Positions 1 to 64,000 of a DNA stretch of 64,000 nt are shown in pieces; positions within the stretch are counted from its first letter, which is position 1; every line of letters begins with the position of its first letter. Source of the DNA: Gammaproteobacteria bacterium (GTDB lineage Bacteria > Pseudomonadota > Gammaproteobacteria > S012-40); assembly GCA_029881255.1 (NCBI GenBank), contig JAOUMY010000007.1, positions 124,001 through 188,000 on the forward strand. The letters are read 5' to 3'. Position numbers and translations under genes: made by a program. The notes below the pieces were generated by a model. That model made no database searches. It was not told the origin of the DNA and worked only from the letters and a program-made list of their open reading frames with translations.

Positions 1-1
1 T

Positions 2-1069
2 GTGGGTCCGGATGGCAATATCTATGTTGGCACTTCAAGCGACTTTGGTATTTTTGCGCTAGACCCTGCAGGAAATCTGTTGTGGAACACGCCTCTGCCT
101 GCAGATGCTTCCCATGAGGAAAGCGGTTATGAGATGACTTTCGGTTACAACGGCTCCAACTTACAGGTCTATATTGATACTGGTAGGGGAGTGCGTGCCT
201 ATAGCAGTCGTGGAAATTTTCTTTTCAGTGCCGCGGGTAATGGCCCGACAGTTTCGGCCAGCCAGGCCTTGCATACACGCAGTGGCATCTACTTGCCAGA
301 CGGCACGCGTACCTGTTTCTTACTCGACGGATACAACGGTTTTACGGTGTCATCGAGTCAGATTCATTGGGGTTATCGTCTCGACATGATTGGATATGAT
401 GAAAGCTGTAACGAAACTGATCGCTTTGCATTACCACAATACGCAAATCAGTGGCCGCGATTCGACTCGGCAGAGACATTCATGTTGCTGGGTAGCACGG
501 TAAACGGACAGCAGGTCAGTTACGCGATAGATTCACGCAATGGTAGTCAGCTGTGGCAACAGACGTATCCACTGGTTGAAGGACAGGAGCAGTGGGTGCA
601 GTCAAATGCTGTGCTTGCCTCTGATAATAGCTCGGCCTATTTTCATACCGGTACGTCAGGCGCCGTTATTCGTGGTTTTCTAACAGCGCTGAATACCGCG
701 ACCACCAATGGTGGAGGAAACACTGATCCAACACCGACGCCGACGCCGACGCCGACGCCGAATGCCGCGCCCGTCGCCGTCGATGACAGTGTTGAGATGC
801 TGCAAAAGACTTCGCTAAAAGTCGATGTACTGGCAAATGACTCAGATCCGGAAGGTGACACAATGGTGATAGGTGTGGTGGCCACCGATGCCAATCTGAA
901 TGTTCAGGTGAACACAGACCAGACGTTGATGATTAAGCCAAACCGCTCCTTCTTTGGTACAAGCACGTTCACGTATAATGTGATCGACAGCGCAGGTAAT
1001 GTCAGTAATAACGCCACGGTGACAGTTGTCGTTATTGAAGACACGTCCAAGCCAGGTAAAAAGCGTTAG
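2..1069 (+). CDS. Secreted PQQ-propeller-like protein with C-terminal cadherin-like domain (5' truncated)
   Basis: The gene is already open at the left edge of the window, so its true start lies upstream; only the last 355 or so codons are visible. The first ~230 residues carry strand-rich repeats of the type PDGNIYVGTS and SRNGSQLWQQ that look like blades of a PQQ-type beta-propeller. A Pro-Thr linker follows (about residues 242-254), then a domain opening with PVAVDDSVEM and VLANDSDPEGD, which is the signature of cadherin-like/tandem Ig folds found in surface and secreted proteins. It ends in a short basic tail. Role unknown; extracellular or surface location is inferred from the domain types. 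A strong terminator follows directly, so it is the last gene of its transcript. Confidence 0.7.
   Translation: MGPDGNIYVGTSSDFGIFALDPAGNLLWNTPLPADASHEESGYEMTFGYNGSNLQVYIDTGRGVRAYSSRGNFLFSAAGNGPTVSASQALHTRSGIYLPDGTRTCFLLDGYNGFTVSSSQIHWGYRLDMIGYDESCNETDRFALPQYANQWPRFDSAETFMLLGSTVNGQQVSYAIDSRNGSQLWQQTYPLVEGQEQWVQSNAVLASDNSSAYFHTGTSGAVIRGFLTALNTATTNGGGNTDPTPTPTPTPTPNAAPVAVDDSVEMLQKTSLKVDVLANDSDPEGDTMVIGVVATDANLNVQVNTDQTLMIKPNRSFFGTSTFTYNVIDSAGNVSNNATVTVVVIEDTSKPGKKR
734..760 (+). repeat. Hexanucleotide repeat coding for a Pro-Thr linker
   Basis: The unit ccgacg is repeated four times plus a half unit, coding for alternating Pro and Thr. It forms the flexible linker between the propeller-like part and the cadherin-like domain. 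Such a tract can vary in copy number by slippage in whole codons pairs without breaking the frame. Confidence 0.85.
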
Positions 1070-1080
1070 ACCATAGCGAA

Positions 1081-1118
1081 AAGAGGTGGATATCAGTAGT
1101 GATGTCCGCCTCTTTCTT
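1081..1118 (+). terminator. Rho-independent terminator after the propeller gene
   Basis: A 14-bp stem (1081-1094 pairing with 1101-1114, with two G-U pairs) and a six-base loop lie 12 bases after the stop codon. A short T-rich run follows. This isolates the first gene from the cbb3 cluster. Confidence 0.8.
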
Positions 1119-1656
1119 AACACATAAATTCGTTTCAGGCATGGGCTATCTGGTGAACGCGAAGTTTTTTTGCAATGGGGAATAGTCGACTGTGCAGAAA
1201 CATTGTTGTCCATGGGATAGTTTTTTAAAATGTCGACTGAAACGGACGGGTATCACGAGTTCTTTGTAAATAATTGTAAATGATTTGCCGAAGTCGGATT
1301 GCGTGCACAAAATAAAATTTATCAGTTATTCCTTCTCATAAAATTACGCGCTGTTCTACAAGCAATTGAAAACCTACCTTAATTCTATTTTTTCTGTCAT
1401 CTCATATCGCTGTACTCAACAATTCTGAAAACATAGCGGAAAAACATAATTCAACGCTCAACTAATAGTGTCTAGCCTGTTGATTAATAGGTGTGCATTT
1501 ACTTTCTCCAATACGTCATCTATATCTTTAGGTGTGGGAGCAAGAGGGGAAAGTGCCGGTGAATAAATAGGTTATATCGATAGAAGTACGATCGTGCCTG
1601 GAAAAGAATTGCAACTCGCTTGGGTATGTTAATTGGGACCACGAAGGAGGAGTGTC
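1119..1656. other. Intergenic region upstream of the cbb3 operon
   Basis: About 540 bases without a convincing gene, AT-rich in the middle. The operon promoter should be here. I looked for an FNR/ANR box (TTGAT-N4-ATCAA) because cbb3 operons are usually under oxygen control, and found only a left half-site at 1480-1484 with no matching right half. No other structure was recognised. Confidence 0.5.
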
Positions 1657-3084
1657 GTGAATTCTACGAGCACAGGTCAGCAGTACAATTTTGAAATTGT
1701 GAAATGGTTTTCGGTCGTATCGGTGATTTATTTTGTGGTTGGCACACTGGCAGGTGTCTATGTGGCATCGGAGCTTGCCTGGCCGGCGTTGAATTTTGAT
1801 ATTGCAGAGTTGAGTTTTGGGCGCCTGCGGCCTCTGCATACCAACGCCGTAATCTTTGCATTTGGTGGCTGTGTATTGATGGCGACCGCTTTTTACAGCG
1901 TGCAAAGAACCTGCGGTGTGCGTCTTTGGAGCGACAAACTCGCCTGGTTTACCTTTATTGGTTGGAATCTGATCATTGTGTCAGCGGTTATTACTCTGCC
2001 CATGGGACTTACTCAGGGCAAGGAATATGCTGAACTGGAATGGCCGATCGATATCGCGATAGCCGTCGTGTGGTTGAGCTTTGCCATCAATTTCGTGATG
2101 ACATTGGCCAATCGCAAATCCTCTCATATCTACGTCTCTAACTGGTTCTTTCTCGGCATGATGGTCATGATTACCTATCTGCATGTCGTCAACAGTCTCG
2201 CGATTCCGGTCGAGATGTTCAAGTCTTACTCGATATTTTCCAGTGTTCAGGACGCCATGATTCAGTGGTGGTGGGGACACAACGCCGTCGGTTTTTATCT
2301 CACCGCAGGCTTTCTTGGCATTATGTATTACTTCGTGCCCAAGCAGGCAGACCGGCCGATTTTTTCTTATCGTCTTTCGGTGCTTCACTTTTGGGCCTTG
2401 ATGTTTGGTTATGTGTGGTTAGGCGCGCATCACCTGCAATACACCGCTTTGCCGGACTGGACAGGTTCACTTGGTGCCGCGATTTCGATGGCGATGATCA
2501 TTCCCTCCTGGGGTGGTGCGGTAAACGGCATGATGACGCTTAGCGGCGCCTGGGACAAACTGCGCACAGACTATGTGTTGCGTTTTCTGATCATGTCGCT
2601 GGCGTTTTATGTGATGTCGACGTTCGAAGGCCCGGTAATGTCGCTCAAAACCGTAAACGCGCTTTCCCACTATACCGACTGGACTATCGGACACGTGCAC
2701 TCCGGCGCATTGGGTTGGGTAGGTATGGTCGCTGCCGGTGCGCTTTATCATCTGGTGACGCGTTTGTGGAATCGCGAAATGTACTCGACACAATTAGTGA
2801 ATCTGCATTTCTGGATGGCAACCATCGGTATCGTCATTTACATCGTGGCGATGTGGATCTCGGGCATTATGCAAGGCCTGATGTGGCGTGACTATGATGA
2901 GTTCGGTACGCTCACCTATACCTTTGCCGAAACCGTTGCCGCCATGCATCCCTATTATGTGATGAGGACAGTCGGCGGTTTTATCTATTTTCTGGGCACT
3001 GTTGTCATGCTGTACAACGTAGTGATGACTATCCGTAGCGCCAGTGCTGCAACCAGCACCAGCGCATCAACGGCCCGCGCCTAG
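1657..3084 (+). CDS. ccoN: Cytochrome cbb3 oxidase catalytic subunit I
   Basis: Catalytic subunit of the high-affinity cbb3-type cytochrome c oxidase, which reduces O2 to water at low oxygen and pumps protons in the inner membrane. About 475 residues with some 12 membrane helices. Heme and CuB ligands are visible: His61 in RPLHTNA, His208 in [10 protein letters not shown], the His258-His259 pair in GAHHLQYT, and His346/His348 in [11 protein letters not shown]. The GTG start at 1657 is preferred over an upstream TTG at 1633 because AAGGAGGA (1644-1651) sits at the right distance and the protein then begins at the usual place. First gene of ccoNOQP; ccoO follows after 15 bases. Confidence 0.97.
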
Positions 3085-3099
3085 AAAAGGAGCAAGAAC

Positions 3100-3813
3100 A
3101 TGTCTGACAAAATTCATTCGACCAAACTTCAGGACAAGATGGAGCGCAATGTGTGGGCGTTATTGCTCATGCTGCTGGTGTTGCTGTCTATTGGTGGCTT
3201 AGTCGAGATCGTGCCTTTGTATTATCTCGATGACACCATGGAACATAGCGCTCGACCAGAGATTTTGTGGCAACGCCAGGATGGACAGAAACTCGCAGAC
3301 TGGAAACCGGGAGATGGTGTGCGCCCGTATACCGGTCTCGAGTTGGCTGGACGCGCGGTTTATATACGCGAAGGATGTTATCTGTGTCACTCACAAATGA
3401 TACGTCCTTTCCGTGATGAAAAAGAGCGCTACGGTCATTACTCACTGGCTTCGGAATCGATTTATGATCATCCGTTTCAATGGGGTTCCAAACGCACCGG
3501 TCCTGATCTCGCACGCGTCGGCGGAAAATATTCCGACGAATGGCATCGCAAACATCTGGCCGCGCCCCGTTCTGTTGTGCCCGAGTCGGTTATGCCAAAT
3601 TACCCGTGGTTGGAAACGTCTACCTTAGAAGGTGAGCGTGTTGCCAGTCATATGCGCGGTATGAAAACACTGGGCGTACCGTATACCGATGATGACATTC
3701 AGGCCGGTATGCAGCAGGCAAATGGCAAAACGGAAATGGATGCCATGGTCGCCTACTTACAGGTGCTGGGTACCATGGTGAAACTGGATTACGGAGTACA
3801 GTATCGTGAATAG
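3100..3813 (+). CDS. ccoO: Cytochrome cbb3 oxidase monoheme subunit II
   Basis: Membrane-anchored monoheme cytochrome c that carries electrons from CcoP towards CcoN. It has 237 residues, an N-terminal membrane helix (about residues 18-42) and one heme-binding CYLCH motif (Cys93, Cys96, His97). The following QMIRPFRDE segment and the late VMPNYPWL segment with the axial Met are typical of the family. The ribosome binding site AAGGAG lies about ten bases before the ATG. Its end overlaps the start of ccoQ by eight bases, showing translational coupling. Confidence 0.97.
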
Positions 3814-4012
3814 TATTAGCGAATATTTTCATACTGATTGGGCTGCCATGACGTTTCACGACTGGCTTGGTATGGCAATTACGATAGTGGTGTTTATGTT
3901 GATGCTGGTGGTGTTTGTCTACGTGTTTAATCCGGCGAACAAGGAAAAGCTGGAAGCTCGCCGCTATATTCCGCTGGATGAGGACAATATGCGCAGGGAG
4001 GACAAGTTATGA
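3806..4012 (+). CDS. ccoQ: Cytochrome cbb3 oxidase small subunit CcoQ
   Basis: A 68-residue protein with one membrane helix (about residues 22-43) followed by a polar tail containing [14 protein letters not shown], the usual layout of CcoQ/FixQ, which stabilises the cbb3 complex. The GTG at 3806 overlaps the end of ccoO; an in-frame ATG at 3848 is an alternative but would leave almost nothing before the helix. The stop overlaps the ccoP start as ATGA. Identity rests on size, topology and position more than on sequence. Confidence 0.9.
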
Positions 4013-4863
4013 GTAAGCAAAAAAGTTCGACCAAGGCAGCGGATACGGGACACACCTGGGACGGCAATCTGCGCGAACTGACCAATCAGCCTCCGCGCTG
4101 GTGGATGATTAGCCTCTATTTGAGCATGGCGTGGTTAGTCGTGTACTTCATTTTGTATCCGGCATTTCCGCTGGTGAGTAGCGCCACCAAAGGCGTGATG
4201 GGCTGGACGCAAATGAAGGAATACAAGGAAGATCTCGCTTCGATTGAGGAGACACGCGCGCCGTTTGAAAAGCGTCTGCAAAACATGTCGGCGGCGGCGA
4301 TACTCGCCGATGACGAGCTTTCTGCTTATACCGTACGCTCTGCCAAAGTATTGTTCGGTGATCGTTGTGCGCCTTGTCATGGCACCGGTGGTGCGGGTAA
4401 TCCCGGTTATCCCGTGCTTGCTGATGATGACTGGCTGTATGGCGGCAAGATTGAAACCATACAGCAAACCATCACCATGGGTAGACAAGGTGCTATGCCA
4501 GGGTTTGCGGGTAGTTTGTCCAGTCAGGAAGTTGATGACCTGGTTAAACACACGATAGCGTTGAGCAAGGGTAGTGAGCACGAAGCCGGAAAAATGCTGT
4601 TTATGAGCAAGGGCTGTATTGGTTGTCACGGCATGGATGCCAAGGGTATGCAATTTATGGGTTCTGCAAATCTGACGGATGCAATCTGGCGTTTTGTTCC
4701 AGGTACGGAGGAAAGTGTAAAACATACCATACTGCATGGCATAAACAATCTTGCGGATAAGGAATCCCGGCTCGCGGTAATGCCTGGTTTTCAGTCACAA
4801 CTATCAGAAACGGAAATCAAGAAACTGGCGGTGTACGTGCATAAACTCGGCGGCGGTCAGTGA
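4009..4863 (+). CDS. ccoP: Cytochrome cbb3 oxidase diheme subunit III
   Basis: Diheme cytochrome c that receives electrons from soluble cytochrome c and passes them to CcoO. It has 284 residues: a cytoplasmic N-terminus, a membrane helix (about residues 30-52), then two cytochrome domains with CAPCH (Cys120, Cys123, His124) and CIGCH (Cys203, Cys206, His207). The first heme site is followed by a Gly-rich GTGGAGNPGYP segment typical of CcoP. The start overlaps ccoQ by four bases. A 9-bp hairpin follows the stop. Confidence 0.97.
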   Translation: MSKQKSSTKAADTGHTWDGNLRELTNQPPRWWMISLYLSMAWLVVYFILYPAFPLVSSATKGVMGWTQMKEYKEDLASIEETRAPFEKRLQNMSAAAILADDELSAYTVRSAKVLFGDRCAPCHGTGGAGNPGYPVLADDDWLYGGKIETIQQTITMGRQGAMPGFAGSLSSQEVDDLVKHTIALSKGSEHEAGKMLFMSKGCIGCHGMDAKGMQFMGSANLTDAIWRFVPGTEESVKHTILHGINNLADKESRLAVMPGFQSQLSETEIKKLAVYVHKLGGGQ

Positions 4864-4869
4864 CAAAAC

Positions 4870-4898
4870 GTGCCCGCAGGAATCACTCTTGCGGGCAC
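4870..4898 (+). promoter_or_regulatory. Intercistronic hairpin after ccoP
   Basis: A perfect 9-bp stem (4870-4878 with 4890-4898) with an 11-base loop lies between ccoP and the small membrane peptide gene. No T-run follows, so it is more likely an mRNA 3'-end stabiliser or processing site separating the structural genes from the maturation genes than a full terminator. Confidence 0.55.
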
Positions 4899-4923
4899 CT
4901 TACTTGTTAACAGGGAGTAAGAC

Positions 4924-5034
4924 ATGGATTTCGTTGCTACGGTTTCAATTACCGTACTGGTAATCACCATCGGTATTATTGTGTTTCTGGCGTTCAAGGT
5001 GAGTAACCTGATGAAGAACACGCATTCTGAATAG
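4924..5034 (+). CDS. 36-residue single-span membrane peptide between ccoP and ccoG
   Basis: A short gene with its own ribosome binding site (AGGGAG at 4911-4916). The product of 36 residues is almost entirely one hydrophobic helix (about residues 5-25) rich in Val and Ile, followed by a basic-polar tail ending in NTHSE. It lies 61 bases after ccoP and 14 bases before ccoG on the same strand. Small one-helix peptides (CcoM, CcoQ and similar) are known accessory subunits of cbb3 oxidases, so a role in assembly or stability is a reasonable inference. I do not recognise the sequence itself. Confidence 0.65.
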   Translation: MDFVATVSITVLVITIGIIVFLAFKVSNLMKNTHSE

Positions 5035-5048
5035 TACGCCGGAGGTTT

Positions 5049-6482
5049 ATGGCTGAAGAAGTACAAGCAAAACAGGTGATCGATCAGGAGAGCGTCGATT
5101 CACTCTATAATGAAATCGACTATTGGCATGTCAACACCGGCGGTGAAACCATACATGCGCGCCGTCTGCCAGGTTTTTTTCGCAATCTTAAGTGGATGAC
5201 GGCAAGCACCTGGCTGGTTTTTCTGTTAGGACCGTATATGCGTTGGGACGGCCAGCAGGCGATCTGGTTTGATATTGGTAGCCGTCAATTTCATATCTTT
5301 AGTATCACCATATTGCCGCAAGACGTATGGATGCTGGCGCTGGTTATGCTGTTTTTCGCGCTTTTGCTCGCAGCGGTAACATCGATTGCCGGTCGCGTCT
5401 ATTGTGGTTATTTTTGTTTTCAAACGGTATGGACGGACATCTTCGTGTGGATAGAAGAAAAGCTCGAAGGTCAGCCCGTCAAACGTATGAAACTGGACAA
5501 GGCGCCATGGGATTTTTACAAGATTCGCGTCAAGTTGATCAAGCATATTCTGTATATCCTGATCGGCACGTTTACCGGTATCACCTTCACACTCTGGTTT
5601 GCTGATGCTTTTGAAATGTGGCAGGCCTATTTTAGTTTGCAGGCGCCTATGATCGCCTGGCTTTCCGTCGGCGTGTTCACGTTTTTTACCTATCTCTTTG
5701 CCGGACACATGCGCGAGCAGGTGTGTTTCTGGCTGTGTCCCTATGCCCGCATACAAGGCGTAATGGTGGACCGTACCACGATTTTACCGACTTACGACCT
5801 GCGTCGTGGCGAACCCCGTGGCAAGCTAAAGAAAGGCGAGGAGTCAGTCAACAATCAGGGTGATTGCATTGATTGCAAGCAATGCGTAAGTGTCTGTCCG
5901 ACAGGTATCGATATCAGAAACGGTCAGCAAGAGGGGTGTATTACCTGTGCGTTGTGTATTGATGCCTGTGATTCGGTCATGGATAAAATCCACAAACCTC
6001 ACGGCCTGATTCGTTACGTGTCCCTGGATGAGATGATGGGCAAGACGCCACCATCGGTGTTCAAACGTCCTCGCGTTATCGTGTATTTCAGTATGCTGTT
6101 ACTTGCCGTTGTCGGAATTATTTATGGCCTAACCCATCTTGGCGCGCTAGAACTCAAGGTCTTGCATGAACGTCAGCCACTGTTTGTGATACAGAGCGAC
6201 GGTTCGATTCAAAACAAATATGAACTCAAGGTGCTGAACAAAACAGATAATGAAATGAAGTTGGCTGTGGAAATAAATGGGTTGGCTGAGATGCAATTGA
6301 TAGGCGTCGATCGGGATTTGTTTGCCACCCACGGACGAGTGAATGCCTATACGGTATTCATACGTGTCCCGCCGCAGACACTCAGTACGGAGCGGACGCC
6401 AGTAGAATTCATCGTAAGAGATGCCACCAATACGCAATTGAGTGTTAGTTATAAGAGTATGTTTTACGGGCCGAAGCCCTAG
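5049..6482 (+). CDS. ccoG: Cytochrome c oxidase accessory protein, polyferredoxin-like
   Basis: CcoG/RdxA/FixG, a membrane iron-sulfur protein of 477 residues involved in handling copper for cbb3 assembly. Five or so membrane helices are visible, with paired Cys in the first half (CGYFCFQTVW, CFWLCPYARIQG) followed by two 4Fe-4S motifs in a cytoplasmic loop (CIDCKQCVSVCP and CITCALCIDACD). The last ~110 residues after a final helix form an Ig-like periplasmic domain. It begins 14 bases after the small peptide gene with GGAGG as ribosome binding site and is followed by ccoH. Confidence 0.96.
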   Translation: MAEEVQAKQVIDQESVDSLYNEIDYWHVNTGGETIHARRLPGFFRNLKWMTASTWLVFLLGPYMRWDGQQAIWFDIGSRQFHIFSITILPQDVWMLALVMLFFALLLAAVTSIAGRVYCGYFCFQTVWTDIFVWIEEKLEGQPVKRMKLDKAPWDFYKIRVKLIKHILYILIGTFTGITFTLWFADAFEMWQAYFSLQAPMIAWLSVGVFTFFTYLFAGHMREQVCFWLCPYARIQGVMVDRTTILPTYDLRRGEPRGKLKKGEESVNNQGDCIDCKQCVSVCPTGIDIRNGQQEGCITCALCIDACDSVMDKIHKPHGLIRYVSLDEMMGKTPPSVFKRPRVIVYFSMLLLAVVGIIYGLTHLGALELKVLHERQPLFVIQSDGSIQNKYELKVLNKTDNEMKLAVEINGLAEMQLIGVDRDLFATHGRVNAYTVFIRVPPQTLSTERTPVEFIVRDATNTQLSVSYKSMFYGPKP

Positions 6483-6501
6483 CGTTTATCAGGAGGTGTA
6501 T

Positions 6502-7047
6502 ATGGGACTCAGCAAGGCAATCAGTGAAATGCGGCGACACACGTCGCAGTCCAGTAATGAAGCACTACGCAATCCCTGGGTACTGGCTATTATCGGCATC
6601 ATGGCGACGTTTGTAACCGTCAATCTCGCGTTTATCTTTATCGCGTTCGTCACAAGTCCGGGTTTAGTCGTTGAAGACTATTATGAACGTGGTCGTGCCT
6701 ATGAAAAAAATGCGCTCAAGATGATGGCTGCTACGCATGGCACACGCGCGTGGGAGACTCGCCTGGATATGGAGAACGAGATCTGGGTTGGCAAGTCTCA
6801 AGCTATTCGTTTTTCTGCCGTCGATGAAAGGGGACTGGCGATCGAGGAGGCCAGCGTGCAACTGATAGCCTACCGACCTTCGGATGCGAATCGTGATATT
6901 GAAACGCTAATGAGGCAAATCGCGCCTGGGATTTTTGAGGCAGAAATTACTTTTCCGCTAAAAGGCATATGGGACGTAAAAATACACATACGCCAGGGAG
7001 AAAATCAGTTTGAACTGGCGAAGCGTATTTCGGTATTGTCAATGTGA
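6502..7047 (+). CDS. ccoH: Cytochrome cbb3 maturation protein FixH/CcoH
   Basis: FixH-family protein of 181 residues. One N-terminal membrane helix (about residues 28-52, in a NPWVLAIIGIMATFV context) is followed by a short conserved VVEDYYERGRAYEK segment and a periplasmic beta-rich domain. The ATG at 6502 is chosen because AGGAGGTG lies just before it; longer in-frame starts run into ccoG. Its stop overlaps the ccoI start as GTGA, so the two are translated together. CcoH is needed for cbb3 assembly and works with CcoI. Confidence 0.9.
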   Translation: MGLSKAISEMRRHTSQSSNEALRNPWVLAIIGIMATFVTVNLAFIFIAFVTSPGLVVEDYYERGRAYEKNALKMMAATHGTRAWETRLDMENEIWVGKSQAIRFSAVDERGLAIEEASVQLIAYRPSDANRDIETLMRQIAPGIFEAEITFPLKGIWDVKIHIRQGENQFELAKRISVLSM

Positions 7048-9557
7048 AAAATGCTGAACACTGTTATCACTGTGGATTACCCTACACGCCTGCGACAGGT
7101 GTGAGTGGAACGATTGATGGCGTGAAAAGAGAATTTTGCTGTTTTGGCTGTCATACCGTATGTCGCACCATTCATGAGGCTGGCTTGCAGGGATTTTACC
7201 AACGCACGCCTGAAGATATTCAGCTTTCCCCTCCACCTCCCATAGCGAATGATGTCGCGCTCTACGATTTGGACGAGATACAAGCAGAATATGTCGATAC
7301 CTTAGATGATATTCGACAGATCGAATTGCTGGTCGAAGGCATACATTGCGCTGCCTGTGTATGGTTGATCGAACGCTCGCTTGCTTCGGTAGATGGCATT
7401 ATTGAGAGCCGCGTCAATCTTGCCGCTAGACGACTCAGGGTGCGCTGGGATAATCGGGAATTACATTTGTCGGTGATACTTTCACGGCTGGCGCAAATTG
7501 GTTACCTGGCGGTGCCATTCGAAGTCGAACGTGCACGTGACTCAGCCAAGGCCCAATTACGCAGTTTGTTATTTCGCATGGCATTTGCCGGTTTCGCCAT
7601 GATGAATCTCCTTTGGGTTTCGATTGCCCTGTATAGCGGCGCCGATGAAGGAGAGTTCAGGAATATGTTTCACTGGATCGGTTTTGCATTGGCAACACCG
7701 ACGCTGCTCTATTCCGGTTATCCCTTTTTACGCGGCGCCTGGACGGGCGTGCGCAATCTACACCTGGGTATGGACGTGCCTATCGCCATAGGTGCATTGG
7801 TGACGTATTTCTATTCCCTTTACGTGACTGTCAGCGACGCTGCTTATGGCGAGGTCTATTATGATACGGTAGTCAATTTTCTTTTCGTCATCCTCGTCGG
7901 TCGTTATCTTGAGGCAATCTCGAAACGCAAAGCCGTAGACTCAACGCAGCGCTTGCTCGATCTTCAACCTCGCGGTGCGACAGTTCTACGCGATGGTGAG
8001 GAGTCTATCGTGCCGATACGCGGTGTGCGTGTAGACGATCACGTATTGGTACGTCCCGGCGAACGAATCGCAGTCGATGCTTGTATCGTAGATGGTCGCG
8101 CCAGTATCGACGAATCGATGTTATCAGGTGAATCTACTCCGGTATTGAAAAACATCGGTGACAAGGTGTCTGCGGGAACACTATTGCTTGACGGATTTCT
8201 ACGGCTTCGTGTAGAGGCGACGCTCAAACAAACTGTACTTGGCAATATTATACGACTGGTCGAAGACGCCCAGTCGTCGAAAGCGCCCATACAGCAGACA
8301 GCGGACCGTATTGTTCCCTGGTTTGTGCTTACCACGCTAATGCTTGCCAGTGTCACCTTTGCCTGGTGGTACGGCAGCGGTTTTGAACTGGCGTTAATGG
8401 CAGCGACGGCGGTTTTGATTATCACCTGTCCGTGTGCATTCGGTCTGGCGACGCCGATGGCAATTGCTGTCGCCGCAGGAACCGGCGCGCGCGAGGGCAT
8501 ATTGCTGCGCAATAGTGGCGTCATGGAATCGCTTACTCGTGTCACTCATGTGGTGTTTGATAAAACCGGAACCTTGACCGAAGGGCGTATGTGCATGCAA
8601 CAGATCGTACCGACCGGCGAGATGGATGCAGAAACGATACTGGGTATCGCCGCCTCGGTGGAGCGTTATTCGGAACACAGTGTGGCTCGCGCAATCGTCG
8701 ACTCAGCAAAAGAACGCGAACTGTCTTTTACCAAAGAAATACAGGAGTTCAGTAATACGCCTGGTTGTGGAGTATCTGCCAAAGTCGATGGTAGGAGAAT
8801 TCTTGTGGGTACGCAGCAGTGGCTAAGTGAAAACGGTGTTGATGCCGAAAGTGGAATGCAGGCGCGAATTCGCGACTGGGCAGCACGGGGTGTGGGCTGT
8901 GTTTTTGTTGCCAGTGATAGCCAGCTTGTGGGCATAATCGCCCTGTCAGATCGTTTGCGCGAGGACGCGAGTGAATTAGTCACACGTTTGCGACAGCTCG
9001 GTTTAGGCGTAACTTTACTCACCGGTGATCGCCTGGCGGTGGCGCAACGGTTTGCTGAACAACTTGGCGGTATTGATGTCATCGCTGAAGTCATGCCGCA
9101 AGACAAGGAAGAGGTTATTCGTGCCATGCAACAGCGCGGAGAATGTGTCGCAATGGTAGGTGATGGCATTAATGATGCGCCAGCCCTGAGCCGTGCGGAT
9201 ATAGGCATCGCGTTGGGATCAGGTACCGATGTATCGGCTGAATGCGCGGATATCATTCTTATTCGAAATGAATTGTTAAAAGTGCTTCAGGCGTTTCAAT
9301 TATCCACGCGCACCTTGAGAACCATACGCCAGAATATCCTGATTTCGTTTGCCTATAATATCGTAATGATACCTTTGGCAATGATGTCTTTTATTACGCC
9401 ACTGATTGCTGCGATTTCGATGCCTGTAAGTTCTCTACTGGTCATAGGAAACGCGGCGCGTATACGTCAGATGTTCAACACGAAACTGGTATCATCTGGT
9501 AAATACCAAAGACAGGAGAGTTCGTCTTCGGTGGTGTCTCAGACGGAGGTTGTGTAA
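7044..9557 (+). CDS. ccoI: Copper-transporting P1B-type ATPase for cbb3 assembly
   Basis: CcoI/FixI, an 837-residue copper-exporting P-type ATPase that delivers copper to the CuB site of cbb3 oxidase. The N-terminus has a Cys-rich segment (CYHCG near residue 7 and CCFGCHTVC near 32), then a heavy-metal domain with CAAC (Cys102, Cys105). Later come the membrane CPC motif (462-464), the phosphorylation motif DKTGT (Asp506) and the hinge GDGINDAP (from about 706). GTG start overlapping ccoH by four bases. The stop overlaps the ccoS start by one base. Confidence 0.96.
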   Translation: MKNAEHCYHCGLPYTPATGVSGTIDGVKREFCCFGCHTVCRTIHEAGLQGFYQRTPEDIQLSPPPPIANDVALYDLDEIQAEYVDTLDDIRQIELLVEGIHCAACVWLIERSLASVDGIIESRVNLAARRLRVRWDNRELHLSVILSRLAQIGYLAVPFEVERARDSAKAQLRSLLFRMAFAGFAMMNLLWVSIALYSGADEGEFRNMFHWIGFALATPTLLYSGYPFLRGAWTGVRNLHLGMDVPIAIGALVTYFYSLYVTVSDAAYGEVYYDTVVNFLFVILVGRYLEAISKRKAVDSTQRLLDLQPRGATVLRDGEESIVPIRGVRVDDHVLVRPGERIAVDACIVDGRASIDESMLSGESTPVLKNIGDKVSAGTLLLDGFLRLRVEATLKQTVLGNIIRLVEDAQSSKAPIQQTADRIVPWFVLTTLMLASVTFAWWYGSGFELALMAATAVLIITCPCAFGLATPMAIAVAAGTGAREGILLRNSGVMESLTRVTHVVFDKTGTLTEGRMCMQQIVPTGEMDAETILGIAASVERYSEHSVARAIVDSAKERELSFTKEIQEFSNTPGCGVSAKVDGRRILVGTQQWLSENGVDAESGMQARIRDWAARGVGCVFVASDSQLVGIIALSDRLREDASELVTRLRQLGLGVTLLTGDRLAVAQRFAEQLGGIDVIAEVMPQDKEEVIRAMQQRGECVAMVGDGINDAPALSRADIGIALGSGTDVSAECADIILIRNELLKVLQAFQLSTRTLRTIRQNILISFAYNIVMIPLAMMSFITPLIAAISMPVSSLLVIGNAARIRQMFNTKLVSSGKYQRQESSSSVVSQTEVV

Positions 9558-9772
9558 TGGAAGTTATCTATGGTTTGATACCCGGCATGATTTTTCTCGG
9601 TCTGGTTATGGTGGGGATTATGGTATGGGCAGTAAAACAGGGACAATATGAAGACCTTGAAGGCGAGGCAAGTCGCATATTAATGGATGAGGACGATCCT
9701 TTATTACCTGCTAACCAGCCTAGTCAAAATGTGCGGGAAGCAGCTACGGTTCGTACTGTTGACTCTAAATGA
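9557..9772 (+). CDS. ccoS: cbb3 oxidase maturation protein CcoS
   Basis: A 71-residue protein with an N-terminal membrane helix (about residues 5-27) and a conserved motif after it (WAVKQGQYEDLEGEASRIL), typical of CcoS, which is required for cofactor insertion into cbb3 oxidase. The start overlaps the end of ccoI by one base. It is the last of the ccoGHIS maturation genes; the next gene converges on it with only five bases between the stops. Confidence 0.95.
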   Translation: MEVIYGLIPGMIFLGLVMVGIMVWAVKQGQYEDLEGEASRILMDEDDPLLPANQPSQNVREAATVRTVDSK

Positions 9773-9777
9773 AGGGG

Positions 9778-10449
9778 CTACTCAGCGGCAAGTGGCTCGA
9801 CCATAAGTGGCGTTTGTATGGTATGAAAATTCGCAGGCGACACATATTGTAATACTTCCCTGTTTTTTGCATCGAGTGTAACATCCAGTCCTAACTGAGG
9901 GTAAAGCCAGTGCTCTGATGCGTTGTGTGGGTCGGGTATACGTTGTGATGGCTTGCCGAATCGAGACAATATCTGTTCTGCATCGAGATTTACTGCGGGA
10001 AGATAGGTAATGCTTTGTATGGCAGAGTCACGTACACGGTGCCGGTCTTCGGTTGCGATGCTGACCTTATTGCTACCACTGGGCGCTTTGCTGATGCGCA
10101 CGCCGTGTTGAAACATTTGCGCGAGTTCTTGCGAAGGGACTTGCATTACCAGAATCATTTTGGCAGAAAGTCCGCCTAATTCGACCTTGTCGAAATAGGC
10201 CTCAACCGTGTAGTCATTGTCGTTTTTACGGAAGAGACTGATTTCACCGTCGGCCTTCAGACTGCTCTCTGCCTCAGCCAGTGTGCTGGTACCCAGTGTA
10301 AGGCCAAAGACACGGCTGGTTTGTTCAGTAAGTTCAATTTGCCAGGGCAGTCCGTCTTTCGTTTCTGGCTCTGACAGGGGTAGATTCAAGGCAATGACTA
10401 ATATCAGAATGCTAAACCCCAGTGCGCCAAGAAATATCTTTGTCTCCAT
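9778..10449 (-). CDS. Unknown single-span envelope protein next to ccoS
   Basis: 223 residues with an N-terminal membrane anchor (about residues 5-24) and a soluble, probably periplasmic remainder. Visible features are VFGLTLGTSTLAEAESSL and a later WLYPQLGLDVTLDA segment. I do not recognise a named family. It converges on ccoS and shares a 54-base divergent gap with the SafE-like gene. A function linked to the oxidase is possible from its position but is not shown by the sequence. Confidence 0.75.
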   Translation of the reverse strand: METKIFLGALGFSILILVIALNLPLSEPETKDGLPWQIELTEQTSRVFGLTLGTSTLAEAESSLKADGEISLFRKNDNDYTVEAYFDKVELGGLSAKMILVMQVPSQELAQMFQHGVRISKAPSGSNKVSIATEDRHRVRDSAIQSITYLPAVNLDAEQILSRFGKPSQRIPDPHNASEHWLYPQLGLDVTLDAKNREVLQYVSPANFHTIQTPLMVEPLAAE

Positions 10450-10506
10450 TTTTGCTTTATCCCAGTTTCCGAGAGTTGCAGTGTATCAAAATCTGAAAGA
10501 TATGTG

Positions 10507-11232
10507 ATGAACGATCCGGTTACTCTCGGCAGTGCCTTTATCATCGGATTGCTAGGCGGAGCGCACTGCATTGGCATGTGTGGCGGTATTGTCAATGCCT
10601 TGAGTCTAGCGATTAGGCAGGACGCCAATTCACGCGCAAACAGATTCAACATTCTTTTGCTTTACAATCTTGGGCGTATCAGTAGTTATGTGTTGGTCGG
10701 TGTGTTGATTGGGCTGCTTAGCGCGTTACTTCAAGAACAGTTTCTTTTGATTGGTGTAGTGCTGAGATTCCTTTCCGGGCTATTGCTTATAGCGTTAGGA
10801 TTGTATCTAGCCGGCTGGTGGTGGGGCCTGCGTTACCTTGAGCGTTTTGGTTCAATCGCGTGGAGCATTCTGCAACCGCTTGCAAATAGATTGCTGCCTG
10901 TGAGGTCTGTAGTGCAGGCTCTGCCACTCGGAATGGTATGGGGCTGGTTTCCCTGTGGCATGGTCTATAGTGTATTGACCTGGTCGGCAACTGCTGAGGA
11001 CTGGAAATACTCGGCCCTCGTCATGTTGTTTTTTGGGTTAGGGACGCTACCGGTCATGTTGCTTACAGGCGAGTTGTCACATAAGTTAAAGGCAGGAATA
11101 CAAAACACTTATGTAAGGCGGGTCGCAGGTCTGGTTATTATTTTCTTCGGTCTTTGGGCAACATTCGTGCCTTTCACCGATGGTAAGCATGATAGAAGTG
11201 AAACTTCAGTCCACAATCAAGTGCATCATTGA
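10507..11232 (+). CDS. Sulfite exporter TauE/SafE-family membrane protein
   Basis: About 241 residues with six membrane helices. The opening motif GGAHCIGMCGGIVNALS and a second WGWFPCGMVYSVLTW segment are typical of the COG2836 group often found beside cbb3 maturation genes in gammaproteobacteria. These conserved Cys pairs in helices suggest handling of metal or thiol redox, and copper-related roles have been proposed for neighbours of ccoI; the substrate is not shown here. GTG at 10504 or ATG at 10507 are both possible; the ATG is given. It is transcribed divergently from the unknown envelope gene. Confidence 0.85.
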   Translation: MNDPVTLGSAFIIGLLGGAHCIGMCGGIVNALSLAIRQDANSRANRFNILLLYNLGRISSYVLVGVLIGLLSALLQEQFLLIGVVLRFLSGLLLIALGLYLAGWWWGLRYLERFGSIAWSILQPLANRLLPVRSVVQALPLGMVWGWFPCGMVYSVLTWSATAEDWKYSALVMLFFGLGTLPVMLLTGELSHKLKAGIQNTYVRRVAGLVIIFFGLWATFVPFTDGKHDRSETSVHNQVHH

Positions 11233-11255
11233 TTACATATGATCTCGCGGAGTTT

Positions 11256-12110
11256 CTAATGTCTGACGGAGGCAAGTAAGGCGTCAAATAATTTATAACT
11301 GCTCGCTATAGCGTCGGTTGCACTCGCATAATAACTGTCTGGATTGATGTTGACGACCTGGGTCGAAATCAATTCCTTACGCGCCAATTTGATGAAGTCC
11401 TCGCCCTTTTTCAGGCAGGAACTGAAGGCCTCTCTCAATGCGATCAATGAGTGATTGCTGGATTTCGAAAGTGGTGTGATGGTGTCGCTCAATATGACGT
11501 GACACTTATCCACCAGAAAGCGTAGTTTTAGTTGTTCTGCAACCGTTGAGCTGGATTTTGCCGCTACCCCTGTTCCTAAACCTCTCACCTGGCCGAAAAA
11601 TTCAAGTAGACGTGGAAGGTCGGTAGAAAGCGCCTTAATGAGCAACTTTTCCTGCGTGTTGTATTCGTAAAGCGACGCTAGTTCGCACACGTCTTCTATC
11701 TGATCAACGAGCTTCGAAACAAGCAGAGTATGGCGGGAAAAACTTTCTTCAGGCGTAAGACTAAAAACCTGGCCCTTTAAAGAATTCCAGCTATCCATCA
11801 CAAATTTTGTTTGCGTATTTTCATATACCGAAGATCTATCGATAGCCACCTGTTGAAAGTTTTCGAGATCGCTTTTCAACTTAGTTTGTATGGCAATCGC
11901 CTTGTCCTTGAAAGATGCATCGCCATGAAGAAAGGCATTAGCAATACCCCGATGTTGCTGAAGATGTTCCATAAACTGCCTTGAAGAGGCGATGAAACGA
12001 AATGCCCATTGATGTCGGCGTTTGAATTCTCGATCAACCTTGTATGAATTTAGGTAGGCGAATATGATGGTCGAAAATACGATGGTTATCGGTAGAATAG
12101 ATTTCAACAT
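11256..12110 (-). CDS. Membrane-anchored NIT-like sensor protein
   Basis: 284 residues with one N-terminal membrane helix (about 3-20) and a long all-helical remainder. The segment LQQHRGIANAFLHG (about 50-63) matches the QRERG-like motif that opens nitrate- and nitrite-sensing NIT domains, and a second QVRGLGTGVAA segment (about 174-184) fits the repeated half of such domains. It lacks any output domain. It lies 32 bases after the chemoreceptor gene on the same strand, suggesting that it works as a separate sensor. Ligand specificity is an inference. Confidence 0.7.
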   Translation of the reverse strand: MLKSILPITIVFSTIIFAYLNSYKVDREFKRRHQWAFRFIASSRQFMEHLQQHRGIANAFLHGDASFKDKAIAIQTKLKSDLENFQQVAIDRSSVYENTQTKFVMDSWNSLKGQVFSLTPEESFSRHTLLVSKLVDQIEDVCELASLYEYNTQEKLLIKALSTDLPRLLEFFGQVRGLGTGVAAKSSSTVAEQLKLRFLVDKCHVILSDTITPLSKSSNHSLIALREAFSSCLKKGEDFIKLARKELISTQVVNINPDSYYASATDAIASSYKLFDALLASVRH

Positions 12111-12142
12111 ATCTTATACATTCGATGTCTGTGTAACGTCCA

Positions 12143-13420
12143 TTAAGTTCCAAGTTCACTGCGCAAATCTTTCGACAGCTGATCCAGAAATGCCGCTGCA
12201 GAATTGGTTTTTTCTACTATATGCTTGTTATTTTCGGCCATTTCCGCGACACGGTGCATGCTAGACGCAATCTCGGTCGTGGCATCCTTTTGTTGCGTGA
12301 GTGAGATACTGATGCCGGCGATCATGTTGCTCGTTTCCTGGGCTTGCCGGTTTATTTCAAATAAGGACTTTTCGGCTTCAGACGAAATTTCAACCCCGGT
12401 ATTCACCGACGTTCTGACGGATTCGATATTGGCTACTATTTGATTAACCTCGGATTGCATTTTGCCGATGAGTTCGGCAATTTCCACTGTTGAGCCACTG
12501 GTCTTGGCCGCAAGCTCTCTCACTTCGTCAGCGACAACCGCAAATCCGCGTCCTTGTTCACCGGCGCGCGCTGCTTCAATAGCGGCATTGAGTGCCAACA
12601 AATTCGTCTGCTCGGCAATGCTCTGGATGACATTAATTATTTGACTCACCTCATGTGAGCGATTTTGTAGCGACTCAATAGCTTGTGTCGCCGCGTCTAC
12701 CGTCTTATTTATTGAAACCATCTCTTGATGCATGTTTCTGACTTTCCTTTCACCGTCACTGGCTAACTTGGCGGATTCCTCAGACATGCGATTGGTCTGC
12801 TCGGCGTTTTCAGCGGCGGTTGACATGCTGTTATTCATCTCCTCACTTGCCGCAGCTACGGCAGACACTGACTGCATTTGTTCTATGCTTCCGCTCGCAC
12901 TCTCCTGTACTATTTTTACAACTTCTTCGGAGGCAACAATTACCTCTCTAAGCGCATCGGATACTTTCATATTTGATCTGTTCTGACGCACACCAAGTAG
13001 ATTGATTTGCCCGGTTACCCTTTGGAGATCGCTAAAATATCGGGATTCTAGCCGCTGGCTAAAGTCTCCGTGCGTGAATTGCTGAAGTATTTGTTGCATT
13101 TTTTCTGATTGTGTTTTGTCCGTCGCGAGCATCAGCGAGAAGATGACATTGAGAAGAACAAATATGGCGCCAATGACAATTTTTGTCTGTACGATATCCG
13201 ATTCCAGTTGTTCGATATGTTGGCTTGTCGCTTTGACGTTATCCGGCAAAAAGGCGCGTACCTCATGTCGTTCGTGTTCAATGTATTCGTGAAGAATGAC
13301 GATGTGTTCATACCCTAGTATTGACAGGGGAACCAGAATGAGAAGATATAAACAGGTGAGTTTATATCTGAGCCGTAGCTTGGAGAACTCACGCAGCATG
13401 GGTAGATTTAGAATTCTCAT
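12143..13420 (-). CDS. Methyl-accepting chemotaxis protein with minimal periplasmic region
   Basis: 425-residue chemoreceptor. Two membrane helices (about 19-38 and 79-99) enclose only ~40 periplasmic residues, so there is no room for a ligand-binding domain. A HAMP-like stretch follows, then a long signalling coiled coil whose conserved tip is clear (residues 268-302, with [17 protein letters not shown] and [14 protein letters not shown]). It would signal through CheA/CheW to the flagellar or pilus motor. The NIT-like gene directly downstream may supply the missing sensor part; this is inference from spacing and topology. Upstream are 200 bases, then the giant kinase gene. Confidence 0.92.
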
Positions 13421-13621
13421 TACAAGTTCATCGTTTATGTGGATTCAATGCAAATTCCTATACTTTATCGACAGTTAAGCAGAAAGGCTTGATTGAATAT
13501 TTTGTGAGTTTACAAACTATAGGTTGTGCAGACATGACTGCCAAACGTAGTATTTCTTTGATATAGGAAGTGTGGAATAAGATTTTGGTTTATGGCGATT
13601 GAACAGTTTGTAAGCTGATAC

Positions 13622-16600
13622 TTAAGTTAATCCGAATAGCTTCAATTCGTGAATAAATGCCTTTAGTTGATCGGCTAACTTAGTACCCAATTTAGAGATC
13701 TCTATACTATTGGCATTGTCTGCGCGGGTAATGTTCTCGGTCTCCAGTGCCAGTTCAGAAAGTTGTTTCGCCTCCAGATTGCCAAAGACGGATTTCAACT
13801 TATGTGCAATTATGCCAAGCTCGCTTCTTTTTTCCGACTTGACCAGTCTTAGTATTTCGTCCGGTGTGTCGCTGTATTCTTTTATCGTTACTTTAAACAT
13901 TCGTTCAATAAAGGATGAGCGCTTGAATCGTATAGCCAACGCCTTCCAGTCGATGTATTGATCTGCAGGTGTGGGTTTATCGCTACTATTGTTGATGATT
14001 TTGTCGATATCGAGCTCTTTCTCTAGCCGTTCAGGACTGTTGATTGCCACAGGTTTTAATGCCTGGTTAGCATATTTTAAAATGTGCTCATAGAGAAGGT
14101 CTTCATCAATTGGCTTTGTAATGTGGTCTACCATTCCAGCGTCTAGACATTTGTTTTTTTCTTCCATTAGCGCGTGTGCGGTTAGACCAATAATGGGCAG
14201 GTGTGGCGCCAACTGTTTTAGCTTCCTGGATGCCTCCAACCCATCCATTATTGGCATTTGGACATCCATCAAAACAAGGTTGAATGCGTTTTGACCGTTC
14301 TCAGAAACACAATCCAATACTTGTTGTCCATTTTCGGCAAAGGTTACGGTTGCTCCCTGCTGGTTCAAGATGTCTTCGAGTATGAGGCGATTAACCGCAA
14401 CATCTTCAGCCGCAAGTATGTTTATGCCTTGCAGGAGCTTGCCGACTTCTGCTACGGTTTTCTTTTCTTCTAATGTCGGCGAATTTACTTGCTTAAGGGG
14501 CAGAGTCAGAGAAAAAGTACTACCCTCGTTTACAACGCTCTTAACTTCTATGTCACCGCCCATTGCCTGGGCCAGACGTTGGCTAATCACTAAGCCTAGA
14601 CCGGTACCGCCAAATTCACGAGTGCTAGAAGAATCCGCTTGTTCAAATGGATGAAATAGCCTGGCTTGTTGTTCTTCAGTCATACCAATTCCGGTATCAC
14701 TTACATCAAAGCGCGTATTGCTTCCTACACGGACAACGCGTAGTCTGACTTCTCCCACCTCGGTAAACTTGATGGCGTTTGATAATAGATTGACCAAAAT
14801 CTGTCGGATGCGCTGCGAGTCTCCTTCTACCCATTCAACAATATCTGCAGGAACGTCGGTATAGAATTTCAGACCTTTTGCACTTGCAATTGTTTCCACA
14901 ATTTCTGTCGTACTGCTGATGACACTTACCAATTTACACGCTTGTTTGTGAATACTGAGTTTCCCGGCTTCTATTTTGGAATAATCGAGTACATCGTTAA
15001 TTACCCCTAGAAGATGTTGTCCGGAATTAAGTATCTGCTCAAAATAGCTCTCTGCGCCATTACAGTTTGCATTCTTACGCATTCCAATCTTAGACAAACC
15101 AATGACAGCATTAAGTGGGGTTCGAATCTCGTGGCTCATATTGGCCAGAAACTCACTCTTGGCTCTTGCCAATCTTTCTGCTTCCAAATTGGCGGCGCGC
15201 AGGACTTGCTCCGCCGCCTTTTCTTCAGAAACGTCACGTACAGTTGCCTGCAGGAATACCTCGCCAGAGGTCTCGACTCTAGTCAGTAGTACCGTGGCTG
15301 GAAATTCTTTTCCGTTGTGTCGACGGTGTTGCCACTCGAAGAAATTGCTGCCTTCTTGCATGGCCTTCAAAATCATTTCCCTGGCTTTTTCGTCCGACGA
15401 AATCCCATTCGGCTGTGTAGGTGGTGATAAGTCCCACGGACCAATGTTCACGAAATTTGTCTCATCATTGAGGTAAAAAAGATCGCGTGCTGCTGCGTTT
15501 CCTGATGTGAATTTCCAGGTTGGTGGAGCCAGTGTCAGGATGGCATCACGTGACTCGGAAAAGAGCAGGCGATAGCGTTCTTCTGCTGCGCGTAAATCGG
15601 TTTCTGCCGCCTTTCTTTCTGTAATGTCTTGAGAGACGCCTAAGGCAGCGATCAAGTTTTTCCTGTCATCGTATAAAAACTCGGCCTGTTCATGCAGCCA
15701 TCTGATTTCTCCGTTGGCTAAGATTCGATGCTCCAGGTCGTAAGGGGCGCCATCGAGAGCATTCTCCCAGCATTGGAAGACATAGTTTCTGTCATCCGGA
15801 TAGATACAGGTACCGAAGAACTCAAAATCAACTGGAATGTCTGAAGGAACACCGAATATTCGATATGTTTCTTCAGACCAGAAAATCTTCTGACTCTTCA
15901 AATCAACTCGCCAACTTCCCATGCGTCCGACAGTTTGAGCGCGAGATAAATCAGCCTCTTTTTCACGCAGAGACTCCTCCATGGTTTTTCGTTCTGTAAT
16001 GTCCATCGTATAGGCAATCAAACCGCTAGGTTCACCTTGATCATCGTACAGAAGAGAAAGAGAAAGATGCGCTGGAAATTGCCTTCCGTTTGCATGTTTC
16101 ATGTAGGTTTCCGTTTCCCATTGTCCAGTTGACTTCAGTTTCTGCACGGTCTTTTCAAAGTTAAAGTGGAGATCAGACTCGGGCGTGGTAATCAGATGAA
16201 TGTGTTTGTCTTTAGCATTATCCGCGGTATATCCAAACAAAGTTGTCGAACCTTTGTTCCAACTGGTAATGATTCCATCTAAATTGGTGGTGAGTATCGA
16301 GTCATGCGTCTGATCAATGATATTTGCCTGTTGACGAACCATTGCGGTCTGTTCATTCACTAAATTCTGTAGCTGATTGCGATGACGCTCAAGTTCTGCC
16401 TCGGCTTGTATACGATCCGTGATATCAGTGGAAATACCACACAATGCGTAAATGCTGCCGTCTTCCTGCCTCAAGGGGAGTTTTACGGACAAGAAGGTTT
16501 TCGTTTTTCCAGTCTCCGTAATCGTGTTTGTCTCCTCCGTACGCAGTGTTTCTCCATTCACCAGCACGCGTATATCGTTTTCTCGAATTTTCTTTGACGT

Positions 16601-19600
16601 TTCGGCATCGAAGAACTTATCATCTCTAAAGCCGATAATCTCATCCATTTCGGCCTGCCAAATAGCACGGACCATACGATTGGCGAAAAGGTAACGTCCT
16701 TCAGTATCTTTCAGATAGATAAAGGCATCAACGCTGTCGAGTATAGTACGAAGTTTTTGCTCACTCTGACGCAGTGCCAGTTCCTGCGCCTGTGCTTCAG
16801 TCACATCTTCAAAGAATACGGCCATTTGGCCAGGAACCGTCTGAAATGCCTTGATGTCAAATGTGCCTCGATAGTTTTCGTCACTATAGGTAACTTGATT
16901 GTTTACATATTCTCCACCGTGACGGGCAATTTCTCTGTAACGACGCGGGATTTCAGTTTTTACCAATGGAGGATAGAGCTCCTCGTAACTTTTGCCAATC
17001 AGATGTTTGCTGTCTGTTTGTAGAATACGGTCAGCGGCAGGATTAGAAGACGTAAATACTAAATGGTCATTCTCCTCAAGCTGATAAATGTGCATACCCA
17101 TGGGGGCGTTGTCCAGAATTGCGCGCGTGAAAGCATACTGTTGCTCTAATTGATCTGCATAGTGCCGGCTGGAATTGTAAAGTCGAGCGTTCGCTATTGC
17201 GAGAGCTGACATATTGGCATAGGTACCACAAACGTTTTTAGCTTCGTCACCCTCTAACAAGGTGTCACCTACTGTCGCGGCGATCATAACGCCCACAACT
17301 TCGTTGCCTACGTTCAGTGGCAGGTAAACAATAGATCGAAGATTGCGCATTTCTACTGCAATACGTTCCGCCGGAGACAGTTCTGACTTTCTCGCGTCAG
17401 GTAGAATAGCGACTTGTTTACTCTCAACGGCATGAAGTATGTGCGGGTGATCAGAAAGCGGCGCGTAGCGCATCACGTCTGGAAAATCTGGCGGCAGTGG
17501 TGGCTGCGTAGCCACCAACTCTAGCGTATTGTTTTCTAAAAGGTATACGGCAGTCGTACTCATTAAAGTTAAATCTGTAATACGTTCTGCCACAATTTGT
17601 AAAACTTCGCTCAAATTGAGCGTTGAGGCAATCTCCCGTCCTACCTCTAGTAGCGCAGTTTGTTCCTGCGCACGTTGTGCCAAAGCGTCGGAGGCACTCT
17701 TCGAAGCAGTAATATCCTGCAACGTTCCTCGTAAGAAATCTATCGACCCTTCAGTTCCCTTTGAGGGAATAGTTTCCATATGAACCCAACGTATTGTCTC
17801 GTTTGGCAGTATGATACGGTAATCAATAGAATAGGCCTCCCCGGTCTCAAGGGAGTGCTTTTCGGCTAGTTCCAACGCATGATTGTCTTCTGGATGTATT
17901 CTTGCGCGAAGCGTCTTGTAGTCGGGAGAAAATTCCTTTTCCCGATAACCAAGAATTCGATAGACTTCGTCAGACCAATAAGTCTCGCTAGTTTCCAAAT
18001 TGAACCACCAGTTTCCTAGATGGGCAATCTTTTGTGCTTCGGCGAGAGATCTCTCGCTGAAGCGAAGTGACTCTTCTGCTCGCTTGCGAGCGGTAATGTC
18101 GCGCAAGGTAGTAACAATGTGAACTTCGCCATTGAGTGATATCGGACTAAGCCCGATTTCGCATGGAAACTCCAGGCCCTGCTTGGTAGCGGCCAATAGC
18201 GTAGGTATAGTTTTTCCCCGCTCGAATTCTATGTACTTGGGAGATGACAAAAACCTGGAGAGTACCTGTTTGTGGTCTTTATGAAAACGCTCAGGTATGA
18301 GAATTTCAATTGGTTGACCAAGCAACTGGACCTCGGTATACCCAAATAGAATTTCGGTTTTTGGATTGATACGAACGATAATTCCGTTTAGATCCACAAG
18401 CAGAATGGCATCCGGCGACGTATCAATAATCATTTTTGATTGCGCTTCGCTATCACGCAAACGCTGCTCAAGCGACTTTTGCTGACTGATATCGACGTGC
18501 GTGCCTACCATCCTCAACGGGTTTCCGTCGGTGTCTCTAACTATTATGCTGCGAGAAAGAATGTCAACCCAATGGCCGTCTTTATGCTTCATTCGGAACT
18601 CAACGACAAACCCATCCTGTTTTCCGTTTATGCAATCCTCTATTTGAGCCGTCGTTCGCTGCTTCCCATCTTCGTCAATTAGTTCTTCCCAAGTACTAAA
18701 CGCATTCGTCAATTCGCTATCTTCGTAGCCAAGCATGGATTTCCAGCGAGGTGAGAAATAGACCGCATTCGTTGTTAGGTCCCAGTCCCAAATGCCATCA
18801 TTGGTAGCTTGCATGGATAGGGTAAATCGGTTATTGCTCTCCCGCAAAGCCTGTTCGCTACGGTTTTTAAGCCGTCTTTCGCGGCGCAGTTGTTGATTGG
18901 TTGCAAAAAGCTGAATCAGTAAAATTCCAACTATTACCAAAGTCAAGGTAACGGAGATTATCCAATTTGAGTAACGTTGCCACAAATCATCTAAAGTAAT
19001 GTCTGGTCGTATGTCGAAAGGCCTGACACGTAGTTCACGCATTAGTCTTTCAACTTCCGCATAATTGTCAGCCACTCTGAATCCATAAATTTCTAATGGG
19101 TGAAGAGTCGAGTGATTTGGCGGTATGGAAAGTAGAACAGCAGTCAGTCTCGCTCCCACCTCCTGTCGAACATGAGATGCCATGACGAGAACATCGTTTG
19201 AATATAGGCGCGTGGAGACAGCAAATGGGTAGCCAGCCAAATTTTGCTGGTTAATCACTTTTAGTTTGTCTAATCCGATATAGCCCATATCAGAAAGTCT
19301 TTCAAGTTCGCCGCCGGCCAGAAAACCTACGTCTATATCTTTTAGGAGTACACTCTTTATAACTGAGTCATTGGATGCTTCTTCGTAAAGTTCCAGTGTG
19401 AATTCGTTTTCGTTTATGTTGTTTTCGTAAAGGATATGTAGTGGAAGGTAGAGCGACCCAAGATGTCGTTCATTATCAACGCCAATCGTCTTTTCTTTTA
19501 AATCACTTAATGACTGGAGGTCATCGCGTTCTTTAAGTGCGATAATCGTTCCCCCCTTTGCAATTACAGGACGATCTTTGTACGAATCTGTAACCGTAGC

Positions 19601-19918
19601 AACAACCCGAGACAGGCTGTCAGACTGGGTAATTTGAAGAAACCGTGTTGGGTCTGACAGTACGAAATCCAATTCGTGTTGTCGCCATTGTGTAACGAGT
19701 TCTTCTTTAGCCAGTAGTCTGAACTCAAATGAGGTGTCATTCAGAATTTTCGTTAAGTAATCAGATAAAGGCATCCAGTGATCTATCGGCGTATGCTCCC
19801 TATATTCGCTCTGAACACCAATAACGATAGTTTTATTTGGTAGAGCGGAGACAACATGTGAATAACACGTCAGTAGTAGGACAAAAAAGTTAAGTGAATA
19901 GAAACGAATTGTGCTCAT
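13622..19918 (-). CDS. Giant hybrid histidine kinase with 8 PAS, GAF, REC and Hpt domains
   Basis: 2098 residues. Order: signal peptide (1-25); periplasmic PhnD-like binding domain (about 28-300); membrane helix (about 314-337); PAS domains opening near residues 367, 495 and 630; GAF near 750; PAS near 930, 1060, 1195, 1320 and 1450; HisKA with phospho-His1596 in SHEIRTPLNAVIG; HATPase with DTGIGMT and GGTGLGL; receiver with Asp1885 in LMDVQMPIMDG; Hpt with His2039 in IIAHKLKSVFG. All phosphorelay residues are present, so it should be active; the output regulator is not next to it. It starts ten bases after the binding-lipoprotein gene, so the two are co-expressed and probably sense together. 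Confidence 0.95.
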   Translation of the reverse strand: MSTIRFYSLNFFVLLLTCYSHVVSALPNKTIVIGVQSEYREHTPIDHWMPLSDYLTKILNDTSFEFRLLAKEELVTQWRQHELDFVLSDPTRFLQITQSDSLSRVVATVTDSYKDRPVIAKGGTIIALKERDDLQSLSDLKEKTIGVDNERHLGSLYLPLHILYENNINENEFTLELYEEASNDSVIKSVLLKDIDVGFLAGGELERLSDMGYIGLDKLKVINQQNLAGYPFAVSTRLYSNDVLVMASHVRQEVGARLTAVLLSIPPNHSTLHPLEIYGFRVADNYAEVERLMRELRVRPFDIRPDITLDDLWQRYSNWIISVTLTLVIVGILLIQLFATNQQLRRERRLKNRSEQALRESNNRFTLSMQATNDGIWDWDLTTNAVYFSPRWKSMLGYEDSELTNAFSTWEELIDEDGKQRTTAQIEDCINGKQDGFVVEFRMKHKDGHWVDILSRSIIVRDTDGNPLRMVGTHVDISQQKSLEQRLRDSEAQSKMIIDTSPDAILLVDLNGIIVRINPKTEILFGYTEVQLLGQPIEILIPERFHKDHKQVLSRFLSSPKYIEFERGKTIPTLLAATKQGLEFPCEIGLSPISLNGEVHIVTTLRDITARKRAEESLRFSERSLAEAQKIAHLGNWWFNLETSETYWSDEVYRILGYREKEFSPDYKTLRARIHPEDNHALELAEKHSLETGEAYSIDYRIILPNETIRWVHMETIPSKGTEGSIDFLRGTLQDITASKSASDALAQRAQEQTALLEVGREIASTLNLSEVLQIVAERITDLTLMSTTAVYLLENNTLELVATQPPLPPDFPDVMRYAPLSDHPHILHAVESKQVAILPDARKSELSPAERIAVEMRNLRSIVYLPLNVGNEVVGVMIAATVGDTLLEGDEAKNVCGTYANMSALAIANARLYNSSRHYADQLEQQYAFTRAILDNAPMGMHIYQLEENDHLVFTSSNPAADRILQTDSKHLIGKSYEELYPPLVKTEIPRRYREIARHGGEYVNNQVTYSDENYRGTFDIKAFQTVPGQMAVFFEDVTEAQAQELALRQSEQKLRTILDSVDAFIYLKDTEGRYLFANRMVRAIWQAEMDEIIGFRDDKFFDAETSKKIRENDIRVLVNGETLRTEETNTITETGKTKTFLSVKLPLRQEDGSIYALCGISTDITDRIQAEAELERHRNQLQNLVNEQTAMVRQQANIIDQTHDSILTTNLDGIITSWNKGSTTLFGYTADNAKDKHIHLITTPESDLHFNFEKTVQKLKSTGQWETETYMKHANGRQFPAHLSLSLLYDDQGEPSGLIAYTMDITERKTMEESLREKEADLSRAQTVGRMGSWRVDLKSQKIFWSEETYRIFGVPSDIPVDFEFFGTCIYPDDRNYVFQCWENALDGAPYDLEHRILANGEIRWLHEQAEFLYDDRKNLIAALGVSQDITERKAAETDLRAAEERYRLLFSESRDAILTLAPPTWKFTSGNAAARDLFYLNDETNFVNIGPWDLSPPTQPNGISSDEKAREMILKAMQEGSNFFEWQHRRHNGKEFPATVLLTRVETSGEVFLQATVRDVSEEKAAEQVLRAANLEAERLARAKSEFLANMSHEIRTPLNAVIGLSKIGMRKNANCNGAESYFEQILNSGQHLLGVINDVLDYSKIEAGKLSIHKQACKLVSVISSTTEIVETIASAKGLKFYTDVPADIVEWVEGDSQRIRQILVNLLSNAIKFTEVGEVRLRVVRVGSNTRFDVSDTGIGMTEEQQARLFHPFEQADSSSTREFGGTGLGLVISQRLAQAMGGDIEVKSVVNEGSTFSLTLPLKQVNSPTLEEKKTVAEVGKLLQGINILAAEDVAVNRLILEDILNQQGATVTFAENGQQVLDCVSENGQNAFNLVLMDVQMPIMDGLEASRKLKQLAPHLPIIGLTAHALMEEKNKCLDAGMVDHITKPIDEDLLYEHILKYANQALKPVAINSPERLEKELDIDKIINNSSDKPTPADQYIDWKALAIRFKRSSFIERMFKVTIKEYSDTPDEILRLVKSEKRSELGIIAHKLKSVFGNLEAKQLSELALETENITRADNANSIEISKLGTKLADQLKAFIHELKLFGLT

Positions 19919-19928
19919 GTTTTTCTAT

Positions 19929-20909
19929 CTAGTCCACGACAGGAATAAACTCGTCGTTCACGAAGCCTTTTAAGTCTAAAGGATCTTGTTCGGTACTATC
20001 TCTATACATAATGCTAACTAGAACATTGGAAGTTTTCTCGACGGTTCCATTATTATTTAGGTATGAAAGATTTGCTGTTTCATTGGGTATTTTCAGACCA
20101 CGAAAAACATCCAGTACTTCGCTACCGCTTAAACCGAGGTGAGCTCCCATACGGTAAGCCGCATCCTGTGGATTGTTGCGGAAATGGTGAACCGCAGTAA
20201 AGTGTGATTTGATGAGTGATTTAAGTTCAGATATTTTTTGTCCACTAAGCATATTGGTTCTAACTGCAAGAACATCGAATACAAGCTCGGGAAACTGACG
20301 AGTGTCGATCAGTCTATAGGCGTGTAGCCGTTCTAATTCTGTCGATATCGGTTCATAGGTAATCAAAGTGTCAAAGCGCTGGTTTTTCCAGTCGTCTATG
20401 TGCTGGTCGACAGAGCTATTGACTGTGACCACGTCGAATTCGCTTAAGTGTGCGGCCTCGAGAAGTTTGTGTAACATCAGCGCGCCAAGCGCACTCTTCT
20501 CTACACCAATTCTGGCACCCCTAAGTTCGGATAAGTCTTTTAAACGAGTTCTTGAATAGACGGCATCTGCACCGGCTGATATGTCAAAGACAAGCACAAT
20601 TTGAATGGGTATGCCTAGACTACGCGCGCGTAAAGCTTCGTCTAATGTTAAGGATGCGCCGTCAATTTCCCTGCGTTCCAGTTTTGAAAGCGTCTCGGTT
20701 GCCGACGTTGTTTCTATTAATTGAACTCCATTGTCGCCTAGCCATCCTTCTCTCTTAGCCAGAAACATGAATTCATAGCCTGGCCATTTATGGGCGCCTA
20801 TACGAAGTTTTTCATGTGAGAAATCGCAACTGGAAATCAGATAGACGGAAAGAAAGATCAATAGATAGATTGGTAAAAAAGCTATTCTTACCAATGGCGT
20901 TTTTGTCAC
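19929..20909 (-). CDS. NMT1/SsuA-type substrate-binding lipoprotein
   Basis: 326 residues. A lipoprotein signal ends at the lipobox LISSC (Cys28). The mature part starts LRIGAHKWPGYEFMFLA and continues with periplasmic-binding-fold segments (LSELRGARIGVEKSALG, FDTLITYEP) typical of NMT1/SsuA-like proteins. No ABC permease or ATPase gene is nearby. It is directly upstream of the giant kinase with a ten-base gap, so it most likely feeds ligand information to that kinase and not to a transporter. The ligand cannot be told from sequence. Confidence 0.85.
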   Translation of the reverse strand: MTKTPLVRIAFLPIYLLIFLSVYLISSCDFSHEKLRIGAHKWPGYEFMFLAKREGWLGDNGVQLIETTSATETLSKLERREIDGASLTLDEALRARSLGIPIQIVLVFDISAGADAVYSRTRLKDLSELRGARIGVEKSALGALMLHKLLEAAHLSEFDVVTVNSSVDQHIDDWKNQRFDTLITYEPISTELERLHAYRLIDTRQFPELVFDVLAVRTNMLSGQKISELKSLIKSHFTAVHHFRNNPQDAAYRMGAHLGLSGSEVLDVFRGLKIPNETANLSYLNNNGTVEKTSNVLVSIMYRDSTEQDPLDLKGFVNDEFIPVVD

Positions 20910-21911
20910 GTTTTTTCACCTTCACTATTTATCGTGGCAATAAGTTCCACAATTATTTCCATCCACAATGCTTGATCATCTTACATAGAGCACATCGTAA
21001 AATGTTACGATTCGTTACATTTAAAGCATGCTGAAAGAAAATCAATAGAGTTATCGTGCGCAGAGTGAGGCGTCTTTAGTTGTATCTACCGTTTGTATTG
21101 GTATAGCGAAAAGCTAAAGTATCAGCGGGTTCTAGGCCTGTGTTGAGTATAAAAATTAAATAGAAAGTAGGTTTTGTTGTGCTGGTATATTTTTACTCGG
21201 GCTTGAAATGTGTGCTATTGAAATTCGAGAGGTGTTGAAGCTATTAAGTACGAAAATCCCCGGGTTATAGAAAAAAGAGACGCTATAATTTCCCCGATGT
21301 CATTGTATAGTAGTGATCGGCTTGTACACAGTATGTAACTGCTGAGTTCCGACGTCCAAAGTATTTACCACACAAAACAGCACAAACGAGATGGTGTCCT
21401 TGCCGTCGATGAGAACGGTTTTCCGACAGATACCTCAAAAGAGACGCCTACATATAGGCTTGATCCCTTTCAAGGAAAGGGATGCCGACAAAAATAGTAA
21501 TAATTAATTCATAAAACATCTCTATATTTCACCATCGATTGTCAAATCGTAGATAGCAAAAGACTGACCCTTCCCGACGTAGTATGTATTATGGGTGAGT
21601 CGCGTTGTGAATAGTTTAAAAGACGCACAAGCGATAGGGGAAAGCCGCTGGTGGGTGTTCCCGATAAAAAAAATGTTCCGTACATAATAAAATTTCAATA
21701 AATATTGTCTTGAAAATATGCAAGCGTGTCACTAGGATTAAGTGAACAATAATAAGTTCGAATCTGATTTGTGGGGAGGCCATGTAAGCATTCGCTGCCA
21801 GCCTCTGAGAGTTTTCAAAATTACATAAGTTGTACGCCGAGTCACAGATAATGATGGACGTTGGATGCTCCGTCGTGACCTGTCGTTTTTTTGGGATGGG
21901 AGTTCAACAAT
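20910..21911. other. Long intergenic region with small hairpins
   Basis: About 1 kb between two divergent genes (binding lipoprotein to the left, diheme lipoprotein to the right) with no convincing gene on either strand. It must hold both promoters. The notable structure is a pair of adjacent hairpins at 21446-21483. No known riboswitch core was recognised. The last 200 bases are AT-rich. Confidence 0.5.
21446..21483 (+). ncRNA. Tandem hairpins of possible structured RNA
   Basis: Two perfect hairpins follow one another: a 5-bp stem (21446-21450 with 21455-21459, loop cata) and a 9-bp stem (21463-21471 with 21475-21483, loop aag). Part of the first stem (GGC at 21457-21459) could instead pair with GCC at 21484-21486, giving an alternative longer outer structure. 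No terminator T-run follows. This could be part of a small RNA or an untranslated leader; no family recognised. Confidence 0.3.
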
Positions 21912-22898
21912 ATGATAAAGAAAAACAACTTGCTGTATACATCGATCATTTTTACTGCTGTGTGCCTGCTTGCTGTTGTCCTCGGTGGTTGTGGGGAGAA
22001 GGTGCCCGCAGTAAAGCACACGAAGAGTGCGCTGACTAGTAAGTACAACCCAGAGGGTAAGCCGTTACAAATTGTTTCGCGCGCGACGGTTAGCCCAAAT
22101 GACATTATACCCCCTGACCTGGTACCCAATCATGTTCGTGGCGCGCATCTATACGACGATCTCACCATTGAGGCAGGAAAAACAGGATTAGGAGACAATC
22201 CTCTGGCGGCATTCGCTGTAAATAATGCGGACCTGGCGGGTGACGAGGGTTGGAAGTGTAGTAGTTGTCATGGCTATGATTACGAGGGAAGAGAGTTTCT
22301 CGGGGGGGCTATGAACAATTTGCTCGAACTTAAGGAGGTTCGCGGAATTGATGAGCCATATGTATATGCGACGCTGACTAACGGATTTGAAATTCTGGTC
22401 AATGGAGCCGTGCAAAATGTACACAACTATTCGACCATACTGACCAATTTACAGCGCGCTGATCTGGGCGACTTTACCGCGGAAGAGACATTCGATACAC
22501 ATGTATTTCTGAAAGCGGCTGCAGGTGGCACCGTCGTTAACGGTATGGAGCTAATGGCTTATGGCGGCGAAATCTGGAATGGACAGGTTCAACCGCTGCC
22601 GCCACTCGACGGCGGTAATGGTTCTTTACGCGACGTTCAGGGCAATGCCTTCGATTGTGCGACATGTCACAATGGGGGATCGGCGATTACCGATGCTCAG
22701 GTCCATCAGTTGGCGAAAACCGATCCCTGGTTTTATTTCTACCGCGTGCTGTGGGGCTCGCCAAGAGCGGGTTCACTGCCTATGATCGGTGATCAGACGG
22801 TGATGCCAGGCTTGTTCGAAATCATCAAGGTCAATCCGCTCTACTTCGGGGAACCCGAGGATGGTGCCGCCGTATTGGCGTACTCGCAAATGCAATAA
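21912..22898 (+). CDS. Diheme c-type cytochrome lipoprotein
   Basis: 329 residues. A lipoprotein signal ends at VVLGGC (Cys27), and two heme c motifs are present: CSSCHG (Cys116, Cys119, His120) and CATCHN (Cys249, Cys252, His253). The spacing suggests two cytochrome domains, with a QTVMPGLFE segment near the C-terminus possibly giving an axial Met. It should be anchored in the envelope and carry electrons; the partner is unknown and no oxidoreductase gene is adjacent. The ATG at 21912 is chosen because a GGGATGGGAG ribosome binding region precedes it and the signal peptide then begins properly. Confidence 0.88.
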   Translation: MIKKNNLLYTSIIFTAVCLLAVVLGGCGEKVPAVKHTKSALTSKYNPEGKPLQIVSRATVSPNDIIPPDLVPNHVRGAHLYDDLTIEAGKTGLGDNPLAAFAVNNADLAGDEGWKCSSCHGYDYEGREFLGGAMNNLLELKEVRGIDEPYVYATLTNGFEILVNGAVQNVHNYSTILTNLQRADLGDFTAEETFDTHVFLKAAAGGTVVNGMELMAYGGEIWNGQVQPLPPLDGGNGSLRDVQGNAFDCATCHNGGSAITDAQVHQLAKTDPWFYFYRVLWGSPRAGSLPMIGDQTVMPGLFEIIKVNPLYFGEPEDGAAVLAYSQMQ

Positions 22899-23070
22899 TA
22901 AAATGATCGAGTCAACTTTATCACTACTGCCTCCAGTCTGTTTTGATTTGGTCGGGCTGAATCAGTCTTGCTCCTGGCTAAGTGTCGGGAGCAGGGGCAG
23001 CTTAATGAGATTCGCATAGATGATCTGAGATACTGTCCTTGTCGATTATCGAATCGCTTGGCGAACAGGC

Positions 23071-23775
23071 TTAACACCAACTCGCCTGATTTTCCGCGTG
23101 CGTCATCAACTCCTGAATATTGGCTTCGATCACACGATAGCCCACATTGCCGTAGATGATCTGTCTTCCTTCGTTGAGTATCAACGTCGGACTGCCGTTC
23201 ACGGAAAACTGATCCTGTAGTTGACGATCACGTTCCAGCGCTGAGAATGCCTGACCGGAATTGATACATGCCTCGATCTCGTCGCAAGGCAAGCCCAATT
23301 CTTCGGCGACGGTGAGTTGCACGTTTAACTGGCTGATGTCTTTCAAATCGCGAAAAAATGCCAGACGTAAATGCCACAACAAGGCCTCGACGGGAGAAAC
23401 CCCCTGATGCCCGCTCTGGATGTTTTCCAGAACGCCTTTGCTTTGCAGTATTTGCGCGGCCTTTACAAACAGGTGACAACTACCTGAACTGCTAGGCTGG
23501 TTTCCTACCCAGACATCAGGATGTACTTCGATATGTGGAAAGCGTTTGGCAACATCTCGGACGACTTTGTTATAACCAACAACGCCGTCCTTGTCTTTCC
23601 AGCTGGTTTCAATTTTGGCATCGACAGAACCAAATACCTGTAAAAAGTGATAATCAATGTCGATGTGGGCACCGAATTTATCTTTAAGCTCATCAATTCT
23701 TCTCTGTGCGAGATAGGCCCAGATACACAAGATGTCAGAAAAATAGATAACCGAAATTTTGTCTGTAGAGTCCAT
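23071..23775 (-). CDS. DsbA-family thioredoxin-fold oxidoreductase (FrnE-like)
   Basis: 234 residues, no signal peptide, so cytoplasmic. The start VIYFSDILCIWAYLAQ has the DsbA/2-hydroxychromene-2-carboxylate isomerase layout, but the usual CPWC active site reads CIWA, leaving one Cys. The cis-Pro loop (NGSPTLILN) and the GYR(V)IEANI end are present. The family includes isomerases and thiol oxidoreductases; with a single active-site Cys a glutathione-type or isomerase activity is more likely than disulfide formation. Converges on the diheme cytochrome gene with 170 bases between. Confidence 0.85.
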   Translation of the reverse strand: MDSTDKISVIYFSDILCIWAYLAQRRIDELKDKFGAHIDIDYHFLQVFGSVDAKIETSWKDKDGVVGYNKVVRDVAKRFPHIEVHPDVWVGNQPSSSGSCHLFVKAAQILQSKGVLENIQSGHQGVSPVEALLWHLRLAFFRDLKDISQLNVQLTVAEELGLPCDEIEACINSGQAFSALERDRQLQDQFSVNGSPTLILNEGRQIIYGNVGYRVIEANIQELMTHAENQASWC

Positions 23776-23830
23776 GGTGATTGCTCACGTCTTCATTTGT
23801 CAGATGCGCTGAAAGAAAAATGTCTCGTAT

Positions 23831-24487
23831 TTAAATCCGTGCCTTAACTTTTATTGGGATGCGAAAATGCACCATGCCATACAGCGAGGAAACATACCAG
23901 GTGGACTTGCTGCCAAAAAATGTCTGAGGGATATAGGCATCGTGCTGACTGCCAGCCTCCAATATCAAATAGCGGTTGAATAAGGGGATGCTCAGGTTGA
24001 CTCCACCACGCAGTGCGGGGCGGATAAAATGTACAGTATCCTGCGATAGTTCGTCGTGATAGTACATATAGCTGGCAATCACGCCTGCGCCTACGCCAAC
24101 TTTTAGAAATCCCAAACCCACTTGCAGGCGAGGCACAATTCCCCAGGTAGCACCGAAAGCGGTTTTTTGGCCATCATTGGGATGAATGAATAATGATTTG
24201 GGTATTGCCCAATGTCCCACCGATACCTCATCGAGTTTGCCCGCAGCCTTGCGAAACTTTGCAGGAACCTTTCGCTCGTATTTTTTCAGCGTATCCTTGT
24301 CGATAACCGCCTGCAGGGATAGTTCACTACCGTATACCAGCGCAGATTTATTGTCGTATGCGTTGTGAAAATTGTATTGAGTGAGGCCAAAACCCACATT
24401 GGCACGGATGGGGATTTCATCGGCTTGTACAGATGAAAAGAAAAAAGCCAGCGGAATAAAGACAAATACCCATACGAAGTTTTTCAT
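23831..24487 (-). CDS. Outer-membrane beta-barrel-like protein
   Basis: 218 residues from the ATG at 24487, which starts a normal signal peptide ending at VQADE; a longer in-frame start at 24562 would put 25 polar residues before it. The mature part has alternating aromatic-glycine strands (GFGLTQYNFH, VGLGFLKVGVGAGVIASYMYY) and ends in a strand rich in aliphatic residues, as in small barrels. A conserved-looking polar stretch (about 70-110) probably forms a periplasmic or surface loop. Function unknown. It is transcribed away from the sodium channel gene. Confidence 0.7.
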   Translation of the reverse strand: MKNFVWVFVFIPLAFFFSSVQADEIPIRANVGFGLTQYNFHNAYDNKSALVYGSELSLQAVIDKDTLKKYERKVPAKFRKAAGKLDEVSVGHWAIPKSLFIHPNDGQKTAFGATWGIVPRLQVGLGFLKVGVGAGVIASYMYYHDELSQDTVHFIRPALRGGVNLSIPLFNRYLILEAGSQHDAYIPQTFFGSKSTWYVSSLYGMVHFRIPIKVKARI

Positions 24488-24623
24488 AGCAGCGCCTCGT
24501 CTAGTGTAGAGGTGAACAGAGGGTAGGGCAGGTAAATTTAGTGACTGCCCTTGAAATAGCAAAAATCACCCTTATACCCGGGGGGCGGACCAACCTTAAC
24601 ATCGGTTTTCAACAATTTAAAGT

Positions 24624-25511
24624 GTGAGTTTACAAGTGCAAACATTTCAACTTTCCTCGGATTTGCCCCGCCGGCGGGCGCGTATCGTCCAATTTACTGA
24701 ACACAAGCTGCTTGAACGGTTCATTATTGGCGTCATCATTTTAAATGCCGTCACTTTGGGACTGGAAACCGACGCCGATATCATGAAGCATTATGGAAGC
24801 ATGGTTCATGCCCTGGACGTCACGGCCTTGGGCATTTTCGTCGTCGAAATTACCCTGCGTTTGCTTGGGCATGGATGGCGATTTTTTCGAGATCCGTGGA
24901 GTGTTTTTGATTTTGTAGTGGTTGCTATAGCCCTGGTCCCCGCAAGTGATCAGTTCTCGGTGCTGCGTTCGTTGCGTATTTTGCGTGTCTTACGTTTACT
25001 GTCTATCGTGCCACAAATGCGCAAAGTGGTGTCGGCGCTGTTGTCTGCTATACCCGGCCTGAGTTCTATTATTCTGGTGCTGCTGCTGATCTATTATGTA
25101 TTCGCGGTGATGGCAACCAATCTTTTCGGCGAGGCCTTCCCCGAATGGTTTGGCTCGATAGCCAGTTCCATGTATACCTTGTTTCAGGTGATGACATTGG
25201 AAAGCTGGTCGATGGGAATCGTGCGGCCGATCATGGAAAAATTTCCCTATGCCTGGCTGTTTTTCGTACCGTATATCTTGATTGCGACGTTCACCATGTT
25301 AAACCTGTTTATCGCGATTATTGTGAACGCTATGCAGTCTCAAACGGAAAAAGAAACAGAAACTCTGGTACAAACAGTGGAAACCGAGACGCGCTGTGTC
25401 GATGAAAACCTGTCCGGTCAATTGGAAAGAATACAAGCAGAACTTGGGCAGATGAGGGCCTTGCTTGAGGCAACTCATCAGCAAATACAAAATAAGACTA
25501 AAAACGATTAA
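24624..25511 (+). CDS. Bacterial voltage-gated sodium channel (NavBac type)
   Basis: 295 residues forming one six-helix subunit of a tetrameric channel. Helix S4 carries regularly spaced arginines (RSLRILRVLRLL), the pore helix leads to the selectivity filter TLESW (Glu193), which is the NaChBac-type Na+ filter, and S6 ends in MLNLFIAIIVNAMQSQ. The C-terminal ~60 residues form an acidic neck and coiled coil, as in this family. GTG start at 24624 in the absence of a good earlier ATG. Such channels are common in marine and alkaliphilic bacteria, where they take part in pH homeostasis and motility. Confidence 0.93.
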   Translation: MSLQVQTFQLSSDLPRRRARIVQFTEHKLLERFIIGVIILNAVTLGLETDADIMKHYGSMVHALDVTALGIFVVEITLRLLGHGWRFFRDPWSVFDFVVVAIALVPASDQFSVLRSLRILRVLRLLSIVPQMRKVVSALLSAIPGLSSIILVLLLIYYVFAVMATNLFGEAFPEWFGSIASSMYTLFQVMTLESWSMGIVRPIMEKFPYAWLFFVPYILIATFTMLNLFIAIIVNAMQSQTEKETETLVQTVETETRCVDENLSGQLERIQAELGQMRALLEATHQQIQNKTKND

Positions 25512-25527
25512 GAATTTTCGGCAGGAA

Positions 25528-25547
25528 TACGCGTGTTAAAACGCGTA
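25528..25547. terminator. Hairpin between convergent channel and kinase genes
   Basis: Perfect 7-bp stem (25528-25534 with 25541-25547) with a 6-base loop, placed between the stops of two convergent genes. No T-run follows on either strand, so terminator activity is uncertain. A second small inverted repeat follows it (TGTAGT and ACTACA, about 25550-25564). Confidence 0.35.
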
Positions 25548-25559
25548 GGTGTAGTACAA

Positions 25560-27737
25560 CTACATCCAGCCGAATTTTCCCCAGTCCTGATTTTTCTTTT
25601 TGATGACAAACTGAGACGTTTTCCAATCCTTGCCGGGAATAGTTGTTTCGTTTTGGTCATTGATCAGATGATCGATAGTGACGCGTACCATGGCAGTATC
25701 AGAGGTTAGCTCGAGACTGGAAATTGAAATTTCCACAGTGTTAAATTTGGAAAACAGACTCTTTAAAAACGCCTCCTGTCTTGGCGTTAGATCAATTAGC
25801 TGTTTTAACTCATCAAGATCACGGTGTTCATAGGCTTTTTCAAATTGTTGAAGCCTTGCGCTAATCGTATTGTAGTCCCGTTCAGTGGGTTTGGCTGGCC
25901 TGGACGTTTGTCTTTGTGTTTCCTGCGACTGTTCCTGCTCCAGTTTTTTCTGGTTTGCCAGGGCAACAGCGCTGGCACTTTGTGCCTTGCGGAATAGCTT
26001 TTTGGCTTCATCCATCTCCGATTTGGCGTCGGTCAGATAGCCCATCGCATCGGCATAACGTCGCGCGCCAAAAGAGCGTTCGGCAGCTCGCGCTGTTTGT
26101 TCAGCATTGTCCATAGCAGTTTCAGCGGCATTCCAGTGATTGCTAGCCAAAGTCTTCGCGTTTAATTTTCCGGCGCTATCGCGAGATTTTTCAGCCGTTT
26201 TACGAAGTTTGTCAAAAGCTGCAACCTCACGAGAAAATTCAGTTTCATACAATTGCGCAGTCTTATTCGTTACGACATTTAGGGCTTCAACAACAATTTT
26301 CTGTTGCGCGATGGCCTTTCGGAAATTATCCGCGGCAACGGCGAAATCGCCTGATTTAATACTGGCGTCGGCTGCCTCACGCAATCCATTCGCTTGTTCA
26401 TGCTCTTTTTTTGCAACGCTGAGTTCTGCAATATCCCAATTTTTTTCTTTGTACTTATCCGTTTCAGCCAGGCGCCTCTCCAGTTCAGTTTGCAAACGTG
26501 AACTCTCGTTCGCCAGAGAACGTGCTTCGTTTTGTTGCGTATTGGATGCGACAGGCGCCGGTTCAGTCCGGATGATTTCTGCTACGGGTTTCGGAGACGA
26601 ATCTTTCCCGTTTTGATCCTGAAATAGCAGCACGCCACCACCAATCACCGCAATGGCGAGAGCCGAAGCAGCAATAGCGGCGACAGGTACTCCCGATTTT
26701 TTTGTCGGGACACTATTAACAACTGACGAAGGAGTTTTGGCAGCTGGTTTCTGTGGCGCTAAAACGGTATGGTCTTCCACAACGCGTGCACCCGCTTGAA
26801 ATATGGGATTAACTACTGTCGCAGAAGAATCATCAATAGTTGCGGCGTCTTCCATCTGTGTCGGCTGTGTCTGAGCGCTACTATGATGAAACAGAATATT
26901 GGTTTTGTCCTGATCGAATCCGGACTTGATTTGATTTAGGGCCGCGACCAGTAATTCCGTACTTCCAATGCGGCGCGAAGCATCTTTCTCCACCATACTG
27001 GAAATCAAATCTTTGATGTCCTGCGGCGTATGTGTGGGGAATTCAATATTGAGTGCTTTGTCTTTGCTATAGAGTTCGTGCAGCACCTGAGTCGAGGACA
27101 TATTATCAAACGGAGTTTTACCACTGATCATTTGATAGAAAACTATGCCCAGGGAATAAATGTCAGAGCGAGAATCGACTTCCTGGCCAAAGGCCTGTTC
27201 GGGCGACATATAACGTGGTGTACCGATCACTTGCCCAACCATCGTGAGATTGGCTTCATCCGCGGCGGCAACAATACCGAAATCTGTTAGCTTCACCTTG
27301 CCATTTTTGTCGAGCATGATGTTCTGCGGCTTGATATCGCGATGCACAATACCAAATTGATGAGCGTATTCCAGCCCTTTTGCCGTTTGCAGGGCGATAT
27401 CGACCGCAGTTTCCAAAGACAGGTGGTCGCTACTACTCAATCTTTCATATAAGGATTCGCCATCGACGAATTCCATTACGATGTAATGACGGTTTTCCTC
27501 TTCGATGATGTCGTAAATACTGACGATGTTTTCGTGATTGAGTTTTGCCAGCGCTTTGGCTTCGCGCAGAAAACGCTTACGGAAATTGGGTTCCTCACTG
27601 TAATGCGCGTGTAAGGCCTTGATCGCCGTGTCTCTGTCCAGGGCGGTATGATGTGCGAGATAGACGACACCGAACGCCCCACGGGCGATCTCGTGTTTTA
27701 TTTTGTATTTATTAGCGAGTATATCTGGCGCTTCCAT
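25560..27737 (-). CDS. Transmembrane Ser/Thr protein kinase with coiled coil and NTF2-like end
   Basis: 725 residues. The N-terminal 270 residues are a complete Hanks-type kinase: Gly-rich loop ARGAFGVVYLA, Lys40, catalytic HRDIKPQN (Asp134), DFG, and the activation segment GTPRYMSPEQAFG. A Pro/Ala/Thr-rich linker leads to a membrane helix (about 352-375). Beyond it are a long charged coiled coil (about 395-610) and a C-terminal NTF2/SnoaL-like domain (about 625-725) ending in WGKFGWM. The kinase is cytoplasmic and the sensor part periplasmic. Last gene of a three-gene operon with two envelope proteins, 36 bases after the barrel gene. Confidence 0.93.
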   Translation of the reverse strand: MEAPDILANKYKIKHEIARGAFGVVYLAHHTALDRDTAIKALHAHYSEEPNFRKRFLREAKALAKLNHENIVSIYDIIEEENRHYIVMEFVDGESLYERLSSSDHLSLETAVDIALQTAKGLEYAHQFGIVHRDIKPQNIMLDKNGKVKLTDFGIVAAADEANLTMVGQVIGTPRYMSPEQAFGQEVDSRSDIYSLGIVFYQMISGKTPFDNMSSTQVLHELYSKDKALNIEFPTHTPQDIKDLISSMVEKDASRRIGSTELLVAALNQIKSGFDQDKTNILFHHSSAQTQPTQMEDAATIDDSSATVVNPIFQAGARVVEDHTVLAPQKPAAKTPSSVVNSVPTKKSGVPVAAIAASALAIAVIGGGVLLFQDQNGKDSSPKPVAEIIRTEPAPVASNTQQNEARSLANESSRLQTELERRLAETDKYKEKNWDIAELSVAKKEHEQANGLREAADASIKSGDFAVAADNFRKAIAQQKIVVEALNVVTNKTAQLYETEFSREVAAFDKLRKTAEKSRDSAGKLNAKTLASNHWNAAETAMDNAEQTARAAERSFGARRYADAMGYLTDAKSEMDEAKKLFRKAQSASAVALANQKKLEQEQSQETQRQTSRPAKPTERDYNTISARLQQFEKAYEHRDLDELKQLIDLTPRQEAFLKSLFSKFNTVEISISSLELTSDTAMVRVTIDHLINDQNETTIPGKDWKTSQFVIKKKNQDWGKFGWM

Positions 27738-27773
27738 CGAGTTTAATCCGGTTTATCCAATAGATAGATTGCT

Positions 27774-28442
27774 TTAAAACACCTTGCCGATTTCAAGTCC
27801 GAGACCGGCATAGGTGTCCAGATACGAGCCACCCGTAAAATAGCCGGTATTTGTAAGCTGTGATCTTGCGGTCAAGCCGACGTTAAAGCCATTTTTCAGG
27901 AGGTAAACAAGGCCAACGCTAAGTCCGCCGCTATAACCTGAGCCGCTATTGCTCAACAATGTTGTCGAATAACTGGATGTCAGATAATAGGCTTTTACAT
28001 CACCCTTTACGACGAGATTGCTGCGTAGAGGGTAGCTGATAGCGGCGCCGACGCCAAAGTGATTGAGCTTTTCCAGCGATGTCAGGGTAGACGGTTGCGT
28101 ACGACTATAATCCTGTGTGCGGTAGCGATAACCGACGAATCCAGACAATATAGGCGTGACCCGATATCCGGCCTGTATTTCGATATCCTGTGATTCCTGG
28201 TTGCCCTGACTCGTACCGGAATAACTATCACCGCCCAACTTGTACCGCGCACCGGCATAATAACGATCAAACCCGTATAAAAAGGCAAGCCCAACACGAT
28301 AACCACTACTATCGCCACGACGCTCGTCATCTTTGAACGCCTGCACATAATCAGAACTCAAGCCGGCCAATACATATGCCGAGGCGGCATTTGCGTTTGC
28401 CATCAAGAGTAATCCGAGACAAATTTTCCACCAGTTATTCAT
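27774..28442 (-). CDS. Small outer-membrane beta-barrel protein
   Basis: 222 residues with a signal peptide cleaved near ANAASAYV and a series of amphipathic strands separated by short turns (YYAGARYKLGG, ILSGFVGYRYRTQ, YSGGLSVGLVYLL), ending in GLGLEIGKVF with a terminal Phe, the usual end of an outer-membrane barrel. No named family recognised. It lies between the secreted Ig-like gene (24 bases upstream) and the Ser/Thr kinase gene (36 bases downstream), so the three are probably one transcript and may act in one envelope-sensing system. Confidence 0.75.
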   Translation of the reverse strand: MNNWWKICLGLLLMANANAASAYVLAGLSSDYVQAFKDDERRGDSSGYRVGLAFLYGFDRYYAGARYKLGGDSYSGTSQGNQESQDIEIQAGYRVTPILSGFVGYRYRTQDYSRTQPSTLTSLEKLNHFGVGAAISYPLRSNLVVKGDVKAYYLTSSYSTTLLSNSGSGYSGGLSVGLVYLLKNGFNVGLTARSQLTNTGYFTGGSYLDTYAGLGLEIGKVF

Positions 28443-28466
28443 ACAGGTTTACTCCTTTTTCACGCA

Positions 28467-29060
28467 TCATAATCCAGGCATCCACACCATCGGAAAATCG
28501 ATGGAGTCGATGGGTTGGTCAGGTTTGACGACAGGTGTATCTAATTCGAGGGCCGAACTTACCGGGTCTTTTTCGGCGCTATTCGTTTTAGCCAGTGTTT
28601 CCGTCTCCCCGTTCTTGATTGCCAGATCTGATAGCAAACGTCGCAAAGGGGAAAATTCGAGTCCTTTTAGTTTTTTGTTACCAACCTTATCGTCGGCTTC
28701 AAAGTAGTATTCGATACGCTCACCTGAGATGGCGTTCGAGGGAATGCGCACGATGTAAACATCCTGGCCACGATCATTATCGAGGCTCATAGGACGGGAA
28801 CGGTATTTATTGCTATTCGAATCCCGGAAGTAAATGGTCACGGAATTGACGCTAAACTCGTCAGTGACTTTTGCGCTGACCATCACATTGCCTTGCTTGT
28901 CTCGGCTGATATCGGTGTCCGTATTGTGCAGGATATCCGGTGCTTCAAAGTCATTATTTGTGGAAATTTCAATCGAATCTCGGGCAAATCCGGCATTCGT
29001 CAAAAAGAGGCTCAAACAGAAAGCGATGCCGGTAAACTGGTGTTTTCTTGAAATTGACAT
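28467..29060 (-). CDS. Secreted Ig-like-fold protein
   Basis: 197 residues from the ATG at 29060, which has a GGAG ribosome binding site and opens a clean signal peptide (cleavage after GFARDS region). The mature part has an Ig-like repeat of the known kind: VSAKVTDEFSVNSVTIYFRD, then VYIVRIPSNAISGERIEYYF and ADDKVGNK. This fold usually serves as a binding or structural module. The last ~70 residues are low-complexity and acidic-polar. First gene of the operon with the barrel protein and the Ser/Thr kinase. An in-frame start at 29198 is possible but not supported. Confidence 0.72.
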   Translation of the reverse strand: MSISRKHQFTGIAFCLSLFLTNAGFARDSIEISTNNDFEAPDILHNTDTDISRDKQGNVMVSAKVTDEFSVNSVTIYFRDSNSNKYRSRPMSLDNDRGQDVYIVRIPSNAISGERIEYYFEADDKVGNKKLKGLEFSPLRRLLSDLAIKNGETETLAKTNSAEKDPVSSALELDTPVVKPDQPIDSIDFPMVWMPGL

Positions 29061-29279
29061 AGGTCGACTCCGTTCGATACTCGCGCGTTCACGATGAAGA
29101 CTCGTTAAAGTGCCCATTTTCGCGTTGTTTAGGCGTGAATTATTATAACTGATCACAGGTTGCTGGCTAGCTTTTGATTTCGCCACGGAATCAACCATAT
29201 GCGAGGAGATATTGAAACGCAGTGAGCTAGCTCACAAGGAATAGCGGGTTTTCAGTGGTTGATGGTAGCCAGTAGCGGA

Positions 29280-30065
29280 TCAGGCCGCTTTCCATGGCAG
29301 GCCGGCAAGGTAGCGGACACCTATTTTGTAACCCGTGCGTTCCGCGTCACGGTAGTAGCTGGCGTGAAGGACATCGGCATTGTCTATCATGGCGATTTCA
29401 CCCGTGCCTTCCGGCAAATTCCATTTCTGCTCCAGAATGATGTCACCGAGCAAATCCTCAGAGATTTCATCGGCGAATAACTGGCTGGAGTTGGTTTGTC
29501 CTTTGTCGATGCCCCAGTGGAGTTTTCCCTCTTTGATACCCTGCAGATAGGCCGTGATATTGGGAATAAACAGGGTGGAAGCCGTGCGCGGATGGCGTTG
29601 TTCCTCATCAAGAGGGTCGCGTGTGTACAGTGAATACCGGGTTTCCTGGTTGGCGCTGCGATCAATGTGAAATTGCAAATGGGGAAAGCGATTACGATGC
29701 CCCTCATTGCGGATTGTCTGGTTGTGATAAACGTTTTGCAGTACTACCAGGCCGACCTGTTTGATCAGTTCGCATAGGCCTTTTTCGATGGTGTTGTTCT
29801 GGTAAAGTTGCACTTCCTGAGCTGTTTCAAACTTAATTTTGACGCCAAAGTGTTGAAATGGTTGATGTAACCCTGTTTGAACGCAGACTTGCTCAAGACT
29901 TGCGGGCAGGATATTGCGATAGTGCTGGTTCAGACGGTTACGGTAGTCGGGTATGACAAGCGCGGCGGTGTAATCCTGTCCGCCCAGGTTACCGCGCAGA
30001 ACCTGCCCAGGCTTTGCCAATAGCTGATCTAGCCAATTCTTGTCGAAAGTGATCTGTGTTGCCAT
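29280..30065 (-). CDS. Possible Fe(II)/2-oxoglutarate-dependent oxygenase
   Basis: 261 residues, soluble. A candidate metal triad is visible: His and Asp in QFHIDRSA (about residues 132-134) and a distal His in NADVLHASYYRD (about 232), followed by an Arg in GYKIGVRYLAG that could bind the 2-oxoglutarate carboxylate. This layout matches the cupin-fold dioxygenases, but I do not recognise a specific subfamily and overall similarity was judged only by eye. Starts divergent to nothing; it lies between the Ig-like operon and RluE. Without testing, function stays open. Confidence 0.6.
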   Translation of the reverse strand: MATQITFDKNWLDQLLAKPGQVLRGNLGGQDYTAALVIPDYRNRLNQHYRNILPASLEQVCVQTGLHQPFQHFGVKIKFETAQEVQLYQNNTIEKGLCELIKQVGLVVLQNVYHNQTIRNEGHRNRFPHLQFHIDRSANQETRYSLYTRDPLDEEQRHPRTASTLFIPNITAYLQGIKEGKLHWGIDKGQTNSSQLFADEISEDLLGDIILEQKWNLPEGTGEIAMIDNADVLHASYYRDAERTGYKIGVRYLAGLPWKAA

Positions 30066-30150
30066 TGCCTGTCCAATGCAAAGCCTGAATGTCTTAATCG
30101 TATCGGCAGTGAAGGCGATAGGCTTGAATTATCCTCAATTAATCAAAAGC

Positions 30151-30810
30151 TTATCTTTTCTGACGTTTTGCTGACAAAAGCCGTTTCGCAGTGTGTTTGG
30201 GCTTGTTTGGTGGGTGTGCGAGGCGTCCTGTCGCTCTGGGTTTTGAGCGAATTTTCCCCAGCAATGCCGCTCCAGGCTCGACCTCGTGGTATGTCCCTGG
30301 CGCAATATCTTCGATGGTCCAGTCGCCGATGGCATAACGAATTAGGCGCAAAGTAGGAAAACCTACCGCCGCCGTCATGCGTCTGACCTGGCGATTTCGA
30401 CCCTCATCAATGACCAGGCGTAGCCACGATGTCGGGATGTCTTTGCGAAAACGAACCGGCGGATCACGCTCCCAGACCGTCGGTTCAGACATCAGATCTG
30501 CGGCAATTGCCCGCGCTGGTCCATCGTTAAGTTCGACGCCTGTTCGCAGCTTTTGGCAGGCAATTTCGTCAATTTCACGCTCAACCTGGACCCAATAAGT
30601 CTTGGCCAGTTTGTGCTTGGGGTGGCTGATCACATGCTGTAGCTGCCCGTCATCGGTGAGCAATAACAAGCCCTCGCTATCCCGGTCCAAACGCCCAGCC
30701 GGGTAAAACCCCTGAAGTGGAATGTAGTCCGCCAATGTCTTTCTTTTTTCACTATCAGTGAACTGACTAAGCACATCGAAAGGTTTGTTGAGTAATATGA
30801 GACGCGTCAT
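30151..30810 (-). CDS. rluE: 23S rRNA pseudouridine synthase
   Basis: 219 residues from the ATG at 30810, which gives the usual MTRLILLNKPF start. The catalytic motif GRLDRDSEGLLLLTDDG with the active-site Asp is intact, and the GRNRQVRRM segment is the conserved late motif of the RsuA/RluE group. RluE converts U2457 of 23S rRNA to pseudouridine in E. coli. It has a basic C-terminal tail of about 30 residues (KPKHTAKRLLSAKRQKR) beyond the core. Divergent from the DEAD-box helicase gene; a shared AT-rich promoter region of about 170 bases lies between. Confidence 0.92.
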   Translation of the reverse strand: MTRLILLNKPFDVLSQFTDSEKRKTLADYIPLQGFYPAGRLDRDSEGLLLLTDDGQLQHVISHPKHKLAKTYWVQVEREIDEIACQKLRTGVELNDGPARAIAADLMSEPTVWERDPPVRFRKDIPTSWLRLVIDEGRNRQVRRMTAAVGFPTLRLIRYAIGDWTIEDIAPGTYHEVEPGAALLGKIRSKPRATGRLAHPPNKPKHTAKRLLSAKRQKR

Positions 30811-30894
30811 ACAGTGTATTTTAACCAGCAAATAAATACTTTATTTAATTAAAAAAAATCGAAAATAAAACATGCAATTCGGGGGTGTTAAGTG

Positions 30895-30900
30895 TATAAT
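30895..30900 (+). promoter_or_regulatory. Candidate -10 box for the DEAD-box helicase gene
   Basis: A perfect TATAAT lies 80 bases before the helicase start inside an AT-rich region. No good -35 is seen at 17 bases, so the assignment is tentative. It would give a leader of about 70 bases. Confidence 0.4.
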
Positions 30901-30979
30901 TCGCCATCTTTTTGACTTTCGGTTCTCGTCTGCAGTTATTCGAACACCCTAAGCATCCCCGTTTTCCCAGGAGTTATTA

Positions 30980-32713
30980 ATGGCAGTTCCAGCATCCGCG
31001 ATCTCCGGTTTTCGCGAGTTATCCCTTATTGAGCCGGTACTTAGAGCCCTCGACGATGTAGGCTATGAGTCCCCTTCACCTATCCAGGCGCGTACCATCC
31101 CTTTTATTTTGGATGGCCGAGATGTGCTGGGACAGGCCCAAACCGGAACCGGAAAAACTGCCGCTTTCGCGCTTCCTATTTTATCCCGAATTGATCTTAG
31201 TCAGACCAAGCCACAGGTGCTGGTGTTGGCGCCTACCCGCGAGCTGGCCATCCAGGTTGCAGAAGCCTTCCAGAAATACGCGGTGCATATGAAAGGTTTT
31301 CATGTGCTGCCAATTTATGGCGGTGCTGAATACGGTAGCCAGATTCGCGCCTTGAAGCGCGGGGTTCACGTCGTGGTAGGTACTCCCGGACGCGTCATGG
31401 ATCACATGCGCAAAGGGACGTTGACGCTCGAAAACTTGTCCTGTCTGGTACTTGATGAGGCCGACGAGATGTTACGCATGGGTTTCATCGACGACGTCGA
31501 ATGGGTATTGGAACAGACGCCTGAAGAGCGCCAGATTGCGCTGTTTTCGGCCACTATGCCCAAAGAGATTCGTCGCATTGCGCAAAAACACCTGGATCAG
31601 CCGGAAGAAATCACCATACAGGTCAAGACTTCTACCGCTGAAACCATACGCCAACGTTACTGGCCAGTCAGCGGCGTGCATAAGCTCGATGCGTTGACGC
31701 GTATCCTTGAAGTCGAGCCTTTCGACGGCATGATTATTTTTGTACGCACCAAGACCGAAACCGTGGAACTGGCTGAAAAACTGGAAGCGCGTGGTTTTGC
31801 TGCCGCTCCTCTCAATGGTGACATTCCGCAAAATCTGCGTGAACGCACTGTTGGCCAGCTCAAGGCGGGTAAGCTGGATATCCTGGTTGCCACCGATGTG
31901 GTTGCCCGTGGTCTGGACGTTGAGCGTATCAGCCATGTTATTAACTACGATATTCCTTACGATACTGAATCCTATGTACACCGCATTGGCCGTACTGGCC
32001 GCGCCGGTCGTAGTGGCGACGCGATCTTGTTTGTTGCACCACGTGAACGCAATTTGTTGCGCAATATCGAACGCGCCACACGTCAGAAAATCGAAGTGAT
32101 GGAATTGCCAACCACTGAAGTTATCAATGACAAACGTGTGGGTGATTTTTTTCAACGCATCACCGATACCCTGGCGCTTGATGATTCGAATGAATATCTG
32201 TCGCTACTGGAAAAATACCAGAACGAACATAATATCCCGGCGCTGGAAGTGGCTGCCGCATTAGCCAAGCTGTTGTATGCAGACTCACCTTTGTTGTTGA
32301 AGAAGGATGCAAAACCGAAAGTCCATCATCAGGATTTCCGTGAACGTGGCAACGACAAGAACAAAGACCGCGGTCCGAAAAAAGATAAACGTCGTGATGC
32401 CCGTCGTGATGGCGATGTCGATATGGAATCTTTCCGTATCGAAGTCGGTACACGTCATAAGGTATCTCCTGGAAACATTGTTGGCGCGATTGCTAATGAA
32501 GCGGGTCTCGACAGTGAATTTATCGGGCGTATCAAGGTGTTTGAAGATCACAGTCTGGTGGATTTACCTGCCGGTATGCCGAATGATGTTTTTCAAACAC
32601 TGAAGCGTGTTCGCGTTGTTAATCGACCGCTGAACATTAGTCGCGTCAAAGATAATCCTCGCCCAAACAAGGCTAAGAAAACGTATAAACCAAAGAAAGA
32701 AAGCGCTCGTTAG
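30980..32713 (+). CDS. deaD: ATP-dependent RNA helicase, DEAD-box, DeaD/CsdA type
   Basis: 577 residues. All helicase motifs are present in order: AQTGTGKTAAF (Walker A), PTRELAIQ, GTPGRVMDH, DEADEML, SAT, ARGLDVERI and HRIGRTGRAGR. After the core comes a Lys/Arg-rich stretch (KNKDRGPKKDKRRDARR) and a DbpA-type RNA-binding domain (FRIEVGTRHKVSPGNIVGAI onwards). It unwinds RNA in ribosome assembly and mRNA decay and is often cold-induced. The stop codon lies inside the stem-loop of its own terminator. Confidence 0.96.
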   Translation: MAVPASAISGFRELSLIEPVLRALDDVGYESPSPIQARTIPFILDGRDVLGQAQTGTGKTAAFALPILSRIDLSQTKPQVLVLAPTRELAIQVAEAFQKYAVHMKGFHVLPIYGGAEYGSQIRALKRGVHVVVGTPGRVMDHMRKGTLTLENLSCLVLDEADEMLRMGFIDDVEWVLEQTPEERQIALFSATMPKEIRRIAQKHLDQPEEITIQVKTSTAETIRQRYWPVSGVHKLDALTRILEVEPFDGMIIFVRTKTETVELAEKLEARGFAAAPLNGDIPQNLRERTVGQLKAGKLDILVATDVVARGLDVERISHVINYDIPYDTESYVHRIGRTGRAGRSGDAILFVAPRERNLLRNIERATRQKIEVMELPTTEVINDKRVGDFFQRITDTLALDDSNEYLSLLEKYQNEHNIPALEVAAALAKLLYADSPLLLKKDAKPKVHHQDFRERGNDKNKDRGPKKDKRRDARRDGDVDMESFRIEVGTRHKVSPGNIVGAIANEAGLDSEFIGRIKVFEDHSLVDLPAGMPNDVFQTLKRVRVVNRPLNISRVKDNPRPNKAKKTYKPKKESAR

Positions 32714-32727
32714 AGCGCTTTTTTTTT
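32702..32727 (+). terminator. Rho-independent terminator of deaD
   Basis: Perfect 7-bp stem AGCGCTC/GAGCGCT (32702-32708 with 32713-32719), loop gtta, then nine T residues. The TAG stop of the helicase gene lies in the loop and stem. Confidence 0.95.
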
Positions 32728-32832
32728 GTGGGTTGGTTGCGAATAAGTCTTGTCGCAACTTCAATCTCCTCTTCCCCTGAAATCAAACTTTACATACTAT
32801 GGCGGGTGATTCCACTCACTTAGCAGGCAGGT

Positions 32833-33996
32833 ATGTCCTCAAAACACCCTTCGATACGCGAAATGTTTTCCGGCTTGATCAAAGCGCCATCGGTCAGCAG
32901 CGTTAGCCCGGAATTTGACCAAACCAATCGTCCCGTTGTGGATTTACTCGCCAATTGGCTAGACGGTTTGGGTTTCGAAGTGGAAATTTTGCCCCTGCCA
33001 AAACAGCCACACAAAGCCAACTTGATTGCCACTCTGGGTAAAGGTCCGGGAGGACTGGTGCTGTCCGGGCATACGGATACGGTTCCCTTTGATGAACAAC
33101 AATGGAGTGATGATCCATTCAAACTGGTAGAGCGGGATAATCGTTTTTATGGTTTAGGCATTGCCGATATGAAAGGCTTTTTCGCACTGGCGATAGAAGC
33201 GGCGGTGCAGTTTGATCCCAAGCGGTACAAACAGCCGCTGATTATTCTCGCCACCGCCGATGAAGAGAGTTCCATGGAAGGGGCCAAGATGCTGGTGGAA
33301 CTAGGTCGCCCCAAAGCACGTTACGCGGTGATTGGTGAGCCGACAGGCTTGCGCCCGGTGAATATGCACAAAGGCATCATCATGGAATCGGTGCATGTGC
33401 ATGGACATGCAGGGCATTCGAGCAACCCGGCGCTTGGGGCAAATGCGATTGAAGGCGTACACGACGTAATTAAATCGCTCCTGGATTGGCGTAGTCACTT
33501 ACAGGAAAACAATATCGATCGCCGTTTCGAAGTACCCGTGCCGACACTCAATCTTGGTTTGATCAGTGGTGGCGACAACCCCAATCGCATTTGCTCTCAC
33601 GCACAGGTGCATTTTGATCTGCGGATGTTGCCGGGGATGAGTATCGACTTGCTACGCCACGATATTGATAAGCAATTAGAAGTCTTGTTCAAGGATTCCA
33701 AGCTCAGTGCCTCAAGGGAAATCCTCAGCGACGGCACACCGCCTATGCACACACCTGTGGATTCACCTTTAGTCGGTGCGCTGGAAAAACTCACCGGTCA
33801 CGCCAGCGAAGCCGTAGCCTTTTGCACCGAAGGTCCGTATTTGAATGAGATCGGCATGGATACGGTAATTATGGGGCCGGGGGATATTGCCCAGGCGCAT
33901 CAGCCGGATGAGTATTTGGATGCGTCCCGCATTACACCGACGGTGGAAATTTTGAAGGGCTTGATACAGCAATTTTGTTTGACGGATAGAAATTAG
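32833..33996 (+). CDS. argE: Acetylornithine deacetylase
   Basis: 387-residue M20-family metallopeptidase homologue that removes the acetyl group from N-acetylornithine in arginine synthesis. The zinc-binding segments are visible: SGHTDTVPFDE with His and Asp, GIADMKGFFA, ATADEESSMEGA with the catalytic Glu pair, VIGEPTGLRPV, and the late His in GDIAQAHQPDEY. The dimerisation domain with HGHAGHSSNP lies in the middle. Usually argE is beside argA or argCBH; here the T6SS island starts directly after it, which marks an insertion border. Confidence 0.92.
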   Translation: MSSKHPSIREMFSGLIKAPSVSSVSPEFDQTNRPVVDLLANWLDGLGFEVEILPLPKQPHKANLIATLGKGPGGLVLSGHTDTVPFDEQQWSDDPFKLVERDNRFYGLGIADMKGFFALAIEAAVQFDPKRYKQPLIILATADEESSMEGAKMLVELGRPKARYAVIGEPTGLRPVNMHKGIIMESVHVHGHAGHSSNPALGANAIEGVHDVIKSLLDWRSHLQENNIDRRFEVPVPTLNLGLISGGDNPNRICSHAQVHFDLRMLPGMSIDLLRHDIDKQLEVLFKDSKLSASREILSDGTPPMHTPVDSPLVGALEKLTGHASEAVAFCTEGPYLNEIGMDTVIMGPGDIAQAHQPDEYLDASRITPTVEILKGLIQQFCLTDRN

Positions 33997-34120
33997 TTTT
34001 CAATTCTTGCCTAAGGCTGTTTGGTGTTCGGTTTGTGGCATTTGTTTTAATATCTTATATAAACAATGAATTGCTATTGAATGTTAAAGTAAATAATAGC
34101 CAAATAAGCAGTTTCCCACA

Positions 34121-34144
34121 TGGGTATGGGCATTGTCATACCCA
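34121..34144. repeat. 8-bp inverted repeat upstream of vgrG
   Basis: TGGGTATG and its exact reverse complement CATACCCA flank an 8-base spacer. It may be an operator for the cargo operon or a transcript hairpin after argE. Only the symmetry is seen. Confidence 0.45.
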
Positions 34145-34273
34145 AGCCCCCCTGGGTAGAATGGACCCATAAAAATCAAGGCTCAATGTGAGTTGCTTCA
34201 CAAGCATTTCGCGGTTCTGCGGCACATAATGACGCAAGATCGAAATCGAAGGACAAAAACGGAATTGTTGACT

Positions 34274-34351
34274 ATGGATATCAATGTCTTGACGCCATAT
34301 TTACCGAAAACAAAGTTCTCACTCACTGTTCTGCCAGGGAAGGGTCGTTAA
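34274..34351 (+). CDS. Possible 25-residue leader peptide before vgrG
   Basis: An ATG-initiated frame of 25 codons whose TAA stop directly abuts the vgrG ATG (TAAATG). The product has no recognisable motif. The ribosome binding site is weak. It could be a coupled leader peptide or chance. Confidence 0.25.
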   Translation: MDINVLTPYLPKTKFSLTVLPGKGR

Positions 34352-36427
34352 ATGCCATTTACTCAGGATTCACGTTTACTGTCACTGACCACTCCCCTAG
34401 GAGCCAATGCCTTAATACCGGTATCTTTTTCAGGCGCTGAACACATCTCACAGCCCTTTGCCTTTACCCTGGAAATGATTTCGGAAGACAGCGCCATCAA
34501 GGCCAAAGACATCATTGGACAGGCGGTAGATGTGGGGATACGACTTGATGACGGCAGTCAACGCCAGTTCAACGGAATTGTCAGTCGCTTTGTTGCAGGC
34601 GAGCGGCATTCTTCAGGGTTGCGTAGCTATTTCGCAGAGCTGGTACCCTGGTTTCAGTTGTTAACGCTCTATAACGATTGTCGAATTTTTCAGGCCAAGA
34701 ATGCCAAGGCGATTATCGAAGAAGTTTTTCAATCGCGCGGTTTCAGCGATTTCGAAATCAACACCACGCGTTCCTTTCGTGACCGTGAGTATACCGTTCA
34801 ATATCGCGAATCTGATTTCGCATTCGTATGCCGATTGATGGAAGAAGAAGGGATTTACTATTTCTTCAAGCATGAGTCTGGTAAACACACCATGGTGTTA
34901 GGCGACGCCAATAGTACCTTCAGTGCCTGCCCGGAAGCCAATGCGCGTTATATCGAATCCGGTGCCAATGAAAACCATCTTTATGATTGGTCGCAACAGT
35001 TTGAATTAATCCCAGGTAAGTGGGTGCAACAGGATTACAACTTCACCAAGCCAAGTACGAATTTAATGACGAATACGTCAACGGTTGTTGACGCACCTGA
35101 GATCAAAGATTTCGAACAGTATGATTATCCTGGTTTGTACGCCGCTAAAGGTGATGGAGATGGCCTGACTCGTGTGCGAATGGAAGAGGAAGAGGCGCAA
35201 TACAATATCGTTACGGCTGCCGGTAACTATCGTAGCTTTTGCGCTGGCGGAACGTTTACACTGGATGAACACAGTATCGATTCGGAAACCGGTAAGAGTT
35301 ATCTCATTACTTCGATTTCCCATCACGCACGTGACAATAGCTTTGAGTTGAATCAGGGCGGCGGTCATCAGTACCAAAACAGTTTTCAGTGTATTCCCGA
35401 TTCGGTTGTATTCCGTCCACGCAGTGTGACGCCAAAGCCGGTTGTTAAAGGTCCGCAAACTGCGCTTGTGGTTGGTCCTTCTGGCGAAGAGATCCACGTC
35501 GATGAATATGGTCGCATCAAGGTCCAGTTTCACTGGGACCGCGTTGGAGAGAAAAACGAAAACAGTTCCTGCTGGTTGCGCGTGTCGCAACAATGGGCGG
35601 GTAAAAAGTGGGGCGCGATTTTCACACCACGTATCGGACACGAAGTTATTGTCAGTTTTCTCGAGGGTGACCCGGATCAACCGATAGTCACTGGTAGCGT
35701 ATACAATGCTGAGAACATGCCTCCGTATGATTTGCCTGCGAATAAAACCCAGAGCGGTTGGAAGACACGTTCAAGCAAAGATGGTGGAACCTCTAACTAC
35801 AACGAGATTCGTTTCGAAGATAAGAAGGGTAGTGAAGAGCTGTATATTCACGCCGAGAAAGATCAGAACAATGTTGTTGAGAATGATGAGACTACCGAAG
35901 TCGGGAATGATCGGACTGAGAACGTCGCCAAGAATGAAACGATTACGATTGGTGATAATCGTACCGAGTCGGTAGGGAAGAATGAGAGTATTTCGATTGG
36001 GGAGAATCGGAGTGAGGATGTCGGTAAGAATGAAACCGTTAGCATCGGTGAAAACCAAACACTAAGCGTCGGCAAGAATCGCACGGTTGACGTTGGCAAA
36101 AACGAAACAATAAGCATTGGTGATAGCCAGACAATCTCTGTCGCTAAGGATCAAAACGAAGACATAGGTAAGGCGGTGTCTTTGACCATAGGTGACAAGC
36201 GTACTACCCAAGTTGGTAAGGACGACATGCTTGACGTTGGCAAGAAATACACCTTGGTTGCCGCCGATGAGATTACGCTGAAAACAGGCAAGGCCAGCAT
36301 CGTCATGAAAAAAGACGGCACGATTACCATCAAGGGTAAAGACATCAAGATCGAAGGCACGGGTAAGATCAATGTCAAGGCATCTAAAGATGTGGTGCTC
36401 AAAGGCAGCAAGGTATTGGCAAACTAA
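34352..36427 (+). CDS. vgrG: Type VI secretion spike protein VgrG
   Basis: 691 residues. The N-terminal ~370 residues form the gp27-like domain (opening with LTTPLGANALIPVSFSGAEHISQPFAF), followed by the OB-fold spike base (from about 372, VDEYGRIKVQFHWD, then SCWLRVSQQWAGKKWG and GHEVIVSFLEGDPDQPI). A triple beta-helix spike of about 15 octapeptide repeats spans 517-636, then a charged end. No extra C-terminal effector domain is fused, so cargo is carried by separate genes. It overlaps the DUF6484-like gene by one base and starts the cargo operon. Confidence 0.96.
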   Translation: MPFTQDSRLLSLTTPLGANALIPVSFSGAEHISQPFAFTLEMISEDSAIKAKDIIGQAVDVGIRLDDGSQRQFNGIVSRFVAGERHSSGLRSYFAELVPWFQLLTLYNDCRIFQAKNAKAIIEEVFQSRGFSDFEINTTRSFRDREYTVQYRESDFAFVCRLMEEEGIYYFFKHESGKHTMVLGDANSTFSACPEANARYIESGANENHLYDWSQQFELIPGKWVQQDYNFTKPSTNLMTNTSTVVDAPEIKDFEQYDYPGLYAAKGDGDGLTRVRMEEEEAQYNIVTAAGNYRSFCAGGTFTLDEHSIDSETGKSYLITSISHHARDNSFELNQGGGHQYQNSFQCIPDSVVFRPRSVTPKPVVKGPQTALVVGPSGEEIHVDEYGRIKVQFHWDRVGEKNENSSCWLRVSQQWAGKKWGAIFTPRIGHEVIVSFLEGDPDQPIVTGSVYNAENMPPYDLPANKTQSGWKTRSSKDGGTSNYNEIRFEDKKGSEELYIHAEKDQNNVVENDETTEVGNDRTENVAKNETITIGDNRTESVGKNESISIGENRSEDVGKNETVSIGENQTLSVGKNRTVDVGKNETISIGDSQTISVAKDQNEDIGKAVSLTIGDKRTTQVGKDDMLDVGKKYTLVAADEITLKTGKASIVMKKDGTITIKGKDIKIEGTGKINVKASKDVVLKGSKVLAN
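35900..36259 (+). repeat. Octapeptide repeats of the VgrG beta-helix spike
   Basis: About fifteen degenerate 24-base units coding for the pattern [VI]G-x-N-x-T-x-x. Each unit is one strand turn of the trimeric spike needle. The repeat DNA is diverged at wobble positions, so it is old and not freshly amplified. Confidence 0.85.
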
Positions 36428-36981
36428 TGATGAAAGAAGACATACAACACGAAGCCCTGGTCGTGGAGCAAGAGGAAGCTCAGGAAACCGGCGTTTCTCT
36501 GGATGAATTGCTAAACGATTCAAATGTGCGATCTCAAATGAATCCCCTGCACGGTGTGTATACGCTACCTTTGTTTTTTGATGAAGAACACCAGATATTT
36601 TGTATTCAGCATCCCTACCGCGAAGACTACGCCATCCCTGTTGAGCGTACTACGGTACCGATCTCGATGAATGATGCAGGCAAAGAAGTTCTCATTGCCT
36701 TTAACGGTGGCGATATCTATCAACCCATTATTACCGGAAAAGTGCGCGCACTCACACCAGAGGTTGGCGAAGTAGACATGAGTCAGGAACAGGCTGTGAG
36801 TGTTGGCCTAGACAATCAGGAAAAGCTGGTATTCAAGGCTGACAAGGAAATCATATTACAGTGCGGAAAGTCGAGCATACATCTGACCCGCGCCGGAAAA
36901 GTCTTGATCCGTGGTGAATACATACTCAGCCGTTCCAGTGGCGTAAACAAAATTAGGGGCGGCTCGGTACAGCTGAATTAA
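36427..36981 (+). CDS. VgrG-associated DUF6484-like protein
   Basis: 184 residues. After an acidic N-terminus comes a beta-rich segment (about 40-110; HGVYTLPLFFDEE, VPISMNDAGKEVLIAFNGGD, QPIITGKV) that resembles the OB-like DUF6484 unit, and the protein ends with GKSSIHLTRAGKVLIRGEYI and KIRGGSVQLN, which echoes the VgrG spike tip. Such proteins are found in vgrG cargo operons and probably help load or stabilise the spike. It overlaps vgrG by one base; DUF2169 follows after two bases. Confidence 0.75.
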   Translation: MMKEDIQHEALVVEQEEAQETGVSLDELLNDSNVRSQMNPLHGVYTLPLFFDEEHQIFCIQHPYREDYAIPVERTTVPISMNDAGKEVLIAFNGGDIYQPIITGKVRALTPEVGEVDMSQEQAVSVGLDNQEKLVFKADKEIILQCGKSSIHLTRAGKVLIRGEYILSRSSGVNKIRGGSVQLN

Positions 36982-36983
36982 TC

Positions 36984-38054
36984 ATGTTACAACTCAAGAA
37001 CGAAAGCCCCTTTGCCCCCGCGATTACGCTCTTTGCCGATGAGAACGGTGTCGATGCCTTGTATGTCGTCATCAAGGCCACGTTTACCTATAACGGTGTG
37101 ATTTCCATTGCCGAAGAACAAATACCTCCGCAAATGGAAGACGAGTTTTGGGGTGAGCCGGTAGAGTCGAGTATCAAGTATGCTTCGGAAATGCATCTCA
37201 CTAAGCCGAGCACCGATATCATCGTCATCGGCCACGCCTATGCACCTCCGGGGAAGAAAGTGCAACAAATGGATTGCGGTATCAAGGTAGGTAACTATGC
37301 CAAGGCCTTGCGTGTGTTTGGTGACCGTTATTGGCAAGGCATGCAAATCAGTGAGCCTGAGCCCTTCGACAAAATGCCCTTGATTTATGAAAACGCCTTT
37401 GGTGGTGCCTACATCACTCATGAGAAAAACGACAAGGGAGAGAAGGTCGAGAAGCACATGCTGCATGAGATCAACCCCGTCGGACGCGGCTATCGCAAGC
37501 TTGGCAAGGAAGCGGTTAATGGCGAAAAGCTGCCCAATATTGAAGACCCGAGAAAGTTGATCAAACTTCCGGGCGATAAACCGCCACCAGCGGGAATGGG
37601 ATTTCTTTCGCCAACCTGGAAGCCGCGTGTTGAATTCGCCGGCACCTATGACGAAGCCTGGCAAAAAAGTCGTGCGCCATATCTGCCGAAAGATTTTGAT
37701 AATCGTTTTTTCAACGCCGCCGCGCCAGAGTTGACCTGTAAAGAATATCTCAAGGGTGGCGAGATGGTGATGATGATTGGTCTTTCGCCGGACGGTCCAA
37801 AAAAGTTTGCTCTACCAGTGGTGAATCTTGATTGTGCGGTAAAGATTGCCGGTGGCACCGAAAAACCAGACACCAATCTGGAAACAATCGTGTTCGAACC
37901 GGATGAATCACGATTCTGTATGACCTGGCGTGCAAAAGTCTCGTGCGATAAAAAGGCGCTGAAGATTAGTGAAGTTCGTGTGCAGGCTAACGTGGATGGA
38001 ATGGAAACACCTAAGAAACACGATCACGAACACAAGCATGAGGCCGTCGCGTAA
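36984..38054 (+). CDS. DUF2169 T6SS cargo adaptor
   Basis: 356 residues, soluble. It shows the pattern of the DUF2169 family (NESPFAPAITLFADENGVDAL at the start, KPSTDIIVIGHAYAP, FENAFGG-type motif seen as YENAFGGAYITHEK, and MGFLSPTWKPR later). DUF2169 proteins sit between vgrG and effector genes and act as adaptors or chaperones for PAAR-like effectors. A His-rich acidic tail (HDHEHKHEAVA) ends the protein. It overlaps the ketosynthase-like gene by one base. Confidence 0.88.
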   Translation: MLQLKNESPFAPAITLFADENGVDALYVVIKATFTYNGVISIAEEQIPPQMEDEFWGEPVESSIKYASEMHLTKPSTDIIVIGHAYAPPGKKVQQMDCGIKVGNYAKALRVFGDRYWQGMQISEPEPFDKMPLIYENAFGGAYITHEKNDKGEKVEKHMLHEINPVGRGYRKLGKEAVNGEKLPNIEDPRKLIKLPGDKPPPAGMGFLSPTWKPRVEFAGTYDEAWQKSRAPYLPKDFDNRFFNAAAPELTCKEYLKGGEMVMMIGLSPDGPKKFALPVVNLDCAVKIAGGTEKPDTNLETIVFEPDESRFCMTWRAKVSCDKKALKISEVRVQANVDGMETPKKHDHEHKHEAVA

Positions 38055-39127
38055 TGGCACTACAGGCACCGACAAAACCTGTCTATCTCAAGGCCGCGGG
38101 CATCGTGACTCCGGTGGGTTTAACCACAGAACAAACAGCTGCCGCCGTACGTGCCGGAATCAGTGCCTATTACGAAAGTTCTGTTTACAACAAACGCTTT
38201 GAGCCCATGACCATGGCTTTGTTGCCTGAAGATGTAATACCTCCACTGGATGATGCGGTTGCAGGTGATGCCCCAGGTTTGACTTCGCGTCAGATTCGAA
38301 TGATTCGTCTTGCACATATGGCATTTGATGATCTGGCAGGTAAGTTCGACAAGCTTGATGGTTTACCACTGATTTTGGCCGGTCCTGAAACATTACCGGA
38401 AATGAACGAAGCCTGTCATGAAGATATGATCAAACATATCGGTATGCAAACCGGTATTGGTTTTCACGAAGAACACAGCGCGTTAATACCTAAGGGCAGA
38501 GCGGCAGGCGTACGCGCCTTGTACTATGCCATGGCCTATGTCGAAGCGGGCTTGAGTCAGTACGCGATTGTGGGCGGCGTGGATAGTTGGTTAGATTTGT
38601 ATTTGCTCGGTACGCTCGATATGCAAGACCGCATATTGGCAAATGGAGTGATGGATGGATTTGCGCCGGGTGAAGGTGCAGGCTTTCTGGTGATTTCAAG
38701 TCAACCTGAAACATTTCAGGAAAGTGGAAAACAAATTATGTTGTATCCGCCAGGGATCGCAAAAGAACCCGGACATCGTTTCAGTGACAAACCCTATCAG
38801 GGCGACGGGCTGGCGCAATCGGTTTCACTCGCATTACAAAACGCCGCTCTTCCGCCAGTCAAAACCATTATCGCCAGTCTTAACGGCGAAAACTTTGGTG
38901 CCAAGGAAATGGGTGTTGCGAGCACACGCAATAGTGGGCAACTTGACCCTGATTTAAAGCTAGAGCATCCAGCGGATAGTTTTGGTGATACAGGCGCGGC
39001 GTATTTTCCGGTTTCGATCGGATTGGCGGCGATGGGTTGTGTGAAGGAATATATGAAGGGACCGATTCTGAGTTATGCCTCATCAGAGGCACAGTATCGG
39101 GGAGCGACTTGTATTTCAGTAAACTAG
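38054..39127 (+). CDS. Ketosynthase-like (thiolase-fold) T6SS-associated protein without active-site Cys
   Basis: 357 residues with a beta-ketoacyl-ACP synthase-like fold: ITPVGLTTEQTAAAVRAG near the start, the middle VGGVDSWLDLYLLGTLDMQD region, and the GFAPGEGAGFLVI motif. Where true synthases carry the catalytic Cys (before the AL..A helix) this protein reads KGRAAGVRALYYA, with no Cys, so a condensing reaction is unlikely. Homologues occur in DUF2169/DUF4150 cargo operons, where an adaptor role is more plausible. Start overlaps DUF2169 by one base. Confidence 0.8.
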   Translation: MALQAPTKPVYLKAAGIVTPVGLTTEQTAAAVRAGISAYYESSVYNKRFEPMTMALLPEDVIPPLDDAVAGDAPGLTSRQIRMIRLAHMAFDDLAGKFDKLDGLPLILAGPETLPEMNEACHEDMIKHIGMQTGIGFHEEHSALIPKGRAAGVRALYYAMAYVEAGLSQYAIVGGVDSWLDLYLLGTLDMQDRILANGVMDGFAPGEGAGFLVISSQPETFQESGKQIMLYPPGIAKEPGHRFSDKPYQGDGLAQSVSLALQNAALPPVKTIIASLNGENFGAKEMGVASTRNSGQLDPDLKLEHPADSFGDTGAAYFPVSIGLAAMGCVKEYMKGPILSYASSEAQYRGATCISVN

Positions 39128-39189
39128 ATCAATAGTAAATCTGTGAAGCAGATTTCGATCAGCGACTATCCGAAATAAGGAAGATTTTT

Positions 39190-39573
39190 ATGCCAGCCAA
39201 GGTTTTTGCAAACTTTAGAGGTGTCGTACACAAGGGAAGTGGGGGAATGAATATTACATTCCCCGATGTCTGCAAAACTCCAGCACCGCCTGCGGGGCCC
39301 ATTCCGATACCTTATCCTAATATTGGAAAATCATCTGATACATCCAGTGGTACAAAGAAAGTAAAAGTGGATGGAAAGATGGCGATGGTCAAAGGAGCAA
39401 AATATTCGATGTCGACGGGTGATGAAGCAGGCTCTGTTGGCGGGGTCGTAAGTGGCAAGATAAAAGGTGAGTGTGAGTTTATGATGTATTCCTTCGACGT
39501 GAAAATGGAAGGAAAGAACGCATGCCGTATGGGTGATCCCTTGTTTCACAACAAAAAGAATATTATGGGGTGA
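39190..39573 (+). CDS. DUF4150 PAAR-like spike-tip protein
   Basis: 127 residues of the DUF4150/PAAR-like kind: starts MPAKVFANFRGVVHKGSGG, has the Pro-rich KTPAPPAGPIPIPYPNIG segment, and continues with VKGAKYSMSTGDEAGSVGG and GKNACRMGDPLFHN. Such proteins cap the VgrG spike and bring the effector with them. It is not fused to a toxin; the nuclease candidate follows after three bases as a separate gene, with which it probably works. Confidence 0.9.
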   Translation: MPAKVFANFRGVVHKGSGGMNITFPDVCKTPAPPAGPIPIPYPNIGKSSDTSSGTKKVKVDGKMAMVKGAKYSMSTGDEAGSVGGVVSGKIKGECEFMMYSFDVKMEGKNACRMGDPLFHNKKNIMG

Positions 39574-39576
39574 ATT

Positions 39577-40473
39577 ATGCCAAATATGCTAGACGGTGCA
39601 GGCGGAAGTGCTTCAGCGTGTTCAAGTGATTGTCCCTTTTGTTCTGAACCAGATTTAAAAGGCTATAAAACAAAACATGGCGCTTTGAAAGACGAGAGAG
39701 CGTTAAGATCAAACATTCGTACAGACGCATTGGTAACTTCTGATTCAAAGGTTGGTAATATATTTCCGTTTTATGGCAGTGGAGACAGGACTGTTGGATG
39801 GAGAGCAAAACCTGGTGTTTTTGAAGATTTCGAAGTGAATTTCGCCGCAGCACCTCACCACATTATTCCAGGAAAGGCATCAATGGAACCGTCTACCCTT
39901 GAAAAATGGACATGCGCCGACAAAGGGGGAAAGATAAAGGAAGACATAGGTTACAATATCGATTGTGCAGAAAATGGTATATTTCTACCGCATCTCCCGG
40001 AAATCTATTTCACTCGTTATGTAAGCGGTACAAAAATAAAGATGTCTAAATATTATGGTCAGACATGGAAGGGACTAAGTGACACGTCGAAAGAGAGCAT
40101 AGCTTACATTGCGATGGGGGAAACTCAACTTCAATTGCATTATACCGACCATGATGATCCTTACTATTATGTAGATCATGATGTGAACTATGACGATGAG
40201 TGCAAGGAAGAATGTAACGCTCTCGCTGACTTCATGAGTCTGAAATCAATTTTGGCAAAGTGCAAGGATGATGATGGGAAGCTAAATCCACCTTATAATC
40301 TAGTTGCAAGAATAAACACCAAATCGCGAGCTGTAAAAGGAAGAATAACGGGGTATCCAAAGAGGTGGACATCATGGATTTCGCCTTTGGCGCAGAAATA
40401 TACAAATGATTTGATAGTCTCTGATTCACCTTTAAGCACCTTTAAGGGATTGATTCGTAGGGTAACCGATTAG
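39577..40473 (+). CDS. Putative AHH-type nuclease effector
   Basis: 298 residues. The segment APHHIIPGKASM (His94-His95) followed by GYNIDCAENGIFLPH (about 125-139) is the pattern of the AHH/HNH-endonuclease VII superfamily used as polymorphic toxins; the His pair and the downstream Asn would bind metal. A Cys cluster at the N-terminus (Cys15, Cys19, Cys22) could bind zinc or anchor to the tip. No signal peptide. It is three bases after the PAAR-like gene and is followed by a candidate immunity gene. Its DNA is more AT-rich than the upstream island genes, as is common for exchanged toxin cassettes. Confidence 0.78.
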   Translation: MPNMLDGAGGSASACSSDCPFCSEPDLKGYKTKHGALKDERALRSNIRTDALVTSDSKVGNIFPFYGSGDRTVGWRAKPGVFEDFEVNFAAAPHHIIPGKASMEPSTLEKWTCADKGGKIKEDIGYNIDCAENGIFLPHLPEIYFTRYVSGTKIKMSKYYGQTWKGLSDTSKESIAYIAMGETQLQLHYTDHDDPYYYVDHDVNYDDECKEECNALADFMSLKSILAKCKDDDGKLNPPYNLVARINTKSRAVKGRITGYPKRWTSWISPLAQKYTNDLIVSDSPLSTFKGLIRRVTD

Positions 40474-40484
40474 TTGAGGTGGAT

Positions 40485-41027
40485 ATGTTTTACAGATTGG
40501 ACTGGAAGGGTCAAGGAACGGACGAAAAGTTAGCAAATACGAAAAATTGCGTTGATGTTGATGTTCCATGGAGAATGGGAATTTTACTCCCTGACTCACT
40601 TGGTAAACCAATCGAGTGTTGGTTGCATGAAAAAAGAGGGGATGTCTTGCGTGATATTTTCTTGGTCGATATCCCCCTGTTTTCGAAGAAACTCATCGAT
40701 ATTCTAGAAAGCGAAGGCGTTGATAATTTGCAAAAATATCCAGCGGTGTTGCACGGAAAAAATGGCGAGCTATTTGAAAATTATTTTGCGGTTAACATTG
40801 TCGGAACAGTTTTATGTGCCGATTTAGGGAAGTCAACATATCTGCCAGATTCGGATCCTCCTCTAATGGAGTTTTCGAATTTAGTGATTGATTCCAGTCT
40901 TGTGCATTCCCAACAATTATTTAGATTGGGGGAGAATACTTTGTATATTATCGTGAATCAAAAACTAGGTGATAGGCTCTCTGGAGAGTCCCTTGTTGGC
41001 GTATTTCTCAATCAAATTGAGTCGTGA
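40485..41027 (+). CDS. Candidate immunity protein for the AHH nuclease
   Basis: 180 residues, acidic, no signal peptide, so cytoplasmic, as expected for protection against a nuclease. Segments such as WRMGILLPDSLGKPIECWLHE and VLHGKNGELFENYFAVNIVG resemble DUF1629/Imm11-type immunity proteins. The ATG at 40485 is preferred over GTG at 40479 because GAGG lies 6 bases before it. It begins 11 bases after the nuclease stop. The pairing is inferred from position, size and base composition. Confidence 0.65.
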   Translation: MFYRLDWKGQGTDEKLANTKNCVDVDVPWRMGILLPDSLGKPIECWLHEKRGDVLRDIFLVDIPLFSKKLIDILESEGVDNLQKYPAVLHGKNGELFENYFAVNIVGTVLCADLGKSTYLPDSDPPLMEFSNLVIDSSLVHSQQLFRLGENTLYIIVNQKLGDRLSGESLVGVFLNQIES

Positions 41028-41151
41028 GTGAGTGTTTTGTGTTTTTCTTTAGTAGACTAATTCGTTGGTATGAAAAGCAGAAAATTATTTGTGAAACTTA
41101 TCTGCAGCTATCGAGCACCGGAGTACAAAAGATACGGATGAATATTTCAGA

Positions 41152-42429
41152 ATGACTACTCAACTTTCAAGGATTTTACCTGATATTCCTCAGCAGTACG
41201 CTGATGAAGTAGCCTTCCTTTGGCTTTATTGGCGAAACGCACAGAAGTCTGGGAAATACCAGTTAGGTGATCTTGCGGAATTGGAAGAGCGATTGGCCGC
41301 ATGTATTGACGGCTTGCTAGATTTTGGCGATGCCGGTTGGTCGTGTTGCCAGGAGAATATGTCTTTCGAGGAACCTGGTGAGTTATTTTCGGCTGCCTTT
41401 GTTGCAATAGATTCGAGAGTGGTTGAGAGGTTGGATCAAGTTTTTGAAATTGCGGGTTCAAGCCAAACCCTCTTGGATGCAATTGTTGACACATTTATCT
41501 GGTTTCCGTTAGACGTTGTAGTTCCATTACTGCAAAAATATCTTCTTTCGGGTAGTCCACAATGCTTCTATGTTGCCATTTCTGCCTTCACAAACCATAG
41601 AAAAAACTCGCCTCAGTTGAGTAAGGCATTATCCGGTGCATTGGAATCTGAAGAAGAAGTATTACTATACATACGTGCCTTGTACTCTGGTGGTGAGTTT
41701 GGCGAATCAAGATTAAAACAACATATCGAAGCATTTCTGGAACATGACAATGAAGAGGCGAAGTTCGCCTCATCTTGGTCCGCTACTCGCTTTGGCTATC
41801 CAAAAGGTCTCGAGATTTTAAAGGAATTCATTTCTCACCCCGAATACCACGAAAAAGCCCTCCACTTCATCGTCATGCAAAAAGATACCAAAAACACAGC
41901 AGAACTCATCAAGGGACTTTTCGCAAACAAAGAAACTATGCGCATTGGTCTTAAGGCTCTCGGTTATCTGGGTAGCCCGAAAACAATTCCCCAAATCATC
42001 GAATTCATGAAAGAGCCAGAACTTGCACGTTGCGCCGGCGAAGCCTTTACCAATATCACCGGAATCGATATTGAACTCAACAAACTCGATGCCGAGTGGC
42101 CCGACGGTTTCGAAGCTGGCCCTACTGAAAACCCAGAAGACGAAGACGTCGCGATGGACCCCGATGAAGATCTACCATGGCCGGACTCGGAAAAAGTCGC
42201 TGCCTGGTGGGCCAAACAAGAAAATCAAGATAAATTCGCTGGTGCGCAATTCTATGTTTGCGGCAAACCTCGAAGCAAATCTGCATTCGAACACGTGCTG
42301 CGTTACGGAAACCAAAAGCAGCGGGCCTTTGCTGCGCATGCGCTAGGACTATACGAAAAGGATAAACCAATTTTTAATATCTATGCACCAGCAAAGCGCC
42401 AGATGCAGTTATTAGGATTGGAGTTTTGA
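41152..42429 (+). CDS. TIGR02270-like HEAT-repeat protein of the T6SS island
   Basis: 425 residues, soluble, helical. The repeated pattern YLGSPKTIPQIIEFMKEPE and HVLRYGNQKQRAFAAHALGLY fits HEAT-like repeats, and the layout matches TIGR02270, a family often encoded beside vgrG and DUF2169. An acidic insert rich in Asp/Glu (EDEDVAMDPDEDLPWP) lies near residue 330. Role is not established; a chaperone or accessory immunity role is suggested by its neighbours. A 124-base gap separates it from the immunity gene. Confidence 0.8.
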   Translation: MTTQLSRILPDIPQQYADEVAFLWLYWRNAQKSGKYQLGDLAELEERLAACIDGLLDFGDAGWSCCQENMSFEEPGELFSAAFVAIDSRVVERLDQVFEIAGSSQTLLDAIVDTFIWFPLDVVVPLLQKYLLSGSPQCFYVAISAFTNHRKNSPQLSKALSGALESEEEVLLYIRALYSGGEFGESRLKQHIEAFLEHDNEEAKFASSWSATRFGYPKGLEILKEFISHPEYHEKALHFIVMQKDTKNTAELIKGLFANKETMRIGLKALGYLGSPKTIPQIIEFMKEPELARCAGEAFTNITGIDIELNKLDAEWPDGFEAGPTENPEDEDVAMDPDEDLPWPDSEKVAAWWAKQENQDKFAGAQFYVCGKPRSKSAFEHVLRYGNQKQRAFAAHALGLYEKDKPIFNIYAPAKRQMQLLGLEF

Positions 42430-42434
42430 GTAGT

Positions 42435-42456
42435 TCTAGCATTGGATCGTGCTAGA
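42435..42456 (+). terminator. Possible terminator after the TIGR02270-like gene
   Basis: Perfect 7-bp stem TCTAGCA/TGCTAGA (42435-42441 with 42450-42456) with an 8-base loop, six bases after the stop. Only three T residues follow, so it is a weak candidate for the end of the cargo operon. Confidence 0.45.
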
Positions 42457-42873
42457 TTTCATGTTGGCAAAACTCGATAATGATCTAGTCAAAATCTACG
42501 ATTCTTCAGAACCGAATTCATGGTTTTGCGCGAACAATAGATTTAGCATGCTTTTAGCTTTATTCTGTGGCTCAATCTGCATAGTGTTCGCTATGGATGT
42601 GTCGCAGTAGAAATAAATTGCGAGTTCGTCTCATGTTCCGAAAACACTTGCAATGATGAGCGATGCTTTTACAATATTGCCAACAAAAAAATAATTTGGC
42701 CGTTGTAGGGATGGGTTGTTTGGGTGGTTATCAGATTGTTTGTTCAGTCACTGAAAGTTTTCGTTTCCTTCCGCTTAGGTAAGTTGAAATATATCAATCG
42801 AGATTAGGTGTTGTCTCGGACTCTAAATAGCAATAATTAATGATATGGAATTTTGTGTTCCTGGAGGGAGCAA
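42457..42873. other. Intergenic region right of the vgrG operon
   Basis: About 420 bases with no gene I can support. Base composition is AT-rich like the effector genes. No repeat, tRNA fragment or integrase remnant was seen. A good GGAGGGA ribosome binding site at its right end belongs to the next gene. Confidence 0.5.
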
Positions 42874-43566
42874 ATGTATCGCTTTAATGGAAATTTGAGC
42901 TTTGTATCGAAAGCTGTGACACGAACGACTAGAAAGCTGGCCGAATCTCAACGTAGCTATGTACAGCTGTTTGTAAAAGTCGCTGACAGGAACCTTTTAG
43001 AAAGCTGGCATAGAGAAGTACAGAGACCCTATATTAATCTAAAAAGAGAAAGAGCTGATCGGGGTTGGAATTGGCCAGGGATTATGACGCTCCAAGGTTC
43101 TGTTGCGGATAGATTGGGGCAGGAACCAGTATTTTATGCTGTTGGTCTTAAACGTGCAAATCGTTTCATACCGCTAGGCTTGGTGTTTCTCGCGAAAAAC
43201 TACTATGCTTTATATGACAGCACTAAAAAAGGATGTTTTATTTGGTACGTAACGAGTGCGCCGGACGAGTTCTATAACAGCATTGGTATTCCTAGACAGC
43301 AAATTCCTTCAATTGGAAATATATTGGTAGACATCGGCATAACTGTTAGCTTTAACCAGTTAAAAAATGGCGTTGTTGGCTTGCATGCCTCGCCAAAGGG
43401 TAAGCCTGATTTAGTAGACTTTTATGGTCGTGTTTGTAAGCTTAAGCGACTTTCTTCACATATACCAATAGGGTTCTTAGGTTTGTCCAGAAGAAACGAT
43501 GGCAGATATTTCTATTCAGATGAGCAAACAGGATTCAAACTAAGTTGCTCGCTTGATGGTCTCAGG
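42874..43566 (+). CDS. Unknown protein with possible GNAT-like fold
   Basis: 230 residues, soluble. The ATG at 42874 has a strong GGAGGGA site. The middle to C-terminal part has segments like VFYAVGLKRANRFIPLGLVFL, FIWYVTSAPDEFY and VVGLHASPKGKPDLVDFYGR, whose order recalls the strands and the late GLHA..FY motif of acetyltransferase-like proteins. The likeness is weak and no acetyl-CoA loop is clear. It forms a small cluster with the next gene (about 20 bases). Confidence 0.55.
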
Positions 43567-43585
43567 TAGTAGAGGTGATGTAAGC

Positions 43586-43867
43586 ATGGATGAAATACAT
43601 ACATTATTTGGTGAATATTTAGCTCATCGCTTAGAGGATGACCCTGAATTTCAGTCGTATGCTACGGATTTTCTTGGGTATATAGACAGTGGCGAACTTC
43701 CGCAGCGAGAAGATAGCCTTCATATGCTGCAGCATTTGATGTATGAGATGTTTAATGACCCGGATATGACTGATTATTTAGTAAATTTGGATGCCCATAA
43801 AGTGGAAGTGCCAAGCGCAATTGAAGAAACTCATCGAGATGTCGCTGTAGCCGAAATGGCTGACTAG
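43586..43867 (+). CDS. Small acidic protein of unknown function
   Basis: 93 residues, strongly acidic and helical, no membrane segment. The ATG at 43586 is preceded by AGAGGTGATG. It follows the GNAT-like gene by about 16 bases, so the pair is probably co-translated. No family recognised. Acidic proteins of this size after a variable gene can be immunity or antitoxin proteins, but nothing here proves it. Confidence 0.55.
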   Translation: MDEIHTLFGEYLAHRLEDDPEFQSYATDFLGYIDSGELPQREDSLHMLQHLMYEMFNDPDMTDYLVNLDAHKVEVPSAIEETHRDVAVAEMAD

Positions 43868-43970
43868 GGGGAATTCTTAGAGTACATCTAAGTTTTTTGC
43901 TTTTTCCTACAGTTTTACCGAGCAAGCGCCGAAACGGTATTGCCTGTGGAATCAAGGAAGGAGCAAACAG

Positions 43971-44243
43971 TTGGACGTACTTAGAGACATAATGACCGCT
44001 TATCTTTGCGAAAGTAACTGTTTAAGTCACGATGAGTTACTGGAGATAAAGACCGACGAAGATCTAGTCAACCATATAAGCAGTAATCTGAGTGATGAAT
44101 GTCTGCATGGATTGCAGCAAGCATTCGCCGATAAGCTAGCCGAAGGGCTCGATGATTCTTTCTTGAGTGAAGGAAATGTGGAACCGCTCGAATTGGAATT
44201 TCCTTTGTTTGATTCTCTGGTAGATGCGGAATTTAAGAAGTAG
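43971..44243 (+). CDS. Small acidic protein with TTG start
   Basis: 90 residues, acidic and helical. The TTG at 43971 is chosen because GGAAGGAG (43956-43963) lies seven bases before it; the next ATG (43992) has no such site. No recognised domain. It resembles its upstream neighbour only in size, charge and helix content. It ends 45 bases before the convergent YihY gene. Confidence 0.5.
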   Translation: MDVLRDIMTAYLCESNCLSHDELLEIKTDEDLVNHISSNLSDECLHGLQQAFADKLAEGLDDSFLSEGNVEPLELEFPLFDSLVDAEFKK

Positions 44244-44288
44244 TTTGAATGGTTTACTGTCTCGATCTCTCGTCCGTTTAGTTAAATT

Positions 44289-45218
44289 CTATTTTATTTT
44301 ACCCCTCCTCATCAACCTATAAGGATTCTGCAACAAATACGCTAACTTCCCACCCAACAAAAAGATCAACCACGACATCTGCACCCATACCATAAACAAA
44401 ACCAGTATGGCCAGACCAGAGTAGATGGCGTGATAACGGGTGGTGGTGACGACAAAAGTAGCGAAGACCCAGCCGGCGGTTTTCCAGATAATACCGGCGA
44501 CGACGGCGGCACTGGTAGCAGGAAACAATTTAACGCGGGTGTTGGGTAGCGCGACATAAACCAGCGCAAAAGCAAGGATACTGAGCACATAGGGTAAGAG
44601 TATCCCAATGACCTTGAGTAACATTGCTATCGGTTCTAGCTCGAAAATATCTTTGATCAAACCGAGATTCATCATGCCCGCCATCACACCAATGGCGGCC
44701 ACCATGAACACCGGTGCAAACAGAATCACCGATAGATAATAACCAAAACGTTTAAAAATATTCCGTTGCGCTTCCACATGCCACATATTGTTGAGCGCGC
44801 TTTCGATACTGGAGATCAGCGACACGGCGGTATAAAAGAACACGATTATACCGGCGAAGCCTAGAATCTTGACATCAATGCGATCGACGAACTGCACGAT
44901 GTCATTGCCCACCGACATACCGTTTTCACCCAGCGGGATCAAAAACTGCCACAGCAAAGGTTCCAACTCATATTGCACACCAAGTAGTTTTAATACTGAG
45001 ACTGTAAGTGCAAGTAAAGGAACAATAGACAGCAGTGAGGTAAACGCCAGATGCCCTGCACGCACCGAAATCTCACCACTCATCAGGTCACGAAAAAGTG
45101 TATGTAGGACGCGGGCACCTAATACAAGTTTGCGTTGTATAGGCGCTAGTGTTGTCGCATCGACCTGCCACATTCGGTCAATTTGGTGGAAAATCAGATT
45201 TATAACGGGGATGGCCAT
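44289..45218 (-). CDS. yihY: YihY/BrkB family inner-membrane protein
   Basis: 309 residues with six membrane helices and the conserved layout of the family: RAGHLAFTSLLSIVPLLALTV near the start, SALNNMWHVEAQRN in the middle, and ending helix VWMSWLIFLLGG region with KLAYLLQNPY. Once called RNase BN, the family is now a membrane protein of unknown function. It converges on the small acidic genes and marks the right border of the accessory region. Confidence 0.9.
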   Translation of the reverse strand: MAIPVINLIFHQIDRMWQVDATTLAPIQRKLVLGARVLHTLFRDLMSGEISVRAGHLAFTSLLSIVPLLALTVSVLKLLGVQYELEPLLWQFLIPLGENGMSVGNDIVQFVDRIDVKILGFAGIIVFFYTAVSLISSIESALNNMWHVEAQRNIFKRFGYYLSVILFAPVFMVAAIGVMAGMMNLGLIKDIFELEPIAMLLKVIGILLPYVLSILAFALVYVALPNTRVKLFPATSAAVVAGIIWKTAGWVFATFVVTTTRYHAIYSGLAILVLFMVWVQMSWLIFLLGGKLAYLLQNPYRLMRRGKIK

Positions 45219-45401
45219 ATTTTATTTTTCCTGCTCAATCCCTTAGCAGATTCGAGATATTCTTTACTTGTGTCACCTGGTATGAGAAATCGACACTAAC
45301 AAAATTCAAAATACCTATTAACCCGTGTTTTCGGATTTGTCATTTCCTTTTACTCAAATAGCAACGCATATCGTAAAAGGCAATTACCGATCAAAAGCAC
45401 T

Positions 45402-46346
45402 TTACGCCTCGTTCGTCACCTCATAAGGCAGGGCTTCGATCTGTATCCCGGATGCGGAATTTTCCAAGGCCAATTTCGCACTCTCAGCGCTTTTGATTTG
45501 CAACACCGCCAATGCCTCGAAGCCACCGCTAGGCAAGGCAACCGCATCCACAATCTGCCCTACGCTTTGTGTATTGTCGCTTCCAACTTCGACGATATTG
45601 GTATTCGGCTGTGGCAGTGCATCGCCGTCTACATGAATGCGGTACATGCGCTTTTTCAACTTGCCCAGGTAATGCATGCGCGCCACGATTTCCTGCCCAG
45701 GGTAACAACCCTTGGTAAAACTCACACCGCCAATCGAATGCAGGTTCACCATTTGCGCGACAAACTCTTCGCGGGTACTTATATATATGTGTGGAATACC
45801 GGCTTCGATATCGAGGCGCTTCCATTCGTCTGAGGAAGCACCGCTCAATTGTTTGCCTAAAGACTCGCGATAGGGCGCAGCCGTGGCCTTGGTGCATATA
45901 ATTTGAAAGCGATCGATGCTACCCGGAACGTGTACGATCAGACCGTTATCCCATTGCTTCACGCCATTCACTTCTGAAGGTGTGTCGTTAAACAAGGCCT
46001 GCAAAGCACTACGACAATCCGGCCCGGCAACACCTAAAACCGAAAAATTCTCACTCACATCGTCGAGTTTTACATCGGAACGCAACACAAACATACGCAG
46101 GCGTTTAATCGTCGGCTCGATGTTTTCGCGCGGCAATAACATTAAATAGGTTTCGCCAAACCGCATCAAACGAAAGCTGGCATACATGCGTCCCTTGGGG
46201 CTGTTATAGCTGCTGAGTTGGGAACTTTCCTCTGTAACATCTTTGACGTCATTACTAAACTGACCTTGTAAAAAGGTCTGCGCGTCGGCGCCACTTACCT
46301 GGATTAAGCCAAAATTCCCAAGATCACAAAGGATATTTGCATTCAT
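45402..46346 (-). CDS. ygfZ: Folate-binding protein YgfZ for Fe-S cluster enzymes
   Basis: 314 residues, GcvT-like fold. The signature FTKGCYPGQEIVARMHYLGK with the functional Cys is intact, and the early GADAQTFLQGQFSNDV segment is typical. YgfZ uses tetrahydrofolate in repair or assembly of certain Fe-S enzymes. The ATG at 46346 has GGAG eight bases before it; a GTG at 46355 is a less likely start. It is divergent from sdhC, an Fe-S enzyme operon. Confidence 0.93.
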   Translation of the reverse strand: MNANILCDLGNFGLIQVSGADAQTFLQGQFSNDVKDVTEESSQLSSYNSPKGRMYASFRLMRFGETYLMLLPRENIEPTIKRLRMFVLRSDVKLDDVSENFSVLGVAGPDCRSALQALFNDTPSEVNGVKQWDNGLIVHVPGSIDRFQIICTKATAAPYRESLGKQLSGASSDEWKRLDIEAGIPHIYISTREEFVAQMVNLHSIGGVSFTKGCYPGQEIVARMHYLGKLKKRMYRIHVDGDALPQPNTNIVEVGSDNTQSVGQIVDAVALPSGGFEALAVLQIKSAESAKLALENSASGIQIEALPYEVTNEA

Positions 46347-46512
46347 ATAGCCCACTCCATCAGAACGCTGGAATTGAATTCACCGCCAGCAGGAAACTAG
46401 AGCCGGCAATTGTACAATAAATCACACTAACGGTATCAATTTTGCTTTGAGCCTTTAGAAATAGACACTTACACCAACTGGCATTAAGATAGACCAACGA
46501 GATCGGACACTC

Positions 46513-46902
46513 ATGATGAAATCAGGCGTGTATAAGGACAGACCCAGATACCTCAACCTGCTTAAAATCAAACTTCCCATCACCGGGATAGTTTCTATCA
46601 CTCATCGTATTAGTGGAATTATGCTGATACTGAGTATTCCCTTTTGCGCCTATTTACTCGAAATGTCCCTGCACAATGCGGTGGGGTTTAACACGGTTAC
46701 GCAACAACTCGCGCAACCGCTTACCAAAGTCATACTCGGTATAGGATTGTGGTCATTGGCGCACCACTTGTTTGCCGGTGTGCGTTTCCTGTTGTTTGAT
46801 ATTGATGTTGGTGTACGCAAACCTTCCGCGAGAATGGCGGCGTGGTTAGTCATCGTTTTTGACGTGGTAGCCTTGGTTGCGATTGCGGGGTGGTTGCTAT
46901 GA
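46513..46902 (+). CDS. sdhC: Succinate dehydrogenase cytochrome b556 subunit
   Basis: 129 residues with three membrane helices. The conserved THRISGIML segment and the heme-binding His in LAHHLFAGVRFLLFD are visible. It anchors the catalytic subunits in the inner membrane and helps bind heme b and ubiquinone. First gene of sdhCDAB; the stop overlaps the sdhD start as ATGA. Confidence 0.95.
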   Translation: MMKSGVYKDRPRYLNLLKIKLPITGIVSITHRISGIMLILSIPFCAYLLEMSLHNAVGFNTVTQQLAQPLTKVILGIGLWSLAHHLFAGVRFLLFDIDVGVRKPSARMAAWLVIVFDVVALVAIAGWLL

Positions 46903-47237
46903 GTTGGCGCGGTGGTGGAGTCAGAACCTTTGTCATGCAGCGATTAACCGCGGTGTATATCGCCATCTTCACCATATTTTTTGTGGTGCACATGGTCAGT
47001 GATGCGCCGGTCAATTACGATCAATGGCGTATGTGGATCGCAACGCCGTTGGTGAATATTGCCTTTTTGTGTTTCTGGTTATCAATTGGCATACATGGCT
47101 GGATAGGCGCGCGTGATGTGATTATGGATTACGTTGGTGACACCGGTACGCGCTTTTTGGCCTTGTCACTGGCGGGATTGTTTCTGGTATTTATGGTTCT
47201 CTGGTTGTTCAAGACTTTGATTATGGTGGGCGCGTAA
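46899..47237 (+). CDS. sdhD: Succinate dehydrogenase membrane anchor subunit
   Basis: 112 residues, three membrane helices. RLTAVYIAIFTIFFVVH opens the first helix and SIGIHGWIGARDVIMDYV holds the conserved His and the quinone-site Asp-Tyr region. The ATG at 46899 overlaps the sdhC stop; its own stop overlaps the sdhA start by one base (TAATG). Confidence 0.94.
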   Translation: MSWRGGGVRTFVMQRLTAVYIAIFTIFFVVHMVSDAPVNYDQWRMWIATPLVNIAFLCFWLSIGIHGWIGARDVIMDYVGDTGTRFLALSLAGLFLVFMVLWLFKTLIMVGA

Positions 47238-48997
47238 TGGATATACCACGTCGGCGTTTTGATGCATTAGTAATAGGCGCGGGTGGCGGTGGTTTGCGTG
47301 CCGCCTTGCAGTTGGCCAGAGGCGAGGCCAATGTGGCGGTGGTGTCTAAGGTGTTTCCCACCCGTTCGCATACGGTTGCGGCGCAAGGTGGTGTGAATGC
47401 TGCGCTGGCCAATGTCTTGCCTGACAACTGGCACTGGCACATGTACGACACCATCAAAGGCAGCGACTATCTCGCCGATCAGGACGCAGTGGAATATATG
47501 TGCCGCGCCGCCTCGCATCTGGTGTATGAGCTGGAACATTCCGGTGTACCGTTTTCACGCATGGACAACGGCAAGATTTATCAACGCCCCTTTGGTGGAC
47601 AAAGCCAGAACTTTGGTGGAGCGCAGGCTGCGCGAACATGCGCGGCGGCCGACCGTACCGGGCATGCGATCCTGCATTCCCTGTATCAACAAAACATCAA
47701 GGCGCGCACCCATTTCTTCGACGAATTTTACGCCATCGATTTATTACGCGACGAACAAGGTTATATCCTGGGCGCGCTGGTCTTGGAAATCGAAACAGGC
47801 GAGCCATTAATAATAGAATCGAAAACCACGCTACTCGCCACCGGCGGTGCAGGGCGAATCTATCGCACCAATACCAATGCACGTATCAATACTGGTGACG
47901 GCATGGGCATGGCGCTGCGTGCGGGCATTCCATTAGAAGACATGGAGTTCTTTCAGTTTCACCCTACGGGTATTGCCGGTAAGGGTATGTTGATTACCGA
48001 GGGCGTGCGTGGTGAGGGCGGTTATCTGGTTAACCGTGACGGCGAACGCTTCATGGAGAAATATGCACCGAACGCCAAAGACCTCGCCAGTCGTGACGTG
48101 GTAAGTCGCGCGATTTATACCGAGGTGAAGGAAGGCCGCGGCGTAGGTAAGAATGCCGATCACGTCTTGTTGAAAGTCGATCACCTCGGTGCGGAAGTAA
48201 TCAAGAAACGTCTACCCGGTATACGCGATATGGCGCGCACCTTTGCCGGTGTCGATCCGATTGAGGCGCCGATTCCGATTTACCCCACCGCCCATTACAC
48301 CATGGGTGGCATACCAACAAATCGTTACGGACAGGTTGTGGTGCCGTACAAAACCGGCGAAGAGGAAATTCCCGGTCTCTACGCCGCAGGCGAGTGTGCC
48401 TGTGTGTCAGTACACGGCGCCAACCGTCTCGGTGGAAACTCTTTGTTAGACATCATCGTCTTCGGTCGCGCCGCCGGAAATCACATTCTGGAATTCCTAA
48501 AAAAGGAACGTCGTCATCGTCCATTAAATATGGAAAGCGTCGACAAGGCCGTGGCACGCCTGACCCGTTGGGATCAAAAAGGAGATGGTGAAAGCGTCGA
48601 TTCACTGCGCAATGATTTGCAAACCGAAATGGAAAAACACTGTGGTGTGTTTCGCACACGGGAAATTCTCGAAGAGGGCGTGGACAAGATACGCGCCGTC
48701 AAAGCGCGTTTACCCGACGTGCGTTTGAAAGATCATAGTAAGGTTTTCAACACTGCACGTATCGAGGCCCTGGAACTGGAAAATCTGGTCGAAGTAGCCC
48801 TTGCCACAGTGCACTCGGCAGCCGTGCGCGAAGAGAGTCGCGGTGCCCATAGTCGGGTGGACTTTCCCGATCGCGACGACAAGAACTGGCTCAAACACAC
48901 CCTGTATTTTATGGAAAACGAACGCATCGATTTTAAACCGGTAAACCTGAAACCTTTGAGTGTGGACAGTTTTCCGCCCAAGGAGAGGGTGTACTAG
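47237..48997 (+). CDS. sdhA: Succinate dehydrogenase flavoprotein subunit
   Basis: 586 residues. FAD-binding GAGGGGLRAALQLA at the start, the covalent-FAD His in TRSHTVAAQGGVNAAL, substrate-binding FQFHPTG and EGVRGEGG, the late HYTMGGIPTN and the capping GANRLGGNSLLD are all intact. It oxidises succinate to fumarate in the citric acid cycle. Covalent FAD attachment is promoted by SdhE, encoded in the same operon. A 203-base gap with an inverted repeat separates it from sdhB. Confidence 0.97.
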   Translation: MDIPRRRFDALVIGAGGGGLRAALQLARGEANVAVVSKVFPTRSHTVAAQGGVNAALANVLPDNWHWHMYDTIKGSDYLADQDAVEYMCRAASHLVYELEHSGVPFSRMDNGKIYQRPFGGQSQNFGGAQAARTCAAADRTGHAILHSLYQQNIKARTHFFDEFYAIDLLRDEQGYILGALVLEIETGEPLIIESKTTLLATGGAGRIYRTNTNARINTGDGMGMALRAGIPLEDMEFFQFHPTGIAGKGMLITEGVRGEGGYLVNRDGERFMEKYAPNAKDLASRDVVSRAIYTEVKEGRGVGKNADHVLLKVDHLGAEVIKKRLPGIRDMARTFAGVDPIEAPIPIYPTAHYTMGGIPTNRYGQVVVPYKTGEEEIPGLYAAGECACVSVHGANRLGGNSLLDIIVFGRAAGNHILEFLKKERRHRPLNMESVDKAVARLTRWDQKGDGESVDSLRNDLQTEMEKHCGVFRTREILEEGVDKIRAVKARLPDVRLKDHSKVFNTARIEALELENLVEVALATVHSAAVREESRGAHSRVDFPDRDDKNWLKHTLYFMENERIDFKPVNLKPLSVDSFPPKERVY

Positions 48998-49022
48998 TTG
49001 GTGGTGTCCTCCGGTTGGGTAG

Positions 49023-49120
49023 CTAGTGCGAGAACAAGGCAAAACCAAACGACAAAGCGTAGTTTACAAATAGTAAATGAGCAATTCGAGTTTGTTTTTA
49101 ACGTCCTTATCGCGCGCTAG
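49023..49120. repeat. 98-bp imperfect palindrome between sdhA and sdhB
   Basis: The sequence from CTAG (49023-49026) to CTAG (49117-49120) is an imperfect inverted repeat: GTTTAC and GTAAAT flank a central AAATA at 49068-49072, and the outer arms (ACAAGGC and its near complement CCTTAT) also match. It looks like a non-coding repetitive palindromic element; I recall similar sequences between genes in other gammaproteobacteria but could not check. It would fold in the sdh transcript. Confidence 0.6.
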
Positions 49121-49200
49121 ATGACTTAAGCAAAGGATACGTAAAGTTTTGAAGAGCTTGTGCCGATTAGCCAGAGAGCCCCAATACGCGCGAGAAATTT

Positions 49201-49902
49201 ATGAAATTTTCGATTTACCGATTCAATCCAGAGACTGACAGCAAGCCCTATGTGCAAGTCTATGAGCTCGATAACATCGGGCCGGATGCGATGGTGTTGG
49301 AATGTCTGTTGCGCATCAAGGCAGAGCAGGATGAGTCACTAACCTTTCGCCGCTCCTGTGGTGAGGGTGTGTGCGGCTCCGATGGCCTGAATATCAATGG
49401 TAAGAATCGTCTCGCTTGTATTACTCCAGTAGCTTCGCTCAAGAGCAAGCACATCACGATTAACCCTTTGCCGGGCCAACCGGTGATCCGCGATCTCGTC
49501 GTCGATCTGAGTAATTTCTTTCACCAATATCGTTCGGTGAAACCGTATCTGATTACCCACGATCAGGAGCCAGAAGTCGAGCGCCTGCAATCGCCGGAAG
49601 ATCGGGAAAAACTCGATGGCATGTATGAGTGTATTCTGTGCGCCTGTTGTTCGACCTCGTGCCCCTCATTCTGGTGGAACCCTGAGCGCTTTCGTGGACC
49701 GGCAGCTTTACTGCAAGCTGCACGTTTTCTCGAAGACAGTCGCGACCAGGCCACGGCCGAAAGACTACAGGAACTCGACGGCCCGTATCGCGTCTTTCGC
49801 TGTCATACGATTATGAATTGTACCGATGTCTGCCCCAAGGGTTTGAACCCGAGCAAGGCGATAGGCGACATCAAAAAGAAAATGGTCAAACACACGATAT
49901 AG
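49201..49902 (+). CDS. sdhB: Succinate dehydrogenase iron-sulfur subunit
   Basis: 233 residues. The 2Fe-2S site is FRRSCGEGVCGSDG plus a later Cys in NRLAC; the 4Fe-4S and 3Fe-4S sites are CILCACCSTSCPSFWW and CHTIMNCTDVCPKGLNP. It carries electrons from FAD to quinone. Separated from sdhA by 203 bases holding a palindrome; sdhE follows after four bases. Confidence 0.97.
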   Translation: MKFSIYRFNPETDSKPYVQVYELDNIGPDAMVLECLLRIKAEQDESLTFRRSCGEGVCGSDGLNINGKNRLACITPVASLKSKHITINPLPGQPVIRDLVVDLSNFFHQYRSVKPYLITHDQEPEVERLQSPEDREKLDGMYECILCACCSTSCPSFWWNPERFRGPAALLQAARFLEDSRDQATAERLQELDGPYRVFRCHTIMNCTDVCPKGLNPSKAIGDIKKKMVKHTI

Positions 49903-49906
49903 CCAA

Positions 49907-50194
49907 ATGGACATACTCGAAGAGCTACAGAATTCACGTGTAAAGAAAGGCCCGCTGTCTCGCGGTGAGTTGCGCTGGGCCTGTCGTCGTGGGATGTTGG
50001 AGCTGGATATCCTCATGGGCGACTTCTTTGACAGACACTATGACGAATTAAACGAACACGATCAGCAATTGTTTCAGCAGTTGTTAAGATTTCCCGATCA
50101 GGATTTACACGCATTTTTTCTCGGCAACGAAGAACCACAACAAAGAGAACTAATTCGTGTCATCGACATCGTACGAGCGGCCGCTTCGGCTTAA
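49907..50194 (+). CDS. sdhE: FAD assembly factor SdhE
   Basis: 95 residues, SdhE/YgfY (formerly CptB) family. The key motif RRGMLELDILMGDFFD with the conserved RGxxE is intact; it promotes covalent flavinylation of SdhA. It begins four bases after sdhB, which fits its job, and its end overlaps the ygfX start by 38 bases. Confidence 0.95.
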   Translation: MDILEELQNSRVKKGPLSRGELRWACRRGMLELDILMGDFFDRHYDELNEHDQQLFQQLLRFPDQDLHAFFLGNEEPQQRELIRVIDIVRAAASA

Positions 50195-50600
50195 TCCACA
50201 GGTTTCATTTTTATTGTTAGCCATAATTGCTGCGATACATATCGCGGCAGTCGTAGTGGTATTTATACTGCCGATGCCAATACTACTGAAAGCCTTATTC
50301 GCACCGCTGATAATTCTGGCAGGGGTTTACGTGTTACGTCGTCGGGTGTTATTCCTTGATCGCCAGTCGATCAAGAATATTGTCCATCACATGCACGGCG
50401 ACTGGTATTTGGAGTTGCGTGACGGACAACAGTATCGCGCCGAGTTAAGGAACGACACCTTCGTCAGTCGCTGGCTAATCGTATTGAATTTCCGCGCAGA
50501 CAACGGCAAGTCGTATAGCCTACCCATTATCCCCGGCGTGCTCGACCAAGAAAGTTGTCGACAATTACGCGTGCGCTTGTTGCTCGATCGTCAGGCCTGA
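50157..50600 (+). CDS. ygfX: YgfX/CptA-family membrane protein
   Basis: 147 residues from a GTG start inside the last codons of sdhE, so translation is coupled. Two membrane helices (about 16-37 and 43-60) are followed by a soluble part with WYLELRDGQQYRAELR, typical of YgfX, the partner of SdhE/YgfY once described as a toxin component. The last base borders the nadB stop on the other strand. Confidence 0.85.
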   Translation: MSSTSYERPLRLNPQVSFLLLAIIAAIHIAAVVVVFILPMPILLKALFAPLIILAGVYVLRRRVLFLDRQSIKNIVHHMHGDWYLELRDGQQYRAELRNDTFVSRWLIVLNFRADNGKSYSLPIIPGVLDQESCRQLRVRLLLDRQA

Positions 50601-52229
50601 TCAGGCAATCGCCTCGTCCCGCTCTAAGGGCACATAGTTCGGCGGAATCAACACCGTATCCTGTTTCAAGGCATTATTCGTTTCCGGAAAATCCAGGGTG
50701 TAATGCAGGCCGCGACTCTCACGCCGCGCCATCGCCGAATCGACAATTAATTCCGCCACCATCACCAGATTACGCAGTTCCAACAAGTCACCTGTAACAC
50801 GGAAATTACCATAGTAATCGGCGATTTCCTGTTTGAGTAATTGGATGCGGCGTTTGGCTCGTTCCAGGCGTTTAGTGGTACGCACGATACCGACGTAGTC
50901 CCACATAAAATGGCGCAACTCATTCCAGTTGTGCGATACCACGACCTCTTCATCCGAATCGGTCACGCGGCTTTCATCCCAGCGTGGCAGCGATCGCGGC
51001 AGAGGCACGTTTTTCAGATTGGCGTTGATTTGCTTTGCCGCCTCGAAGGCAAACACGATGCACTCCAGCAGGGAATTACTCGCCATGCGATTCGCGCCAT
51101 GCAAGCCAGTAAAGGCCACTTCACCGACGGCGAACAGATTCTCCACATCGGTTTGGGCGTGGGCATCGGTCATCACGCCGCCACAGGTATAGTGCGCCGC
51201 AGGTACCACGGGCAGCGGCTCTTTAGTCATGTCGTAACCAAATTCGAGACAGCGTTCGTAGATGGTCGGGAAGTGTTTCTTGATGAAATCGGCGGATTTG
51301 TAGCTGATGTCGAGCAGCAAATAGTCGGCACCGAGGCGCTTCATCTCGTGGTCGATGGCGCGGGCGACGATATCACGCGGGGCGAGTTCACCGCGGGGGT
51401 CGAAGCGCTGCATGAAGCGCGTACCGTCGGGTAATAGTAGCTTACCCCCTTCACCACGTACCGCCTCAGAAATCAAAAACGATTTGGCCTGCGGGTGATA
51501 GAGACAGGTCGGGTGGAACTGGATAAATTCCATATTGGCCACGCGACAGCCAGCACGCCAGGCGATGGCAATGCCGTCACCGGTGGAGACGTCGGGATTA
51601 CTGGTATACAGGTAAACCTTGCTCGCGCCACCTGTTGCCAGCGCAGTAAAGCGGGCGCTGAATTCCACTACCTGACCGGCCTTGCGATTAAATACATAGG
51701 CGCCGAGGCAGCGGTTGCCACTTTGGCCGATCTTTTGAGTGGTAATCAAATCAACGACCAGGTGGTCTTCAAAGATATCGATATTGGAACGGTTATGTGC
51801 CTGCTCGAGTAGCGAGGTCTCCATTTCCTGGCCGGTCTTATCGGCGGCGTGCAGGATGCGGCGGTGACTGTGTCCACCCTCTTTGGTCAGGTGAAAGCTG
51901 CTGTCATCGCCAGCGGTAGGCGTAAAACGCACACCGTGATCGAGTAAAAACTGGATCGCCTGCGGTGCCTGTTCGATGGTTTGTCTTACGCTATCCGCAT
52001 GACACAGACCGGCACCCGCATCCATGGTGTCAGCGACGTGGGAATCGAAGGAATCCTTGGGGTCGAAGACCGCCGATATCCCGCCCTGCGCATAGAGTGT
52101 CGATCCCTCGCTGGCGTTGGACTTAGCGAACACCGCGATACGCGCCTCGCTGCTAATACTCAGGGCCAGACTTAATCCAGCAGCACCGGAGCCGATCACA
52201 AGAACATCATATTTATATTGATTTATCAT
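50601..52229 (-). CDS. nadB: L-aspartate oxidase
   Basis: 542 residues. FAD-binding [49 protein letters not shown] and [16 protein letters not shown] are present, matching the NadB branch of the fumarate reductase flavoprotein family. It oxidises aspartate to iminoaspartate, the first step of NAD synthesis. Transcribed divergently from rpoE, as in many gammaproteobacteria. Confidence 0.96.
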
Positions 52230-52393
52230 TGATTAACAATCGCCTGTATGTCGTAATATCACCTGGAGAAAGCTCGGTGGAATGGACTCGATTTTATATC
52301 ATGGTTTCCTTATTGAGCTTGCCCGGCAGGCGACCTAATTTGGTGATCTGCCGTTGAAAAGTGTTTGATTGGCCCATATAAACACACTTGGGT

Positions 52394-52420
52394 TGAACTT
52401 TTTGGCAATTTTATAACAAA
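52394..52420 (+). promoter_or_regulatory. Candidate sigma-E promoter of rpoE
   Basis: TGAACTT (52394-52400) and ACAAA (52416-52420) are separated by 15 bases. This is close to the sigma-E consensus GGAACTT-N15/16-TCAAA, with one mismatch in each element, and lies in the right place for the well-known self-activation of rpoE. Not tested. Confidence 0.5.
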
Positions 52421-52498
52421 TAAAGAAACTATATTAGATGCGAGTGGTCTATGAGTACGGCAAACGGAGTTGCCTCGCAAGACGTGGAGAAGTCCCGA

Positions 52499-53074
52499 AT
52501 GAGTGAAGGGGCTATCGACCAGGAATTGGTCGAACGCGTAAAGCGAGGTGATAAAAAAGCATTCGATCTACTGGTGTTGAAGTACCAGCACAAGATCGTG
52601 AAGCTGATTTCACGCTATGTTTACGATCAGGAAGAGGTCTACGACGTAGCGCAGGATGCGTTCATCAAGGCATATCGTGCCTTGCCACGTTTCCGCGGCG
52701 ATAGTGCTTTTTATACCTGGCTATACAGAATCGCGATCAACACGGCAAAGAATTATCTAGTGTCTCAAGGACGGAGGCCACCGGAGAGCGATATCGATGC
52801 AGAAGAAGCAGAACAATACGATGTCGGGAGTAGTCTGAGGGAGATAGGAACGCCAGAGCATATGATTCTCAAGGACGAGATCGAAGATGTCGTTTATAGA
52901 GCAATAGAGAATCTGCCTGAAGATTTGCGCACAGCGATTACCTTACGTGAGATGGAAGGTATGAGCTATGAGGAGATTGCAGAAGCAATGGATTGTCCGG
53001 TCGGAACGGTACGTTCCCGAATTTTCCGGGCGAGAGAGGCTATCGATAAGAAGCTGGCGCCATTGCTTGATTGA
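52499..53074 (+). CDS. rpoE: Extracytoplasmic stress sigma factor RpoE
   Basis: 191 residues from the ATG at 52499, the same length as E. coli RpoE and preceded by a GGAGA site; an ATG at 52451 would add 16 residues. Region 2 (KYQHKIVKLISRYV, AFIKAYRALPRFRGDSAF, YTWLYRIAINTAKNYL) and region 4 (MSYEEIAEAMDCPVGTVRSR, IFRAREAID) are well conserved. It directs transcription of envelope-stress genes and is held by the anti-sigma factor RseA encoded next. Confidence 0.96.
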   Translation: MSEGAIDQELVERVKRGDKKAFDLLVLKYQHKIVKLISRYVYDQEEVYDVAQDAFIKAYRALPRFRGDSAFYTWLYRIAINTAKNYLVSQGRRPPESDIDAEEAEQYDVGSSLREIGTPEHMILKDEIEDVVYRAIENLPEDLRTAITLREMEGMSYEEIAEAMDCPVGTVRSRIFRAREAIDKKLAPLLD

Positions 53075-53137
53075 TCTCGGTCTTCGGGCGTTGCATGAAG
53101 CGAAAAAAGTAACAACCCAGGTATAGGTGATTGGACT

Positions 53138-53842
53138 ATGTCGAACTTCGATGAAAAGATTTCATGTCTTTTTGATGACGAAACAAACCCCGCTGAGCGT
53201 GAGCAGCTCATTAAATTACTCAAACAACGTGGCGAATATCAGGATAAATGGGGTCGCTACGGCCTTATTCAAGAGGCGCTTAAACGAAATCTCCCCGATA
53301 ACCCCAAACATGATTTATTCAGCCGCGTCAGCGCTGCCCTCGAATCCGAACCGGTCCTGTTAATACCCGGAAACGACAAAGTCACCGATAAAACCCCGAA
53401 AACAGACTATGATGACGTCGCGACGCCTGCGGTAGCAGTCAATAGCCGTCGATTTGCGATGCCAAATTTTGGCTGGGCGGCGGCCGCTGCGGTGGCCATG
53501 TTTGTGGTGGTGGGCACCGTCACCATGAATAGCCAGACTCAGGAGCCAGGGGCGGAATTAATGGTACAGCATCAAGTGAATAAACAAGCCATTCCCGCAT
53601 CGCAAACCCTGAATATCCCCGCTGAACCCGTCTTTATCACTGCAACTCAAGGTAACACCTTCTCGATTCCCCAGATTATGCCCAGCCCCGAACAATGGGA
53701 GCGTATCGACCAGATTGGCGGCGTAAAGTGGGACACCTATATACAGGAACACAGTGAGACCGCCACCCAAAATGGTGTGCAACCCGGTGTGGTTCCCTTT
53801 GCCCGTACGGTTAACTTTGGGGAAAACGGCCAACGTCAATGA
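53138..53842 (+). CDS. rseA: Anti-sigma-E factor RseA/MucA
   Basis: 234 residues. The cytoplasmic sigma-binding domain starts with MSNFDEKISCLFDDE and contains KWGRYGLIQEALKRNL; one membrane helix lies at about 112-130, and the rest is periplasmic. Under envelope stress it is cut by DegS and RseP in the known pathway, freeing RpoE. Its stop overlaps the next gene by four bases. Confidence 0.9.
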   Translation: MSNFDEKISCLFDDETNPAEREQLIKLLKQRGEYQDKWGRYGLIQEALKRNLPDNPKHDLFSRVSAALESEPVLLIPGNDKVTDKTPKTDYDDVATPAVAVNSRRFAMPNFGWAAAAAVAMFVVVGTVTMNSQTQEPGAELMVQHQVNKQAIPASQTLNIPAEPVFITATQGNTFSIPQIMPSPEQWERIDQIGGVKWDTYIQEHSETATQNGVQPGVVPFARTVNFGENGQRQ

Positions 53843-54180
53843 GGCGTGTCGACCTCTGGCGTCTGACCTGTCTGCTGAACCTGTTTTCCTCGGCTGCCTC
53901 GACGGCGGAAACGTCCGTCGAGGGGCTGAAACAATTTCTCGATAAAGCGAAAAAACAAATATTGCTATGGCTGGATGCCGTAGGGGTTTCGCGTGGCGTG
54001 GAGGCGCTAGTGCGTCAATACGAGGATAGTGGAATTGTCACACGGCGAGTGGTATTGTCTGACGGCATCAGCACACATGACGGCGCGATCAGTGGTTGTA
54101 GTTTTGTAAACGGTGATATTCGCATCACCGACATGGCGCCGGTTACCGTGCAGCGTATCGCACCGTCCTTACCTTTATAG
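53839..54180 (+). CDS. Short gene in the RseB position, possibly a reduced RseB
   Basis: 113 residues with an N-terminal signal-like segment (WRLTCLLNLFSSAASTAE). RseB/MucB proteins are about 320 residues, so this is one third of the usual length. The C-terminal part VVLSDGIST and NGDIRITDMAPVTVQRIAPS resembles the end of MucB (the SDG strand and the late VTV..PATV segment), while the middle lipid-binding domain seems missing. It overlaps rseA by four bases, as rseB does elsewhere. The likeness is by eye; it could be an unrelated protein. Confidence 0.55.
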   Translation: MRRVDLWRLTCLLNLFSSAASTAETSVEGLKQFLDKAKKQILLWLDAVGVSRGVEALVRQYEDSGIVTRRVVLSDGISTHDGAISGCSFVNGDIRITDMAPVTVQRIAPSLPL

Positions 54181-54202
54181 TGATTCGTAGACAGGAACAG
54201 TC

Positions 54203-54703
54203 GTGATCGAAGAAAAGGCTATCGTTACCGCAGTTGAAGGCGAGTATGCGTGGGTGGAACACCAGCGCCAGACTGCTTGCGGCAGTTGCTCAGCGAGCAC
54301 CGGTTGTGGCACCCAGGCCTTGTCCAAGATCTGGGGCGATAAGCGTAATCGGGTACGTGTCTTGAATAATATCGGTGCGCGTGTCGGCGAGGAGATTGTG
54401 CTTGGGCTCGAAGAGGGGGCTTTGGTAAAAGGCTCGCTGGCCTTGTATTTTGTGCCTTTGCTCGGTTTGTTTCTCGGTGCGGCGGCAGGTGGCGGAATCT
54501 GTTCGATCCTGCGTATCGAGTTTACCGATGCGATACAGATAGTATTTGGGCTGATCGGTTTGGTCTTAGGTCTGGCGTGGGCGCGACGATTTTCGCGTAG
54601 TATCGAAAATGATAGTCGCTATCAGGCCGTAGCCTTACGCCGGGTCGCGCCTGAAGTACGGTTCGTCAGCGCAATTCCCTCCGAACCAAGTTGTCACAAG
54701 TGA
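54203..54703 (+). CDS. rseC: RseC/MucC family membrane protein
   Basis: 166 residues. The N-terminal Cys motif ACGSCSASTGCGTQ and two membrane helices (about 75-98 and 108-126) are the pattern of RseC, which in other bacteria affects sigma-E activity and Rnf/Sox redox. GTG start with CAGGAA before it. It lies between the short RseB-position gene and mucD in the usual order. Confidence 0.9.
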   Translation: MIEEKAIVTAVEGEYAWVEHQRQTACGSCSASTGCGTQALSKIWGDKRNRVRVLNNIGARVGEEIVLGLEEGALVKGSLALYFVPLLGLFLGAAAGGGICSILRIEFTDAIQIVFGLIGLVLGLAWARRFSRSIENDSRYQAVALRRVAPEVRFVSAIPSEPSCHK

Positions 54704-54709
54704 ATCTAA
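54682..54709 (+). promoter_or_regulatory. Weak candidate sigma-E promoter for mucD
   Basis: GAACC (54683-54687) and TCTAA (54705-54709) at a sigma-E-like spacing. Only the GAAC core of the -35 is conserved, so this is tentative; it would let mucD be induced separately from the operon. Confidence 0.25.
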
Positions 54710-54746
54710 CTAACAAGAATTGAATACCCCTGATGGAGTTTTTTGA

Positions 54747-56192
54747 ATGAGGCAGAACAGATTGGTATCCGGCGCAGCGGCCCGGTGGTTTTTATGCGCA
54801 TTGTTTTTCATGTTTACAACGTCAGCGTTCGCCGGACTGCGTGATAATCTTCCGGATTTTACCCAGCTAGTCGAGAAGACCAGCCCCGCCGTGGTCAATA
54901 TCAGTACCGTACAGAAAAAAGCGCCCAAAGCGCATATGCGTCGTCCGCAACAGATGCCAGAAGAAGGTCCGTTTGGCGAATGGTTTAAACACTTTTTTGG
55001 TGAAGAGGGTGAAGGCTTTGGTGGACCCGGTGGCCCAGAGCGCGATTCGCAATCACTCGGTTCCGGTTTTATCCTTTCCGCCGATGGCTATGTGCTCACC
55101 AATAATCACGTCATCGAAGACGCCGATGAAATCATCGTACGCTTGAATGACAGACGCGAATTAAATGCCGAAGTAATCGGACGCGATGAGCGCAGTGATC
55201 TGGCCTTATTAAAAGTTAAGGCGACCGATTTGCCGGTGGTGAATATCGGCAAGTCCAAAGAATTGAAAGTCGGTGAATGGGTGCTCGCCATCGGTTCACC
55301 GTTTGGTTTTGATTACTCGGTAACGTCCGGTATTGTCAGTGCCAAAGGGCGTTCACTACCAAAAGAAAACTATGTGCCGTTCATCCAGACCGACGTCGCA
55401 ATCAACCCCGGTAACTCCGGCGGCCCCTTGTTTAATCTTGATGGAGAAGTCGTCGGAATCAACTCGCAGATATACAGCCGCACCGGTGGTTATATGGGTG
55501 TGTCATTTGCGATCCCCATCGACGTGGCGATGAATGTCGTCGAACAGCTCAAGAACAAAGGTAAAGTGATTCGTGGTTGGTTAGGCGTGTTGATACAAGA
55601 CGTCACCCGTGAACTTGCCGAATCCTTCGGCATGGACAAACCACACGGCGCACTCGTTGCGCGCGTATTACCGGACAGCCCGGCGCAAGATGCGAAGTTT
55701 GAAGTCGGCGATATCATCGTGCGCTTTAATGGTCGCGAGATCGATCACTCTTCGGATTTGCCACCGATTGTTGGTATCACACCGATCGATAAGAGCGTTC
55801 CGGTAGACATAATTCGTGATGGCAAGAAGAAAAAGCTGATGGTGAAGATCGGTGAATTGCCCGCGGAAGACGATGTGAAGATTGCCAGCGGTAACGGCAA
55901 TACCAAGTCCAAGCGTATTGCCGTGGAAGTAACCGCGATCACCGATGAACAGCGCGAACGTCTCGAATTAAACGATAAAGGCGGCGTGTTGGTGAAGGAA
56001 GTTCAACAAGGTCCAGCACACGACGCCGGTATTCGTCGCGGCGACGTGATCCTGACCATTAATAACGTCGACATCAAAGACGCCAAACATTTCACCGAAG
56101 TGGTGGAAAAACTCCCCGAAGGCAAGTCTGTACCGGTGCTCGTACACCGCCGCGGCAGCCCGATCTTTTTGGCGATGAAGGTTGAGGATTAA
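54747..56192 (+). CDS. mucD: Periplasmic serine protease DegP/MucD (HtrA)
   Basis: 481 residues. Signal peptide ends near AFAGLR. The catalytic triad is visible as His121 (TNNHVIED), Asp151 (RSDLALLK) and Ser224 (NPGNSGGPLFN), followed by two PDZ domains (about 275-365 and 395-475). It degrades misfolded envelope proteins and is part of the sigma-E response, which fits its place at the end of the rpoE operon. A strong terminator follows. Confidence 0.96.
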   Translation: MRQNRLVSGAAARWFLCALFFMFTTSAFAGLRDNLPDFTQLVEKTSPAVVNISTVQKKAPKAHMRRPQQMPEEGPFGEWFKHFFGEEGEGFGGPGGPERDSQSLGSGFILSADGYVLTNNHVIEDADEIIVRLNDRRELNAEVIGRDERSDLALLKVKATDLPVVNIGKSKELKVGEWVLAIGSPFGFDYSVTSGIVSAKGRSLPKENYVPFIQTDVAINPGNSGGPLFNLDGEVVGINSQIYSRTGGYMGVSFAIPIDVAMNVVEQLKNKGKVIRGWLGVLIQDVTRELAESFGMDKPHGALVARVLPDSPAQDAKFEVGDIIVRFNGREIDHSSDLPPIVGITPIDKSVPVDIIRDGKKKKLMVKIGELPAEDDVKIASGNGNTKSKRIAVEVTAITDEQRERLELNDKGGVLVKEVQQGPAHDAGIRRGDVILTINNVDIKDAKHFTEVVEKLPEGKSVPVLVHRRGSPIFLAMKVED

Positions 56193-56201
56193 TTGATTTT
56201 A

Positions 56202-56233
56202 CATGGGGCCCGATACGGGCCCCATGACTTTTA
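56202..56233 (+). terminator. Rho-independent terminator after mucD
   Basis: Perfect 11-bp stem (56202-56212 with 56216-56226) with an ATA loop, ending in CCCCATG and followed by ACTTTT. The GC-rich stem and position ten bases after the stop fit a terminator of the rpoE operon. Confidence 0.88.
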
Positions 56234-56452
56234 AATATTTCTTCAAGCGCTGTTCTGTTCAAAATCAGGATAAGCAATCAAAGTGAAGTTTTTCTAATTT
56301 AAACCGATAACTTGTGTTACTACAGTAACCATAATATTGAAGTTCGGTTAATTTTCCTGCTCTTAGCTAATACATCAAATGTGTTGCTGGTCTAAAAACA
56401 CTGAAAGGAAATCTGTAAATTCGGTCGCACTCGAGAAATTAGGTTTAGCGAG

Positions 56453-56583
56453 ATGAGTAATCGAAATTTTCTAAAAAATATTTCTATAGTTTACCTCTTT
56501 GTATTTTCTTCTTTTGCAGTTCTTCTAACAAAGCCGAACGTATGAAGGATAGGGATGAGTTTGAGATTAGGATTGATGACTAG
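56453..56583 (+). pseudogene. Deleted, frameshifted remnant of the 324-residue secreted paralogue
   Basis: An ATG at 56453 opens a signal-peptide-like segment (SNRNFLKNISIVYLFVFSSF) that stops at 56543-56545. From 56530 to 56583, in another frame, the DNA codes for KAERMKDRDEFEIRIDD and a stop, which is the C-terminal end of the two intact paralogues that follow (KADRMKDKDEFEIRIDD). So the start and the very end of a third copy are joined with the middle lost and the frame broken. The deletion point is near 56528. Confidence 0.75.
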
Positions 56584-56611
56584 ACGGCGATACAATTGCG
56601 TTGTTTATATT

Positions 56612-57586
56612 ATGTCAGTAATAAAAAAACTATTCACGTCTTTCCTTCTTTGCTTTTTGTGTGTTGCTAATATCTACGCAGAAACTTTAAGAGATCCACG
56701 TTTTCGAGATGAAGATATATCAATGGCAATCATAAGTTCGTCATATAAACAATTGCCAGACGGTATGTATGAATATCTTTTTAATATTGAAAGTCCCGAG
56801 TTAAATAAAGGTACTATTGCACATTTTTCTTTGGATGTTTCATGTAATACAACATTTTCTCCCACAGTATTTTCGGAACCGCCAATTGGAAATTTTTTTA
56901 CTAATGACAGTTCCGACGGTTTGCACTTGCCGTTACAGGCGTACGGTGTGATGTACTATACATACGGAATGGGCATAACGGGTGATAACCGATTAGTATG
57001 GGGTGTAGGAATTGAACCTGGGAAAAAGGCAATTGGATATCGAGTTTTGTCGCCGGTTCGTCCGGGAAAAATTCGCTATATATTGGAGCCAAGAATGGAT
57101 GTTGATGGTTGGGATTATCACACGTATTCGGTAGAAACCGACGAAGTTCCCGACCTGCCAGATTTTGTAACAACAGGGATAGTAGATGGACCCGTATGTC
57201 CAGGTAATAGTGATATGTTTTCAGGTAGTAACTACAAGCGAAGCGAGCCTTCACGGATAAACAATCTTCTACGATACTCTGAACCATCAAAAGACCGATT
57301 CCACGTAAAAAATGGCACGAAAGAAGTAAAGTTTACTATCCACTATAGTGAAGAAATGGATCCAAAAACATTCAATGTAGAACCTGGCTATATAAAGCAC
57401 TTTTTCAATCCTGTACCTGGAATATCACAGACCGTCATGTTGCCACTAAAAATGAATGGAAAAGACAGTAAGAAGGCCAAGTTCAAATTCGAGGCGCGGA
57501 TGATCGGTGTGGCGACAGGCAAAGATAAAACCAAGGCCGATCGTATGAAGGATAAGGATGAGTTTGAGATTCGAATTGACGACTAA
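56612..57586 (+). CDS. Secreted protein of unknown function, paralogue 1
   Basis: 324 residues from the ATG at 56612, which opens a signal peptide ending near NIYAETL; a start at 56555 overlaps the pseudogene tail and is not supported. Visible blocks: RDEDI after the signal, ESPELNKG, LQAYGVMYYTYG, LVWGVGIEPGKKAIGYRV, and a C-terminal domain (about 225-324) with HYSEEMDPKTFNVEPGYIKHF, which has the look of an Ig-like fold. Same length as paralogue 2 (37 bases downstream). No family recognised. It lies upstream of the hydrolase/lipoprotein pair. Confidence 0.75.
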   Translation: MSVIKKLFTSFLLCFLCVANIYAETLRDPRFRDEDISMAIISSSYKQLPDGMYEYLFNIESPELNKGTIAHFSLDVSCNTTFSPTVFSEPPIGNFFTNDSSDGLHLPLQAYGVMYYTYGMGITGDNRLVWGVGIEPGKKAIGYRVLSPVRPGKIRYILEPRMDVDGWDYHTYSVETDEVPDLPDFVTTGIVDGPVCPGNSDMFSGSNYKRSEPSRINNLLRYSEPSKDRFHVKNGTKEVKFTIHYSEEMDPKTFNVEPGYIKHFFNPVPGISQTVMLPLKMNGKDSKKAKFKFEARMIGVATGKDKTKADRMKDKDEFEIRIDD

Positions 57587-57623
57587 GCAGGGTTACGCCG
57601 AAAGCCACCTGAGGTGACAGTCA

Positions 57624-58598
57624 ATGACTATGAAATTATTAATAATGTGGTTCTTCGGGGTTTGTTCCCTTCTTGTTTCGTCTTTGGCAGTATCACAAAC
57701 GCTTAAAGACCCGAAAGAACGCGATGAAGACTTATCGAATACAGTAGTCAGGGTAAAGGTAAATTCACTTCCTGATGGGAATTTTGAGTACATTTACGAT
57801 GTTGAGAGTCCTGAACTAAACAAGGGTGAGATTGACACGTTTACATTGGATATTGGATGTGATCATTCTTTCTCTGGCGTGGTATTTTCAGAAAGTCCTA
57901 GCAGGATGTTTAGAAGTATGAGCCAGGATGGAAAGCACGTTCCTATACAAGCCTACGGGGTGATGTATCATACCTATGCTTTAGCAGTTAATGCATACAA
58001 TGAGATGGTGTGGGGAGTGGAAATTAAGCCTGGACAAAATGCGCTTGGATATCGTGTCATTTCTTCTGTAGGACCTGGCAATATTACATATAAATTAAAG
58101 CCGATCATGGAGCCCAATGGTTGGAACTTCGATTTGTATCCAGAAGATGACCCGTTAGTGCCAACAGTAGATGACTTTATAGTAACGGGAACGGTAGTTG
58201 GGCCTAAGTGCCCCAGTCATGTAGAACAATTTCTAGGAACCAATAAGAATCACAAAGAACCAGAAGATGTGAACGAACTCCTAAGCTATTCATCACCTCT
58301 CAAAGATCGTTTCCATGTCAAGAAGGGTACGAAAGAGATAGAGCTTACTGTTCACTATAGTGAAAAAATGGACCCAAAAACATTCAATGCAGAACCAGGT
58401 TATATAAAACACTTTTTCAATCCTGTACCTGGAACATCACAGACCGTCATGTTGCCGCTAAAAAAGAATGGAAAAGACAGTAAGAAAGCCAAATTCAAAT
58501 TTGAGGCACGAATGATCGGTGTGGCGACGGGCAAAGACAAGACCAAGGCCGATCGTATGAAGGATATGGACGAGTTTGAGATTCGAATTGATGACTAG
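57624..58598 (+). CDS. Secreted protein of unknown function, paralogue 2
   Basis: 324 residues, the same length as paralogue 1. Signal peptide ends near LAVSQTL. N-terminal two thirds are clearly homologous but diverged (VESPELNKGEIDTFTLD, IQAYGVMYHTYA, MVWGVEIKPGQNALGYRV), while the last ~100 residues are nearly identical to paralogue 1 (HYSEKMDPKTFNAEPGYIKHF, KAKFKFEARMIGVATGK). This mosaic suggests recombination between copies. Function unknown. Confidence 0.75.
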   Translation: MTMKLLIMWFFGVCSLLVSSLAVSQTLKDPKERDEDLSNTVVRVKVNSLPDGNFEYIYDVESPELNKGEIDTFTLDIGCDHSFSGVVFSESPSRMFRSMSQDGKHVPIQAYGVMYHTYALAVNAYNEMVWGVEIKPGQNALGYRVISSVGPGNITYKLKPIMEPNGWNFDLYPEDDPLVPTVDDFIVTGTVVGPKCPSHVEQFLGTNKNHKEPEDVNELLSYSSPLKDRFHVKKGTKEIELTVHYSEKMDPKTFNAEPGYIKHFFNPVPGTSQTVMLPLKKNGKDSKKAKFKFEARMIGVATGKDKTKADRMKDMDEFEIRIDD

Positions 58599-58762
58599 GT
58601 GGCTTATCCGAAGTTCGAAAGGGTGGCTGGCGGAACGAGGTAGAACGAATCTAGGCGCTAGAATTTAACACTTTGAGTATTAAAGCGTTTTTCTGGCATA
58701 GTCTTCCCCTACCATTTTTTGTTATGATGGCCGCTCATAAGCAGGCAAAAAAGAGCAAGAAT

Positions 58763-61216
58763 ATGCAGGCCGGCGAATATTCCGCTATCGGTTTCAACGA
58801 CATCCATGATCTCACACCTCATGTCTTTCTATATGAGTGGCAGGTTTGCGAGCACATCACGCAGCTGCGCTGGTTGCTTGAGTCGATTGGTCATCAAGAT
58901 TTAGAGGGTAAGAGCGACGAGGCACTGGCCGAAATCGCCATCAGCAGTCTGCAACAATGCCTGCTGTATATCGCTGCTCAGCCCGGTGTTGAACAGCCCT
59001 TGCACCAATGGCTGGTTAGTAGTGCCGACTTTGCTGGGATGCAGTTCAACGCCCAGGCAATGATTGCGGCAGCGAAAGAGGCAGAACAGCGTCCGCCACC
59101 CCCGGTGGCTGACAAGCAACCACGCATTGCTCACCTGCGCTGGAGCGAATCACGCAAACCCTTGGGCATGCCGGTGAACCTGATATTTTCCGCGCAGAAT
59201 TTTGTGGCCGGTGATGTAGCAACGGTGACGATTTATCAAACACCGAAGAACGGCGAGAAACAAAAACTCACCACCCTCGAACACACACTAATGCGCGCGA
59301 GTGAATCCTGCTCGCTGACCTGGCATGTGCAAGCATTGACCAATGGTGATGATGTGTTGTGCGAACAGCCGCCGGAAAATCTCGTGCCGGTGTATTTTGT
59401 ATTTGTGGTGGAGATAAACGGGCAATGTTCCGAAGTTTCCGACCCGCTGTATACCAGTACCTATTTCGAATACACGATTATAGGACCGCATGAATTACCC
59501 ATATGCGTGGACGATTCCAGCGCGACCTTGCACGACAAGGGTAAACAACAACACAAACGCTGGCGCGACCAAGGCACAGATTTTGTACGCGTACCGCTAC
59601 ACGAATCCAAGATCGAATCCTGGTATGAGATACACAAGACACAATTGTGTGATGCCGAAGACAATGTGCTGGCAGAACAACAACACCCCATAGGCTTTGA
59701 AACGCCGTTTATCCTACCCGTCAGTTGTAAATCGCACTATCGTGTAAAAAGCCAGGCATTGTTCCCACAAGTCATCGTCAATCTGCGTGAAGATGCGAGC
59801 AAGGGCGACCCGAATCGACGACATCTATTGAGCGATGCCGAGATCGAATATTTTAAGGCGAATGGCAATAACGCGACGGTGTTTGTGCATGGGTTTAATG
59901 TGAAGTACGGTGTTTCCGCTCGTCAGGTGGAGAGTGTAGAGATCAAGAAGGAAAGTTATACCAGTCACAAAGATGGTTATAGTGTTGATCTGGGATATCG
60001 GATTAATGTTCGTCATGCGGGTAAACAAGCTAGAACGACCTGTATCGATCAACAATATTTATCGGAGCATTTTCATCCCGATTTTGCGAAAGATGAAATC
60101 TATTGGCAAATAGACGATGACCAAATCAACGGATCGGCCGCGCACAGTTGGTTTGTACATATGGAGCACGAACTGAATCTGGCGGCCAATGGAGGAGATG
60201 AGATTGACTGGGATAAGTATACTCGGATCATCAACGTGGCCTGGTCGGGTGACGTAAACCCGGTTGAGTATATTGAAGCGGAGTTTCGTGCGACTTCAGC
60301 AGGAGTCAGGCTAAGTTTGTTGTTGGAACAATTAGTCTCGGAAGGCATTCGCATCAATATTATTGCCCACAGTCTCGCCAACCGAGTTGTTTTGACCGCG
60401 TTCAATTTACTAGGCGAAAAAGGCATAGAGGAAAAAATCGACCACCACTTTATGTGGCAGCCCGCGGTACCGGATACCGTGTTGTCGAATGATCCCGAAG
60501 CAGACAGCAGCGTATTACGCAATTGGAAGATGATTCACGCCCACAAGGCGGCGAAAAAATTTGTAGTACTTTATACTGCGCATGATAATGTGCTAGGTGG
60601 TCACCCCGCAGGCGGATTCAAAGAAGACATTACCGGTGGTAATGACCATTTGATCAAACTGGAAGAAGCGCTAGGCGGACAATTAAGTGGTGCATATACA
60701 ATCGCAACAATTATCGGGATACCCGGTGGGCGATTCTTCATGCCCTGGCATCGTGCCGATCGCAACCAACGAAGAATTCAAAACCTGCTAAGCGATCACG
60801 GTAAGCAGGTGAGCGAGGAGTTGAAGGAGGCATTGAAACGATACGAAGACGGCATTCCGATGGATGAGTTGAAACCGCATTGGTATGATATTCTGTGTTC
60901 GTATTTTTATCAGCGCCGGGTAGAAGGAAGGGTGTTAGATGATCTGATAACGATTCGGAATGAGCTGGAAGAGAAGGGAATTGAGGTCAAAAAGCCTCGG
61001 CCGGCGTTGGGGTGGGCTGGGATAAAGAATGCTGTCGATATTGATGAAAGTATCAGGGCTATGTTTCTCGCCGGAAAGATTATTGAGGTTGATCAGGGAA
61101 AGTGGTTGTATTCGCATTCGGGGATGAAAATTCCTACGAAGGATTTGCGTGAATATGTCTATCGTAACGAAATTCTAGACCGGATGAAAATACAATCAGG
61201 ATTCGGAACGTATTGA
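58763..61216 (+). CDS. Alpha/beta hydrolase (DUF900-like), possible T6SS lipase effector
   Basis: 817 residues from the ATG at 58763; in-frame starts at 58724 (ATG) and 58673 (TTG) add up to 30 residues. The fold core is visible as ATVFVHGFNV (His376 region) and INIIAHSLANRVVL with the nucleophile Ser537, and a late His lies in HAHKAAKKFVVLYT or further on; this matches DUF900-type hydrolases. No signal peptide. The large N-terminal half (about 1-370) is beta-rich and unrecognised and may bind the spike or the target. It overlaps the WD40-like lipoprotein gene, as lipase effectors and their immunity lipoproteins often do. Confidence 0.72.
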   Translation: MQAGEYSAIGFNDIHDLTPHVFLYEWQVCEHITQLRWLLESIGHQDLEGKSDEALAEIAISSLQQCLLYIAAQPGVEQPLHQWLVSSADFAGMQFNAQAMIAAAKEAEQRPPPPVADKQPRIAHLRWSESRKPLGMPVNLIFSAQNFVAGDVATVTIYQTPKNGEKQKLTTLEHTLMRASESCSLTWHVQALTNGDDVLCEQPPENLVPVYFVFVVEINGQCSEVSDPLYTSTYFEYTIIGPHELPICVDDSSATLHDKGKQQHKRWRDQGTDFVRVPLHESKIESWYEIHKTQLCDAEDNVLAEQQHPIGFETPFILPVSCKSHYRVKSQALFPQVIVNLREDASKGDPNRRHLLSDAEIEYFKANGNNATVFVHGFNVKYGVSARQVESVEIKKESYTSHKDGYSVDLGYRINVRHAGKQARTTCIDQQYLSEHFHPDFAKDEIYWQIDDDQINGSAAHSWFVHMEHELNLAANGGDEIDWDKYTRIINVAWSGDVNPVEYIEAEFRATSAGVRLSLLLEQLVSEGIRINIIAHSLANRVVLTAFNLLGEKGIEEKIDHHFMWQPAVPDTVLSNDPEADSSVLRNWKMIHAHKAAKKFVVLYTAHDNVLGGHPAGGFKEDITGGNDHLIKLEEALGGQLSGAYTIATIIGIPGGRFFMPWHRADRNQRRIQNLLSDHGKQVSEELKEALKRYEDGIPMDELKPHWYDILCSYFYQRRVEGRVLDDLITIRNELEEKGIEVKKPRPALGWAGIKNAVDIDESIRAMFLAGKIIEVDQGKWLYSHSGMKIPTKDLREYVYRNEILDRMKIQSGFGTY

Positions 61217-61221
61217 TTGAA

Positions 61222-62370
61222 ATGAATAGGGTATTCGCAACAATAGTTATTTTGTTGGTTTTTCTTGGATGTCAGGAATTCTCTCCATTTGATGGCAAAA
61301 CAACCCCTGTTGTCACATTACATGTTTCGGAAAATGGAAATACCGTAATTAGTACACATATTTCTAATGAGTTGGTGGTGTGGGATTTATCAAATAAAAA
61401 TAAAAATGTTCAGTCCACAGAAGCAAATATCTATAGTGCTTATGTGACAAAAAAAGGCGATTTTTATTTATGGCAGGATCTTCAAAACACGGTTTTTGTC
61501 AATAGCCTTGGTCAAGGCGTAGTCAAAAAATTCAAACATTTTCCCGTGTACGGGCATTGGATTTCAAATGATTTGGGAAAATATGTTTCATTGGATATCG
61601 ATTGGTCCCTAAATATAAATTATGGAAACAAAGTAGAGAAAATATACTCTGGCGACAAGAACAGTTTTCTGGGCGCTCATAAATTATTGAATTTTTCTGC
61701 ATCAAGAAGCGAGGAAATTTTTCTTACCTCTGGTTATGGCTATGATTGGACTCCCGATCCCCGACGATCTGAAAAGGCAAACCTAGATGCTATGCGATTA
61801 TCATATAAAGGCGTCGTTCTTTGGGATGCATCGATAAAAAAGGAGATCACTAGATTACCCGGCAACGCCGCCAAAACCCACGCTACCCTCAGCCCAGACG
61901 GAAAATTCGTCGTTAGCGGCGACGAAAACGCCAGAGTATTTTTATGGGACGTTAATAATCCAAAAACACCTCTCAGAATGGCCAGTCTATTTCACGGGAC
62001 TGTCATCAATCCAAATGAGCACTACACAAAATACAAGTGGGATAAAACAGGGCTTATCCAACCGCCTAAAGACTACTCTGGTGAACGTGTCATTACCGTC
62101 AAATTCATCAGCAATAAACACTTCCTCCGCTTCGGCCACGATAACCACTACGCAGTTCTCTACGAGATCGGCAACCCACTCCCACTAAAATACTTGGAGT
62201 TAGGAACGGACCCTTATCCCTGCGTATCAGACTACTCTCGCAACGCCTGCATCGACACCGCCCCCGACGTCGGTATCTTGGTCATGGGCCAACGTGACGG
62301 CGGCGGGATTAACGTCTACCAGTTCGACAAGGAAAAACTTAGCCTGGAAAAGGTTTGGGTGACGAACTAA
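61222..62370 (+). CDS. WD40-like lipoprotein, possible immunity partner of the hydrolase
   Basis: 382 residues from the ATG at 61222. Lipoprotein signal ends at LVFLGC (Cys17). The mature part has WD40-type strands: NELVVWDLSNKN, GVVLWDASIKKEI, ATLSPDGKFVVSGDENAR and VFLWDVNNP, fitting a beta-propeller in the periplasm. It starts six bases after the hydrolase stop. Immunity proteins of T6SS phospholipases are often periplasmic lipoproteins, so a protective role is a fair inference. The DNA is AT-rich in its first half and less so after about 61860. Confidence 0.7.
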   Translation: MNRVFATIVILLVFLGCQEFSPFDGKTTPVVTLHVSENGNTVISTHISNELVVWDLSNKNKNVQSTEANIYSAYVTKKGDFYLWQDLQNTVFVNSLGQGVVKKFKHFPVYGHWISNDLGKYVSLDIDWSLNINYGNKVEKIYSGDKNSFLGAHKLLNFSASRSEEIFLTSGYGYDWTPDPRRSEKANLDAMRLSYKGVVLWDASIKKEITRLPGNAAKTHATLSPDGKFVVSGDENARVFLWDVNNPKTPLRMASLFHGTVINPNEHYTKYKWDKTGLIQPPKDYSGERVITVKFISNKHFLRFGHDNHYAVLYEIGNPLPLKYLELGTDPYPCVSDYSRNACIDTAPDVGILVMGQRDGGGINVYQFDKEKLSLEKVWVTN

Positions 62371-62615
62371 TTGGGTTTGAGTTGCTGATCTAGAGAGTGA
62401 TTGCTGTGTTACGCTAAGTCATGCCATGTGGTTTACTCGACTTAGTTGCCCAGGTATAAACTCGCTCTTTATTATAACTTGATGCTGAGTTCTCGAATGG
62501 GGCATGGTTTGCTGAAACCCGTTCGTGAAACCACAGACACATCTATCGGCCAGGACTTTGCACATAAAGCATATGTGCTAAACTTGCCTCTTGAAAACTA
62601 CTTTCCAGACAGATT

Positions 62616-63029
62616 ATGGATATTTCAGCGAAACTCGAATTAGTCAAAAATGCCCTGGTGGATCGCTTCGGGGCGGATCTTGTCGCGATATATTTGTTTG
62701 GGTCGACAGCACAGGGACTAGATAATCAGTACAGCGATATGGATATCGGGTTTTTGAGTCGCGCTAGAATTGCACCTAAAGATGTCTGGGAAATTGGGCA
62801 GGAACTTGCGGTTACTCTGAAGCAGAACGTCGATTTGATCGAGCTTAAAAATGCGTCAACAGTAATGCGTATGCAGATTGCCGGCGAGGGTAAACGAATC
62901 TATTGCAGTGATGAAATAGCCTGCGAAAATTTCGAGGATTACATCTTTTCATCCTATGCGCGTCTGAATGAAGAGCGAAAGGATATAATCGCGGATATCA
63001 AGAAGCGTGGAAGTGTTTATGGTCGATGA
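62616..63029 (+). CDS. mntA: MntA-type nucleotidyltransferase antitoxin
   Basis: 137 residues with the minimal nucleotidyltransferase motif LFGSTAQGLDNQYSDMDIG (Gly29-Ser30, Asp41, Asp43). MntA adds AMP groups to a Tyr of the HepT toxin and so neutralises it. It overlaps the next gene by 11 bases, the usual arrangement of this toxin-antitoxin type. Confidence 0.9.
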   Translation: MDISAKLELVKNALVDRFGADLVAIYLFGSTAQGLDNQYSDMDIGFLSRARIAPKDVWEIGQELAVTLKQNVDLIELKNASTVMRMQIAGEGKRIYCSDEIACENFEDYIFSSYARLNEERKDIIADIKKRGSVYGR

Positions 63030-63429
63030 TGTTTTGTTGAATAAGGCAGAGAGCATCGAGCGCTGCCTGAAGCGAATCGCCGAAGAATACGTGGGACACG
63101 AATCTGAGTTGCGCACAAACTTTAGCCGCCAGGACGCGATCATACTCAATCTTCAGCGCCTGTGTGAGTCCTCGATAGATGCGGCTATGCACATTGTGCG
63201 CAAGGAGAAATTGGGTATTCCACAAGAGAGCCGGGAAGCCTTTGAAATGCTCGAGAAGCATGGTCTGCTCAATCCCTCGTTGTCGGATCAATTGAATTAT
63301 ATGACTAGATTTTGGATTGTCGCAGTTCATGACTACCAAAAGCTCAATCTGGATGTGGTTGAGTCTATACTCAAAAACCACCTCGACGAGTTTCGTGAAT
63401 ATGTAAAGGTCATCTTGGGCCGAAGTTAG
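63019..63429 (+). CDS. hepT: HepT-type RNase toxin
   Basis: 136 residues, all-helical HEPN fold. The catalytic motif is RFWIVAVHDYQ, giving Arg97, His104 and the modified Tyr106 (R-X6-H-X-Y), which is the hallmark of HepT. ATG at 63019 overlaps mntA; a GTG at 63007 would add four residues. Together with MntA it forms a complete system. Confidence 0.9.
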   Translation: MVDDVLLNKAESIERCLKRIAEEYVGHESELRTNFSRQDAIILNLQRLCESSIDAAMHIVRKEKLGIPQESREAFEMLEKHGLLNPSLSDQLNYMTRFWIVAVHDYQKLNLDVVESILKNHLDEFREYVKVILGRS

Positions 63430-63534
63430 TAGGCAATCTTCCCAACCCAATGCGCTTTTTCGCGCTCAAATAGCCAAATTCAATCTCCCACCCCCACCAT
63501 CCGATAACCACTACGGTTAACTACGGATATCCCT

Positions 63535-64000
63535 GTGACTCAGACAAAACACAACGGCCTGTTACGCCCTCATCAAAGCAAGATTTCGGTGCTTTATCGT
63601 CTGGCCGATGTGGTGTTGGTGGTGGGGTGTTTGTATCTTGCGGTGCGTTTGCATCATCAGGATTGGCACGACCGTTATAGTTTCGTGGCGCTTTTGGCGG
63701 CGGTGTTGTTATTGGTGTTGGGCGGGCGGTTTGAGTTGTATCGTTCGTGGCGTATTGCGCGGCTACGGGATGAGATTATACAACTGTGGTTTGCCTGGTT
63801 GGGGACGGTGCTGGGTGTGCTGGTGACGATATTCGCGCTCAAGACCACGGCGGAATATTCCCGTCTGGTAATGGGTAGCTGGTTTGTGATTACGCCGCTG
63901 GTTCTGAGTGTGTGGCGTTTTGGCTATCGCAATATACTCTATGCAGCGCGCCGACGCGGGCATAATACGCGGGCGGTTGCCATCGCAGGCGCCAACCAAC
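63535..64000 (+). CDS. Undecaprenyl-phosphate sugar phosphotransferase, N-terminal part (runs off window)
   Basis: A GTG-started frame stays open to the window edge (about 155 codons). Several membrane helices are seen (LADVVLVVGCLYLAV, FVALLAAVLLLVLGG, FAWLGTVLGVLVTIFAL, LVMGSWFVITPLVLSVW), followed by FGYRNILYAARRRGHNTRAV and AIAGAN, the start of the nucleotide-binding-like domain. This is the layout of WcaJ/EpsE-type transferases that start exopolysaccharide synthesis by loading a sugar phosphate on undecaprenyl phosphate. The catalytic end lies beyond the window. Confidence 0.82.
   Translation, partial: MTQTKHNGLLRPHQSKISVLYRLADVVLVVGCLYLAVRLHHQDWHDRYSFVALLAAVLLLVLGGRFELYRSWRIARLRDEIIQLWFAWLGTVLGVLVTIFALKTTAEYSRLVMGSWFVITPLVLSVWRFGYRNILYAARRRGHNTRAVAIAGANQ

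Follow-up and report, generated by a model that had tools for sequence, protein, structure and literature searches.

The window analysed here is a 64,000-nt stretch of a gammaproteobacterial contig, in which two adjacent genes, A and B, lie downstream of a short fragment related to their 3′ ends. The features to which the text refers are as follows.

34352–36427: VgrG gene
56453–56545, forward strand: short signal-peptide-like ORF of 30 aa, MSNRNFLKNISIVYLFVFSSFAVLLTKPNV, out of frame with the remnant in the next line
56529–56583, forward strand: 3′-terminal remnant of a third paralogue, approximately its last 18 codons including the stop, found by blastn and whole-genome search
56612–57586, forward strand: gene A, a 324-codon ORF from the likely ATG, with homologues in other genomes
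57290–57586, forward strand: C-domain of A, the homogenised stretch, placed by its 88.9% nucleotide identity to B over 296 nt and by a breakpoint test
57624–58598, forward strand: gene B, a 324-codon ORF from the likely ATG, with an AlphaFold model
58302–58598, forward strand: C-domain of B, the homogenised stretch, placed by blastn, the breakpoint test and silent-site rates
58673–61216, same strand as A and B: alpha/beta hydrolase gene with a weak DUF900 match
61213–62370: lipoprotein-like WD40 gene, following the hydrolase gene

Both ORFs are intact, are spaced 37 nt apart and begin with signal-peptide-like N-termini; the longest mechanical ORF of gene A begins further upstream, at 56555. 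B has a good AlphaFold model (mean pLDDT 85.6, pTM 0.82) with two beta domains, the second of which is the region covered by the homogenised stretch. The architecture is a signal peptide followed by beta domains at about residues 27–196 (N-terminal) and about 220–322 (C-terminal). No interpretable hit came from fold searches with B: all were generic beta-sandwich folds, and most TM-scores lay near 0.2. The genes are AT-rich (GC 0.39–0.41, versus 0.515 for mucD), which fits a variable spot and is no proof of transfer; relatives within the same family differ in what follows mucD, which by inspection of the ORFs is often a gene for polysaccharide biosynthesis. Given the VgrG gene, the hydrolase and WD40 genes could encode a lipase effector and its partner. 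Further along the window, a Polbeta/MNT-type nucleotidyltransferase gene (62616–63029) and a HepT-like gene (63007–63429) overlap by 23 nt, as in a toxin–antitoxin-type module.

Neither Pfam nor PHROGs yielded a match to A or B at E ≤ 1, NCBIfam none for B at E ≤ 0.1, PADLOC none for A or B at E ≤ 0.1, and PDB sequences none for either protein. Four other genomes of the same class carry homologues; they are designated G031 (three copies, D, E and F), G246, G345 and G356 (two copies, H and I), leaving out a weak partial match in G181, and most copies share an ELKDPxxRDEDIS-like start after the signal peptide. The search for further copies suggested in the initial annotation of this DNA recovered one more homologue in the window’s own genome, on contig C24 (38% identity), and none elsewhere in it. 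Within a phylum sample of 398 genomes the family was found only in the window’s own genome, and no relative was detected on plasmids, phages or viral contigs, leaving a plasmid or phage origin without any indication. By these searches the family is undescribed and rare, its known members being from a few Gammaproteobacteria. Several loci near family members deserve mention. The C24 paralogue adjoins a TumE/HVO_A0114-type pair. On the same contig, locus L022 holds a second cassette (9882–11999), in which an exported gene showing a weak likeness to M15_4 (E 0.16) precedes the gene of a two-domain exported protein; the latter also has a degraded copy in inverted orientation (6410–6778; 75–79% nucleotide identity), adjoining the C24 paralogue. 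Elsewhere, lipoprotein-like genes resembling the C-domain alone adjoin full-length family genes (L026, 5268–5741; L027, 5951–6586).

The relationship between A and B changes abruptly along their length. By blastn, positions 57290–57585 align with 58302–58597, and the match terminates at the stop codons. Identity per 60-nt window lies at 47–68% up to approximately nt 720 and at 85–95% thereafter, and the best single breakpoint falls at codon 227, with 55.1% nucleotide identity before it versus 88.8% after it (all nucleotides; 0/2000 codon shuffles as extreme). Where the two proteins carry the same amino acid, the codons are identical at 34/105 positions (32%) before the breakpoint versus 60/76 (79%) after it, a jump that no shuffle of 5000 equalled. 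Protein identity is ~89–90% in the C-domain and 49% in the N-domain, where silent differences are saturated; in the C-domain dN is 0.043 and dS 0.58 (dN/dS ~0.07). The sharp 3′ rise in silent identity is very probably the product of recombination between the copies, with gene conversion as the best explanation. Because silent sites of the C-domain still differ by 40%, this homogenisation is not recent. Protein constraint on the C-domain has also been strong since the recombination event. The initial annotation had described two 324-residue secreted proteins with diverged fronts and nearly identical last ~100 residues. Its lengths and its division of the proteins are borne out by the ORFs and the breakpoint, and the alignment with windowed identity that it proposed gave a sharp change rather than even divergence; “nearly identical” holds roughly for the proteins but not for their silent sites.

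Upstream of A, the 55-nt remnant matches B at 49/55 nt and A at 48/54, and was recovered by the whole-genome search too. This agrees with the earlier description of a fragment that codes for the same C-terminal end behind a separate signal-peptide-like start in another frame, the latter being the ORF at 56453–56545. An ATG-led signal as strong as that of this ORF arose in 0.65% of shuffles within the last 140 nt, and in 2.6% when allowed anywhere in 368 nt. The ORF is probably the start of a deleted third copy, its frame shifted relative to the remnant, and the two features together fit a third copy reduced by internal deletion. Of the duplication, deletion and conversion of one cassette that had been proposed, then, duplication, a deleted third copy and 3′ homogenisation all stand, but swappable N-terminal parts are not shown for A and B. 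Their N-domains are homologous, simply old and diverged, and the pair is thus explained by copying of the tail rather than by a proven swap of heads.

Breakpoints of the same kind are present in D/E, D/F and E/F of G031 and in H/I of G356, two distant genomes; they lie near where the two domains meet, and silent identity rises sharply. The G031 copies share 92–96% identity in the C-domain and 69–73% in the N-domain, and H and I share 66% and 30%, respectively; in the identity matrix all other pairs range from 24 to 53% in the C-domain and from 29 to 41% in the N-domain. None of the between-genome, A/C24 and B/C24 pairs tested has a silent-codon breakpoint, and the C24 paralogue is not homogenised with A and B despite residing in the same genome. 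These data bear on the alternative that the pattern arose without recombination, protein constraint being simply stronger on the C-domain than on the N-domain. The low dN/dS of the A/B C-domain confirms that constraint certainly acts too, but silent codons switch identity at the same place, and in comparisons of different genomes the C-domain exceeds the N-domain in conservation by little, its tail being hardly conserved. On the silent sites we reject this reading as very improbable. The high C-domain identity of the homogenised sets, against its low value in all other pairs, is also hard to obtain by protein constraint alone, while recombination between copies can produce it; the contrast points to recurrent gene conversion in addition to constraint. 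Coupling this evidence with the anatomy of the genes, we conclude that A and B are probably tandem paralogues of an undescribed exported protein family.

In 6/10 family copies the gene immediately upstream is M74-like, resembling those of murein endopeptidases. Its product is a predicted exported protein of 425–515 aa with its own signal peptide, whose C-terminal domain carries conserved LSxNDxxLxxGG and HxxHRxGxxID motifs and a final HxR; at copy D the LSxNDxxLxxGG part is absent. Compared with two M74 proteins obtained through PF03411, this domain gave an hhalign probability of 86.7 (E 4.4e-6), the match covering 60 columns only. Of the M74 metal-ligand pattern, GG..HxSHxxGxDxD with an HxHxR-type motif, the partners conserve candidate counterparts in H, H, D and the final HxR. 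The likeness to Peptidase_M74/LAS, which concerns the partner gene alone, is suggested by motif order and this profile match. The partner falls below the Pfam cut-off for M74 (best E 0.11, 12.5 bits, against a gathering score of 25) and differs from that family in its long N-terminal beta-rich extension; its structure model (pLDDT 56) is too poor for a fold search. “M74-like” is accordingly used here as a lead suggested by motifs and profile. A search with the partner profile found no such gene in the window or elsewhere in the window’s genome.

In G031, a valley of divergence (51–82% nucleotide identity) comprises the last ~50 codons of the partner gene and the N-domain of the family gene, flanked by a partner 5′ part at 94–100% (D/E) and a C-domain mostly at 95–99% (D, E and F). 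Homology stops downstream of F, and D and E have a common inverted repeat of 6.2 kb. The repeat (96% identity; G031:C1 ~582–602 kb, loci L020 and L021) carries two of the three cassettes, and transposase-like ORFs were seen nearby by inspection. Because the divergent block crosses into the upstream gene between conserved flanks, exchange of cassettes might have occurred in G031. Positive selection on the N-domain was looked for in this genome and not seen, dN/dS being ~0.2–0.3. The A/B pattern is unlikely to be an artefact of assembly: both ORFs are intact and differ from each other, and other assemblies show the pattern again, among them G031, which is a single contig.

The likeliest role, which we put forward tentatively, is to act in the periplasm against cell-wall peptidases, as an inhibitor or immunity protein. 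The variable N-domain would carry specificity, the shared C-domain might serve as a common docking or stability module, and A and B would be orphan copies without a peptidase partner. We infer this role because the variable exported head with a shared tail, the recurrent recombination, the decayed copies and the peptidase-like linkage resemble tipC and esaG, tandem immunity paralogues that recombine through conserved blocks (PMC9484751) and the closest precedent for recombining tandem immunity genes. As with them, A and B are tandem paralogues in which conserved blocks alternate with variable ones and between which recombination has taken place; tipC also has one conserved block near its 3′ end, and its product is located on the outer face of the membrane (PMC9484751). 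Unlike tipC and esaG, A and B belong to an unrelated family in a Gram-negative host, have no conserved 5′ end, and have no effector beside them or cognate toxin gene at the locus. Type VI clusters of Vibrio cholerae contain arrays of orphan immunity genes without an effector, shaped by homologous recombination (PMC5361080), and A and B, as putative orphan immunity genes shaped by recombination, would resemble them. They are non-homologous to such arrays, however, and do not stand at the end of a type VI cluster, since the nearest sign of one, the VgrG gene, is ~20 kb away. By analogy, A and B could also work like Bd3460 of Bdellovibrio, a self-protection protein that inhibits peptidoglycan endopeptidases (PMC4686830). 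Bd3460 has an ankyrin fold, whereas A and B have two beta domains. We know of no copy homogenisation for Bd3460.

The signal peptide of the partner, unlike typical injected effectors, counts against an immunity role. Nearly as likely, and doubtful in its own right, is that family members assist a wall-processing peptidase as accessory or substrate-binding subunits, anchored by the shared C-domain, with copies differing in substrate or wall type; the gene order shared by G031, G345 and G356, in which the M74-like gene comes first, and the C-domain-only lipoprotein-like gene adjoining full-length genes in G356, would suit such subunits, but A, B and the C24 and G246 copies have no recognised partner. 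We regard it as unlikely that these are adhesins or other surface-exposed proteins whose variable heads have diversified in response to phages or protists: although the products are exported beta-sandwich proteins whose top fold matches include MSCRAMM adhesins, those matches (TM-scores ~0.2) are too weak for use, no anchor or repeat structure was seen, and the linkage to a peptidase-like gene would be left unexplained. Quite improbable, too, is that A and B are immunity proteins for the next gene, as a candidate type VI lipase effector. The hydrolase gene adjoins them on the same strand, the VgrG gene lies upstream, and by inspection no signal peptide is evident in the hydrolase; however, the family is not beside such a hydrolase in any other genome found, the hydrolase has a better candidate partner in the WD40 gene that follows it, and its GC content of 0.485 is unlike that of A and B.

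Returning to immunity against wall peptidases, a speculative but possible extension is that the family forms an undescribed exported specificity or immunity class whose members pair with M74-like wall peptidases. Recombination would repeatedly reset the shared C-domain, and the peptidase end and the N-domain would co-diversify across the gene boundary as a single cassette. What has been found is an unannotated exported family, linked to a wall-peptidase-like gene, in which one domain has been homogenised within genomes, recurrently in three lineages. If the N-domain and the peptidase end do co-diversify, environmental Gammaproteobacteria would have here a small specificity system that is open to testing, and cognate pairs could be found from divergence profiles alone.
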